A stretch of DNA of 64,000 nt, from assembly GCA_023627715.1 (NCBI GenBank), contig JAMAHW010000128.1, positions 1 through 64,000 of the forward strand, given 5' to 3'. Position 1 is the first letter of the stretch, and every line of letters starts with the position of its first letter. Of the stretch, positions 1-64,000 are shown piece after piece. The translations under genes and the position numbers were made by a program. The notes beneath the pieces were generated by a model. That model was not told where the DNA came from and ran no database searches. It was given only the letters and a program-made list of their open reading frames with translations. Origin of the DNA: Periconia sp. R9002 (taxonomy: Eukaryota; Ascomycota; Dothideomycetes; Pleosporales; Periconiaceae).

Positions 1-590
1 TTAGCTAAGAAAGGTCTTAGTTTATTCTAAGTTCTATTAAACTTTTCTATAGTTAGGAGCTTTAGTAGTTTCTTTATCGCGCTTAACTAGAGCTAATAAA
101 TAAGTATTAATTATTCTTACTACTTACCTAGTACTACTTTAAGTTGTGCTTTATTTTATTTAAGACTATCTTTTAGAACTTTATTTTATACTATTAAGGC
201 CTAGATAGTTTCTTTTATTTATTAATAATCTATATTATCTAATAAACGCACTAATAGAGCTGCTGCTCCTTTAGGTTATTATTTTAGTACTATTATTTAG
301 CTTAGACTATACGCTACTTACGCTTTACTCTCCTAATACTTAATTATTAAACTATTAGGGTCCTGCTTAGGCCTTAAAGTAGGATACTAAGTGGTGCGTA
401 AGGGGAGTAAATAGAAGTATAATATTATAAGATAAGGGTAGGATGTATAACCGTTAATAGGCACGATGTAATAAATTCTAAATAGTAGATATTAGATGTA
501 GGGTAGCTCTTTAGTTAAAAGATTAAATTAATAATAAAGACTATTTAAGGAGTGTAATATATGCTTATTATATACTAATAAAATTCCTAA

Positions 591-622
591 GCTCTATAGC
601 TCTATAGCTCTATAGCTCTATT
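591..622. repeat. Short tandem octamer repeat
   Basis: Four head-to-tail copies of an octamer reading GCTCTATA. An inverted partial match (TAGAGCTAT) follows about 25 bases later, so the transcript could fold back. It sits within the TA-rich block and is probably a simple microsatellite. Confidence 0.75.
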
Positions 623-2027
623 TACGTAGAGATAGTAGAGCGTAGAGTTATAGAGCTATTATATAATCTCTTATTACGTGTCTATATTATAGTCTGCTTT
701 AGGTCTAAGATTCTAGTCTTTATCTGTATAGTGCTACTTATAGTAATTATTGAAATTACACTTACTATAAGTGCTAAGAGTAATTCTGTGAGGCATAGCT
801 GTAATAAGATACTAGAATATTATTATTAGGTAGTTTAGTATTATTAAATTCTATAGTAGCTAGCTTAGAGTCCTCTTCTAAGCTAAAAAAAAATAAATTT
901 TATATATAGCTATTTTTTTCTTTTACGTTCTATATAAAATTTTATATAAAAAGCTACTTTTATAGTTATATAATAAACTCTTTAAGCTATAATTTTTCTT
1001 TTTTTATACTAACTTAGTTATTTTTTAGGCTAGTTATTTCTTCTACGTTACTTAGTATAGCTAAAGTACTAAGCTAATTAGTTACTACCTCTACTTTTTT
1101 ATATATAAGTTAGTTTATCTTTTCTATCTACTTATAGTCTACCTTATTTTAAAATTCTATAGGTAGGTTACTACTTATAAAATTCTATAGTATAGCTACT
1201 TACTTACTAAAGGTAAGTTATAGCTATATATTAAGTATAGATAGTACTCTATTATTATTATATAGTTTATTATTATTTTAAAAGTTAGATAAGCTTAAAA
1301 GTAATATAGGTAAAAAAGCTAAAGAAGTAATAAAAAGTAGCTAAAAGTATATTATAAAATATAGAAAAGAGTATATTAATTTTTAAGCTAGTAGAAATAG
1401 AGCTACTACTATCTATAGTAGTATAGTAGAATAAAGATAAAGTAGTACGTATAATATAAAATAAAAAAAATATATTCTAGTTTATCTTAAGTAATATAGA
1501 GGAACTAATATAGATAGTATAGCTTATTAATAATTAATAGGTATATATAGCGTGGGTTAATCTAAAAAGATATATAGTATAGTTTAAAAAAAGTAGAGTA
1601 GTATAATAAGTATAGAATGTAGAATAGAAGATAGGTACTATATATTTAGTACTAAGTAAAAATATTAAGGCCCTATATTTTAATTAGATATATTAGTACC
1701 TATTATACCTTCTAAGAATAGAATTTACTATTATAAATATTATAGTAGATAGGTTTTCTCTATTAGTTTTTTTATAAATATCTACTTTTATACTTAAGCT
1801 TTATAGTTTAATTACTATTTAGTTTTATTCTTTTCTACCTAGGTATAATTTTAATAAGAAGGTATTATATAGAATATAAGAGTTTAAAGTATAAAAATAA
1901 GTATAGTATAGGATAGATAGAATAAATCTAAAAATTTCTCTAGTTATATAGGAGAGTGTAATAGTTATTTATTAGTATAGTAGAATAAGTAAGTAGGTAA
2001 AGATAACCTCTATATTTCTTTAGTAGA

Positions 2028-2282
2028 TAGTTTAGTTAGCTAATAAATTCTATTAGTAGTAGAATATATAGTTTAGTTAGCTAATAAATTCTATTAGTAG
2101 TAGAGGTAGTAAAATATATAGTTTAGTTAACTAATAGATTTTATTAGTAGTAAGGCGTATAGTTTAGTTAGCCTATAGATTTTATTAAGTACTAAGGCGT
2201 ATAGTTTAATTAGCCTATAGATTTTATTAGTAGTAAAGCGTATAGTTTAGTTAGCTTATAGATTCTATTAGTAGAAAGGCTA
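2028..2282. repeat. Six-copy minisatellite (about 41-50 bp unit)
   Basis: Six imperfect direct copies begin near 2028, 2069, 2119, 2159, 2200 and 2241. Each starts with TAGTTTAGTTAGC or a close variant, followed by an ATAGATTTTATTAGTAG-like part. Differences between copies are mostly C/T and G/A, which fits RIP acting on an older tandem array. Confidence 0.8.
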
Positions 2283-2949
2283 TACTATAAACTTATCTAC
2301 TTTTAGCTTAGAAAAAGAGATAAGATAAGGCCCCTATAAAAGGATCTTAAGGGAGAATTTATATAGGAGAATTAATATCTAATTTTTTCTAAGTCCTACG
2401 CAGCCTACTTAGACCTAGACTTTAGGTAGTATCTCTATTTTTACAAGAAAGCTAAGTACTATAATATCCCTTATATTAAGTTTATATATAATCTCTATAG
2501 AAATATAAGTATAATAAGATATTATACTAGGTCTATAGCAGCTAGCCTAGTAGGTGTTATTAAGGCCGTCGCTGTCTTTTTATCTTTATTTAGTTTAGCT
2601 ATTTACGCTTAGTAATTTAAAAACCATTATTATTCTTAAGACAGTTTTTAGGATCTTAAATACTACGGCTATTATATTAATAGAACCTCTATCGCCTAAT
2701 ACTAGAAGAATAAAAACTACTGTAATTCTTTTATAAGCACCACTTGTTTAGTTTTAGGTCTAGATTAACCTACTACTATTTGCTATTAATAATTAAAGAC
2801 AGCCGGCTGCAATCCTTAAGGATAAGCATAATAAACCCTAGCGAATAATGCCCTCCGGGCGAATAACTAGGGCCTAAGCTAAGCAACTCATGGTTTACCT
2901 CTATCTAACTACTACCTGCGTTAGCCTTAGGATTAGCGGTATTAGATAA

Positions 2950-3480
2950 TGCGTTGCTCTAATAGCATTAGGGTTTATATACAACGACCTCAATCTCGCA
3001 GACTGGAGCTAGATAACCCGAAATTTAATTAACGGACTGGGCTTCTGCTGCTTCGCCTCTGGAGCGCTTGAGGTGGCCCTGGACATGCCACTAACACAGG
3101 AGCACCGTTTGATCCTGGAATGGCTTGGAATTATCGCTGCAGTAGTATTCTGCACGGTTCAGACCCAAGACATGGCTGACCAAGTGGGCGATCGGTTGCG
3201 ACGCAGACGATCCATGCCGCTAACGTTAGGCGACGGCCCGACACGTTGGATAACTGCGCTACTTATGATAGGTTGGTCCGTTGGCTGCGCACTTTATTGG
3301 GATGTGAACAATGTTGCATGCGTTATGACTGTGGTTTTGGGCCTTGCAGTTGCGTGGCGCACACTAGTGCAGCGCAGCTGCAAGTCTGACAAGGTTACAT
3401 TTCGCGTTTGGAATGCCTGGATGGCGATTCTGTACGCGCTTCCTTTGTTCGCAGCTGTTGCCAAACACCCTGCGATGTGA
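2950..3480 (+). pseudogene. UbiA-family prenyltransferase / UbiA-type terpene cyclase remnant
   Basis: Only the C-terminal half of a UbiA-fold integral membrane enzyme remains. Reading upstream from the stop at 3478-3480, the frame shows a YNDL segment, an RNLINGLGF segment, then the second Mg-diphosphate motif QDMADQVGDR and three hydrophobic helices. These match fungal UbiA-like enzymes such as the fumagillin terpene cyclase family. The frame is interrupted by TAG at 3010-3012, and the half that should carry the first Asp-rich motif merges into the RIP-like DNA to the left. The track ORF from 3073 starts on GTG, not ATG, so there is no real start codon. I infer a dead gene truncated at the RIP boundary. 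A live gene with an unseen upstream exon is possible but unlikely. Confidence 0.7.
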
Positions 3481-3651
3481 TAATGCTCCGTGAAGCTATA
3501 GCCGGACGTCGGGAAATGGCTCAATTGCGGCGACTCAATTTATAAGCACTTTGCTAGTATATATGAATAGACCAGGTGGCGTGCCGCAGTTCACACTTCG
3601 ACGCTTACTACAACCCACTACTAGCTCCAGGCTCACAGAATACACACGGTC

Positions 3652-4462
3652 ATGTCTAAGCCAGCTTTTGTACTTCTTCATGGTGCCTGGCACTCTCCAA
3701 AATGCTGGGACCCGCTCGTTGAAGAGCTCACGAAATCGGGTTATGATTCCGTTGCACCTGCACTTCCATCCAGCGGGTCCTCTCCTCCCACTCCTGACTG
3801 GTCGGCGGATATCGAAACAATCCGTCGAACTGTTTTTGAACTCGTGGAGAAGGAGCGTGACGTTGTCGTGGTTATGCACAGCTTCAGCGGCATGACCGGC
3901 GGTACGTCTCTGGATGGGCTTGACAAGGAGTCGCGCATCCAAGCAGGTTTGAAAGGCGGCGTTATAAGACTTATCTATGTTGTGGCCTTCCTAGTACCTG
4001 AAGGATTCCAGCACTCACAACAAGGCACTCGCGAAAACATGGTACCTCAGATGAAGACTGATCTCGAGGTGCGATTCATCCAATGGCATTGCGGTTAATT
4101 CCCTCTGACCCACTATCTAGGCTGGTACCATCACAGTGGAACCTGAAGACGTCAAGAGCATGTTCTATCAGGATTTGGACGACGATACCGTCACCGAGTT
4201 GACGAAGGAACTTCGTCCGCAGAGTTTTGGTTCTTTCTGGAGCAAGACTACTCATGCTGCTTGGCGCCACATTCCCACCACCTATATACTCTGCACTGCG
4301 GATGTACCGACGACGGTAGCTGCTGCCCAGTATCTCTATGAAACTGCAAAAGCAAGCGAACCGAACAAGATTGAAAAACTGATCAAGGTCGACGCTGGCC
4401 ACAGCCCCTTCATTAGCAAGCCTGAATGGACAGCGAAGACCTTAATCGAGGAGGCTAACTAG
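3652..4462 (+). CDS. Alpha/beta hydrolase (AB_hydrolase_6 type)
   Basis: Two exons, 3652-4068 and 4121-4462, separated by a 52-nt GT-AG phase-0 intron, give 252 residues, a normal length for this small cytosolic esterase-like family. The oxyanion-hole motif HGAW is at residues 10-13. The nucleophile elbow reads MHSFSG with Ser near 77, where GHSxGG is usual. The acid is probably Asp near 200 and the catalytic His is in AGHSPF near 233, so the triad looks complete. The start is the first ATG of the frame. It lies between the UbiA remnant and a methyltransferase; an ester- or lactone-processing role in the same pathway is inference. Confidence 0.85.
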
Positions 4463-4803
4463 GCCTCTTAGCGCGCAGTCTGAGGATTCAATGTACTGAG
4501 TCATCATGTAACTAATTAAACCAAATGTGAACGATGATTTAATTTGTTCGAAGTCTTCAAAAATAGTTTCTTTTCTTGACGAAAGTGGTGTGCGCTGGTA
4601 TTGAAAGCAACATGCATTTCATTGTACCTTAGGTCACGCTTCATTGCTCTGTTAATTTTTTTAGTTTTTGCTATTACAGATTGAAGTGGCGTTCAATTAT
4701 GGATCCATACACAATTGAGAAAATGAACAGGTGGTGTGTGGAGAAAATATACTCAGTGATTGACATTATTGTCCATTTGGAATTCATCTCGCAGACATGT
4801 TGG
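4463..4803. other. Intergenic, convergent 3' ends
   Basis: This lies between the stop codons of the hydrolase (plus) and the methyltransferase (minus). It is A/T-leaning with no coding frame I can support. It probably holds the two 3' UTRs. Confidence 0.6.
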
Positions 4804-5840
4804 TCAGATAGGACATTGTGCAATTACAGTCAATCGCCCCACATTATAAGCAACTTCCTGCCGATGCTGAAAAACCTTCGAAATTAAATCTCTGCAACTG
4901 TCCCCGAGGTTCGCACTAACAGAATCCAATGCCTTGTAACTGACCTCTTCAGAAGCCATGAGAGCAGTGTCAAGTTGAAATGATAGAAGCTCGTGGGGGA
5001 ATAATCGATTGTTGACTTCGACATTGGTAAGGCCAATTTCTTTGAAAATTTCCGGTAGTCTGATGGGCCAACTAGAATGTACTTCAGTATGCACGGTGAA
5101 GCAATTGTAGCGATACTTACTCATCAGCCGTCCAATCAGGTCTCGTTCCTCCCATCGTTCCGATCATGCGAAGTAGCGGTGTTATATGATCTGGGGCGTT
5201 TTCACCCTCGGCAGTCCTCATCGTTTTCCACTTGCTGTAATCAATCTCACCCCAAGAAATCCATCCACCGGGCTCTGCACATCGTTCAGTTCTCGTACAT
5301 GACATTAGATTCATCATGCTCACTCAGTAATGTGACCAGGTTCTCGATGATTGGCCTGGGGTCATTGTTGTGCACGGCGAGATGGAACAATTGGATGTGA
5401 ACGATGTCGTAAATACCCCGAAAATGCGTTGGTATTGGCTGCAAGCAATCTACCTTATAGGTGGATACATTGTTGGGTAGCCACTCTTTCGGTGGACATT
5501 GGGTAAAGTCGATGTCAAAACCATCTATCTGGGCCGACGAAGGAAGATGCCGAGCTAGGTCTACAAGCCAAATCCTACACATGACAAGTTAGATGCTAAC
5601 GACTCCTCACTAGTCAAGGTCAATTAACCCAGTGCCAACGCCGATTTCCGCGACGCGAAGATTGTAGCTGCTGATAGGAATGCTTGGGTGCAAGGTGAAG
5701 CCTCCATCCTTCCATAGAAAGTATTGAAGGTTCAACCTTTAGTTGTTATTTGATCAGTGGATAGGCCTGGACAACTGGCGGAAAACGAACCTGGCGTTTG
5801 CAGAAAATCCCCTTCCTAGGATGTATGCTTCTTGCTCCAT
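4804..5840 (-). CDS. LaeA-like SAM-dependent methyltransferase (first copy)
   Basis: Five exons on the minus strand join in frame: 5840-5791, 5736-5629, 5574-5324, 5274-5121 and 5071-4804, giving 276 residues. The N terminus carries the YILGRGF...RLNLQ signature of fungal LaeA/UMTA-type enzymes. SAM-binding motif I reads EIGVGTGIW and is assembled across an intron. The post-I acidic region GFDID follows, and the LKPGGW motif is also created by splicing. The start is the first ATG after an in-frame stop upstream. Such genes are common in metabolite clusters and methylate O or N atoms of small molecules; the substrate is not predictable. It converges on the hydrolase and is divergent from the rhodopsin-like gene. 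Confidence 0.88.
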
Positions 5841-6295
5841 AGATTCAATACCAATGCTACAGTGGAGGATCTTGCAATGGAAGAGATACAGTTCGGAATA
5901 TCATTAAACATTGCTTTATGACCAAACTTCTCACGTGCTGCCCAACTAAAATTATGCACACCAGGGGGATGTATCTGCTAGGGACCCTGCAAGGATCTCG
6001 CACAGGCGACGGATATAACGCCACTCCAGAGACAGTTTCGTAGGCTGCAATATATATTTGGGGGCCATTTTGTCGCATTTGCTCGGCAGAGGTCAGTGTA
6101 CCGGGATCTCAAGCTTTACCACCCTTCGGAATCCGAAGTACCCTGACATTCTTGGACACTGCCTACCTCTATCATGCGACCCACTCGCACATCTATCAGG
6201 TTGTTCCGCCAGGCTCCCCCTCTCTATTGCGACGCAAACGGTTCTATTTGACGGGAGGACGGCAATACTCCTTTGATCACGATCTTTAGCCAGCC
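5841..6295. promoter_or_regulatory. Shared upstream region of methyltransferase 1 and rhodopsin-like gene 1
   Basis: This 455-bp spacer separates two divergent starts, so it should hold both promoters. I see no ORF worth calling and no clear regulator site. The role is inferred from gene orientation only. Confidence 0.5.
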
Positions 6296-7627
6296 ATGGC
6301 TCCTTACAGAACTTCCATGAGCTTTCCCACGACGATTCTTGCCGTGAATAGCATCGGTCTTTTGATTTCCTTTGTCGCAGTAGTGTTAAGATTTTGGACG
6401 CGACGGATGCGACGTACAAAGTTAAAACTATCAGATTATACCATTATCGCTTCATGGGTCAGTGCCAGCATGAATGACGCCGGCGTTGTGTTTCTGACAT
6501 TATCGCACAGTTTTTCACAGTAGGTCTTGTGATTAGCGAGAATACTGCGTTACAAGAGGCGGGGTCGGGCAAGTTACTCTCACTGTTACCTTAGATGAGC
6601 TTCTTTTTGCGACAAAGGTACTTGAAATACTCCCAGAATCTCGTGTATGAAATCTAATATACCCTAGCAATTCATAGTCATCGGAGTCACTGGAACAATG
6701 GCAGTGACGCTGGTCAAGATATCCATTCTGGATTTGTTCATCTCGCTCTTCGAGTCATCATATCGATTCCAAATTGCGGCCTACATTCTTATGGGAATAA
6801 CGTCGAGCTATGGGATTTCCTTTGTTATAGTGACACTGGCAGGCTGCAGGCCATTTCAAGCCAACTGGGACAAGTTAAGCTATCCGGATTATACTTGCAT
6901 CAACACTTCTCACTTTTACGTCGCACAAGCTGCGATCGGCGCTGCCCTGGACATCATGATACTGCTTCTCCCGACATCCATTATTTGGAAGCTGCACTTG
7001 AAGACGTCAAAGAAAGTTGGATTGACGTTGCTCTTCTCCATTGGTATCTTGTAAGTATCACTCTCATCGCAAAGTCAGTATACCAACGAGAGTCTTCGGT
7101 TAACGAAATAAATGCAAAGAATTTGTGCTATATCTTTGTCCCGTCTCGTCTACAACACACGACAGACGTGGATGACTATTCATTTTACAGAGTATGCAGG
7201 AATTGCAGCTATACTCGGAGCTTTGGAGGCCAATCTTTCCATTGTCTGCGCCTGTCTACCAGTTCTTCAACCGATTTTCGCAAATTTTACTGAGCAAGAT
7301 TCGGTCAAGCTCACCTCATCGACCGATAGACCGGGCTACTCGGTCTCTGAACAGGAGCTCGAAAGCGCGCGTCAGCAACGAAATCACAACAAGCTCTACC
7401 CATTGAGCAGGCCATCTGACAATTGTCCTAGTATGGAGGAAGATATTGGTGGACCGGCTTTATCTCCGCCCGGTCTCATGTCAAGGGGACTGAGTGCGAA
7501 TGGGCCGTATACTTTTGGAAACCCGGATGAGGCCTTTGAAATGCAGCTGCTCGAAGGAAACCTAACGCAGCCAACGCAAGAAGGGAGCATCAATGTTATC
7601 AAGACATGGGAAGTTGATAGGGACTGA
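6296..7627 (+). CDS. Fungal rhodopsin-like integral membrane protein (PTH11-type), copy 1
   Basis: Exons near 6296-6457, 6537-6617, 6668-7050 and 7120-7627 encode a seven-helix membrane protein of the fungal rhodopsin-domain family. Family marks are the LKLSDYTII start of helix 2, the GGVGQ stretch before TLDELLFATK, LVKISIL in helix 3, the ACRPF-like GCRPF after helix 4, and SLSRLVYN in helix 6. A hydrophilic tail of about 100 residues follows the last helix. The last two introns are clean. The first exon/intron join is uncertain: the 80-nt intron I chose removes sequence that could code part of helix 2, so a small frame defect there is possible. These proteins are proposed surface receptors; no ligand is predicted. 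Confidence 0.75.
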
Positions 7628-8032
7628 TTCAAAAGTTGCTTTGTCAAAAACATAATGCAATGCTTACGACCGCTCAACAATAATCATCTACCGTTTTTTC
7701 AAACGTGAATGTTCCATATACATCAAGCTGGATACAATCCTTTTACCCGTCGTCGATGCGGAAGCTGTCCCGACATGCACTTGCAACAATGATCGGCAAT
7801 ACCCTCGACAGAATTGCCGGGTCTCACATCTTTCTGGCCGCTGATGTCGACGCAGGGCAGGTGTACAATAGTGACATATTAACTCTGCAGGTTTACTACA
7901 AATACTGAGACGGACATAATCCAATAACGAGTGATTGTTTCCATATAGGCACACTCCGTTGCATCACCAAAGCCTATTCGACAGGGATGTAGCCAACCTT
8001 TGGAAACCCTCCATAACGAAAACCTAATTTGA
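7628..8032. other. Short spacer after the truncated transporter
   Basis: About 405 bp between two converging genes. A full PDR transporter would need roughly 3 kb more here. I find no nucleotide-binding motifs on the minus strand, only short frames, so the missing half is absent and not merely spliced. Confidence 0.6.
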
Positions 8033-9860
8033 TCAGTGACGTGTACGTGTTTCAGTTATCAGTCCGGAGGAGAACTCACAATCATCTAATGTCTCTAGAT
8101 AGTAGGCAAACATGCGCAACAGGTTGCCAAAGTTGATTGTAGATAAGAGTAATGTGAGGTAGAAGAAGAAAAATTTTCCTACATCGAGTTGAAGGCGGGA
8201 GAGGAAATAGTAAGGAAGTACACATAGAACGTGCTGAAAGGCTATCAGCGGTATGTCGATGAGAAAGCGGGTAAGGGCCACGGCGGACGGGCGAAACATA
8301 TGTAAACGGGCTTTCTGGCCATTAGCATCAGCGATACCTGAAGATGAAACAACCTACCTTGACGCTCAAGTATTGTGCGGTTGCTGTGGGCCGCAAATAA
8401 CTCGGGAAATTGCAAGACACCGTTGACGGTCAATGCAAAATACAATATACCCCCGCGGGTAAAAACACCCTGAACAGTGTTCGTAAGATCAAAGTACATG
8501 CTTCCACCCAGCAGCGATATGACTATCGTATTGATCCACTTTGTGTAGTACACCCGACGATGATGTAGCGCGAGTAGGTACTCTCTCTTTAGGCACTGCG
8601 CAATCTGTTCAAAAAACGAGAGCTTATAGGTTGACTTGCTTGTGACACTCATGGTCGTCCTGCGTGCCCTCTCAGCCGAAATCTCATCTAATAAAGCAGC
8701 GTATTCCAAAGATGTTTGGAATGCTACCGCGAGGTCTTTGCTGGAATGCATTGTGGACGCCTTGGAACCTTTGGAGGCAATTTTGTATTTGGCATCGACA
8801 ACGTTGATGAGATACTCGGAGGTATTGAGAGTGGGGTCCCTGATAAAGCCCATGTCTTCGAAGTATTTCGCTGCTGCATGAGCATGCCCAAAGAATATTT
8901 CGTTGCCTTCATCTAGGATCAAGATTCTGTCAAAGAGATCAAAAACGTCATCTCCAGCTTGGTAGATTGCAGCCAATGTACTTTTGTGGCCTATGTCGGT
9001 AACCTTGCGCAAGGCCTTTACGAACTCGATGGTCGTAAACGAGTCTAAGCCTCGAGTTGAGTTGTCGAAACACTGAAGCAAAGCGCCGGTCGCGAAGATC
9101 TCTGCTATAGAAACACTACATGTTGTCAGTCTCGTCCAAGAAAGATTGTGCAATCTAAGCGACCAAATATGTACCGTTTGCGTTCTCCCCCTGATATACC
9201 TGGAGTGAAGGCACCGCCGACAGGAGTATCTAAGGTACTGCCAAGGTTCAATAGCGTAGCCATTGCTTCGGCTATCTCATCCACAGTTGATGTAGCGCGT
9301 TCGTTGATCTGCTGGCCGGCTCTGATGGCGAAGTCGAAAGTTTGCCGTACTGTCAAAGACTCCATATGATGATCTTGCTCTGGCATGAAGACTGCATCTT
9401 CTTTGTGCGAGCGATCGAACTCCCCTGGAGACAGGTTGTTGTACATTATGTCTCCATGCATTTGTAGGGATGAGGAATTGGCTGCTGTTCGTAGGAAGGT
9501 AGAGCAGCCACTGCCAGGTCGCCCGAGAACCAGGAGCATCTCCCCGGGTTTCACTATGCCGCTTACCCCAGAAATGATCGTTCTTGAGTCGGAGCGGTTT
9601 CTCTTGCTATAATCTTTACACAAAAGGGATGTTACGAATCGGTACTGGTCCGGCCCAAATGTACCCAATATATGTGACCATAAAGTGTTCGCTGGCTTGA
9701 GTCTTTCTCCCGGGGCGCTGACAGAGAGATCGCGAAAAGTCAGTAGCACTCCAGGAATATCAGAGTCCCCTCTTTGTAGAAGCTCCTGCATCGCGAGTGA
9801 GGAATGTCCAACATGAGCTGGATCGCTGGATGGCCCGGAAGAATTGCTCTTCTCGTCCAT
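8033..9860 (-). pseudogene. PDR-type ABC transporter, truncated after NBD1 and part of TMD1
   Basis: Exons 9860-9175, 9115-8358 and 8310-8033 (end approximate) join in frame. NBD1 is complete: Walker A GRPGSGCSTF (the Cys variant usual for PDR NBD1), the Q-loop region, signature SGGERKRVSIAE formed by splicing, the PDR-specific CFDNSTRGLDS replacing a classic Walker B, then the YQAGDDVFDLFD segment. TMD1 begins with the RRVYYTKW helix and PELFAAHSNR loop, and runs to about the fourth helix, where the frame stops at 8033. Full PDR proteins have about 1,450 residues; this has about 570. It is divergent from methyltransferase 2 and may once have exported the cluster product. Whether the half protein is made is unknown. 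Confidence 0.82.
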
Positions 9861-10318
9861 GTCGGCCAGGAAGGTAGCCTAGAAAACTTGATGGGAATTT
9901 TGGTAATGGTTCAAAGAAAAGTTCGCCGATTTTTTTTTGTTTCTGCTGTTTGCCAGTATTTTGATGAATTGTTGATGTTTGTTCAGCGGCGAAGACGCGC
10001 AAAGTCGAATGTTTAGGCTTCCCGTAAAGTGACTGGGGTAGGGACTTGTTTGGTTGTAGGCAGAAATGACGACAGAAGGCAAGACAATTACCAGAATTTG
10101 GTGTCGGAGATGAGTGGAGGTGCTGCGTCTAAAGTCATGTAAAGTTCGGACAATTTTGGTTGACCTGCAGTTGTTGTCCGTGCATCGGAAAACAGAGGAT
10201 TGACCAATCAGACCTTGTTGTGTTCCTGCAGACACATCAAGTGAGGAATGTATTTCTGCCCATACCATGGCTTCATCTACTGCTTCATGTTCTAAGTGAT
10301 TTTCGACATCTACAAGCC
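9861..10318. promoter_or_regulatory. Bidirectional promoter region, ABC transporter / methyltransferase 2
   Basis: A 458-bp spacer between divergent ATGs at 9860 (minus) and 10319 (plus). Short T-runs lie near 9930. No binding site was recognised. Co-regulation of the two genes is inferred from orientation. Confidence 0.5.
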
Positions 10319-11445
10319 ATGATTGCACATGAGAAACCAGACGAGGGAAGTTTGGACGGGTACACTTTGGGGAGAAACTATCTTGCATCAGGAAGGTATG
10401 TATGTGCGGTGTGTTAATATTGGTCAACGCAAAACCATCTCTTTCACACCTGTTATCTTTCTCGGTCGTGGCTGACACCAATTATCTATCATCAGGCTAG
10501 TCCTGCAGCATTTTCTCTGGAAGAATGCTATTGGATCCCTACTGCACCCGGACATTATACAGTCCTTGCAAGTGGGCCGCCTCCAGCCTGGCGGCTCAAC
10601 GACTCTCCGGGTCGCTGATGTCGGCACCGGAACAGGGCAAGTTCCTCACGATCCGCTCGAACATATATCGGTGCCCCCAGAGACTGAGCTTCCATATCAA
10701 GCGTATGGCTTTTTGATCTAGCCTCATGGTCAGCCTTGGAGGGATTCGACATACGCTGCCACGGTTTTGATATTTCACCCGATCAATTCCCGCTAACGGA
10801 AAGGTGGCCGCCAAACACGCAATTCTCGGTCAGCGACGCATTCACAGATCCGCCGCAGGAGCTCTGGGGCCAGTTCGACGTGGTACATGTCAGGTTGTTC
10901 ATTGCAGTGCTCTCAAAAACAGGGGATCCGGCACCAGTTCTGACACATTTGTTCAAATTGTTGAGTATGTATTGGCCCAATCTCATCCCATACTACGGAA
11001 TGCCGAGATAGGCGACTGACGTGACGGACCACGCGCAGGACCCGGAGGGTGGCTGCAGTGGGATGAGGTGGATTCGGCTAACCACTATGGCATTCACAAA
11101 TTGAACCCAACTGGTTCCAGTCCTGCTCATGACGAGCTTGTGGGCATGCTTGGGGGCAACACACGTCGATGGACTCAGGAACTGTATAAACATATGGCCC
11201 AAGCAGGTTTGACAAACACTAAGCAGGAAGTGTACGACGCTGGAAGTGAATGGTTGGAACCCTGGCTTTGGAATGAGCTCATGGTTTTCGATGAACTAGC
11301 CGACAAACGAGACGATGGAGTTAAGATCCGCCGGGCTGTTCACGGTGCGTATGCCGAGTCCAAGGATGCATCCGTTGGCGCTGTTATCAGAACCAGCCCA
11401 ACCGTGACAGTCGGTAGAAAGCAGACCGCCGATAGTATAACTTAG
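10319..11445 (+). CDS. LaeA-like SAM-dependent methyltransferase (second copy)
   Basis: Exons 10319-10395, 10496-10636, 10702-10964 and 11039-11445 join in frame for 295 residues. The layout matches the first copy: GYTLGRNYLASGR, QHFLWK, motif I DVGTGTGVW, GFDIS, and PGGWLQWDEVD after the third intron. Intron 2 begins with GC (AGG|GCAAGT) and not GT, a well-formed GC-AG intron; without it the motif I frame fails. The start at 10319 is the only ATG in the first-exon frame. The two copies differ clearly in sequence and intron placement, so they are paralogues of the family, not a recent duplication. Small-molecule methylation is the likely role; the substrate is unknown. Confidence 0.88.
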
Positions 11446-14400
11446 CTATTTTTTCGCGGGAAATATCTATTGAAACATGCTATTTTTTTGTTTCTTCTAC
11501 TGCAGCTAAAACGCTTAGCAGCGGTAATACTTCAAGTAGCTCCTATAACTCCTAGTATCTAAACACGCTTACACCTAAACAAGGAGTGGTGTGAAACGAA
11601 TCGGGGACGATTTGTTCTATTCTCTGGTATTCTGGCTCCTATATTATTTTCCCAACAGTTTGTAACCCTTCAGTGTAGGTACGACTTAAGCTATCAACTA
11701 TAGCTAACATGATGCCTGAGGTGTCTCTAAAGTTTCTTTTATCGAGAATTTAAAGACTTGGTTGAGATCTAGGTATACGGTGCTTAGAAATGTGAACCAA
11801 TGACCCAGAATCTCGTCGACTGTAAAAGTTTCGACTTCTATCCTCCACATCTCATTCTGTGGATGGTCACGATATGTCCGCACTCCGGACCCAAGGGAAA
11901 CGAACGTGTCGAGGAAGTCGTTTTTCACACAGTCCAACGGCCTCCCTATACATGACTACGACCGGGTTGTTGTATCCAAACATACCCGGTGATACTGCCC
12001 ACCAAGCATGGGCCAAGGAGCATGGAACCTAGGGTGGCTGAAAGCAGCCATCATGGCGTCTCGCATACTGACAGGGGCTCCGTAGGAACTGATTATAGTC
12101 AGGCCCCCGCCAACGGCTTTCAGTGGAAGGACACTAGATTCGGGACAAGTTAATACAGGAACTAGCGTGTCACACCAGTTTCAGAGCGTTTATGAAGTAT
12201 AAGATGATTGGTGGGTATCAAGAAGGGGACACCTGATGGCTGTTTTTGCGAGGGTAGGGTGAAGAGAAAGAAAGGCACTTACACTTCGCATTCGTCGTTT
12301 CCATTGCTTAGCACCCCTCCGGTTACCCCGTATCTAGCAAGGACCGAATCCACCCAAACTTGTGTGATAATTGTGTTCGATTCAGGGGTGCGGAGTTCAA
12401 GCCACGCCTCGGAGAAGTATCTCTCCGCGTCAGCCAGCACGGTTGCGTCGGTTCAAACATCGAGGACTGTGCTCGACAATTTACAAAACGAAATGGCCCA
12501 TATGCTGCAAGAGATGTATGGAGTTAGAAGGTTTCAAGCAATGGAGGTATGGGCCCCTGCTGGTTTGGTCTTCTCTTCTCAAAAAATTCCTCTCTGGACA
12601 ATACGGCAACTTACGCTTCGACCAGTACCACTCATCATATCATAACGGTCGTCTGGTGACTCTTTTCTCTCATCGAACTGCTCGTCCATTATCTCTCTCA
12701 GGATATAGAGCTCGTAGGAGAGGAAGGGAAAGAATAAGATATAAGGGGAGAAGGAGGGGAGAAGAGGGGGAGACAAACCAAACACCAGGAGGTTGCGACG
12801 GGGAGAACCATCGTCGGTGGGCTCAGGTGCTTGTGTTTCCAGAGTAGTTATCCAGGTAGTCGTTGATGTCAGCGTAACGAGATATCTGTTGTTTCTGACG
12901 TTCCTGTAGTATGCGTACTCGTCCTGGTCGAGGTCCATGTCAATGATTCTGTGATGGCGACTTCGGTGGGCCACAGAGAGCCATCTCCTAAGAGCTCCCA
13001 TATTATGTATGAGAGTTGTCCAACTAAGTAAGAGAATAAGTCCGTAGCCTCGTGTGCTTCAACCTTCAACTGCAGAGAGCGGGTTCGTTTTCGTAACTTA
13101 TAAAATAAAGGACCCCCAATCATAACTGCAGGATTCCCGAATCATGAATGTCTATTAACCAATTGATCAGCTGGGTCTTGAACTTGTGATGGTGGGGATG
13201 CGTAAGCTTCGTCTGTCTTCAGTAACTTCCTGTGAGGCACTCGAACGAGTCTCACGAATGAATTTCGAAAAGGGTCTGCACAGAGCTTACCACTGATCGG
13301 TATTCATTGCGTGGCGGATTATTATTTGAGAAGCTCTTAATTCTAGATTTGAGCGCTAGGTAAATTTACCTAAATATCAATTTAAAGTACATAACTAATG
13401 AAAATACTAATAGATACCTTATACAGTAGTAGGAACTTTAATTAGCTGTTTTAGCGTAGGTTTTCTTATAGCTTTCTTAATAATTATAATTCACGTAACT
13501 AACAGTTACCTGTGTGCATGTCCCAGCCACGGACGTTGCCTTGAGATCCCTACCAGTGTTAATACCGTGACAGATTTCACCAATCAATTGCGAAGAAGAA
13601 GACACTTTAATATTTCCTGTTATGCATTTAAAAGACCTTGCGAGGAACCCTTAAGAGCTTAAGATGCTAAGAGGGGCGTACGCAGCGGGAACGAGGTATA
13701 CAATAATTATTACTTTAGTAGCGATATGTCTTGCGTTGGTTTGTCTTCTAGGAATGGAGTGGCTGAAACTAGAGAACAAGGCAGCAGGATCAGGAAATAT
13801 CGAACTTTCTCCTGAGGAAGAAAACGAATAGAGCAAAAAGTAGGTAGAGTGTCCTTGCTCTCCCGAGTTATTGATCGTGTCCAGGCAGATTGAGCTCAGT
13901 TTCTGAGAAATCTAATACACCAATCATACTATTTGATTCGCTTTTGCCTCTCGTGTACAGCATGGCGTAGTCTGTGAATGCGTGACAGGAAGAATGGCCA
14001 AGGATCGTTCCATGCATACCCGATCGAAATCCCCACTACACTGCATGCCCCGTGGATGCGTCGTGTCTAATCATTGATGCGTATCATGTTGATTAAAAAC
14101 GAGGCAATCAGGCGTGCAGTACTTTAGCGCCGGCGTATCGCCTTGGCCGTCCCCAGTATCTCCAATGCGCGCAAGGCAACCACGCAAGGCGACCCTGTAA
14201 GGTGAGCCCCGGAGCAACATAAGCTCCACCGTAGTTCGGGCTCAATAGCGACTGCACACCCTCCCGTAGTTATGCATAGAGTCTTCCTCGTGCTCTTCCA
14301 TATGAATATGTATACCCCACTTCGCGGTTATTGGTCGCTGTTTTCCTTGTGCATATGCCGCTTTCATCATCCGTTGCCCCCCAAGCAGCACCGGGGCATC

Positions 14401-14569
14401 CTTTAACCTGTTGAACTGAAAATATAATTTTCCCAGCCACTTTCTCAATTTATTGGTCCATCCTCTCCTTCCCCCAAACTTCTGGTGGAATTCTATCGCA
14501 GTGAAAATATTCCTTCTGTAAAACCGCCTCCAGAATATTTATTCGCTTTGATTTCTTGGCCTTAATAGT
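11446..14569. other. Gene-poor interval with degenerate ORFs
   Basis: Three kilobases without a gene I can support. On the minus strand, 12170-11704 gives two protein-like stretches (SSYGAPVSMRD... then a 77-codon frame at 11937-11704) in different frames that no consistent splice joins. They look like a decayed gene of a family I do not recognise. A purine-rich tract spans about 12714-12780, and 13340-13500 is A/T-rich in a RIP-like way. The ORFs over 12208-13123 are low-complexity and probably chance. Confidence 0.5.
11704..12170 (-). pseudogene. Unrecognised decayed coding fragment
   Basis: The upstream part reads a plausible soluble-protein sequence (APVSMRDAMMAAF, HAPWPML) and the downstream part reads YRDHPQNEMWRIEVETF and LDLNQVFKFS. 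The joining region carries stops and the frames do not agree under any intron I tried. The family is not known to me; no function is assigned. Confidence 0.3.
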
Positions 14570-16082
14570 ATGCCGTACAATACAGCAAGAGCGTCCAGCA
14601 AAATGGGCCAATCATACCCAATCCCAGCTCCACGAGTACAGAAAGAAGTTTTCATGGTATAAAATTTTCCCCCGTTACCGTATCAAACTAATTAATTGTG
14701 CTTACTCGCTTTTTTAGGGTGTTATTTGGGCAGGAACAGCGTTGGGAACTGTAGCACTTGCTTCGCGCTACTATGTCCGTTTCCGATGCTTCAGAAAGCT
14801 GCTTCTAGATGACTACATTGTTGGGGTCGCTTGGTGTCTTATCCTAGCAACGGCAATTACCTGGCAGATGATTGTAGCCGACCTGTATGAAATGCTTGAG
14901 GTTGGAGCTGGTTTGCGCCCACCCTCGCCTACCTTCGTAGCGAATACCCTAAAGTACGCGCGGGGACAGTTCAGTGTACTCTTCTTATTCTACGTCGTCA
15001 TCTACACCATCAAGGGAAATTTTCTGGTCTTCTTCCACAAACTTGGGAATCAGGTATGCATGCGCTGCTCAATGAACCATCACAACAGAACTAATGATTC
15101 CGCAGATCACAAGCTACCGCATCGCGTTCTGGTGTATCAGTGCCTTCACGGCCGCTTCTTTCTTTACCTCAATTGGTGATATACAGTATAGCTGTCTGCT
15201 CTCGGACTTTGAATATATCATATCGACCTGCGCCGCGGAAGACGCCATCAACTTCCAGAATGTCAGTTTGAAGGTGAACATGGTGCTCGATGTGGTCTCA
15301 GATGCTATGAGTAAGCCCCCATATTTGTTTTCTTGTGCATCATCTTTCCCCTTCCAACTTGACTTCAGATCTGCTTCTCCGGGATCTAAATCTTTCTTTT
15401 GTATACTAGAGCTGACAAGCATTCCACAGTCATAGCTCTACCCATCTCGATCCTTTGGAACGTCCGTATTAGCATGCGCAGACGAATGGCCTTGACCGCC
15501 ATCTTCGGACTCGTTCTGGTTACGATGATAATCTCTATCATTCGAGTTTCTGTTGTAAGCAAGGATGCTAGCCATAACTCGAGCAAACAAGTGGAATCGA
15601 CTTGGCTGTACATATGGCACTTCACCGAGTCATTTGTTGGTACGTATGGTACGCAAAACCCGTCTCTGGTCTATACCTGACACTTCCCCATAGCTCTCCT
15701 GGTAGCATGCCTGGGCTCTTTCCGTGCGCTCTTTGCCACCAAAGAACACGCCCGCGATGCTTTAGCGGCGGCCGAGAACCACCAACACGAAGCTGAGAAA
15801 GATAGCGATCACAAACGTCACCGCATTCTTGTTGCTCACTTCAAACACTTCCAAAACTCTTTGTTTGAAACAATTAAGGACGGAGAGAATTCGAGGTCGA
15901 CGATGAAAGGTATGGAAAGAACCGAAAGCTCCAGCGTCACAGGCTTGCGAAGTGGAACAAGTATCGGTGGTGAGAGTGATGCGATTGCGCCTGAGAATAG
16001 CATTTGGCACGATAATTATGAGATGACGAACGTCACGGCATTGAATTCTCATGGGCTTACGCAAGTGGATAGTAACGTGTAA
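14570..16082 (+). CDS. Fungal rhodopsin-like integral membrane protein (PTH11-type), copy 2
   Basis: Five exons (14570-14656, 14718-15053, 15106-15310, 15430-15639, 15694-16082) join perfectly for 408 residues. The LLLDDYIVGVAW segment marks helix 2. Long hydrophobic helices follow, and SILWNVRISMRRRMAL lies between helices 5 and 6 where this family usually has ILWRLQM. A hydrophilic tail of about 130 residues is rich in His, Ser and charged residues. It is much less similar to copy 1 than recent duplicates would be. A plasma-membrane sensing role is proposed for the family, but no ligand can be read from sequence. All splice sites are GT-AG. Confidence 0.85.
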
Positions 16083-17328
16083 AGCACTCTATGTCAAAGT
16101 CCTCAGCGCATATCAGGATGATGGGTTGTATTAGGCAACCCTTTGACTTAGAACGAGAGAATGGTTTGAATGTGCTCAGATCTATGGGAAAAGTTGTATA
16201 GTTTCTATGAATAGCTGCTTCACGAGATTGATAACGCCTGTTTCTTATCACAGGGGATGTTGCCAAAGTTTGGGCTCTTCGAGTATGTGATGTGTAGTTC
16301 TGCGAACGTGTTGCCTTGTTTTCGTGAGCTTACCGAATGCAATACCCAATAAATCATGCATTGACCTGGAACCTAGGGGCGCGCATGTCTACGAACTAGC
16401 ATACCACACTGATATCATGCGGCTGTGTGGCGAAACGGATTGGGACCCAATATGCGAATGTAGGGGTACATAAATTAAAAATCACAACAAAAGCGCTATC
16501 TGTTGATCGTAGCCCAATGAGTTATTTCTGGCAGCGGGGCTGCGGGCAGCATGGGATTGGGGAGCTAAGCGCCTAAAAGGCAAACCCAGTACGCAGGCTA
16601 TGTTCACCCTGTTACTTCGGTGTTCGTAGGCAAACAGAGAGGCCCGGTCACCTACTCAGCAAATTGCTTTATGGGGGGATATCTTTTTTTTTCTTTCGCA
16701 AATATAAATCCCTTCTTTGTAGAAGATAAGGACGTATTTTTTGAGCAAGACTGACTTCTCAATTAGTCGATCTCCTTCATCGCTACGCTGTATGCTTCTT
16801 CAGCCAAATCACACATTCTTACCGTCGATCAGCTCAACAGCCATGCCACGTCCTGGTGCTAATGTGTCGGGACTGTTTACATTGTCGACATTGGAAAAAT
16901 ACTCTACACTTAGATGGCTGGTGCTCGCTATGGCGGCATCCTGGCTGGTGGCCAGTCTAAGCCTTGGATGGAAGAACCATATTATCGATGGTCGGTTTTC
17001 CGCTCCATAAGAAAGAAGCATGCTTACAGATCCCAAGTTACTTGCACAGCTGTTCTGGCGATAGTATGGTTGCAGGCACGATCAAAAACCGTTGTTTACA
17101 CGTTACTTGACGGAGGTTAATTAAGGTGGAAATGTAATTTATTGCTTATTGGTGCTATCGATACTGTACCCGGAGGGGTAGCAGGGTTCCTTCGCTTCGC
17201 CGCATAGTAGGCAAACAATCAATGCGAAATTATTGTCATACCGTGTTTATCTTAAAGGCGTAGCCTCGCGCAAAAGATGTGATCCCTTAGCACCCCCATT
17301 GCTTCATCTGTCTATCAATCGCATCATT
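16083..17328. other. Intergenic with one possible small membrane ORF
   Basis: This is mostly non-coding. An ATG at 16842 opens a frame of 56 codons to 17010 with one strong hydrophobic segment (RWLVLAMAASWLVASLSLGW). Splicing at a GT near 16991 to an AG near 17030 would give a slightly different end. There are no homologues I know, so it is left as a candidate only. T-rich tracts near 16684-16700 may belong to a promoter. Confidence 0.4.
16842..17010 (+). CDS. Possible small single-helix membrane protein
   Basis: A 56-codon frame starting MPRPGANVSG with one transmembrane-like helix at about residues 24-43. It lies 320 bp upstream of a P450 on the same strand. Nothing beyond ATG, length and hydrophobicity supports it; it could be chance or the first exon of something lost. 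Confidence 0.22.
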
Positions 17329-19090
17329 ATGGCAGCTATCGCCGCCATCGTCTTTAGTGTGCTCGCGTTTCCGGTTTCTTTGCTGCTTTGGAGTTATATC
17401 TCGCTGCAGCGTCACAGGGAGGTCGCACAGAAAATCGGTTTTCCTGTTCTTGTCAAATGGGTGTCGCCGAGCAACCCATTCTGGATGATTTTCGGGAGCT
17501 CCATCGTTCAGGCATGCCGCAGGCTACACATAGGTACCGCCAACTTCCGACGCATGTACTGGTTTGGATGGGAGGGCAACGAACGTTCCAAGATTCACGA
17601 GGAGCTCGGCGAGGTCTTTGTCCTCGTCGCACCAGCTGGAATCTGGCTCTGTGTCGCAGATGCTGAGGTCATTGACGAGGTGATCCGTCGCCCTAAGGAC
17701 TTCCGGCGCAATATGGAGCAATTCGCCGTGCTCAATGTTTACGGCCATAATTTATCTACCACTGATGATGAAGAGTGGCAGAAACACCGTAAAATCACCG
17801 CTATTACATTTACGGAGCGCATCAACGAGCTTGTCTGGCGAGAGTCCCTTGTCCAGTCAAAAGCAATGCTCGAATATTGGAAGGATCGCCAGCCTGTGAC
17901 CACCATCACAGGCGACACCAAAGTCTTCACCCTCAACGTCTTGGCAGCCGCCATCTTTAACAAGAATTATCCTTTTGAAGGCGTCGAAGCGAAGTATCGT
18001 CAAGGCGAAAAGAAAAACGACTCAAACATTTACCGGGACTCCCTATCAACCATTCTCTCAAGTATCGTCCAAATCTTCATTTTCGGAGAAGAAGGCTTGA
18101 ACAAGTGGTGGATGCCGAAGTCTTGGAAAGATGCTTCGATAGCCGTTGGCGTCTTCCGCTCTTATATTCTCAGATTAATCTATGAAGAACGCGATGAAGC
18201 TTCGCGAGACATTGAGAAGAATCAGCACCTTGTTGCCGCTCTGGTTCGCGCTTGCGAAGTCGAGAAGCGCGCCGAACCCGCTCAGCTCGGGCGCAGAAAC
18301 ATGACACTGACCGAAACAGAGATTGTCAGTAATCTATTCGTTTACGCGTTTGCCGGTAATGATACGACTGCTGTTGTGCTATCACATATACTGGTTGATC
18401 TTGCGGCGCATCCAAAGACTCAGGACTGGATTGCAGAAGAGCTCCATTACTATCTACCGAGCGACAACATAGCAGAATGGGACTATCGGGTTTATCCAAA
18501 ACTCAAGCGATGTCTTTCCGTGGTGGTAAAATTAGAATCAATTCCCTTAAGGATTAATGTATACTGATGCGATGCAGTACGAAGCGTTGAGAATTGACCA
18601 TCCTCTCAATCAACTCATTAAGATTAACAGAGACAGAGAACAAACTCTCCGCGTCAAAGGCAAAGACTACCTCCTCCCCGCTGGAACCAATTTGCACCTC
18701 AGTCTCGCAGCGGTGCACACTCTTCCCCGATATTGGGGCGATTCAAACCTCACATGGAGACCCGAGCGTTTCATCACTTCGACAGGCCCAGGCATTGAGG
18801 ACGAAGTTCTTGCTCCGGACACATCAGCACATTATCTACCGTGGGCCTACGGACAGCGAATATGCCCAGGTAAAAAATTCAGTCAAGTAGAGCTTGTCGC
18901 CGTGCTAGCGATGCTTTTCCGTGATCATATAGCTTTACCGCAGCCTAAGCTTGATGAGTCAATGGAAGATGCTCAAGCCCGATTGTTCAGAACAGGCATG
19001 AACATCAATCATGAAGGGACTATGCTGTTTGAGATTGCCCAACCGAAAGAGGCTGCTCTGGCATGGACTCGCCGTTCTATCAAAGCATGA
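17329..19090 (+). CDS. Cytochrome P450 monooxygenase (first of three)
   Basis: Exons 17329-18525 and 18578-19090 give 569 residues. The track frame opens at a TTG (17233), but the first ATG is 17329 and is followed by an N-terminal membrane anchor (IVFSVLAFPVSLLLW). The I-helix oxygen-binding motif AGNDTT, the K-helix ExxR in YEALR (immediately after the intron), the PERF motif, and the heme loop WAYGQRICPG with the Cys ligand are all present. It is intact. It probably hydroxylates or oxidises the cluster intermediate on the ER surface; the substrate cannot be assigned. It is somewhat longer than the usual 500-530 residues. Confidence 0.93.
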
Positions 19091-19970
19091 CAGTCTAAGT
19101 AGTTGCTCGGAACCTAAGGTTCCAGTGGTTCTGGTGCGCATGTATTGATAGTTGATCATCATCGGAAGGTATTACACATGGACTTCTACTACTTTAATGA
19201 TTATCTATGTAGTATGTCGCTTTACTTGATTCTGTGTGTTATATCTTTCCTAAAATGAACCTGCTGAAGTCTTTGTGCTTCTACAAGGCTGCCACGCCAC
19301 TGTACTTCTCTAAACCTATCTTCATGTACGGTTCGGCATGGATTGCGACACGCTCGATTTGGCTTCTAGGCATCATCTTTGTCATCGATGCACACTCTAT
19401 CAACAGACTCAGAATAGAATCATACAAAGACCCATTGTAATGGCAGGGAATTGCGCTGCTGTCATGCGGCAACCGTTGTGCACATGCATATGCGAGGATA
19501 GATAGAAATGGTCATGTCACATCATCCGGAAAGCGAACACAGCCTCGCCCGCGCCCTCATGATTGAGTCGATGACCTGTGCATTTGGCTTACTGTCTTGG
19601 AATATATTGCAACCATCATTCCGCTAGTCTACTCTGCAGTGGTCCTTAATGCAGCTACTATCCTGCGGGAAAGATTGAGAAACAAGGCAACTGGATCTCT
19701 TGCATGCATGAGGAGGCAACCGGGTGCTAGGTCAACCCCTGTGCCGAGGCAACCAGTTTTGCTGTGCGCTAGTTGGTCGTTTGCGCGGACAGGACAAAAT
19801 CGCTGCAACAACCGTACTGCTTGTCATGACAGCACTGGCTATTTTGGTCCGCAACTCTCGCGACTGAATTTAGCCTGGAAACGATTAGTAGCAATCCATG
19901 TGCTTTTATATAATACTTTCGATAGATCATGACTAGGAAATTTCCCACTTCCAAAGATTCATCCTAGAAA
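19091..19970. other. Intergenic between P450 1 and P450 2
   Basis: 880 bp, with only short chance frames. It should hold the 3' end of the first P450 and the promoter of the second. A TATA-like TTTTATATAATA lies at about 19904-19915, 55-65 bp before the second P450 start. Confidence 0.5.
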
Positions 19971-21771
19971 ATGAAATTCCCATCAATGGCTCTTGACACC
20001 CAGAAATTATGGTTGGCCGTTCTCTTGATCATATCATTGCTACTCTGGAGGTTTTGGCGGTTCACCGTCAGTCCCTGGTTGCATCCTGAGAAGGTGAAGG
20101 AACTCCCGTATTGGATTCCAGGTATGCTTACCGCTGTATATGTGACCCGCTATTGACTGACGTTGCAATTGCGTAGTTTTAGGTATATTTCTCTAATGTC
20201 TCACTAACAGCATGGCTTACCTTTTTATCAGGACATACACTGTCATTCTATCGCAATGGTGCTGCGTTAGCTGATGCAGGCATGTATGTTGTTCCGTGAA
20301 AGTTGCTGGGGATAAACTAACAGAAAAAAAGGAAGATTGTTGGTGACAGTCTGGAGCCATTTGCAGTGCAGCTCCTAGGCGTCAAAAACTACTACATTAT
20401 TAACTCGAGTGACATCAACAAAGTCTTTCGCGATATTACTGCTCTTTCGTGGGATCGACACGTGGACGAACAGCTTGTCCAAATTGGCGTAAAACGTACA
20501 GATCTGCATAACCTACATAACAATCTGATCCAAACACGGGACTTTTCCCCTGATCTCGACAGCAATACTAAGGAAGAGCAAACCATTAGAGAATTCACCA
20601 TCTGGGCTTATCGACGACAGCTGATGGTCGATAAAGTTGATGAACTATCGACTGTGTATTTCAACACGATTCTAACCAGATGTTCATGGGACAATATTTT
20701 AAAGACAAGATCTTCGGATGGAGCTACTGACGCTGTTCAAATACATCTTCGTGGGCTTTTGGATCACACCATTTCGCATGCAATCACCAAAATGCTTTTT
20801 GGAGACCATATCTTTGAAATTGATGTCGAAACAACAAGAGTGTTTCAGTCTTATGTTGACAATTTCTGGCGTCTAGTCTATCGCTATCCTATGGTACTTT
20901 CCGGGGACTTTCCAGGTACTTACGAACGCACAATGACAATCTTAGAGAAGTATCAAGAAGCTCCAAGTGTCAAAAAGTCAGATGCATCCTGGCTTCTAAA
21001 GACCGTGATGGCTTCACAACAGCAATCTGGGATGGAGAAACGCTCTAACGCAGCCATGCTGTGTATTTTATACTTGGCGTATGTTGAGCAAGCAGCCTGA
21101 TTTATTTTCACGCTGACAGCTGATTTAGAGCTATTGCCAACGTTCATGCCACAGCCTATTGGCTACTAAGCTACATTCTCTTCGATTCCGAACTTCAGCG
21201 TACAATCCAAACAGAGACGGCTCCTGCATTTAAGGATGGGGAATACGATACCACGTATATTCTCGAAAAGTGCCCGCTGCTCGAGTCAGCATTCCGCGAG
21301 GTCTTACGCCTGCATATTACCTCGTACTCTTCCCGCCACGTTGATCAGCCTATAAGCTTTGGGCGCAAGATATTTGAACCGGGAGCCATCATTCTCATCC
21401 CATTCAGACAGCTTAATCACTCCGAGAAAGTGTGGGGGGAAGATCACAATAAGTTCGATCCCGCCAGATTTCTGGAAAACAAATCACTGGTCAACCACCC
21501 AACATTCCGTGTTTTCGGCGGAGGAGCAAATCTCTGTCCTGGGAAGGCATATGCTTATCGCATGGTACTAAGCTATGTGGCTCTCATCTTGTACAAATTT
21601 GATGTAATTATACCTCCGCAGAAGGGTTCACCCCAGCAATTCCCAAAGGCGGAGAATGAGACTTTGGTGTTCGGTGTGGCTGTGCCTAAGAAAGGCACTG
21701 ATCCATTGGTTGAGTTGAAACGATCGAAACATCCTGATATTACGACCATCGTAACGTCCAAGAGTTTGTAA
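19971..21771 (+). CDS. Cytochrome P450 monooxygenase (second; CYP7/CYP8-like subgroup)
   Basis: Four exons (19971-20121, 20232-20283, 20332-21078, 21129-21771) join in frame for 530 residues. An N-terminal anchor is followed by a proline-rich PYWIPG hinge and a GHTLSF segment. The I helix is atypical (IANVHATAYW) with no AGxDTT, as in CYP7/CYP8-type enzymes where the Thr is replaced. ExxR is EVLR, then FDPARF, then heme loop FGGGANLCPG with the Cys. The third exon relies on an acceptor at the end of a run of seven A bases; other acceptors break the frame. The altered I helix suggests either an unusual oxidation or an isomerase/dehydratase-like reaction, but that is inference. Confidence 0.9.
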
Positions 21772-23490
21772 GGTTACTTCTATTTACATATGATGGGTCT
21801 TCTTGGGTTATACAATTGGTTGCCATCTATACACACCTACAATTTTTGAATATAACATGTAGTTGATCACATAACTGGTTGTGTCACCTATAATGGAAGG
21901 AACCGCGTGAGACCAGTACATGATCTTTCAAGACTATGATTGCTTGAGCTTTCTATGGGAACATTTACACAACACAGTAATCGTGCTTTTAGGCGAACGT
22001 ATTATCTCCCTCGGAGCCGATGTAACAGAAGAATCCTAGCTAGTCATCAGTATGGAAAATTACATAGTAATGTATTATATGAATGCAAGCTGATAGCCAA
22101 TAGCCTAAATTGAGGGGTCGAGAGTGTGCATATGCATACGCGCTGCCATCACCGGGCGCAGCAGCTCGAGGACGAGAACGACCTGCACATTTCAGAAACG
22201 AGTCATTGTTAAGCCCGTACATACATAACCCCACCTTAGTGTTGGGGTTTGTGACACCACAAATACGACATAGCCAATCGATATCATCACTGTTAAAGTG
22301 GCCTGAATTGTGAGGGTTGCATTCCAGTGTGTGATTCTTCCTATCTCAGCATTGCAAAGACCAGGATTGCAATAAACCAGGTAAACAGCATCACCAATGG
22401 GATGTGTTTTCATGTATTACTGCGCAATATCTCTCTAACCATAAACCAAATGTTACTTCGCTCTCGTCAAAATTCATCACAATAAGAGACCCCTGACCTC
22501 TCGCGCTCATAACGGACAAGTTGCGTTCTTCTTCCAATGCAGCTGATAAGCACATACTGAAATAACAAAGCTGCATTGCATACCAGGCAATTCTGCAGAT
22601 TTGAAATTCACCGATTTACCATGGTTTTTCTTTCTTGTGTAGTAGCCAATAAATCATACTGTCACCATTCAACGCGAAACCGTACGATGAGGCAGAGAGT
22701 AAGCACCAATTGAAGCAAACGGCGTTTAGCGTATCGGGCCGAGCCACACGGTACGGTGCGATGCATATCAGCACAGATCAGGTGCTCGTATTACGCGCTA
22801 ACCCTAACCATCGCTAAGCCTTGTTACATCCCTTGTCAGTTTATATAAGGGGGGACAATTGTAGCTGCCCCATTTGGACTTTTGGCGTAATGATGAGTGT
22901 CGGCCCCCAAAATGCCCATCTGTCGCAATATATATGCCCCTTGAACGGTGATGATATGGATTAGCTACGCCGTACCTTTGCTGTCAGACGATCACATGTC
23001 CAACTCCAGTAATTCCACTGCCATCCTATGCTATCTAAATTTGTAGTACACTGCATCCTCGTGAGAAACGAGGCAGACCGCAATACGCGCCCACACCTTC
23101 GTTCTGGTATGCGGAGGCTAGGATAGGGGAGTAATGTGCAGCATAGGTTGGGTTGTAAGTGCATTACCGGTCAGTTCAACAGTAGTAGCTCTCAGCACGT
23201 TTCTGAAACTACATGCAGTACCTATTACGGGCTCCGAAAGTTCATGAGTTGCCTTGTTTCGGTCTTGCGACATGTACGAACTCACTGGACAAGACACGAA
23301 AAGGTCTAGGGGTGTCATTATCAATCAGGACGAGGGAAAGCTTGAGATGAATGCGCCCCACTGGTGCACATTTGCATTTAAGCAGTCAAGTTCGAATTTT
23401 TGGAAGAACAAAATCCAGTGTCTATACTGACAAAACTTAAATTCCATCATTCATATTATTCCCTTCGTTGATTGACAAACCTTTTCTCAA
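21772..23490. other. Intergenic, 1.7 kb, no gene seen
   Basis: Only short frames on both strands. There is a TTATATAAGG box at about 22840 with no gene near enough downstream to need it. I see no repeat, RNA gene or decayed gene that I can name. Confidence 0.5.
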
Positions 23491-25280
23491 ATGCTTTCCG
23501 AAATCGTAGTGACTCTCGAGCCAAAGCTCACCGTCTTATTCTTTGTTTCAATCGCTTTCACTTGGAGAGCCTACGCTGCAATCTATCAACATGTTAATCG
23601 GCCGGTAAATATCCAACACAACGAACTGCCTTGTTCCATCATACTCACAACTACAGCGAAACATGCTTATATCCGGCAAAACTGTTCTCTTCGGTCAGTG
23701 GCTCAGCGCATTCGACTTTGTCTACCAAGGTGCCCACACAATCGTGCGCGCCTATTCCAAAGGCTTCAACCGTTCATTCGCTATCCCGGCCCTTTCCAAT
23801 TACCAAGTCCTCGTATCATCCCCTGAAGATGTCCAGAAACTTGCCTCTGCGCCAGAAGAAGTACTCTCATTTCGCAAAGCGTTGTTTGATCGCCTTTTTT
23901 TCACTTACAGTAAGTCTTACGTTCCATTGTTGAGAAAGCGGCGTTCTTAAATTAAGTCCAAAACAGCGATGGGAGGGTTCACGCCAAACCATATCGACCC
24001 GCACAACAGCATCCCCGTACGCGTATTCAAGGTTTTGGCGAGAGAGAGCCTTCCGAACTTGAGCGCTCCAATTGCAAGAAGCGTCGAAAAAGTATTCGAT
24101 GAACAATTCGTTGCTGGTGCGAAAGATGGCAATCCAGAAGATTTCACAAGTGTGATGAAACTTCACATCCTTTCAGGCACCTTGGTAGCAAGAATGAACA
24201 ACGAGCTCCTTTTCGGCGAAGATTTGGCTTCTGATCCCTCATTCGAAATGGACTCTATCAAATATGGCTGGGACAGCGCTTACGCCATGGAGATATTTCG
24301 TCAGATTCCTACCTGTATCGTGCCTGTATTTGCGAAAATCTACATGACTTGGAGCGGCGCCATGTATCGCGTGACGGCACGCGTGCAAACCCTTGTTTAT
24401 GAGAGACTTCGTTGCAAAGAGAGCGTTTTCCAGGATCAAAAGGTAGGAAACACACGAAGCCATTTGGATGCTGTCGACTGGGTCATCTCTTGCAGTCATA
24501 CCCTGGAGCAAGCAGGACCTCTGCGGATCACTCAACAGATGATGGCTTTGTTGTTTGCATCCACGCATCAGATGCAAATGGCTATCACTTGGGCAATTGT
24601 AGATCTGTGTCTCCACCCAGAATACGTTGTCCTGCTCCGTTCAGAGATTGATGAAGCTTGGAAGACCGAGGGAGGCGATCCATATAACCGACTTCGATTG
24701 ATGGAATGTTTTCTGAGGGAGTCATCGAGATTGAATCCGCTAGACAGCCGTGAGTTTGGTTTCATTTCGTCATTGAACTACCTCTTTTACTTCAGCTCCA
24801 CGGGAAGCTCCCAGAGCTTTCTTTAGACCTAGAGAAACGAGAACAGCCCGACTGATCACAGATGTAGTTAACATGCAGCGCAAAGCCTTGGTCACAGTCC
24901 GTTTCTCAAACAACGCAATCGTTCCAGCAGGGAATTTGGTCGCTATACCCCAACGCGAAATCATGCGTGACCCGGCACGCTTTCAAAACCCTGAAAACTT
25001 CGATCCGTATCGTTTCGCACCCAAAAAGTCTTCTACTGAGGCCGTAGCAAGATATACAGATGTAAACTGGGACTACACCTTTTGGGGATCCCCACATCTG
25101 CCATGTCCAGGGAGGTGGTATGCAAGCTATGCGATGAAGCATGTACTAGTTCATTTGCTAAATACCTACGACTTTGAGTTGCTAGATCTGAATCAGAAGA
25201 GAGATTTTGTTTGGACGACTGCGTGGATCCCGAGGAGCAAGATAGCTATTAACGTTAGAAAGAGGGAGACAAGCGTATAG
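23491..25280 (+). CDS. Cytochrome P450 monooxygenase (third)
   Basis: Exons 23491-23604, 23657-23909, 23967-24749 and 24868-25280 give 520 residues. The membrane anchor is VLFFVSIAFTW. The ExxR is ESSR within LRESSRL, followed by the family's PLDSLNMQRKAL block, which only appears if the last intron runs to the AG at 24867; a nearer AG at 24796 also keeps the frame but inserts 24 residues. The heme loop is WGSPHLPCPGRW. The Gly four residues before the Cys is replaced by Pro, and the usual Arg by His, which is unusual and might affect heme binding. The I helix (FASTHQMQMAITWA) lacks AGxDTT, as in several fungal P450 families. Confidence 0.88.
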
Positions 25281-26863
25281 AGCTTAATTTGTCTACTCTC
25301 ACTCTTTTAGAATATATTTATTTATCCATTAACCCCCTTAGTTCTGTCCTCTTTTTACTTATACAGTATAAAACAATTCTAAAAACATACTTAGATACTT
25401 TTCTTAATACTAACACGATTTTTTAGTACTCCATTCTCTATAGAGTGCCAGTGTTCAAAGGTCCATGTCGCTTTTTCCAAGTTCGCCCTTGGGATAATAC
25501 GCACATTGACTAGCTTTTTCGGCGGAGCAAGCTGCAACAACATATTCTTACCATGTCGTCCCTGCTCTTGCAAAAACGTGCCTGCCGACAATACATCGTC
25601 ACGAGCATAGTGAACAACTGCAGCAATTTCCAATCATTGCAAAAGCGCGTCCTAAGCAAAGTGTATTTGTGTAGGACATGATTAGTTGCGCTGATTTCCT
25701 GCTCAATTAGAAACAAACTATGATTTTTGGGTTGTGGATCAGGTGGGAGGCATTCTTCGAAGCGCCGCGCAAGTTTGGAGGAACGGCCCGCGAACCTGCG
25801 TGAGGGCGTCCGGTTCAGGAACCATTGCGCATGCATGTTTCGCTGCTTTAGTCCGTCTATCACATGCATCTCTCGGCCCCCCAGATTGTTGACTGAGTCC
25901 GACAATACTTGCATTTGGTGATGTGGTGATGGTTACGTCGAACAACAACTGTGCCTCACAGCTGTGCCTCCCCCTCACTTTTAGCCAATCTTATACTTAC
26001 GGTTAAATTTGAAGACCCACATTAACCTTCGCAGGTTTGATGCCCAACTACTGGCGAATGCATATTGCTGGAGAAGGTGCCATTGTACTTGTCATGGTTT
26101 TTCAGTTGCCTTTTTCATTTGCCTTTCTGCACGTCCATCTTCCCTGCTGTTTGGCCTGATTACTGTGCCACAGGAACCCTGACCGCAGGAAAAGAGGGTA
26201 TTGAAATGACGATCACATGGAACACAGCAGCTATCCTACTAATAGCTGCAACTGGTGGATGCATGCAGTCATAATTTCATTGCAGTCGGCCGAGTGTTGC
26301 CTCTTCTCCGAGCTTGCGTTTGGGGGCTGTACATTCCCACCCCAGGGAAACCTCAGAATCAAAAGCCCTGTCGTGATAGATGCGATACTTGGGTCATAAC
26401 CTGCCAGCTGAACAATCACAATCATATGCATTGCATGCGGACACCGACAAGGCAACCCAGGTACGACGAGCTATAGTAATTACGGCGTCAGTATCTGAAC
26501 CCCAGTTTGTTCACGAGCCAACGATGACATCACAATGTACCGTGAACTCATTTATGACTTTAATTCCATTGAGACTGGGTTTGGAGCATCGCCTGTTCTT
26601 GTTGTCTTTTTGTCTAGTGTAAGATTTTCTTTCGTCATCTAATTCTTGTGCTATACCGCTACTCCACGGTTTTTTCACAATGTCCTCAGCGACTTCAAAT
26701 GCAAACGTGATCGACAATAAATCCCTTTTTTGCTGGGCTTAGGTTGATTATCTACGGAGCTTTGTATATTTCCACTCATTATTTTACTTTGCTCCTCAAG
26801 TATTAATCGCTAGCTTTGCGATTGGTTTTCGTCCCGTTCCGATTTAACTTGCGACTGATTCTT
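25281..26863. other. Intergenic with small unassigned frames
   Basis: The minus-strand frames at 25391-25633 and 25510-25914 have protein-like stretches but no motif I know, and overlap each other in different frames. They may be traces of a lost gene. The rest (26000-26800) shows nothing. Confidence 0.4.
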
Positions 26864-28010
26864 ATGCTGTTGGTAATACTCCGCTATTGTTGCATTGTAC
26901 GCAATGGCGGCTATTATCTGCATTGTTTATGGATCACTCCACTATCAGGGTTATCCAACGGTGTCACTTTGCAATATATATATCTGGGAATCATATGATC
27001 CTGCGAATTTGATACCAAGTCAGTGAAAGTCTTGCGTCTGAAATAAGCCTCCATTTTGAATAGCACATCATTCCTATTTCAACGGTTATACTTTGGGCTC
27101 TTCAGTACGTTTTCGTTCAGAAAGGTGAATACACCGTACGAGGTCAAGAACACTCCACAATTCCATCAAGGAGTAGCTCCGTCTAGGGCAGAGTTTCTTC
27201 AGCACCACGCCATGAAAGTGCTCATTTGCGGGCATATCTTAGACGTCTCGTGCCAACTTCCTCCCCCACCGGACCCCACGAGGGTATTTTCTCCAGAACG
27301 AATTCGATTCTTGTGGCGATACGATGAAGTTTCAGGAGAGGAGATAATAGTCTGTATCATAGGATTGCTGCTCTACTGGGGCATCTTGTTTCCCGTTCTG
27401 CAAGGATTCTTCAGCGTTGTAGCAATCCTGGCTGTAGGCTTTGGCTTGAGCGACGTTAGGAATTGGAAATCTCTCTTCTGGTCGCCGCAATGCAACGAGT
27501 CTAAGATGGTTCTGGGGGTAAGCTTAATCCAACCACCATTTTTGATCACCGCTGATCTGTTTTTGATTTAGGAGAGTTTGGCACCAATCATTGCGTGACG
27601 CGCTGTACAGACCAGCGTCATTTTTGAGTCACAACGTCCTACTATTACCTTCAGGAGTTACATCTCAATACACGAAACTTGTACTTGAATTTTTCATTCC
27701 AGGATTAATGCATGCTTTTGCCGAAGCTTCGACGGGTCTTGATTTGCAAAATGGTGGCGCCGTCCGTTTCCTCTATACACAAAGTTTTGGTATCCTTGTC
27801 GAAGATACTCTCAATGTCATGTTGTCGTATTTTCACTTCTTGAATAATTCTAGATTTGATCTCGTCCGGAATCTTCTGAGTTATTTATGGGTGGGATGTT
27901 TCCTGGCATGGTTCACCCCCGCGTGGTTCTATCCTGATGCCATTCGAACAAATGCACGACCCGAATATGAGAAACTTGTAGAACACTTTGGGCCCTCCGA
28001 CATATTCGAT
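26864..28010 (+). pseudogene. MBOAT (wax-synthase type) O-acyltransferase, probably damaged
   Basis: The layout matches fungal membrane acetyltransferases of the wax-synthase/AusQ kind. A poorly defined N-terminal hydrophobic exon (about 26864-26990) is followed by FQRLYFGLFSTFSF and VNTPYEVKN from about 27048, hydrophobic helices, DVRNWKSLF and then VWHQSLR containing the conserved His-Gln. FFIPGLMHAF carries the second family His. The strong GT donor at 27518 joins out of frame to the only workable acceptor region (27570s); a weak donor at 27500 would restore the frame. The C terminus does not end normally: the frame runs straight into HET-like sequence at about 28010. A role acetylating the cluster product is inference; activity is doubtful. 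Confidence 0.62.
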
Positions 28011-29342
28011 GGTTCTATAGCATTGTTCTACGGCCTTGAATACTGGAATCGAGTATGGACACTACATGAGAGGCTTCTAGGAACGGACGTTTTGCTTATA
28101 TTCGGGAACAACTTGTTTCCCTACTCTTTGTTAGAATCATTTCATATCTTGCTCTTAGACATGCGAGCTTGGAGCAAACGATGTAGACCCATCGAGGAGG
28201 GAATTGACATATTCTGACAAGCTCTGGAAATTTTTCGGCCGTTTCCGTGGTTGGGAGAACATAACGATCCTGAATATTGACGCTAGGATCCTGGCACTGC
28301 TGCGTTCAAGCACGTTGAACAATGAAGGGAAAGCCCTCTCGCCCTTGGAATTGACGACACGCTTCCACGTCACGAATCCTATGGATAAGATTTATGGCCT
28401 CTCGAGTCTTGTCAACGTAAGCGTAGAGGTCGTCTACTCCACGACCAGCGCTATCGTGTACGATCGTTTCGCAATCAGCGTAGCGCCAAATCCAAGGTAA
28501 ATCAAAGCTCCTCGAATATGCAACCGTTAGTAGAGAAAAGTTTCGAGCATCATCGTGGGTCCCAGACTGGCATATAGTGACAGAACTATTAGACGAAGGC
28601 GGGATATCTTGGATAGGGTTTCGCAGGAGATACCATGCCAATCGAAATTTTCCATCGTTGAAATCTCTCCTTCGTGTCTCGGATCAAACACTGCAGCTTA
28701 GCGGTATAAAGATCGACACAATCTCCCAAATTCAACAAGAGCTGGAAGACGACGCCTCCGCGAGCATAAATTTCCTCCTAGGCACAACCTCCACTGAACG
28801 CGTATTCGACGAATACGTTCTCCAGCCTCCAAAGCATCACACATACGGGAAATCGAACATTGCGCTCTCGCTAGCAGCCTTAAGAACCTTTTACGGCAAC
28901 ACAGATTTCCACGACACGCACGCTTACAACTTCGGCCATCTGCACCTTTCGAGCCCTGGTTTCACGAAGCAATTAGTTGGTGTTCTCGCCGCTATGTTCA
29001 ATAAAAATGAAACAACAGAATGGGAAGGTGAGGAGCAGTTTCGAGCCCGTTATGGGGTAAACTGCTAGCAGGCAGGAAACTTTGGAAGACTGGAATCATA
29101 TTTTTGACTTGAAAAGAATTGAGCAGTGTACCAGATATGCGCTATTAAATGAAATTTCGTCATCAGAAGCTTACTTGGATGGATTGATGGTGATTGGCAT
29201 TGATAATGGGAGTTTTAACGCGTTTCGGACCGGAGGAGGTTATATAGGATATGCGCAAAGAGGGATAGAAGAGGGGGACGCCGTCGTTGTTGTTGGTTCG
29301 TCGAGCATCCCGCTGGTGCTGAGAAGGGTAGAAGGGAGTTAG
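28011..29342 (+). pseudogene. HET-domain (heterokaryon incompatibility) protein fragment, frameshifted
   Basis: Several HET-family landmarks occur in the right order: YWNRVWTLHERLL near 28040, a TNPMDKIYGL block near 28376 (usual DPRDKIYALLGL), SSWVPDW near 28552, and the C-terminal GGYIGYAQRGIEEGDAVVVV with PLVLRRVEG up to 29342. They lie in at least three frames, and I could not join them by introns without breaking one. The N-terminal third of the HET domain is missing and replaced by the MBOAT gene. HET proteins trigger fungal cell death in non-self recognition. This copy is read as non-functional. Confidence 0.72.
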
Positions 29343-29739
29343 AGATTTGCGAGTCTTTGATTCGTGCTTGGAGCTATAGACGGGGACGCGGCAGGGATGG
29401 TAAGCACTGGCGAGGGAGTGGTTAAGATGTTTTGATATCCACTAGTGCTGTATAGGGAGAGACCTTGTCTGGCTCCTAACTAAGTCAAACCTTCCCCCGA
29501 TGGCTGGCCACCCAACAGATAATAATTAAGCTCCACGGCTGATATCCCATGCCTTTAGAAGTTAAACAAGTAAGTGTTGTTAAGCCTAAGTTCGTACTAC
29601 AAAGGTATCATTATTTAGATGGCTGTTCTAACTTAACTAGCGAGAATGTATACTACTCTTGGAGAGCCGCTGCTGGATTTATGTACCCTTATCCATACTC
29701 TAGCAGTATTCCCCTAGTTCCCTATTTACATATCATTAC

Positions 29740-30210
29740 CTGCATTTCGATCCTATGGCAGAAGTGCAGCTTACGACATGTCTTGAGCCAGGTGAATTAG
29801 CAAAGATGGCCGGCAAGCACTACGTTGCCGCAACCCAGCAGCCACGGTGGCATTCGGACAAAAAGTTCTCTCATCTTTTGCAGTCGTGAATGATCATCTT
29901 TCAGGAAGGGCGGAAGCCTCAGCGGCATCGCAGGCTAGTCTGCCTGCGATCACGTCAGCCATGGACACTGCAATTCGAGCCGGGTTATATAATCAGGCTG
30001 TGCAAACAGTGACCACAGCAATTGTGGAGAGAACCGCGGCTCTGCTGTTTAGATCTCAGAATGGAATTAACGCTTCTAGATCTGTTGCGCACTATGGCGT
30101 TGACAGTGTTGTTGCAGTCGAGCTCAGGGATTGGTTCACAGTCCTTTTCCAAGACACGGTTCCGCTTTTGATGATACTAGATGAACGCATAAGTATATTG
30201 CAACTCGGAG
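29740..30210 (+). pseudogene. Relic of the C-terminal ACP end of a highly reducing polyketide synthase
   Basis: From about 29770 a linker reads QPRWHSDKKFSHL, similar to the region between ketoreductase and ACP, and then a TGA. A second frame from 29850 reads an ACP: AHYGVDSVVAVELRDWF, whose Ser is the phosphopantetheine site and whose ELRDWF helix is typical of fungal HR-PKS. No ketosynthase, acyltransferase or ketoreductase sequence is present in the preceding kilobases, which hold the HET fragment. So only the last 150 or so residues of what should be a 2,400-residue enzyme remain, in two frames. A/T-rich DNA follows. Confidence 0.72.
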
Positions 30211-30516
30211 AAACCATTGTAGAGGAAAGGGGGGTTTATTTTAAGTTAGTATAGTTTTAGTATAATAGAGAACGGGTTAGGACTAGTAAAAAAGATAGAG
30301 GTGTAAAAGTATAAGAAAGAAAAAGTTAAGTTCAGAAGGCTATGGAGTGCTCTAATATTGAAAAACATCAACTTGCTAGTTTGCGGGGGCATGTATTTGC
30401 CTTGTATCATAATGTTTAATATATGTACTCATAAGAACGCTATCCAAGTCTATCATGATATGCATACCAGCTGTAGGAAAATATGTATCCAAAATAGAAG
30501 TGATCAAACAAGATTT

Positions 30517-31556
30517 TTAGACTGAGTTGGGCAAGATGACATCCCACTTGCAAGGCTCCAGATACGCAAATTCCAATGCCGCGGCAGCATAACTATCTGC
30601 GTTGTAAATCGGGCTCCACAAGGGCTTGTACTTTGAGTTGTCCGCATTGTACTCATCCCAAAGCTGCTTAAGCTTCCGGGCCGCTTTCCAGGGATCCATG
30701 TCCTTGTATTTCGCACGGTCATCGTCGCCACCCTTCTCGTAGATATCGATCGTGCCAGAGGTGCTATAGCCATCGGGGTCGGGGAAGGCTTCGAGTCCAG
30801 CCCTCTGACCAACGGTGTGCAGATGTGTCATTTCGTGGAAAATTGTCAGACCTGCAATTTCGAAGAAGGGGAATTCTTCGTTAGGCTGGCACCAGCCGTT
30901 GCGACTGTCGTCGAATTTCTTGGTTTGGAAGTCGTTCTTGGTGCGTGGCTCGGAGTTGCGGAAAAAGCGATCGCAGAGAACCATCTTGAATGCGACGTTA
31001 ACATTTGTATGGCATTTGATACCTCTAAGGAGGGCTGACTTACAACTGAGTGATCAGGCCTCGCGTTCGTGCCAGCTAGAGTGGATCCACTGCATGTTTG
31101 AGGGTCCTCACTGTTACCACAGCGAACGTCGATGAAGTAGCCCTGACCGCCGTCGTTGTCATCCACTGGAAGGCGGCTGTTATAGATAACCTGCATCATT
31201 TTCTTGACTTGGTCCTTGTCCGCGTCGGCGAAATAATGCTTGTACCTTAGCACAAAGTTAGACCCCAGACTCTTAACTGGTAGTTCCTGATATTTTACTT
31301 ACGCAGAGCTCTCTGTGAAAGCGTTTCCGCTGTTGTCATGGCGGATCTGTGTCTGGTATGCCATTTGCGATGCGTCTGTGAAGGCTCTTTCTGCCTTTGC
31401 TTTCATGTTTTCTCCGCCATCAGGGCCAGGCCTATCGCAACTGCTGTGGTATTGCGCTGTGCGCCCATAGAGGGTATGTTTAGGGGCTTCGAGAGGTGCA
31501 GCAGTAGCAATCGTTGCTCCAGCGAGCACGACAAGTGATACTTGAGTGAAGTACAT
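30517..31556 (-). CDS. Secreted M35-type (aspzincin) zinc metalloprotease
   Basis: Three exons (31556-31303, 31245-31044, 30984-30517) join in frame for 307 residues. The N terminus is a signal peptide (VVLAGATIATAA) with likely cleavage near residue 20. Zinc is bound by HEMTH in exon 3, with a downstream Asp-rich stretch (DPDGY) near the third-ligand region. Cys residues in CDRPG, VRCGN, QTCSG, VLCDRFF, GWCQP and EPCKW may form disulfides. M35/deuterolysin-like enzymes are secreted peptidases, some Lys-specific; a nutrient or host-protein role is inference. It is intact, with GT-AG introns. Confidence 0.88.
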
Positions 31557-31855
31557 GATGTAGTAGCCTGTTTGAAAGGCTATGGAGTTGAAAAGAATAG
31601 TACGTGCTAGTGTTGATAAAGAAGAGAGATTGGAAGTTCCTGCTATTGAAAGACCTCTATGGTGTTCGTGGTAGCCTTTTTATACAAGTTCACAGTACCT
31701 GAATGATCTCCTTCCAGTAGAAGTGTAGCTGGGCGATTAGGGAAGCCCTCTCGTTGGATCGGTCTATTCCAAGACTTGTCCAACATCGTGGCCTGATCTG
31801 GCTGTGTCTCCATCGCCAGTGAGCGATTTCGAACGAAGGATAAGGGCTGTGGTGG
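31557..31855. promoter_or_regulatory. Upstream region of the M35 protease
   Basis: This is the likely promoter and 5' UTR of the minus-strand protease, directly followed by a duplicated segment. No defined element recognised. Confidence 0.4.
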
Positions 31856-32178
31856 AGCCAAATGTAAGCAAATGACGAAGATGAAAGACAAGATGGGGCC
31901 AAGAAAGGGCAATATGGGTATTATGAGAGGTAATGCGAATGTTCGAAACACCATGCTTGGGGTCTAGTAAGCCGCTGACTAGATCATAAGGCGCACTCAG
32001 CGCAGCGGTGGAGGCGAAGCTTTGCCCCAAATGTAAGCAAATGACGAAGATGAAAGACAAGATGGGGCCAGGAAAGAGCCATATGGGTATTTTGAGAGGT
32101 AATGCGAATGTTTGAAACACCATGCTTGGGGTCTAGTAAGCCACTGACTAGATCATAAGCCGCACTCGGTGCAGCGGA
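31856..32178. repeat. Direct duplication, about 150 bp unit, two copies
   Basis: Copy 1 at about 31856-32008 and copy 2 at about 32029-32178 both run from CAAATGTAAGCAAATGACGA to GCAGCGG, including ATGACGAAGATGAAAGACAA and CCATGCTTGGGGTCTAGTAA, with about 93% identity. The period is 172-173 bp. It lies 300-620 bp upstream of the protease start, so it could affect its regulation. Minus-strand frames in both copies are similar only because of the duplication. Confidence 0.88.
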
Positions 32179-33044
32179 ACCACTACCCAGATGTAGACGG
32201 AGGATGAAACAATTCTTACCAAGTTACAACTGGCGCTGACGGTAGTCGAATCGAGGTTAATCCCCTTACAGTAAGTTTTTCCAGGCCTCCAGTAAAGATC
32301 AAGGTATGGTAAGTCGCATCGACGATGGGATTCGATCTCATGTTTCTTAAATGATCATACGAAGACGAAAACATACCACATTTGCGTCATTCTGGTCGTA
32401 AGAGGCATACAGGATGAAGGTGTAGGCCATTTCGCAAGGAATAGGATGACGGATCGTCGGAGCATCTCAGCCCTTAAGAACACTGTACCTAGGTAGTTGA
32501 ATCAGCTTATAGCAGTTGCACGTGTGTACCTGCCCCCTCGCAGGTTGTAGACCAGATTGAGGGGCAAATGGGATGTTCGAAGTCCTCTTCAGGCTTCAGG
32601 CTATGCTTCGTGTATGTTTGAACCTAAGCAGACGAGTTCTTGAGACCTTCCGATGGTCAAGTCATTCTTCGGTGCTTTTTGCGCATCTGAATATGGGCAT
32701 GTGATCAGGATCGAGAAACTGAAAATCGTAGAATTCCGGAACAGTACTAAGATAGAACAGAGACGGGGGCGTAAAGATGTGGGGGCGGGGTTGAACCTCC
32801 GCGATCCAGCAGTTAGGTGGGTGTAATACCTGTGACGTCATGCCAGGCACCAGCCTCGGACCCAATTCATCGCCGACAGGTTGAGTCAAGTGATCGAGGT
32901 TTAGACTGCACGTGGATAAAGGTTAGAGAAATACGGCCCCCGACCCTCAGCTTCTCGACCTTGCCCTCTGCAGTCTTGAATTCTTGCAACCCACGGCAGT
33001 GCATTCTCAGTCTCCTACTACAACACCATATCAAATAGTTTCAT
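32179..33044. other. Intergenic between protease and hypothetical gene
   Basis: About 870 bp without a supported ORF. It contains the promoter of the gene at 33045. Nothing else seen. Confidence 0.5.
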
Positions 33045-33911
33045 ATGTCGCCTCAAAACCACGGAGTTGAGCTCTGCCTCAAGTTCAACTTCTGTCCACC
33101 AGCCACTCTCTCAATCTCTAACCCCTCGGCATCACCTTTGAAGCTGATCGCCACCATCCACCAAGCCTCCTCGGTCTTCCCAGATAGACCCGTTACTATC
33201 TTGACCAAGTACTCATGTCTCGACACTACGCCTCGTGAGGATGCATTCCGCAAGGGCGATATGCACTCACCGGAACTCGCATTTTCTTCCACCCGACAAG
33301 TAGATGGTTCTGCAAAAGTGCTTAACCTCCGACCCACAAAGCGCATTACGTTCCACCGGATATCAGGCGACCCAGATCTTGCCAAACGCCCTGAGGATCC
33401 CGATACCCCTGGTTTCACTTTCATCACAATTCCTCCGGTAGGAAAAGGTTCTGTACAAGTTGAGTGGGAGCTCTCTGCTGAACGGCTTATGTCGAGTCTC
33501 GGCGACGACTCAACCTCGCTCCAAGAAAAGCTTGAACATTTTCTACGAGTCGGCGACACTTACCATGTCTGGCCCGGCGATCTTTCGATTCGATGGTGGA
33601 CATTTGGCTCCTTGGAAGACCCGGAAGGCTTGAAAGGCAAGAAAATCTCGCGCTTCAGCTTTTCTGACGATCTGGGGTTAGATAGGGAAAAGGGAGCAGA
33701 TGAAAGCGAAGAGGCTGTTAGTAAGATGCAGGATCTTGTTGATTTGCATAACGTGAACAAGTTGTCTTCGAGAAGCGCCGTGGAAGGAGAAGAGAAGCCG
33801 GATATTAAGAAGATGAGGGGGGAAGGGTGGGTATTCGGAGAACCGCCAGGACTGTTGAAGATGATCGCGCAAGACGAAGACAAAGTAGCGACTTTCAAGA
33901 TCGTAGAGTAA
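33045..33911 (+). CDS. Conserved-looking fungal hypothetical protein, 288 aa
   Basis: Single exon of 288 codons with balanced codon use and a clear ATG. Its N-terminal half looks beta-rich (ELCLKFNF, KLIATIHQ, PVTILTKYS), then comes VQVEWELS, then an aromatic-rich YHVWPGDLSIRWWTFG block. The C terminus is charged. No signal peptide, membrane helix or catalytic motif is visible, and I do not recognise the family. The length and lack of internal stops over 867 nt argue it is real. Confidence 0.7.
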   Translation: MSPQNHGVELCLKFNFCPPATLSISNPSASPLKLIATIHQASSVFPDRPVTILTKYSCLDTTPREDAFRKGDMHSPELAFSSTRQVDGSAKVLNLRPTKRITFHRISGDPDLAKRPEDPDTPGFTFITIPPVGKGSVQVEWELSAERLMSSLGDDSTSLQEKLEHFLRVGDTYHVWPGDLSIRWWTFGSLEDPEGLKGKKISRFSFSDDLGLDREKGADESEEAVSKMQDLVDLHNVNKLSSRSAVEGEEKPDIKKMRGEGWVFGEPPGLLKMIAQDEDKVATFKIVE

Positions 33912-34997
33912 GGCGGTTGGCTCGTTAGGCAAGTCCGTCAACAGTGCATTAAGACAATATACCTAAGCCATGCATACTTCGTTCTTAATCACGCGCTACT
34001 TGAGATCTAATTTGCGGAAGAGTGACAGTTCATTCCAGGCACCAGCAGACGATACCATCTTTTTGGCGTGCAGTACTTTTCCAATCTAGATTCTTTCATT
34101 TTGAGGCTGTACAAACTGCCCGGTTCCCTATTGAGACAGGAAATGTAAGGCTTAGCGAAAGAGAACAAGAAACGTGGGCAGAAGTAAGTCTTTTCCTTAG
34201 GTTACTTAGAATCTGGGATAAACCTTGAAATGTTGTACCATATCCGAGACCCACTTGCGTGGAACCCTTATACCAGTCACTCGCTACGATAGCTCGTGGG
34301 TCATTTTTTTTTTTGTCGAGATCGGGGAGTTCTCTGCCGACTTTAGGCACCAGTGAAGCCAAATCAGAAGCGTGTTCAGTCCAATCACCGCCGGACACAG
34401 ATGATACGTTGAACTGATACCAGTCGAGCGAATAAGCAGAGACATGAAGCGTTGTTAATGGCTCTATTCCGACCTCGTCATGCGGTATTTGTAGCGCAGA
34501 CTAGAGCGATCATTGATACGTTTTGAAGCTTACATACAAAGTCCTTGGAATTCCTGTCGAGATGTTGTGACTGCTTCGACTGACAGAGCTACGTATCGAG
34601 CTCCAGGAAATACGACATCAGGTAGTAACTGAGTAACTGATGCTCGCTCAACCAAGGCACATCCCTAATACGTAGTATATTACGCCACGATCGGCTGCTT
34701 TTCGAGGAATCCGGCTGCGTGATTTCTAGAAGATCATGATGCAAGTACTTGCGCTATTTGATCTCGTGGAAGATGCGACTCTCGTGGTGAATGGGTGGGC
34801 TGTAGTTATACGGATATGGGGAAAATTGGACGAGTACCTGATGCCATCTTGCTATAACAGAATTGCTGTCTGATGTTTCCCAAATATTAACTGCAGCGAG
34901 ATCAACAGAATAGTTTGCACAAAAAAGGTCACCAGGTTACATTTACGTAGCATCAAATACTAGGTTACAGGCTCTGTCCTATCTAAGCCCAGCCCTC
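33912..34997. other. Intergenic, 1.1 kb
   Basis: 3' regions of two converging genes. Short chance frames only; a run of T at about 34307-34315. Nothing else seen. Confidence 0.5.
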
Positions 34998-36086
34998 CTA
35001 ATCATACGCACCCCCAATATGCGCACAACTACATCTATTGTGCCCCGGCTCCAGCGCCCCCAAACACCTCCCACAAGTCTTTGCCCTCCCCCTATCGAAA
35101 TCCTGCCCTGCACTCCGATAATACGTTGCAGGATTAAACGCGCCAACATAGCTCCTCGAATATGTACTCGACCATGGACCGTACCCCGAGCTACGCGTAC
35201 TAGATCTAGCCGGAATTGGTTGCTTCATCTTCTGGTAATACCGCTCGCATATGTGCAGCTCTTGGACACAGTTGATAGTGTGCCACATCATGCATGAGCG
35301 GCAGAGGTAGGGTAGTTTGCCGTCGTAGTAACGGTTTGGGTGGTAGGTGCGGAGGACATGTAGTTTCTCGTCATCGGTTGGGGTGGCTTTGGGGATGGGG
35401 ATTTTTTGGTAGAGCGATTTGCAGGCGAGTTTGAGGAAGATGGCGCTAGGCCAGTCGAGGAAGTCAGTTATGCAGAATAAGACGTCCGGGGAGAGCTGAA
35501 GCAGAGGTGATGAGGTTTTACGCTGTGTGATTAGTTTACGCTGCGCAGTATGTCCGCACGGGGATGCAGGATGAACTTGCGTTTGGGCGATGGTAGTCCC
35601 CACGGGTTGGTTTATCGGATTTGGAGGTTTGGCGAGTTTCCCGGAACTCTGTTGCTTATGATCCAAGAAACTCACGGCAGACGTGTAGCTTTCTCGGGTC
35701 TGATCGCTTTCCTCTCCTTTTCCCCACGTAATTCTTGATACACTGGGCATAGAAGGTAATTTGACCACGTGCTGGTTGGAGGTCGAGGGCGCACCAGATT
35801 CTTTGATCTCAGCCACGCCTGGAGCCGGCCGAACGTCCTTCTTTTTCCCCTGTAACCTCCACCACATCTTCAGCTTGTTCCCCCTGGTTGCCTTGATCTT
35901 GTCACGTACTGTCTCCATAAGTGGGACCGTGAACGTTGAGCGAACGATGAATGTGCAGTGTTTGAAATTTGAAGAAAGGGTCGCATGCTGAAGCCGAAAG
36001 GGGGGCCCAGCCCCGCATTTTGAATAGGAAATACGAGGATACGATAAAATTCTCTTGGCGCCTGCGGCAATGTGTCTTAGGTACAT
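34998..36086 (-). CDS. F-box domain protein with C-terminal Cys/His motifs
   Basis: A 362-codon intronless frame. A basic, low-complexity N-terminal 190 residues is followed by an F-box (LLQLSPDVLFCITDFLDWPS, then FLKLACKSLYQKI) at about residues 195-230. The C terminus has CRSCMMWH, CVQELHICERYY and CGRCLGALEPGHNRCSC, probably binding zinc. Fungal F-box proteins of this shape bind Skp1 and act as substrate adaptors for SCF ubiquitin ligase; the target is unknown. The start at 36086 is the first ATG; an internal ATG (METVRDKIK) near residue 57 is an alternative. Confidence 0.78.
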   Translation of the reverse strand: MYLRHIAAGAKRILSYPRISYSKCGAGPPFRLQHATLSSNFKHCTFIVRSTFTVPLMETVRDKIKATRGNKLKMWWRLQGKKKDVRPAPGVAEIKESGAPSTSNQHVVKLPSMPSVSRITWGKGEESDQTRESYTSAVSFLDHKQQSSGKLAKPPNPINQPVGTTIAQTQVHPASPCGHTAQRKLITQRKTSSPLLQLSPDVLFCITDFLDWPSAIFLKLACKSLYQKIPIPKATPTDDEKLHVLRTYHPNRYYDGKLPYLCRSCMMWHTINCVQELHICERYYQKMKQPIPARSSTRSSGYGPWSSTYSRSYVGAFNPATYYRSAGQDFDRGRAKTCGRCLGALEPGHNRCSCAHIGGAYD

Positions 36087-36344
36087 ATACTACTCTCGAC
36101 AATATAGAAAGGAGAACAACAAGCTACACAGCGACACAATGTTTCCATTGTAGAGGAAAGAGATGAGTGGTAGTGGCACACCGCTGCGTCCATGCGTCGT
36201 AACTCGCAAGAACCAACCTTGTCACAACGGGCGCTGACAGCGCCTCGAGATAATTAACAACCTCATACCCTGACATGAAGATTAAATCCGGACCTGATAG
36301 GGCCCCCATCCGAGCCGGCGTCTCAATGTAAACTCAAGTGAAAG

Positions 36345-36858
36345 TCATCTATCAACTATCAACGCCTCCAATCTCGTAGGCATATGCTCCCATTCTTCCA
36401 CACGAACCTCAAATTCTTCCGGTCCGGTAAAGGGCACCCAGCCCTCCGTGTCGACGTTCCGGAACTCGTGAAGTACATACACCAAAATGAGGCCTTGCGT
36501 TGGGAAGTACGTTCTGCACTCATCCTGAGCGAGTATGGTCAAGTGTAGGTTCCAAAGGTGAGCGATGCACAATAATCCTCGGAAAATGTCGACCCAGCTA
36601 CAGCGCTGCAGTGCAAGAATTTCCTTGTTGGGTTCAAACATTGCCAAGGCCTGCGACTTGAGCGTGTTTTGGCGGAAACCCAGAAAACGCTCGCCGCTAG
36701 CAAGAAAAAAGCTGAAATCGAGCAAATTCAGCTCCTCCAACAAACTACCTAAAGTCTCCGCGGTCAGATATTTATCTAGGCAACGCTCCCCTGAATCATA
36801 AGAATTGAGAGACAAATCTAGGTTTTTGATTGCTGGGAGCCTTCGTATAAAGTCATTA
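36345..36858 (-). pseudogene. C-terminal fragment of an LRR/F-box-type protein, 5' end missing
   Basis: The frame is open from an apparent splice acceptor (CCAG) near 36858 to a stop at 36345. It reads IKNLDLSLNS and LGSLLEELNLLDFSFFL, which resemble leucine-rich repeats of fungal F-box proteins, then LILVYVLHEFRNV and a charged tail. Only about 130 bp separate it from the 3' end of the neighbouring dehydrogenase gene, so there is no room for the missing N terminus. It is therefore called a fragment, though an intact short protein from the internal ATG at 36815 is possible. Confidence 0.5.
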
Positions 36859-36994
36859 TCTGGTGATTATCCACCAAAGCAGGAGTACTAATAAAAGATT
36901 AGAGATATTTACTTCAGAATCAAGTCGAATTTGAGAAAAAAGTAGCTAGAAACCACTCCCCAAATTTCCACTGCTAGAAAACTGATTTTCAAGA

Positions 36995-38003
36995 TCATCC
37001 AAAATGTGGCCCGATACTCAAGCCGCCATCGATCATGATATTGGAGCCAGTGATAAAACTCGACCCCGGCCCACAAAGATACAAGATGGCAGCGGCCACT
37101 TCATCAGGACTAATGACCCGGCCATTTGGAACCGCTTTCTGTATGATGTGGTCCAAATGAGGAAAATGTTTTCGGTGACCCTCCAGCATTGGAGTGCCAA
37201 CCCATGTGGGGCTTACCATATTCACCCGAACATTCGCATGACTCAAGTCCATAGCTAACATTTTGGTGAGATTTATGTATCACTCAAATTATAGAAATTT
37301 TCAACGAACCTGAAGCCCTAATGATCCCAAGTAGTGCATGTTTTGCAGTGATATATGGTGTTTTGCAAGGCACAGCGCCAAATGACATTGCAGACGCGAC
37401 ATGTACAATCGTGCCGCGACTGAGCTGCCGGTCGCCAAACCTTTTCGTGCTGAATGTGTACGGCTCCTGTTCGGCCATCACTGGTGCTGCTGCTTTGGAG
37501 AGAAGAAAAGCTCCTTGAGCGTTTACGTTGAAAACGCGGCTGAAGTCTTCATCAGAGGTGTGATGGAACGGCACAACAGCCTCAATGTCTATCTTCATCA
37601 AGTCTGTCAACATGTATTTTCCAAAACACAAAGCAGACTCAGGTAAGCTTACTCCCCCAGCGTTGACAAGATAATCGATCCTGCCGAATTCTTTCACTGC
37701 GAATTGCACCAAAGACTGTACCGACTGAGTATCGGTAATGTCGACGGCGAAGCTCAGAGCCTTGAAGTCCGGGGAGGTCGCGACCGGTTTGCTTTCTTCA
37801 GCAGTCTTATCAACGTCCTCGCCCTTGAGATCTGCGCATATGATCCCCTTGGCGCCTGCTTCCGCGAAGGCAAACACTGTCTCTTTCCCTATTCCCCCAG
37901 CAGCCTGGTTTCTGCTCAGTACTTGATTCAAAGTATCGGATGGTGATTGAAATGGTCTTACCCCTACGATGATTGCAAAGCCATTTGTGGAAGGTTGCGC
38001 CAT
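36995..38003 (-). CDS. Short-chain dehydrogenase/reductase (classical SDR)
   Basis: Four exons (38003-37962, 37904-37653, 37580-37310, 37254-36995) join in frame for 274 residues. The Rossmann glycine motif GAAGGIG is created by the first splice. Other motifs are the acidic cofactor residue CADLKG, NAGG, catalytic Ser in HVASAMSF, the YITAK pair, then MVSPTWVGTPM and the C-terminal GSNIMIDGG. Asp after beta-2 favours NAD(H). It is intact. It may serve the metabolite pathway, but it lies 5 kb beyond the last P450-side gene and could be unrelated. Confidence 0.9.
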
Positions 38004-39240
38004 GATTGCCGGTACTGGAAAATATTCTAGTCTATGCGATTGAAGTAATGACGATGTCGGCGAAGTGCTACTGGAGAGGCCGATGCTTTGGTATTGACTT
38101 AATCACATATGATTCACTGAACATATACATGCTCGTGCGCTAGAGCGGCGCAGGTGATAAAGCCGACCGGAAAAGGTAGTTCGGGTAGGTTGGCTTGGGG
38201 CGTAGTCTGCATGCGTTACGTTGCTGCCATGATCGAGCACGGCGAAGTGCTTACAGCTGTCGACAATTTACGAAGCGCCCCCGTTTTGTATAACGATGTG
38301 CATCGAGAATTGGGGACAAGCAACTTTCTGCGAATCTTCCGCGGTCATGGTACGGACTGGTGATAGTGGGCGACCGGCACACCATTGAGTGTTGGATCCC
38401 TTGTTTACAACGGTGAAAGCCATCACTTGGCCGATTGCACTTACAGGTATGGGGTGACTATTTGTGCATTTGAGCTCACGCCGCAATGTTAGGGGTGGTT
38501 TGTCTCATCCTGTCGCATCGACAGGTCGAATTCCGGCGCCCTCTCGTGTAAAGACCGGTTGTGGCGAAAGCATTCCACCCGTCCCCAACGAAGCTTCGTC
38601 ACCTTAATGAATAGAGAGTCGTTGATGGGAATTGGGGAACTTGTACACATCTCTCTATTTTTGTTTCCCTATACAACCTGTACGTCTGAGTTCATCGCTG
38701 CGGATCGTGCAATAGGACTCAAGGCATTTCTCATATTTTTTTTATCTTTTTTTCAGTGTCGTTACTTCGCCACCATGCATTTATCATGCGCTCAGGGAAG
38801 TAAGTGTTGGTGGCACTTCGAGGTTCTGGTGGGATGGTTGGTTGGCGTTCGCGGCTTTGGTGATTCTCTCATCCATATCTCCTCGGTCGAAAAAAGAAGA
38901 AAAAAGCGAAGAAAAGAACGGAAAGCTTACGAGTCAGTAGCTCTGATTGTTGGTGATCCACTTTGGAACTTGGGAATGGGACGCCACACACAAGTCATTC
39001 CTCCTGACAATCTTGTGCCGCTTCTTACTCGACTGTTTGCCGTGTAATATAACCACAACGGTGTCTCTCGGCTAGCGAATACGACGTGATTGGCAGGCTC
39101 GTCCTTGTCCGGCAGCACAAGATAACATGCCTCTGATTATATCACTCGTCATGGGTATTTCTTATTCCCAAGACAAACTTTCCTATCTTCCTTCCCTTCA
39201 CTCGTTTACTCGTTATCGCATCTCTCTTGCCGAACTCACG
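38004..39240. promoter_or_regulatory. Divergent promoter region, SDR / MFS transporter
   Basis: 1.2 kb between divergent starts. The plus-strand frame at 38559-39047 is probably chance. A purine-rich stretch occurs at about 38888-38930. An in-frame ATG at 39127 could add 38 residues to the transporter; I prefer 39241. Confidence 0.5.
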
Positions 39241-41023
39241 ATGGCTGCCGCATCGGCGGAAATAGGAGATATGGTGACATTAGCTGGTAGTAAGACTGAG
39301 GGCGACCGCGACCAGATGAATGCTGCTCCAGTAAGAAAGCTTGCGAAGCTAAAGCGCGCGATCGTGATTATAGCTATTGTATCTTCGACATTTTTCTACG
39401 CACTAGACAACACAATCATGGCGAACATACGGCCGGGAATAGTCGATAGTTTAGGTCACGTTGAGATGCTCTCGTGGATGACTATAGCCTATCCTCTGGG
39501 CGAAGTGGGTTCGTGTTTATTCTGGTGAGTTTTTGTGTGTTAGTGGCAGTCGACTGATGACCCACCGGTTGCTTATTCGTGATAGGGGTGGCATGTCGCA
39601 GAGATATAACAACAAATGGCTGTACCTCACAGCAGTCGTCCTATTCGAAGCCGGCTCTGCAATCTCTGGGGCAGCTCCGTCCATGGAGGTACTTATTTTC
39701 AGTCGTGTACTTGCTGGCTTAGGTGGTTCTGGGATATATGTTGGAACGGTCAACATTATCACGCTCATGTCAACCACGATCGAGAGATCCAAGTACCTCA
39801 GTTTTGTGGGAATGGCATGGAGTTTAGGTACCATGTTAGCGTCTCCAATCTTGTGGTTTCGAACACAAATCTAATTGAGATAGCTTGGGACCAATCATCG
39901 GTGGTGCATTCAGCGACTCAGGTGCGACATGGCGATGGGCTTTTTATATCAATTTGTGCTTTGCAGCACCTGCAGTACCGGCCTGGCTTTTTCTCATTCC
40001 ATCATTCAAGCCAGATCCGAAGGCAAAGCAGATGTCAAAAGGAAACCAACTTGACTTTGTGGGTCTGGTACTCTTCACTGGGAGTGTTGCATCAGTCGTA
40101 TTGATCCTCGGATTCGGTGGTGCTATCTGGGATTACACCAGCACAAGGATGATTGTCCTTTATACATGTCTCGGTGCCGGCCTCTTCGCATTTGTCTGCC
40201 AACAATGGTGGGGACTATTCACCGACAATCCGATTTTCCCGATACACTTCTTCGAAAAGAAGGAGTTTTTGATCTTGTTCCTCCACAGTTCGATCGCGAT
40301 CGCAGATATTGTCGTCACGATGAACATGTTGCCGCTATTCTTCCAGTTCGTATACGGCGATTCGACGGTTCGCTCTGGACTTTATGTTCTTGCTGTGTCA
40401 GCGGCGGGTATCGTGGCAGCAGGTGGAGGTGGCGCTCTTTTTCCCAAGCTGACCTTATATCCCGTCTGGTTCATTGTACGTCGGGTAGCATACGTCTTTA
40501 ACACAGACTGACAAGAGTATAGGTCGCTGATGTCCTTATTATCGTTGGAGCGGCATTGCTAACAACTGCATCGGCAACAACGTCCCGGGCGGCTGTCTGC
40601 GGCTTTGCTACTGTCAATCTTGTTGGCGGTGGTTTGATAGTACAGTTGCCATTCACCATTGGTCAAGTCAAAGCGGGCCCAAAGGATGTTCGATCAGTGA
40701 ACACACTTCTTGTTACGGCGCAGATGTTTGCTGTTGCTGTCTCCCTCGGGATGGCAACAACTATCTTCTTCAACATTACCGTCCCGGGGCTATCATCATT
40801 AATCCCTGCCGTCGAGAGGGATCAGCTGTACGCGTATGTTGAAGGGGTGGGCAGCGCATCACTCTCCGCGTTGCCTGACAATATTCGAAACGATATACTG
40901 GAAATAGTGGCAAAGAGTGTCGTTAAGGCGTTCTACATGCTAGTAGCTGGGGGCGGACTTGGGCTGCTTACAGCAGTCATGCTAGACTGGGAACACCTGG
41001 TACTCCCGGACCTGCAACCCTAG
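39241..41023 (+). CDS. MFS drug/efflux transporter, 14-TM (DHA2-like)
   Basis: Exons 39241-39524, 39586-39834, 39884-40475 and 40523-41023 give 541 residues. TM1 contains FYALDNTIMANIRP, equivalent to the LDxTIVNVALP signature of 14-TM fungal exporters. Motif A appears as GGMSQRYNNKW, and GPIIGGAFS is the motif C antiporter signature. Between helices 6 and 7 it has the cytosolic linker (NQLDFVGL) typical of DHA2. It probably exports a toxic compound or metabolite at the plasma membrane. It is divergent from the SDR and may be co-regulated with it. Confidence 0.92.
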
Positions 41024-41918
41024 CTGATAGCTGAGTAATTTCATTCGATGAATGCTTGATATCCCCCCAATATGTTTACAAAGATCTCACTTGGCCTGGT
41101 TCGCAGCTAGTATTTGTAGCGTAAGAAAAACTCTTTTATGCACTCGCTCACTGGGGGAAGCCATTCTTCTGCAATTTTCGGTGTGGGATTATGGTGATTG
41201 TCTTATGTTCCTATAGAAGTGAGGGGGCTTAGTCATGAAACTTGTTTAGTCTTCTCAAATGTTGTTCAAACCCTCGTGATATTGAGACTTGAATAGAACA
41301 ATTTCTGGAAGACGTCATTGGCAAGGATGTACACACAGGTGTTGCTCGGGATATCCCTAATTCCCGATATACAATATCCTCATGTCCCAGCCACCCGCGG
41401 GAACCACATCTGTCTCAAACTCCAATGTAAGTTTCTAAGCGACACCTTGTGCTAGTACGTTGTTACAAGGATATATCCTTGTAGTCAACACATAATAGCA
41501 CGGCTTTGCGTCGGTTCTAGCAGATACTCAAGGCTCTTTGATGTGTATGCCAACCCTCGCCTGCGCTTCTGAATCAATGATTGGTTTTTGAATTGATGTC
41601 GCAGTTTAAAGGAGTGGAGATCTGTGTTGCAGTGATACGCACGGAACGAGGCCACTGCGCGATTGGTTCCGCTTGTCCTTACCTCTAGGCCTCGATAGAT
41701 CCTGGGAACTAATTACTATGAATAAAAAGAGTGCCTAGTGCAGTATTCCAAACCCGACAAGACACCAAGAACTTGGTATAAATTACGCGTAGATAAGAAT
41801 TCATGATGATCCTAAGAAACCCTTATTGGACCGTGAAGAACTGCAGCTACAGATACGGAGAAGCAACACACCACCTGAAGATAACCCTGCAGAATTTTGT
41901 GAATTTCTAGGGTACAAA

Positions 41919-42248
41919 TCGGCGATACGGCCGGAACTGTTCGCATTGAGAACATCTTGTCCTATGAAGACTTAGCCATATTGCGGCACAGCACTGGGGG
42001 CAGTGAACTGTTAAGGCGGCTGCATTGATGTTTCACTTGGTGATATCGACCGAACTGCATGCATTGAGTGCATTTTGGAAATATGCAGACTTTTTGTAGC
42101 TATCACTGATATTGCGGCACAGCAATATCCAATACACCATGCGCATTGCGACTGCATTAGAGCTTGCATCGGCGATGCCGACGGAACTCCATGCGTGGAT
42201 AACGGTTTAGCCCCATAAACACTTGTCTATATTGCGGCACAGCACTAG
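41919..42248. repeat. Three degenerate tandem copies, about 80 bp conserved part
   Basis: Copies at about 41919-41996, 42041-42124 and 42168-42248 each begin with TCGGCGATNCCGNCGGAACT or a variant and end with ATATTGCGGCACAGCA. The period is about 125 bp. The ends of the unit are much better conserved than the middle. No coding potential. The origin is unknown. Confidence 0.82.
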
Positions 42249-42269
42249 GAACTCTTCTATACACTGTAC

Positions 42270-42390
42270 GTACAAACAGTTGCCTGTGGGCCCGTCCTGG
42301 CCGAGGACGGTACCTAGTGTTTGCCCCCCTGCCTGCGTCGATACCCAAGGTAGCAATACTCTGTGATGATCAATTTGTAATTCATATAAT
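42270..42390 (-). repeat. Dispersed repeat, copy A (inverted relative to 63080-63190)
   Basis: Read on the minus strand, this matches the sequence at about 63088-63185 with roughly 85% identity over about 95 bp. Shared blocks include TTGCTACC, GGGTATCGAC, the GTCCTCG...CCAGGACGGGC hairpin-like core and CACAGGCAACT. Many differences are transitions. It could be a MITE or a solo-LTR piece; the ends are not clear enough to say. Confidence 0.8.
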
Positions 42391-43003
42391 GTGAGTGTGT
42401 GTGTACGGCGGCTGCATACAAAATACTACCTAGTGCAATTTCCCGCACAGAGACCACACTAGTCGAAGATAGGAATAGCGTACATAGGTCCGCGTCGCGT
42501 TCAATGTTACCTTAACACTACTTGTAATTTTTGTAAGGCAATGCATGCATCTGAATTAGTCTGAAGTCTTATTCCAACCTTGATGGGCGTTTCAAACTAG
42601 AAACTGCGATACCTCGAGTAAGCCTACATCCTTTACATTATTTGAAACGGTTACTCGAACCGTGAAGCAGATGGAATAATGTGTAAACCAAAGTCATGGT
42701 ACGATGAGCCCATGCAGTAGCCCATCTCTCTCTTCCAACGGGCGACGTTTAAAATATGATAGCTTCCTATAAACTTGAAATCTTTGGCCTTCTGAAAATA
42801 AGTCCGGTGGGGTTGATGTTTAATGACAACTTTGAGATACCTGTTGGCTCTCGAAAAGCTCAAGTACGCGATAAGATTATTTGTCTTCCAGAACAGGCCC
42901 TATGCAACGACCGGTTTGAGAATACTTGTTAAGCTGGTGATTGATCATTATGTGAAGGATGGCAATACGTCTATAATGACGGTATTCGTTTCGCCCAGAC
43001 GTC

Positions 43004-43699
43004 CTATGCCAGTGACGTAAAGGAGTGAAAACTAACGCAGTAAGAGTTCATCCATGTCAAACTAAGTCCGATAGTGTAATTCTGCTTCCATATTGAGAAA
43101 TTTGAGAGACTACTAGATGAAACGGTGTTGCTTTGGCTCTGGCTTTGGGTGGCGGAATCTTTCTCGTTGCTTTCATCAACTTCTTTCTGTAATTTGTTGA
43201 AGAATGCCTCCATTTCTTTTCACAATGGCGAATCGTTTTCCAAATGTATGTTTTTTGACGATATCTTGTCGTAATTAGGTGTAAATTGCATTCAAACTCT
43301 CATCGTTGGGCTTACGGACTATGTCGCTGAATATTGCTCGGCCAAGCAACGCAAGGTTCATGAACTGATGTCTGGTTCTCGGCCACTTATCAATTTTACG
43401 CACACTTTTTGAACCCCATCCACCAATATTGATCCCAGGATGGTCTGCAGGAGCGAAGTTCAAATGCTCCACAGTGGCTTCCTCAGGTCATTCTGACATT
43501 CTCTGTCAAAACAGTCTCCAGATTTGGTTCGGATGGTAACATGAAGCCTAGGGCCTTTATGTATTGCACATCGGTTGAACCATTCACAGTAAAGAATAGG
43601 CAGTATGGCATGTTGAATGGCACAATCTTCCACCAATCTCGAACCCAAGATGGGTGCCCGGCGAGTCGCCTGTGACGATCTACTGTTGAAAAAGCGCAA
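43004..43699 (-). pseudogene. Unrecognised coding-like patch
   Basis: The frames 43699-43460 and 43472-43275 read on almost continuously but differ by one base in frame, around 43470. A third frame, 43213-43004, with Gln/Ser repeats follows after a stop. The sequence has protein-like character (APILGSRLVEDCAIQHAILP, HPGINIGGWGSK) but I know no family for it. A decayed gene is the simplest reading; a spliced gene is possible. Confidence 0.3.
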
Positions 43700-44908
43700 G
43701 GACTTAGTTCTTTTGTATTAATAAAGGCGCTCTACCGGGATGGAATAGTCCATAGGAATTGATATTTTGTCCTTATTTACTAGAGTCGCAGCACCAGTTA
43801 CCTTTAGATGGGCGTCGTTGCACAACGAAGCGATGGCGTATATTCGATTTTTAGGTATGCTCGAATTTATTCAATCCCTCCAGATTCCTCATAATTCCAA
43901 CGTCATATTCAACATGTCGAGTCCGGCCGGTCCACAGTAGATTGCTGACAATAGCAGCAGCCCTCTCTTTATTAGCTAGGTAAGCCTGAAGAACATTGAC
44001 CTACGTGATGACTCGCTTCCAGCAGACTTGATCTGTATTGGTAAAGAAAATCGTTGCTGTTCAGCACGACCTCTTAGACGTTCCGCCGACGAGTAAACCA
44101 AGGTAGCTGTAGAACCGCATCAGAAGAATGAAGCAATTCCGCAGATACAGTGGTAGTGGCGCACTATTATCCAACGACGCGGTGTTCAGGGAACAAATTG
44201 TAGATGGTTGTTGTGCGCGAGTTCAGGAATGCGATAGCATTTTCTCCCTCATCAGAGTTCGCCAGTCACACAAGGATTCGGTCCGCACTTTGATAAATGG
44301 TGCTGATAAACAAGAATCTGTTGGATTTTCTCGTGGTCGTTCACCTGGTCGATGCAAATGGAGTCTGTCCAAAGAGTGCTCGTATATGTCCTTTTCGAAC
44401 AGACTTTCCGTTATACGTAGTTCACTGCACCTCGTGCCACCAATTTATAGCGTCTGAGAGAAGATGGACTTGCCCCAGGTATAGGAAAACGCTTCATATT
44501 TGGCCAATGTATCGTCGAGAGCCACATGGCGGAGTATGCCAATGAGAGTAGCTGTTGAATCCTCTGAAGGAATGATGTCAACAACGCGGATGTGCTAATT
44601 CACGAAAGCTATAACTTTTAAGCGTAGTGGGCTCGAAGCTAGCGTTCGCCGGAATAATGGTGGTACTGCTCATTCTTGCGCGTGTCAGATGAGGCTGAGC
44701 GGTGCGAAGAACCTAGGGGAGAGAACTAGCGAAGCGATGTTCAAAGTCCAATACATATGATTTCTGACGGCACACAAAAAGTACTATGTTCCAACACCTG
44801 TGAAGACCACCTAACTATGTCCCCTCCGCAATTATATCTCGAAATCGAAGCAACATCCACCAAATTCCACACACTGCACTCATCTACAACATATCACTAC
44901 AATTGATA

Positions 44909-46695
44909 TCATCCATCAATCATTCTCATAACATCCTTAATAGTCAAGTCCGAAAAAAGAGGCGTATCGGACTTGCACGTCGAGTTTACTGCCGGCAGAT
45001 TGCCTTCGTTGAAGTACGCGCGGATAGCACGGATAGTGCAAGCGGAAGGCTGGGCGAAGCTGGAGTGCTACAGAAATATCAGTCCCGTTCCCAGTTGTTA
45101 GTAGCAATCAACTTACTCCGTAACCAACATGTTCAAGTGCAACACTGCCTACAAAAGCAGCACTCATATTCCTCGCAGACTCGAGGGGTGTCACAGGGTC
45201 GTAGGTATTTCCGATAAAAAGCACGGGATTCTTCGTCCTCACGTGGAACAAATCGCCTTGATAGCGATCCTTGGACAGCATGCGCCAATGAGCGCAAGCC
45301 ATATCTTGGAAACCATCCGTGTCGCCTATAATCTTAGAAAGAGCGTACTTCTCCTGGGAGCTCTTGAACAGATCTTCGCGGCTCTGCGCCTCAGCTCGTT
45401 TGTCAGAACACCTGATAGCAACAGTAGCATGAGGTGTTTGATTATCGGACACGTCTGTTTCTTTTACACCCTCTACGAAGGCGGTCGCGTTCCCCTTGTA
45501 TAGCCCATCGAGAGCTATGGCTAGGCCGGGCCAGCCTGTGGGGTCGTACAAAGCCCCCACAACGTATTTTTTCATTGTGACGTAGTCGATTGAGAAATTC
45601 CCGCCGAAAAGCCAAGGATTATATTTTACGTTCCAAAGGTAGTCGTAAAACTGATTCTCGAGCTGGGCGGCAGTGGCGTTGCCATTGATCAGTGCGCAAT
45701 TTGATGCATTAGCAACACATCCTTCGAAAAAGCCAGACAATGTGTCATCGGAATTTGTCATTAGCTCATACTCACTACCGATATGTCAGTCCATGGGCTT
45801 TATTGCTTCGATGGATTAATACATACTGGCCACTGTAGTACTCGTGAGCATTCACGACCCCATCTAGTACGAGTTTATCCATCCTGTCCGGAAACATAGC
45901 AGCAACGGTAGCGCCTAGGACTGTCCCATATGATAATCCTTGAATAATCGTTAGTCCTGTATATTGATTTCAGACTGGAACCGGAACTCACCCCAGAATC
46001 TCAGCAATCCGTCTTCACCAAGTGCATCGACCACGCTCATCAGATCTCGCGCAGTTGTACTAGTCCCTATTAAATGACCAAAGCTGCTCATGCGCTCGTA
46101 GCATGCGTTGGCCAGTATTTCGGATCCGACCCAGCTTTGGGCAAGTTGAACGTCCGATGCATTCGAATAAGGCGGATATTTCGCAGTAAATGTTTTGTCC
46201 TCTTCGCCATCAAAACACGACGTTGTCAGCGTGTCCACAGTGCCTCTAATATCCGATAGCAAATTAGCATTCGTCTTCTTAAGATGCGACAGGGTGGTAG
46301 AGCTATTACCGGGGATCGAACGCTATCAGGTCGTGTACGTAGCCCGAAGCGAAAGCATGCAAAGTCATCAATGTGGCAAGGCTGTGTCTGCCGTCTCCTC
46401 CTGGGCCACCGAAGTTGATGAGTATACTGCCTTTGTTTGGACCTTTGAAGGCAGGAACACGGAGGAGCTCTAAGTTAATGGTGGATCCATTGTTGCAGTC
46501 AGAGTAGTCCAGCGGAACAGCTAGGGTAGCGCAATATATAGTGATGTTTTCTTTATTAGCTTCCTCGAGTTCAGGACTACACTTTCCCCAACTGATAGAC
46601 CTCTGTTGTGGTCCAGTCTGCAGAACTCCAGACAATGATACGGCTTCAGCAATCGCCGTAAGTAAGATGGATAGAACGGACGGAACGGCTTTCAT
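44909..46695 (-). CDS. Secreted tripeptidyl-aminopeptidase-like alpha/beta hydrolase (S33 family)
   Basis: Five exons (46695-46310, 46245-45992, 45938-45827, 45774-45117, 45067-44909) join in frame for 522 residues. The signal peptide is VLSILLTAIAEAVS. The oxyanion GGPGGDG, FDPRGT, nucleophile GLSYGT formed at a splice, the acid in GNTYDPVTP, and the His in GYGHSSF, also formed by splicing, follow the TAP order, with the TAP C-terminal domain present. Such enzymes cleave peptides or esters outside the cell. The start is the ATG before the signal peptide; an upstream open frame adds an unlikely N terminus. It is divergent from the Zn2Cys6 gene. Confidence 0.9.
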
Positions 46696-47485
46696 TTTAT
46701 TGTATATCGATGAAAGAGGAAGTCTGAGTTGACAAGTATGATATGAGTGGGTGTGATTTGAGACTCTAGATAGACAGAGGGCTATATACACAGTCAACTG
46801 GATATTCACGGTCATCCATATCTTGTGGCCTGGAGGATTCAAATACGGGCTGATTACATCAATGATTACCTTCTTGATTTTTTGGACCAATTTTCTGATT
46901 CCGATGAGGTAGCTGTATTAGTTTGAAGCTGTGACACCTCCATGTATCGCACAGTTCGCATGTGGAGACGCGGCACTATATTGAGAGGATCTGCGTACTA
47001 ACAATACGTGCAGCATCTGCAACAGAGTAGTCTTGGCCATCATATTTCTCAACGTAGTAAATATCATACTGCACGGCCAGGATGTTCTGGATACATGCTT
47101 ACATTAGAAACCTGCTGGATGTGGTAAATTTTTGGGGCCAGTTTCCTTAGCTGTCATAGTTCATGAGGAACAGCAAGGCTCAATGACGTCTTTAGTAAAT
47201 TTCCTCAGGGAACTCCGGCGAAAGATGGGAGCATGACTTAGACCAGAATGGGGTCCGCTTCTAACGCGGATGATTCGCCCAAACCCAGCACTAATCTTTA
47301 CCAGATCTGGAGAAAATGTTGCCAAGACTACCGCGCCATAGGTGGGGGCCACTTACCCGTCAGCAGCGGTGAGGTCGTGGTTGGAGTATAACGTCAGAAA
47401 GCCGTTATGAACAGTTGCTACTTGGGCAGACACACCACCAACATTTGTAAATTTCCTGATAAACCTCCAAGTTTATGTTTGCGCC
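46696..47485. promoter_or_regulatory. Divergent promoter region, hydrolase / Zn2Cys6 regulator
   Basis: 790 bp between divergent starts; no ORF supported. Zn2Cys6 factors bind CGG half-sites, but I see no convincing pair here. Confidence 0.5.
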
Positions 47486-49156
47486 ATGGATAATGCACTT
47501 GCAAAAGGGGTGTCGCAGGTTGTACCGAAACGACATTGTTGGGGGTGTCTGCAGCGACGTCTTGTCTGCGATGGGACCCGACCATGCTGTAACAGATGCC
47601 AAATGAACGGCACAGTGTGCCCCGGGTACGCCGAGAAGAAGCCACTCAAATGGGTTGAAATTGGAAAGAAATCTCGACATCGAGGAAGCAAGAAAAAGCC
47701 CTACTCTCAACCTGGTCGAGGCAGAAATGGCCACGGCACGCAAGCTCGTATTCAACCAGTACCACAATCTTCAGAACTGGAACAAAGTGACGTTGCGCCA
47801 ATAATGGATGTGGAACTCCGATCTGATACCAATGATTTGATACAGGCTGTCCGATACTGCAAGCCCTCCCAGCCTAACATTAGTGTAAATTTTGGACTGA
47901 CTAATAACCACCAGATAATTCTTGGATACTTCCTACTATGCAAAGCCTCAACGACCTAGCTCCCAATTCATTTCTCACTCACATACCGTGGGAAACAGTG
48001 AAGGACTTCCCTCCTGCCATAGCCCATGCCTTAGTCTGTAGGGCACTAGACCATCGATTTCATCAACTCCCGGACACAGACAAGGCTGTTAGCAACTCAG
48101 TGGAAATACGTACTCAATTACTATTCCACAGGGGTGCTGCCCTCCGTACTATTGCCGAGATTCTTGGCAATGCAAAAACACGTGCGTCCGACTTAGCGGT
48201 GGGCTCGATACTATTCTTCATGGGCGTAGACGTACGTATACTTTTCGGCCACCACTGCGAATTATATTAGCTGATCTTCTGGCAGACAAGGCTATCTCCA
48301 AGTCACTGGCGGGATCACTATGATGGAGTCACGAAGCTGATGTTGCTTGTCGGTGGCCCACAACGGCTTTTCAAACCGACTCCTCATTTGGACGCGGCAA
48401 TCATTTTCTACGTCATGTAAGAATTCTCCACTGTGAGTTTTGGAGACGGTGTCCCTGATCAGTTATTATAGCGTAGGCGTAATCGGCAACACCACGAGTC
48501 CAGCCTATAACCTAGCATCGCCACGTGTACCTCTAGAGCACTGGGATTCAATTGCAGTTTTATATGACCATGGTCTATACCCGACACTTTTCTGTCCACC
48601 AGACCTATTCCTATCAATCGTCAGGATTAATTATCTAAGGCACCAAGTTGTGCATGCATGTTATGTGGGCGATTCCCCCCAGATCGAAGCCGAAAATATA
48701 TTATGGCATATAGAACAGCATTCTCCGGAATGTTGGGCCATGTCTGTACCACTTGGTAGGACAGGGCTCATAACTATCAGCAGCATACTCAAGTGCGCGA
48801 CGATGATATATTGTGTGTCTTCTCTCCAAAGCCTCGGGGTCCTTCCAAATTCCGAAACGCTGCGATCACTTACGCAGCAGCATAATAAACAACTGGGCAT
48901 GCTCTTAAAGGGATCATTGGGGTCTTTGGTTACGAAACATATCATGATGAAATGCATGACTTGGCCGTTAGTTGTTTTCGGCATGCGAGCTAGTACCGGT
49001 GACATGAACTTTGTTCTGCAAGAGCTTGAAAATATAGCACATGACACTGGCTCATGCCTACCTCTAATGGCAAAGGCAGTTTTGGTGAAGTTTTGGCAGT
49101 CAGGGGCAGTGGGATGGGATGAATGTTTCTACAAGCCATTTGTGTTCATCACTTAG
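47486..49156 (+). CDS. Zn2Cys6 transcription factor
   Basis: Exons 47486-47882, 47915-48231, 48286-48416 and 48472-49156 give 509 residues. The zinc cluster at residues 18-45 fits C-x2-C-x6-C-x6-C-x2-C-x6-C exactly (CWGC...C...C..C...C), then a basic stretch KSRHRGSKKK. The rest matches the fungal-specific regulatory region found in DUF3468-type factors (SHWRDHYDG...LLVGGP, GNTTSPA). The first intron as I place it is only 32 nt, unusually short; a different join is possible. It may control the divergent hydrolase. Confidence 0.85.
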
Positions 49157-50024
49157 TCCTAGCATTTGCCAACACTTTTCTTAATATATATTCGTGTCTC
49201 ACATACTTCGATTATACTTCGATTGTGCTGTGTAAGAATTTAGGAAGCTTCTATAGTAGCATTGATTTCGACGCTTTTATTAATGCGGGACAGAAATATG
49301 TTAGACTTCGCGTGGTTGCGCAATATTCAATTTGGAAAAAACAAAGCTTCTACATCTTTCGGGTGCTATATTCTACTAACGATCTCCTAGTTTAACTGCA
49401 GAGCACTCATACCATGAGTTCGTTAAGATAATTGGTACGCTCTCAATATACTTCGGCGGTGACGCTGCTCGTAGACTCAGCCGAGTTTTTCGGCGATCTA
49501 GCGTTTACAGAAACGGTAAAATTGATATTACGTTGACTATTTCGGAAGCATTGCCAGATGGAGTGTCACAGCAAGATTTGGACTGATATATTCGCACGAT
49601 TTAGGCAAGAGAACCTGGCGACAGAGGACATCAGGTTCGGAAGCTTGCTAGGTGGAACGTTTGGTTCAAGCCATGAGTATGTTGAAGATGGTGTTCGCTC
49701 CCTGTGAAGATTGATGTATTAACAATTATTCACGGTGGAGTAGGCTCAAGGGGAAATAGGGGTAGTTAAGCTTGCTGTATTTCTACATATCTCATTTGAG
49801 ATGGTACTGGCAATAAACAGTATATTCAAGTTTACATTTAATCTTCAGTACTTGCGATATATTTACTTTAAAAAAACACAAAAACAAGCAAATAAAATAT
49901 TATAAAGCAGGCCGTCAGACAATAAGATGAGCACGTATCCAATTCTGCACCTCAGGAATATTGCCCTTATCCCATGAAATAATTTCTTAGCGACCACAGC
50001 TACCTTACAGCACATCTCTCGATC
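49157..50024. other. Intergenic, tail-to-tail
   Basis: 870 bp, A/T-rich near 49860-49910 with an A-rich run. No gene seen. Confidence 0.5.
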
Positions 50025-53000
50025 CTACCCCAAAGTATTCCTAATGTACGTTAGTCTAGATGCTATTGCATTTTTAAAGAATTTCTTACTAGAGATTTGT
50101 GCATTGCCGGTGTCTTGAAGCCCCCACCGGCGATCTTCGTCTTCATCTTCTGGCGATTCAACACATCGCTCTAGGTGGACTTTATCAGCGCTAAAGAAGA
50201 GAAGATCAGATGATCGCCTACTTGCCTGTTCAATTGTACCTCTCATTACATATCGAATACACATGACCCGTTCGGTCTGCCCTATGCGCTGCGCTCTGGC
50301 CAAAGCCTGAAGCTCGAGAAATGGATTCCATTGTGGCTCAAGGAGGTAAATTCGCGTTGCAACAGTGAGGTTCAAACTATGCTTCTTAGTCGCAGTATTG
50401 AGTCAACAAATTGAAGCTACAAACCCCTCTGATCCCGTACCCAGAGTCATCAACAGAATGTTGGGTCCGAGCATGGACTTGTATTCCTTAAGCACCCTCA
50501 GTCTCTGCTTCAGGCTTAAGCTGCCGTGAATGATGTCGTATTTCATCCCTGAACTTTTGAGTAACTCTGACGCCATGTCAAGCGTTTTCTTCCATGACGA
50601 AAACACGATACTGACTTCTGTTTAGCTGATGGACCTATAATGCAGTCTTATCTCCCTACCATTTGTGCCCGGGGTCCATTTTTATATCGCGTAGAAGCGC
50701 TATGAGTTTTGATGGATATGGAAACGCGGCTTCCTGATGGATTGAACCAGTTGTGTCTGTGCCAGTATGATTGGCAAGATCTGGTCGCGCAATGTTTGAG
50801 GCACAGAGAGTGCAAGCTCTCTTCTTACCTAAACATTGTGGCAAGCAACTATGGCACACGAGATGTTTGCACGGATGGATAAACATACCTGCGTTCCTTT
50901 CCCCTACTGGATCAATACAGAAGATAGGTTCAGAACACTTCGCACATATATTCTGATCAAACTGCTGAAGATAAGAAAGAATTTCGTCATCTGACTCATC
51001 TAGTTCTCTCTGAATTTTTCTTGGGCCATTGTTGCAGAAAAGCCGTAGCTCGTGAATTGACTGGAGTGTAGTAGAGGCCACTTTGGTTTTGGTGACTCCA
51101 CTGACGGCCATTTGAACTTGCTTCCTATAATGCTCATACAGTTCGTCGTATTGGTACCGTTCCTGATCAGAGAATGACAAAATTCGCTGTTCGGCAATGG
51201 GTTCAGGCAAGCCAAGAATATCCCTTGTCCGCCTTAGACAAATTGTCTTCAGCAGGATCTGAAGGTTGTGGAAACCGGTACTCTTTTCTGACAATGTGGG
51301 TGCAATAATACAAGTGCGGAATACTGATGCCCGCTCCAAGTCTGGCACTCTCAGAAATGCGACGAGACTACCCAAATCCTCCAGTCGGTTTTGAATTGGT
51401 GTTCCTGTGACGCACCAGCGGCGTTGTGCTGAAATCTGCTGTACTGCCTGGAATTGCTTTGTCGTGCGATTCCGAATCTTGTGCGCTACACAGCATATCA
51501 TTAGTTACAACCTTCGAAACAAACATTGAGGGCTCCTAGCCTTCGTCCAGTACTATCCGAAACCAGTGAATTTTTGATAGTGGCGCCTGTCCTCGCTTGC
51601 TATCCTCCAATGCTGTCGCAAACGTAGTAAATACGACGTCTTTCTCCTCCAGAAGATTCACCTCCGATTGTCGGTCGCTTCCGATGTGCCTATGGAACGT
51701 GATTTTATGGGGATATGTGTGTCTGATCTTGTGAGTAGACGGTGTTAATACTAGGTGAATGGTGAAGAACCTACGCACGAATTTCATCGATCCAGTTGTC
51801 AATTAGAACTGCTATGAGTTAACAGGCTTACCACTCATTACGCTATATCTTATTCGATGGAGTTATTACCGGTGGATGGTACCATGATCAAGGTCGCTCT
51901 TGACGGTTTCCGACCACTTGATTTTCCGGCCGAGTCCTCCTTGAAGGCTGAAACAAAGGCCGAAGCGTCCTGGAGCGTGCGCGCGATAGCAGATAGAAAT
52001 GTTAATGACTTTCCAAGCCCCATATCATCCGCAAGGATCCCGCCTCGCGGTTCATTACGCTCTGAGGATTTGGCTTTGGTCAAAATATGTTGAAAACTAA
52101 GCACCAGTTCAGTTTATGTCTAGTTCAAGCCAACGAGTCTGTTAAGCTTACAATCTATCCCCGCGTATCCGCTTTTCTCGCCAGAATGTCAACCCTGTCG
52201 GCGGTTGCCCGCTTTCTCGCTGCATGATAAAATCGAGAGCCGTCATTTGATGCCTGATAAAGACATCAACACGTTGTTCTACGGCAAAAGGCAAGGCTCA
52301 CTTACGGCATGATCTGACTTTTGATTTTGTTGGCATCTGTTTCGATCTCATGTAGAATACTTGTATGAGAAAGAAGTGAGTTCAAAATGAGTTCTAACTC
52401 CCTCTCCGCAGATTGTGCAGTTGGTCTTGGGTCGCCTCGAGCTGGAGTACTTGGATCAAGAACAGGTGCGGGTGTCTCGTCTGGTTCGTTCATCTCCTCA
52501 TCAGATTTTTCGTCAAAGCCATCGAATTCCAGAATCTGAGGATTTAGATACTCTTCGTTGCCCACGTCATGGATGGGTATTTGCAGATATAAACCCGAAT
52601 GGAGAAGAATGTTCCCAACTTTGCCGGCATGGTGCCTGAAGCTGTACACATGTACATCAACAACGAAGGTTGCATTATTGTAAGGCTGCCATGAATCTCT
52701 GAATTTTTTCCAGTATTCGTAGTCCATGCACGCCTGGAAGCGGACACTGAAACCCACAAGTTGTCGAGCTTTCCTACAGAAGCTCTTGTCTAAATGTGCA
52801 AATGCGCTTCCTTCATTCAGGAGCTCAAAATAGTCGCCGATTTGAGATATTTCTAGCGCGATACTAGATTTCGGCGATTCAAGAAGCGGTGGAGAGGGAA
52901 AGAATCCCCTCGCGTGTTTTCGCAGTTGCGCATTCACATCAACGACCTGATGAAAGTAAGAATTACGGAGCTAGCCACTGTTTTTGTCGCGTTGGTTTAC

Positions 53001-53141
53001 CGAGCCTAATAAGCATAAAGGCTCATCGGTTACCGTTGAGCTAGGTACAATTGGTGGCTCGTCGAATGGTAAATGTATATCCTCAAATTCAGCTGGATAT
53101 GGGCGTTTGAGTGGCAACGAGTTGTAAGGCTCCCAGTCCAT
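50025..53141 (-). CDS. SNF2-family helicase with RING finger (RAD5/ULS1/HLTF-like)
   Basis: About nine exons that join in frame, giving roughly 880 residues. Motifs in order: DDMGLGKS (Walker A), DEAH formed by splicing, GTPIQNRLEDLGSL, LRRT, a RING finger (CAKCSEPI...HPCKHLVCHSCL...CTLC), then KCIVFSSW, LMTLGTGSEGLNLT and the QWNPFLELQALARAQRIGQ box. The RING embedded between the two ATPase halves is diagnostic for the RAD5/HLTF/SHPRH/ULS1 branch: DNA-dependent ATPases with ubiquitin-ligase activity in DNA damage tolerance. The N terminus is variable and lacks a HIRAN domain that I can see. The intron after DEA uses GC-AG (51486-51540). Start ATG at 53141 follows an in-frame stop. Confidence 0.88.
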
Positions 53142-54129
53142 GACTATGATCTGAGGTTGGGATGGATATATCTTCAGGCCGTGTGAGGTCCGTGGTAATA
53201 TTTCTAGTGGGTATGCTGAAATTTAGTTTTCTTCGCCCAGAAAAGGTATTGAGGGACCTTCGACCGGGTAAAACATGGCCGGGGCCCCAATGAAAGATTG
53301 CGGCTGACGGGAAGTCAGGGGGCAGTGCTTGTGGGACTGTTGCAGGCGGCCAAATTAGGCGATCACCCCACCCCGGCCCATCAGAAAGCCACACTCAGCC
53401 TGGTCTATCTATGTCCACCAGAAATCTGCCGTCTGTGAGCCTAAAATAAGCGCAAGCATTCACAAGGCCTCCCGTTCACCGACTCGGTTTTTCCCTTGCC
53501 TTCATTGCCAGGATGGTTATGGTTGAACAAGTCATTGGTGATCGCTACGCCGTTGACTTCGATGTCCTAAAGGAGTTTCTCCAGTCCCTGTTCAATCCTG
53601 GCGATTTTGACATTCTCGTATGTTTTCCAAAGCTTTGGGGAGATGTGACTCTAATGCGAAGCTTAAAGTATCCTGATGACGAAGGCGGCGACAAATGGAA
53701 GGTCAAAATACCGCGGTATTTGACTCATGTACATTAGATCGTTCCCATGATTATTTTGGGAGATCGGCTGACCCAAAAATCTAGATTGAACTCCTGGACC
53801 TCCAAGCAAAGTTCGAAGAGATGCTTTAGACGGCTTGGTGAGGGGAGGGAGGAAGAGGGCGGGGTAGTTGCTATCATGCCAGCGAAGCGGCCGTGCTTTG
53901 AACGCGGTATACAACTACCGATACCAGTTGCCTCAGGAACGATTGTAGAACTCTGTATTCCTTGAAAAGGCGCACTAGGAGCCTTGAACTCTTTTATCGA
54001 AACATTGGGCTTCCAAGCTCAATGCTTATAAAGCCGGTGTGGCGGAGCACTGTACCCCGCAAAGATCTATTGACCGGCTCACATTATCAATAATCAACAA
54101 AACCTTCGTAGGCGGCAGATACATTTGTT
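53142..54129. other. Intergenic with one small ORF
   Basis: 990 bp, containing a 74-codon frame (53513-53737), annotated separately. Otherwise nothing seen. Confidence 0.5.
53513..53737 (+). CDS. Possible small protein, unassigned
   Basis: A 74-codon frame starting MVMVEQVIGDRYAVDFDVL and ending KVKIPRYLTHVH. An optional 51-nt phase-0 intron (donor GTATGT after 53619) would shorten it without changing frame. It has the look of a small soluble or fragmentary domain, but I do not recognise it. It could be the first exon of a gene lost downstream. Confidence 0.3.
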   Translation: MVMVEQVIGDRYAVDFDVLKEFLQSLFNPGDFDILVCFPKLWGDVTLMRSLKYPDDEGGDKWKVKIPRYLTHVH

Positions 54130-55922
54130 ATGAAGGTTGATAATAAAATGGACAGCTCAAATCCAGAACCATATCAAGGCTGGGAAAAATATCCTGAGAA
54201 TGTTTCTCCGTACCTGCTGGACACAGACGCGGCTCGTAGCAATCGTCGCTTGAGTCAGCGGAGCAAAGAGCTTTTCGTCGCGAACCACGACTCCAAATTT
54301 TCGTACTTGGATTTAAACCAGCAGCACACTAGCATGTATCCTCGGCCTGAATTTATGACCGTAGCTAATTATTGGTTCCGAAAGATGGTTACCGCGATGT
54401 CAAAATACAGCAGATCCGAACAACAGAGCAAATGTTCGATATTCTGGCAGTACCTCAAGCCAACTCAGTATTGTCTGTGATGGTATCCTCCAATTGAATC
54501 GAAACTAACGGTGTACAGCTTCATCAATCAAAAACATTCATGGAGTCGCTTCAGTATCAGCGAGGAACATTTCCGTCGCTTGTTCACGCGCCTTCGAGTT
54601 CATCCGAGTTTTCTAGACGTCGTACACACATTCGGTGAAAAGATAGGACCAGTTGAAGAAGGCTTCAGTTCTTTTTCTGTGGATATTCGACCTGACTCAG
54701 CTTACATCAATCAAACAACTATCATCCAGGACTGTAGCTACTGTACTGGTATGATGCCCATACTTTACGTTCATATCTAACATTCTTCCAGATATCTCAT
54801 ACAACCTCAAGTACATTTCAAAGCACGGCCGAAAGTTGCCCAAGGATCCCTTCTCGATTAGAGAAATTGGCATATATCAACACTTTTCGAGTGCAGACCA
54901 TCGGTGTAGTTGGGTGTTGCTACAAGCCTCGGATCAGCTCAAAGAACGGCTGAGGAGAAGTTTCCAGTCTGACGAGCAAGCACTGCCAGCAAAGCAATTT
55001 TTGTTACATTCAATGATTATTCTAGACATATCTGAGGAGTGGCGAGAATATCTGATCTATCTGGAAGACCGATTCTCCGAACTAGTAAGTCTATGATACT
55101 ATATGGGGATGTTAAATCAATAATTTGTGCAGGTCGATAAAGGATTTTATACAAATGTCACCGGCCAGCATCTAGAAGGTGACATAGTTGCAGATTTCTC
55201 TGACACTAGGAGACTGCACATTTTAACCGACAAATTGCGGAGACTAGTCCAGATACTGAATCAAAATATTCGCATTGGGAACCATTTGAAGGTGGGGATA
55301 ACAAGAATTGCGAAAGCCTCGTCGCCAGCTTTGCGGTGTAGTATCGATCAGTTCCAAGCTAAAGTGGACAAGTTCTTGTTCGTACAGGAGACGAGTCTCG
55401 GGAGAATGGAAACACTGATCGCCCGATCTGGCGGGATCGGCCAGCTTGTACGTGTGAGCCTCGACTCAGCAACTTATTACTAATTTATGACCATGTAGGT
55501 GCAAAGTATTCAGGACATCCGAGCGGCGGAGGCAGGCAAGAAAATCAATCACGAGATGCGCAAGCTGACAGAGCAGGGCGTGGACGAAAACAAGCTGATG
55601 AAAAGGCTCACGGAACAAACAACACGGGATACGAGATCTATGATGGCAATCGCACTGATCTCTGCAATATTCCTCCCTGCCACGTTCTTGGCGGTAAGTA
55701 GCCCTTCGACAACAGTTGCATCCTAGCACGAGCACTGACAGGGATAAGACTTTGTTCGGGTCCAACTTTTTCGTTTTCTCTGAGGACCGAAACGCTCTGA
55801 CTGTGGCTTCCAATTTCTGGGTATACATTGTTATTGCGATTCTATCTTCCGGGGTAACGGTGATCATCTGGTTTGTGTGGAGGCGACGCAAGCTGAGGCA
55901 GCCTATCACTGAAGATGTATAA
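54130..55922 (+). CDS. CorA-like membrane protein (Mg2+ transporter superfamily)
   Basis: Six exons (54130-54476, 54519-54748, 54792-55084, 55133-55447, 55499-55693, 55749-55922) join in frame for 517 residues. A long cytosolic domain holds a predicted coiled helix (QETSLGRMETLIA, then VQSIQDIRAAEAG). Two C-terminal transmembrane helices follow: MMAIALISAIFLPATFLA, and VYIVIAILSSGVTVIIWFVW. The loop reads GSNF, where true CorA has the selectivity motif GMN, so cation transport is doubtful. Such fungal variants are common near HET and NLR genes. It lies 394 bp upstream of the NLR gene, on the same strand. Confidence 0.86.
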
Positions 55923-56316
55923 GCGCCGTGCAACGCCCCGCACTCTCCGGTCGATCAGCTGAATTAGATTTGTTTGCCCGCTGCCATGAGATTTCGCGAA
56001 GCTTTCAGCAAAATTTGGAGGCTATCTTGGTGAGGCAGCTTTTTAGTGAAATCTATGATTTTCTTCCCGAAACTGTGGAGATTTCATGCGCGCTGACTTC
56101 CTGCTGCCTATACCTATCCGAAGGAGACCGGTGAAGGTTATCTGATCACTGCGTTGCAGGTGCGTCTTCGCTTAGGCAATGCTGTCCAATGTGCTGTGTA
56201 GGACCGGTGAGCGCAGTTTGACGTTCTTATTTTCTACGTGAAACCCATGAAATTGTTCTATGCCGTGAGAGGCATCGCGTTTTGTGTTCTAACTGCCTCC
56301 GACAAGAAGCAGCACC
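55923..56316. promoter_or_regulatory. Spacer between CorA-like gene and NLR gene
   Basis: 394 bp; the promoter of the NLR gene should be here. No element recognised. Confidence 0.4.
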
Positions 56317-59300
56317 ATGGAGGGTGAAGTGCCGTGCATGGTTGCTCTCGACTACCTAGAATGCAGCGAAGTGAAGCCTGTCAGCGAGTGTGTACCGCCT
56401 GGTAGTGCTACATTTTACATTCCTGCGCGCAAAACCCGGGCCTTATTCGCAGAAAACTCCCATGGGTTGACACTGGAGGCTTTGTTCCTTTGCCCTTGCA
56501 AACGATGCGTGGAAGACGGTGGACCGGTGGATGAACGCTCAACAAGATTCAATAAGCTGAGGGAACAAGAGTTAAGAGGCGAATACGCTCTTATATATGG
56601 TTTGCTGATCTACATCCGAAGACCGGGACTCATCAGAAAATTTCAAAAACACGAACTCAAGCTGCAGGGGACGAATTATCTTCTAGAAGATGATTTTAAG
56701 AAGTTACACCTCGAAAATATCTCTAACCTTCCTCAGGTACAGAGGAAAGTAATAGATGAACAGTACAAGTTTCTCGTTCGAAAGCTACAACCATATTCCG
56801 ACATCACGGCTATCTCGGCAAAAGAAGTGCTACCAATCAATGAAGATCCAAACCCCAAGGGTAAGGGAAGTTTTGCCGAAGTGTGGTGTTTTGAATTTCA
56901 AGATGACGAATATCGTTCGCAAGAATTTGGAAAGGTAAATCCACCTACTCGATATTAAGCTACGATTCTAATTCCACAGAATATCACAAGATTTGCCCGA
57001 AAGATCTTCAATCGAAGCATGGTGAAATCGGCCGCGAAAGAATGGAACAATCTGCAACAGCTTTCAAAAGATGAGAATCATCCGAACTTAATGGTTGCAC
57101 TCGGCGCGTATTGGCATGGCAATATCTTCTTTATACTTCAAGAAGAAGCAGAGCAATCTCTCCTCGATTATCTCAAGGGAAAAGGTGACAAGTTTGAGTC
57201 CAAGGAACTATGGAAGCAGATGAAGGGAGTTGCTGACGGGTTGGCGACGCTCCATAATCTGTACAAAGGAACCAGGATCGCCTACCACCAGGATCTGAAA
57301 CCCGCGAACATACTAATAGTCAAACGAACATTGAAGATTGCGGACTTCGGATTGCTCGCATTCAAGCCCGTACCAAAGCCTGGAGAAGATGGTTCAACTG
57401 GGGTTCCAAAAGCCCACAATATTGACTATTACACTGCTCCCCGGCGGCGAACATATACTCGTGATTCGGACATCTGGTCTTTGGGATGCGTCATGTCAGA
57501 ACTTGCTACTTGTGATTTGCAAGGACGAGATGAGTTTTCAAAGTACAGGAACGATCGCGCCGTTGGTGACACTCCACGATTCTTTTCTGGAGAGGCTGTC
57601 AAAGCCTCAGTTCTGCAAAAACACGATCTGCTTTACAACTTGGTACAAACCAAAGGATCTTCAGCCGGGAATGCCCACATAACCGATTTCCAGGACCAAT
57701 TCTATGTCAGAGAATTTTTTATTCTCCTTAACAGCATGTTAGGGCATAGACTAGGTCTTGGGAACTCACCACAAATTACAAATGAGGTTGCCGTGCCCGA
57801 TGCAGGTTATGTTGCTAAAACTATCGAAAAACTGCTCAAAAGGGCAATACGCGAAACCGCGCTCGATAACGGCTTTGAAGATCTCAATCTAGGGCAACAA
57901 TGTCTGGAATTCGCAACTCTTGATCTGTTATTTGAAAAGCATCTCAAAAGTTTTATGAATGCTTTGACCGAGAGGAACAGACCTAGGTTTTCCGTTACAA
58001 CTCTAACTAACTTGAAGCAATATATTGTCAACCTTCAAGCCAAGCAGCAAAGAGATCGTCGCCAGCGAGGCTTTGCACGTCTACGTTCGTTCCTAGAACG
58101 ATTCGAGGAAGTCGGTGAAATGATCAAGGAATCGCCTGATGCGATGAGATTCATGGGCTGCATCTGGGTACGCAAAATTCATCCCAATAAGCAAACCTAT
58201 GGTTGACAATCCTTAGGGGCCAGTCAAACTCGTACTTGAGGTATGATTTACTCATTAGTTATTTTTTTGACATGTGTAAATATAAGAAACAGGCGACCGA
58301 AGAACACCCTGATGTCTCCCATGAAATTCTTTCCCTCTACGAGCAAATTGGAAGAAACCAACCATCCGCTTCCATGTACAAAGAACTGCCCGTTACTCAG
58401 GTAGACTTGACACAAATCTTATCTGAGGCATTCAGGGACGTAGTAGAGGTGAACAAATTGCTTGTTCTTTACTTCCAGCAACGACGTAAGCTATCTACTG
58501 CATGCTTCGTCCAACATATTTCTTACCCAAATCAGTGTGGACAGAAATCTACGCCACTACATGGAGTCGACACAAACCAAAGTTATCTGGTATAATAGCT
58601 CGCATGGTATCACGTTACAATCTTGTGAGCAATAAAGCAAGTATCTCCCAGTTCGACCTTTTCCTAACCGAGTCTACAATTCAAGAAGGGCAGCGTTTTT
58701 CAATGACCGACGTCGAGAACTTGGGTCGTATGCAGGCGGTGAATGCTTGGCTGAAACCGACAGATTTGGAATTTGAACAGGAATTCTTGATGGAAGTGCG
58801 AGCTAATTACCCCGAAACTTGTCGCTGGCTCTTAAGAGACGAAACATTCGATGAATGGTTTGATCCGCAGTGCACAGCAACAACATCACCAAAAGTGCTG
58901 TGGCTCAACGGGAAACCTGGTGCTGGTAAGAATTCACACTTGTCGTTATTTCAATCCCAAAGAGCTGTAATATTTATATCTCGGCACCAGGTAAAACGGT
59001 TCTCGCATCTTTGGTCGTGGAAAAGGCAAGAGCACTGCAACCAGCCCCCACGGTTCTGTTCTTCTATTTTAAACACGAGGATAACGATCGAAATAATTTC
59101 CTTTCCATGGCTCGAACTTTACTGATGCAAATCATCAAGCAAACCCCGCTTGCCCTCGATTATTTCTACAGTAAATGTTGCGACAGCGGAGGGGTTCCGC
59201 TCAATTCCCGCGCACCAATCGAAGAGCTCCTCGCTTTCGCATTGGGAAATTGCACTTCAGCATATATTATACTGGACGGCATAGATGAGTGTCAGTCAAG

Positions 59301-61421
59301 AAAAGAAAAAGGTGACGTGGTGGAATGGTTTCGCCGTTTGGTTGAAACACAACCTGCCGACAGCAGCGATCGGCTTCGTTGTTTGTTCGTAAGCCAGGTT
59401 GACAGTGCGCGGAAAGACTACAATCATCTTCCGAGCATAACAGTGGACTCTTATAATAATGAGGAAGATATAGAGTCTTTCAGCAAGACGAGATCTGCAC
59501 AGTTGGTGAAGAAACTGAAAATTTCGGTGTACGAGGCAAACGACATAGCTGCCTCCGTCTCTGCGTCAGCTGAGGGTAAGTTTGAATCCTCTCCCAGAAC
59601 TGTCAGGCTACTGAGTCCAATTTTAGGCAATTTTCTATTTGCTCATCTGATGTGGATTAACCTTTGCGGACAGTCCTCCATCGACAGTTTAGACCAGGAG
59701 ATCAAGTCGTTCCCACACGATCTCGATAAGCTCGATTCATTGTATAAAATACACCCCGTTCTTTGCGTGTCTTTCAACTAATCACTGTTCAGATACTCCC
59801 GTATAATGAACACTATCATTGGAAAACCCGTTCCTGCAGAACGTGAAGAAGCGTTGATGGTTTTGAGCTGGCTTGTCTGTGCCAAGCGATCACTGAAGAT
59901 GCATGAAATACAAACGATGAAGTCAATCAATCTGGAGAGGAGAGTCGTTGACTTCGAAAGGCGACAGTTCAGAGTCGATCTCAAGGATCTTTGTGAATCC
60001 CTGGTAAATGTACGCAAGGATAATACAGTGGAACTGGTCCACATGACTGCGAGATCGTAAGAACCCCACGTGTGTGAGATGCTCAAGCAGCGGACTGACT
60101 GTGCTGTAGGTTTTTAGCCAACAGCAAGTTTCTTGATACGATAGTTGAGGAGCTAAGACTAGCAACATTGTGCATTGACTATTTGAACCTACCGTCGTTT
60201 GACGCACCTTACGACCAGCAGGCAGTTTTTGCTGGCGAGTATGGACTTATGGAATACGCTATCATTTATTGGGTACGCCACCTAGAAGCAGGTTTGAAAT
60301 CCTCCAGTTCTGAGCATGAAGAACTTCACGAACACCTTACGGAATCCCTTGAGATACTTATCCAACAGCACTGGAATAATCCGCAGGACGACGGTCATCG
60401 TTCTATCTCGAATCGCACCAGAGTCATGCTTGAGACGTTCAGTGGCAGCGAAAAGTACTTGCAAATACAGCTAGCGTTTACATTAACCGACAAGGAGCTG
60501 AAAAACTTCGGGAATTCGCAACCCAATCAATCCGCCCTAGACTTTGCCACAACGGTTTCTGCAGTTCGACACTGCATCGAGACAGCCGTCCACAACGTTC
60601 GTGACCAGCATACTAGGGATGATCTAGAACGCAAGTACGGCACCCACATGTTTAAGTGCCCGAGATTCAGCTGCAGGTACTTCAACGAAGGCTTTCCCAG
60701 TCCCGATGAACGCGATAAACATATCGAAAGACACGAGAGGCCATTCCGCTGCATAGATGATCACTGCAGAGGCTCCAAAATTGGATTCGCGACAAAAGCA
60801 CATCTCGAAAAGCACTGCAGAGAGATTCATCCGGACACAATAGAGCACCACGATTTTCCCACGGAGGAAGAAATCAACGAGAGCATGAACGATGGTCTAC
60901 CAGAACCTGAAGCGGAACCTGATCCAGAACCTGAAAACGAAGAAGCAAACAATGATCCCGCGCCTCAGCCCAATATTGTTGTGCCGGAACAGTCTGTGGC
61001 TCCAGCCCAACCTGAAGTGACCCCAGTAGTGAGGAACGAAGCACTCCAATTGACACAAACGAGAGAAGCCGTCAAGCGTCGAAAGTCAAACCAACCTTAC
61101 GAATGTTCTCATTGCGACAAGAAGTTCAATAAAAAATTTAACTGGCAGTCGCATCTTAAGTCACATGGTGAAGGCGAGCAACTTCAATGTCCGCATTGCG
61201 ATGCAACGTGCAAAAGATCCGGAGACCTCGCGCGCCATATAAGATTGCATGATCCAGAATATTCTGTTACATGTGGTGGAATCTTATTGAATGGGCAACG
61301 ATGGGGGTGTGGACAGACTTTTGCAAGGGCTGATATACTGCGTTCCCATCACTTATCCAGACGAGGTAGACAGTGTATCGCACAAAGAAATAGTAGTAAG
61401 CAGGCAGACACTCCAGTATAG
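56317..61421 (+). CDS. Kinase-NACHT-C2H2 multidomain NLR-like protein
   Basis: Nine exons (56317-56934, 56980-58167, 58217-58240, 58293-58485, 58536-58925, 58991-59575, 59627-59741, 59793-60056, 60110-61421) keep one frame for 1,562 residues. Residues 1-180: N-terminal region with CPCKRC. About 181-480: protein kinase with Gly loop GKGSFAEVW, lysine in FARKIF, catalytic HQDLKPAN, DFG. About 560-790: the helical domain that precedes NACHT in fungal NLRs, with GCIWGPVKLVLE split over an 8-codon exon. About 799: Walker A GKPGAGKT; about 895: Walker B YIILDGIDE. C-terminal part: two Cys/His fingers near 1306 and 1335, an acidic Pro/Glu linker, then C2H2 fingers from 1455 on. The NACHT oligomerises after a trigger; the kinase could be an effector or decoy and the fingers a recognition module. 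Those roles are inference. Two adjacent genes remain possible. Confidence 0.85.
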
Positions 61422-64000
61422 TACTTGTATCTTGCAATCACTCCACGAAACCAGACCTGAATCTGTGAGATTAGCCTTGATGGAGTTCACGTCACCCACA
61501 AATGACACTCAGTTAATTAATCACACAGGTGAGTATACCGTAATACAGACAACTCGAAAACATCCTGCCTACCACCCCACTATCATGTTTTCCAGGTCTT
61601 CAAACGCGTTGTACTGAGCCTTAATGACAATCGACGCTCTTTCAACCCACCATAAGCGTCCAGACCCTGAAATACAGGTAGTGCTCCCTGAAGAAAATCA
61701 CAACAAGCGGCCGCCGTGAGCTTACAAGGACTTTACGTTAGCAATCGAGCATTCTGCGAATGAATTATCTGTGCTCATTCGATAAGCCGACGATGAGACG
61801 AGTGAAAGCAACGGCAGACTCAACCCTAGTCCAAGAAACAACTGCTTAGCACATTTGTTCCATTTCGTTTGACCGGGTTTTTTTTCCTTTCCGTCTGACC
61901 GATTTTCTGTGGCGTCAAGAAATGTGAACCCGTTAAGGTCCCAATCTTATTTGCTGCTGTTGGTGCTTGTCATTTGGCTGTCAGCCCCACTGGTTATGTG
62001 TTCACCGGAAAATGCAACGCGAATCTGGTCTCTGTCTCTATTGGTTGTTTGGGAGGCTTTCCGGCTGTCTGCCAAAGTTTCAGCTAATGATCAATTCGAC
62101 AGGGATGTTCTGGCTAAATCTCGTGGGCGTGTTGTCGAGGTAGCCAATGAAATTGAGTTTCACTTTTCGTCTATCTGTATTTCTACTCGCGCCAGGGCAG
62201 CACAGACGATGAAAGGAGGTTCTGTGAAAATGCTGAGCCGTGATGACAGGTCCTTCTAGTCTTAGCTGCTTCCCGCGACGAACCATAGCCTTTGTAATAC
62301 GAGAGATCAGCTCTAGAGCGCAGACTTTCCATGGCGCCCAATCTCACCACTTGTCACACCCCTGCTCTGTCCTTGATGCCCAAACTTCCTCCCACCAGTG
62401 CGGAACGGCTCGGAATGAGCGGGTTGTGGGTGTCAATTATGACGAAGCGATTGGTTGAATATTTTTGAGCATGTACATAGCCAATGAGAGCATGCGGATC
62501 TTCCCGCTTGCCTATAATTTGTCCTTAAAAAAAGCCCAATTCAAAAAAGTGAGGCTCTTTTCGAAGTGCTAAGCCGTGAAACTCGACTCGACAAATGTAG
62601 TCCAGCAGCATCTACATTATTCCGTGTCGGTTTCGCTAAGTAGAGGCTATTTGCCCAGGACAGGTACCAATGTCAACCTTGAAGTGTATTCTCAGACTAA
62701 GTGTTCCGGGCGTCTACCGTTGAACAACTCGTCTAAATTCTAGTAAACGTTGGACGTTGGATCACCGGTGTTAACCCAATTATCTTGTTGTCCATATGGA
62801 GTTGCTCCTCCACCCTTTGAACGGAGAAGTTACTAGCAGGAGTCCGCAATATATGGCGCAACGCACTCTTTTTTTTAGCATGGTGTGGAGAAGCTGCGGA
62901 TGTCTCGCATCGACTTCATCTTTTAATAGCAAGTTGAGTGAATTGAAGAAGGCTAACATTTTAGATTTCTGCCATGTTGTGATACCAATGAGAACATGTG
63001 GACTTAAGTCTATATCGGCGGTATCAACGATTGACCTTGTGATTTTGCTATTAATTCACTGGTCTCTCCTTGAAATTGAATTAGATTCTCACAGGGTGTT
63101 GCTACCCTGGGTATCGACACAGGTAGGGGAAAACACTTGGTAATGTCCTCGCCAGGACGGGCACACAGGCAACTATTTGCGCACGTGATACGATGTATTG
63201 GTATAACTGTTGTCTGCTATGGATGTAGATGTCCAGCCATCTGGCCCGTGCTCTCCTGCTCCTGCTATTCATGGGTATACCTATACCCTGACATCGTATG
63301 GCGCCCGACGAGGCTCTAAAGACTCGTGGTGTCACTCATTCCGCGGATACTGTTGGTTGTCCGTGACTTGATGCTTATTTGCAGGAAAAATAGCCTTGTT
63401 ATTGGCGAAGAGAAATTAACGGCTTAGCATATGGTAGTCAGACTTCTACTGGCCCAAAAGCCAGAGCAGAGCGACAAGAAAAAAAAGACATTAGAGATGT
63501 TATTCAAAGTTTTATTGGTTGGATCGTTAGTCCTTCGGGCTTTTTCTTGGCAGAGTACTGTACTATGGACTGCAAAAGTCGTAGACCCTTACCAACAGGG
63601 GGTGCTTGTAATGCTGAACATGGGCCTACAACTTCTGTCAGTCCATAGTAAATAAGGCAAACGATTGGGCTCACATCAGCGTGCGTCACTAACCTTGTCA
63701 TCTGCTCTGAGGCAAATTCATGGCTGCGTAGTGTCGGTGCGGCCTTTGGAGCACTTGAGAAGGCCAGAAAGTGCAATCGTAAGAGTTTGAGGCCAAGGAG
63801 TTGTCTAATCCGGACGGTGGGATGCCGCCGCGCCAACTCTCGGATTCCAACAATGTCAGTCGAATTATTACTACGCAAAGGATAGACCGCATTTAGTAAA
63901 GGGCACAACTTGAACGCTACAAAGGACTCCTCTGAGCATTTGAAAGGCCGCGTATGTGTGCCGTAGAGAAGGAATGATTACAGTAGAGTTCATCAACTCA
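61422..64000. other. Gene-poor right end
   Basis: 2.6 kb with short frames only. It includes copy B of the dispersed repeat (63080-63190). The minus frame 63908-63504 has no motif I know. Nothing else supported; no telomere repeat. Confidence 0.5.
63080..63190 (+). repeat. Dispersed repeat, copy B
   Basis: Inverted partner of 42270-42390, about 85% identical over about 95 bp, including flanking TCACAG and GGCAACT blocks. No coding content. It may be a MITE or LTR remnant; more copies in the genome are expected. Confidence 0.8.

What the first reader, a model, noticed from the sequence alone, without database searches (positions are those of the whole stretch)
56317..61421. Single-gene fusion of protein kinase, NACHT NTPase and C2H2 zinc fingers
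Every exon boundary I placed is GT-AG and holds one frame from the kinase to the last zinc finger. The 8-codon exon 3 sits exactly at the kinase/NLR join. Seen: intact kinase motifs, Walker A and B, at least four Cys/His fingers. Known: fungal NLRs join varied N-terminal effectors and C-terminal sensors to NACHT, and NACHT-C2H2 architectures occur. Inference: a non-self sensor whose output is phosphorylation, or one that uses the kinase as bait. The whole combination is one I have not seen described in detail.
Basis: partly seen in the sequence, partly recalled or inferred. Interest (0 to 1): 0.88.

Follow-up and report, generated by a model that had tools for sequence, protein, structure and literature searches.

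The report
Fungal kinase-NLR with transcription-factor zinc fingers
A fungal gene makes one long immune-receptor-like protein that joins a protein kinase, a nucleotide switch and zinc fingers that look borrowed from the calcium-response transcription factor Crz1, a combination that would let fungal receptors be tested for the 'decoy' trick known from plants.

Summary
The observation largely holds: nine exons, eight GT-AG introns, one 1,562-residue frame with kinase, NACHT, winged helix and zinc fingers. One detail is wrong: exon 3 is not the kinase/NLR join. It lies inside a DUF7708-type helical domain, and kinase-less NLRs share its motif. The join is upstream in the unbroken exon 2, which argues against two genes. 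Six relatives carry the same order (one model lacks the last fingers). With eight N-terminally cut models, the fused rows form one fully supported 15-row clade, suggesting a single fusion. The kinase keeps its catalytic residues but is non-RD (HQD). Its N-terminal CxCxxC domain has no Pfam family. There are five fingers. The last three resemble the DNA-binding domain of a transcription factor whose relatives include named Crz1/crzA proteins, down to its odd C-x11-C finger; that factor is intact in this genome. Five NLR genes here, this one included, lie divergently near related SNF2 genes. Best reading: a kinase-effector NLR with a Crz1-derived sensor or decoy, possibly nuclear. Function is inferred only. 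It is a new variant of a known kind: kinase-NLRs and C2H2-NLRs are in print.

The parts
56317..56811 (+). N-terminal all-helical domain of unknown family (residues 1-165) with conserved CxCxxC (LCPCKRC, residues 58-64)
   Evidence: No significant Pfam or PDB sequence match for 10 of 33 segments tried; C59, C61, C64 identical in 27 of 27 rows; helical with high confidence in the model of relative P0024
56833..57801 (+). Protein kinase domain (residues 173-480, split by intron 1 at 56935-56979); G-loop 182-189, Lys214, Glu227, HQD 309-311, DFG 328-330, APR 359-361
57802..57930 (+). Linker (residues 481-523) where kinase and NLR parts meet, inside exon 2
   Evidence: Free-standing kinase relatives lose similarity at 460-503, kinase-less NLRs begin at 522-533
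57931..58732 (+). DUF7708-type helical domain (residues 524-740) across exons 2-5
   Evidence: Pfam 19.8 bits, below cut-off, residues 596-712; helical in the model of relative P0008
58217..58240 (+). Exon 3, 24 nt, encodes GPVKLVLE
   Evidence: motif in 7 of 8 fused rows (absent from the Bipolaris maydis model P0006) and in 3 of 7 kinase-less models
58814..59628 (+). NPHP3_N/NACHT NTPase (residues 768-1000), Walker A 58910-58998 split by intron 5, Walker B 59263-59292
   Evidence: Pfam 118.2 and 36.0 bits; model of P0008 matches CED-4, NLRP7, NOD2 and NRC4 among other AAA+ proteins
59629..60152 (+). Winged-helix domain (GPIID_WHD) region, residues 1001-1140
   Evidence: Pfam 32.2 bits, 1058-1132
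60657..60830 (+). Zinc fingers 1 and 2 (residues 1309-1366)
   Evidence: Sequence; also in the kinase-less NLRs P0015-P0020
61074..61088 (+). Basic cluster (KRRKS) before finger 3, candidate nuclear localisation signal
   Evidence: [KR][KR]x[KR] in 16 of 19 arrays against 168 of 2,388 windows of the same proteins; localisation not shown
61104..61376 (+). Crz1-type three-finger array (fingers 3-5, residues 1458-1548), last finger C-x11-C ... H-x8-C
   Evidence: Profile of Crz1-type domains 78.7 bits; closest non-NLR protein of the genome is its Crz1-like factor; reciprocal
50100..53141 (-). Divergent neighbour: SNF2-type gene with a RING-like stretch below cut-off (limits approximate, read by eye; Pfam-confirmed piece 50659-51504)
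   Evidence: SNF2-rel_dom 100.3 bits, zf-RING_5 21.6 bits under its cut-off of 27.9; divergent pairing at four other NLR places of this genome

Best explanation
It is a fungal STAND/NLR receptor with a built-in kinase output and a sensor taken from the Crz1 transcription factor. At rest the NACHT-winged-helix module would hold the protein shut. The C-terminal Crz1-type array, on DNA or as a look-alike of Crz1, would register interference with the calcineurin-Crz1 pathway, or foreign factors or nucleic acid that bind it. Exchange of ADP for ATP would then let the NACHT domains assemble and bring the DUF7708-type helical domains and non-RD kinases together, and trans-phosphorylation of targets would start a defence or cell-death response. 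Shown by sequence: one frame with this domain order, intact catalytic and nucleotide motifs, one-clade ancestry of the fusion, relationship of the array to a Crz1-type factor. Inferred: kinase activity, assembly, nuclear site, what is sensed, and the outcome.
For: Gene model and domains. Same order in 6 other proteins, five with the array (P0003's model lacks it): four named Dothideomycetes, one named Leotiomycete (class placements recalled), one unnamed source. NLR tree, 22 rows: 15 rows (7 fused, 8 with N-terminus cut in the model) on one branch, support 100/100, 7 kinase-less rows outside. Kinase tree, 33 chosen rows: 18 on one branch 100/100, of which 2 free-standing. Catalytic residues in 16 of 16 fused or cut rows; HQD in 16 of 16, while 11 free-standing relatives carry R 4, L 4, G 2, Q 1. 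Kinase 58-62% identical to the six full-length relatives, NACHT 53-62%. Crz1: the genome's C63 gene is the best non-NLR match of the array (38%, E 1.7e-18); four of its 120 listed relatives are named Crz1 or crzA (P0230, P0245, P0254, P0258); in reverse the C63 domain's best matches besides itself are the two NLRs C2 (92.8 bits) and this gene (70.8), above the next zinc-finger protein (62.8). A profile of 118 such domains gives 78.7 bits here and up to 133.8 in NLR P0020, against 66.1 and 34.0 for two other zinc-finger proteins of the genome. C-x11-C third finger: 118 of 120 C63 relatives, 18 of 20 NLRs.
Against: No expression, activity or localisation data. The margin of the Crz1-type profile for this very protein (78.7 against 66.1) is modest. 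The name Crz1 for C63 rests on four named entries and on my recall of Crz1's third finger; at least six of the 120 listed carry another automatic name ('C2H2 type master regulator ...', cut off in the listing) and most are unnamed. DNA-contact residues kept in the array are also found in the C30 zinc-finger protein (sequence), so they do not prove Crz1-like target choice. The APE glutamate is lost (R in 15, C in 1 of 16), which can weaken a kinase; one row, P0026, also has N for the Lys two residues after the catalytic Asp. The array is not hypervariable (49-62% in the five full-length relatives that keep it), unlike the repeat sensors of fungal incompatibility NLRs (recalled). Pfam finds no ANK, TPR or WD40 repeats.
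Confidence: 0.5

Rival explanations
1. The array is a working DNA-binding domain rather than a bait: the receptor sits at Crz1-type promoter sites and acts there, as a nuclear regulator.
For: At 7 of 12 canonical contact positions (helix -1, 2, 3, 6 of three fingers) the Crz1-type residue is kept in 18 or 19 of 19 NLR arrays; of 6 non-contact positions (helix 1 and 5) the best reaches 13. Helix position 4 was left out as structural (Leu of finger 3 is kept in 19 of 19). Basic cluster before the array in 16 of 19. The paired neighbour gene is of the SNF2 family, known for acting on DNA.
Against: The other five contact positions differ: finger 1 position -1 (K 17, R 2) and 2 (Y 7), finger 2 position 2 (H 2), finger 3 positions 3 and 6 (Crz1 residue not among the commonest three in either). 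The kept residues also occur in the C30 zinc-finger protein. No transactivation domain is recognised.
Confidence: 0.3
2. The kinase is the bait and not the output: an integrated kinase decoy watched by the NLR.
For: PKinase domains at the C-terminus of nine Sordariales NLRs were proposed as CHK2-derived decoys (PMC12258605, section 14 read). Loss of the APE glutamate.
Against: The kinase is N-terminal, the usual effector place; its closest relatives outside the fusion clade are free-standing fungal kinases with the same N-terminal domain, such as Aspergillus nidulans AN9302; the catalytic residues are conserved in 16 of 16.
Confidence: 0.15
3. Two adjacent genes, a kinase ending at 58206 and an NLR starting further on.
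For: Database models often split here: the tails of P0024, P0027, P0028, P0030 and P0031 look like reading past exon 2 into intron 2; P0002, P0009, P0010 and P0012 start with residues of the linker; P0014 and P0029, and P0011 and P0026, lie on contigs of equal length.
Against: The split cuts the DUF7708-type domain, whose exon 3 motif is also in 3 of 7 kinase-less NLR models; exon 2 runs unbroken from kinase into NLR; six models are full-length. DNA of those other contigs could not be fetched, so this is protein-level evidence.
Confidence: 0.06
4. A decaying or silent receptor of no present function.
For: No expression data; the related C26 locus shows a stop within its zinc-finger match, which may be an intron.
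Against: No stop or frameshift in 1,562 codons and conservation in every domain against six relatives.
Confidence: 0.05

Closest known systems
Fungal NLRs with N-terminal PKinase (Dyrka et al. 2014, PMC4986451; section 11 read, and passages)
   Same: Kinase as N-terminal domain of a fungal NLR; PKinase is one of its 12 N-terminal classes, among those under 1%
   Different: 'zinc finger' and 'C2H2' do not occur in its main text; here the kinase brings its own N-terminal domain and sits before a DUF7708-type domain
Sordariales NLRs with C2H2 fingers or kinase (PMC12258605, section 14 read; passages)
   Same: 34 NLRs with C2H2 fingers and 12 with PKinase in that study
   Different: Nine of its 12 kinases are C-terminal and CHK2-like; a Crz1 origin of the fingers is not mentioned in the section read
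Plant RRS1 (integrated WRKY domain) and AtWRKY19/AT4G12020 (WRKY plus kinase) (PMC5067614, passages)
   Same: NLR carrying the DNA-binding domain of a host transcription factor family; AtWRKY19 also carries a kinase
   Different: Unrelated domains and kingdom; the decoy role is shown for RRS1, only proposed here
nwd2/het-S of Podospora anserina (PMC4344463, passages)
   Same: NLR gene divergently transcribed next to a partner gene
   Different: The partner there is a pore-forming protein joined by a prion motif; here a SNF2-type gene, and in the window another gene lies between
P0023, Fusarium graminearum (Pkinase-HeLo-NPHP3_N-DUF7791)
   Same: Kinase ahead of a second N-terminal domain and a NACHT
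   Different: HeLo instead of DUF7708-type; no zinc finger in the Pfam scan
Crz1/CrzA-type transcription factor (own genome C63)
   Same: Three fingers with a C-x11-C third finger
   Different: No NLR or kinase part in the factor; whether the NLR keeps any other Crz1 region was not tested beyond the fingers

Membership tests
Fungal NACHT NLR (STAND) | P-loop NTPase with Walker A and B | tested here: met
   GKPGAGKT 800-807, YIILDGIDEC 896-905; NPHP3_N 118.2 bits
Fungal NACHT NLR (STAND) | Winged helix after the NTPase | tested here: met
   GPIID_WHD 32.2 bits, cut-off 27
Fungal NACHT NLR (STAND) | C-terminal sensor, often ANK/TPR/WD40 repeats | tested here: inconclusive
   Zinc fingers in that place, no repeat family in the Pfam scan
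Fungal NACHT NLR (STAND) | Nucleotide-driven oligomerisation | not testable with these tools
   needs biochemistry
Protein kinase domain (Pfam Pkinase) | G-loop, VAIK Lys, alpha-C Glu, HxD Asp, Asn, DFG | tested here: met
   16 of 16 fused or cut rows
Protein kinase domain (Pfam Pkinase) | Catalytic activity | not testable with these tools
   needs an assay
Non-RD kinase | Residue before the catalytic Asp is not Arg | tested here: met
   Gln in 16 of 16; link of non-RD kinases to plant immune receptors from PMC3411088, passages
Canonical activation segment ending in APE (not claimed here) | APE glutamate | tested here: not met
   Arg in 15, Cys in 1 of 16; Glu in only 1 of 11 free-standing relatives
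Crz1-type DNA-binding domain | Two C2H2 fingers plus a C-x11-C third finger | tested here: met
Crz1-type DNA-binding domain | Reciprocal best non-NLR match within the genome | tested here: met
   (the C2 NLR is closer to the C63 factor than this one)
Crz1-type DNA-binding domain | Binding to calcineurin-dependent response elements | not testable with these tools
   needs a DNA-binding assay
Crz1-type DNA-binding domain | Calcineurin docking motif | not tested
   only a glance at one stretch, see Tried and rejected
NLR with integrated decoy | Extra domain related to a cellular protein that still exists in the genome | tested here: met
   C63 factor, 722 residues over two joined exons
NLR with integrated decoy | An invader's factor acts on both the domain and its source protein | not testable with these tools
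   no effector known

The most novel reading that the evidence does not exclude
This is the kinase-armed member of a two-gene nuclear recognition system of fungi: an NLR with a DNA-binding domain copied from Crz1, encoded back to back with a SNF2-type (Rad5-like by eye) partner, which together guard the calcineurin-Crz1 pathway or nuclear DNA and trigger a kinase-driven response.
Probability: 0.2. Interest if true: 0.85.

Novelty: new variant of a known kind. Interest (0 to 1): 0.62.

Why it matters
Integrated decoys of transcription factors are established in plants. A fungal NLR that carries a Crz1-type DNA-binding domain, with the intact factor still in the genome, makes the decoy idea testable in fungi. 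The fused kinase offers a measurable output. The repeated divergent NLR/SNF2 pairing points to a partner gene to test. The case also shows that database models often cut this gene in two or drop its 24-nt exon, so the class is likely undercounted.

Tried and rejected
Fold of the N-terminal domain: a profile of 10 of the 33 segments at hand gave nothing below E 0.33 in PDB sequences, and Pfam gave two weak matches, each in 1 of 10 members, best E 0.012. The query protein itself was not folded, only relatives P0024 and P0008.

Second kinase-NACHT fusion in this genome: two same-strand kinase and NLR pairs, at C165 and C104, were read and look like separate genes. The kinase family search scored 121 of 294 candidates and did not list the window's own kinase, so it is not exhaustive.

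A 58-residue stretch shared with a protein on C143 (72%) was set aside. A PxIxIT-like stretch in the spacer (PNIVVP) was seen by eye and otherwise only in P0002, and was dropped. Contact residues as proof of Crz1-like target choice: rejected because the C30 protein shares them.

Rows left out. P0003 and P0016 show no array by the pattern (P0003's model ends early, P0016 has a shorter third finger). P0021-P0023 were not in the zinc-finger comparison; P0022 and P0023 were not in the NLR tree. P0021, the root of that tree, is a long branch with a warning from the program. The kinase tree used 32 of the found proteins plus the query; one search had listed 120 of 158 hits, among them many pieces of about 310-440 residues from metagenomes (most of P0035-P0072) that were not examined. 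Venturia effusa P0032, with kinase and a partial NPHP3_N, was counted as fused in the kinase rows only.

Of the 8 cut rows in the NLR tree, 4 start in the linker (P0002, P0009, P0010, P0012), P0011 and P0014 share a contig length with a kinase model, P0008 and P0013 are undecided. Exon 3's motif is missing from 4 of 7 kinase-less models (P0018-P0021), which may be skipped exons or real absence.
Full report
Gene. The window is a piece of a 42.9 Mb assembly in 267 contigs, fungal by its gene structure and relatives. The start matches those of relatives such as P0001 and P0003. Pfam finds Pkinase, NPHP3_N/NACHT, GPIID_WHD and C2H2 fingers above cut-off, and DUF7708 at 19.8 bits, below its cut-off of 25.

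Where the join is. Free-standing kinase relatives stop matching at residues 460-503 and kinase-less NLRs start matching at 522-533. Both points lie in exon 2, part of one unbroken frame. The 24-nt exon 3 encodes GPVKLVLE; the kinase-less NLRs P0015, P0016 and P0017 carry WGPVKLLL, WGPLKLLL and WGPMRLLL there, while the models P0018-P0021 lack it. Among eight fused rows seven have it and P0006 does not. So exon 3 belongs to the NLR's DUF7708-type domain. The tails of P0024, P0027, P0028, P0030 and P0031 look like reading into intron 2.

Relatives and history. The full-length search gave 23 proteins. Six besides the query carry kinase and NACHT over 93-100% of its length: Alternaria tenuissima P0001, A. 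alternata P0003, Periconia digitata P0004, unnamed P0005, Bipolaris maydis P0006, Oculimacula yallundae P0007; P0003's model lacks the last three fingers. A tree of the NLR part with 22 rows puts 15 rows (7 fused, 8 with cut N-termini) on one branch with 100/100 support and 7 kinase-less rows outside. A tree of the kinase part with 33 chosen rows puts the 16 fused or cut rows and two free-standing ones (P0033, P0034) on one branch with 100/100. This fits one fusion with later losses. In this genome no other place matched residues 1-155 of the query, and the next kinase match is 30% identical.

NLR core. The model of relative P0008 (mean pLDDT 78.7) matches AAA+ and STAND proteins, among them CED-4, NLRP7, NOD2 and NRC4; the first rows also hold FtsH and origin-recognition proteins. 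Identity to the six full-length relatives is 58-62% in the kinase, 53-62% in NACHT, 35-52% in the DUF7708-type part and 28-40% in the linker.

Zinc fingers. There are five. Fingers 1-2 are shared with kinase-less NLRs. Fingers 3-5 have a third finger with 11 residues between its cysteines. The closest non-NLR protein in this genome is a 722-residue serine/glutamine/asparagine-rich factor on C63 (38%, E 1.7e-18). Of its 120 listed relatives (1,468 found), four are named Crz1 or crzA; several are named 'DNA-binding transcription factor', at least six carry the automatic name 'C2H2 type master regulator ...', and most are unnamed. I take it as the Crz1 orthologue from the four names and from recall of Crz1's odd third finger. 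In reverse the best matches of its finger domain besides itself are the NLRs on C2 (47%, 92.8 bits) and in the window (38%, 70.8 bits), then C30 (62.8). A profile from 118 such domains scores 78.7 bits here, 67.7-133.8 in 19 of 20 listed NLRs (P0003 scores -0.2), 89.6 in the C2 paralogue, and 66.1 and 34.0 in two other zinc-finger proteins. The C-x11-C pattern is in 118 of 120 C63 relatives and 18 of 20 NLRs. The direction (Crz1 to NLR) is inference from the wide spread of Crz1 (recalled). Among 19 arrays, 7 of 12 contact positions keep the Crz1-type residue in 18 or more, and the best of 6 non-contact positions reaches 13. The C30 protein shares these residues, so this speaks for retained DNA binding in general. 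A basic cluster precedes the array in 16 of 19, against 168 of 2,388 background windows.

Neighbour. A SNF2-type gene lies upstream on the other strand; its RING-like stretch is below Pfam's cut-off. Of 19 SNF2-family places found with it in the genome, 5 have a NPHP3_N gene in divergent orientation within 9 kb (C128, C2, C26, C61, C108) and the other 14 have none within 15 kb. Random placement on one 42.9 Mb line expects 0.16, and the highest of 20,000 trials was 4. The window's pair prompted the test, and the places are paralogous, so they are not independent. No Crz1-type match was found at C61 and C108, so the pairing is not tied to the Crz1-type array. In the window another + strand gene lies between the two; two pieces of it gave no match at C2 and C26. 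The nwd2/het-S pair of Podospora is also divergent, 0.6 kb apart (PMC4344463, passages).

Literature. N-terminal PKinase is one of 12 classes in fungal NLRs (PMC4986451, section 11 read); C2H2 fingers and mostly C-terminal kinases are reported in Sordariales NLRs (PMC12258605, section 14 read). A search for NACHT with Crz1 and fungal gave one paper, unrelated by its title; others (8 of 23 listed; 12 of 13 listed) showed no such link in titles and starts of abstracts; 'SNF2' and 'helicase' do not occur in the two fungal NLR papers searched for them; DUF7708 gave no paper. Supplementary files could not be opened, so an entry of this domain order in a table cannot be excluded.

Verdict. A real, conserved kinase-NLR, most likely one gene, with a zinc-finger array related to Crz1. 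It is a new variant of a known kind. Output by phosphorylation is the favoured reading; whether the array is decoy or DNA reader is open.

Noticed in passing
window 50100-53141 (-); L051, L052, L049, L050: Divergent pairing of SNF2-type genes with NPHP3_N NLR genes at five places in this genome, 5 of 19 against 0.16 expected; DUF7708 was seen by Pfam at C2 and C61
   Followed up: partly
P0034 (Alternaria incomplexa, 854 aa): N-terminal domain and kinase with HQN instead of HQD, fused to a second kinase: a tandem kinase protein
   Followed up: no
L035 3516-3680 (C143): 58-residue stretch 72% identical to the spacer and finger 3 of the NLR inside a different long open frame
   Followed up: partly
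L041 (C165), minus strand: TPR-like protein ending in a kinase domain, about 2 kb from a HET-like, NB-ARC-like, TPR gene on the same strand (domain names by eye)
   Followed up: no
L042 (C104), plus strand: Kinase gene 2.6 kb upstream of a NACHT gene, apparently separate genes
   Followed up: partly
window 54400-55922 (+): Multi-exon gene with hydrophobic C-terminus, CorA-like by eye; two pieces gave no Pfam match and no match at C2 and C26; it lies between the SNF2 gene and the NLR
   Followed up: partly
window 1-4000: G+C 32% against 45-49% in the rest
   Followed up: no
L052 (C26): A related NLR with a partial Crz1-type match holding a stop in frame; may be an intron or decay
   Followed up: no
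database models P0002, P0006, P0009, P0010, P0012, P0024, P0027, P0028, P0030, P0031: Gene models of this class are often cut in the linker or at exon 2, or skip the 24-nt exon
   Followed up: partly
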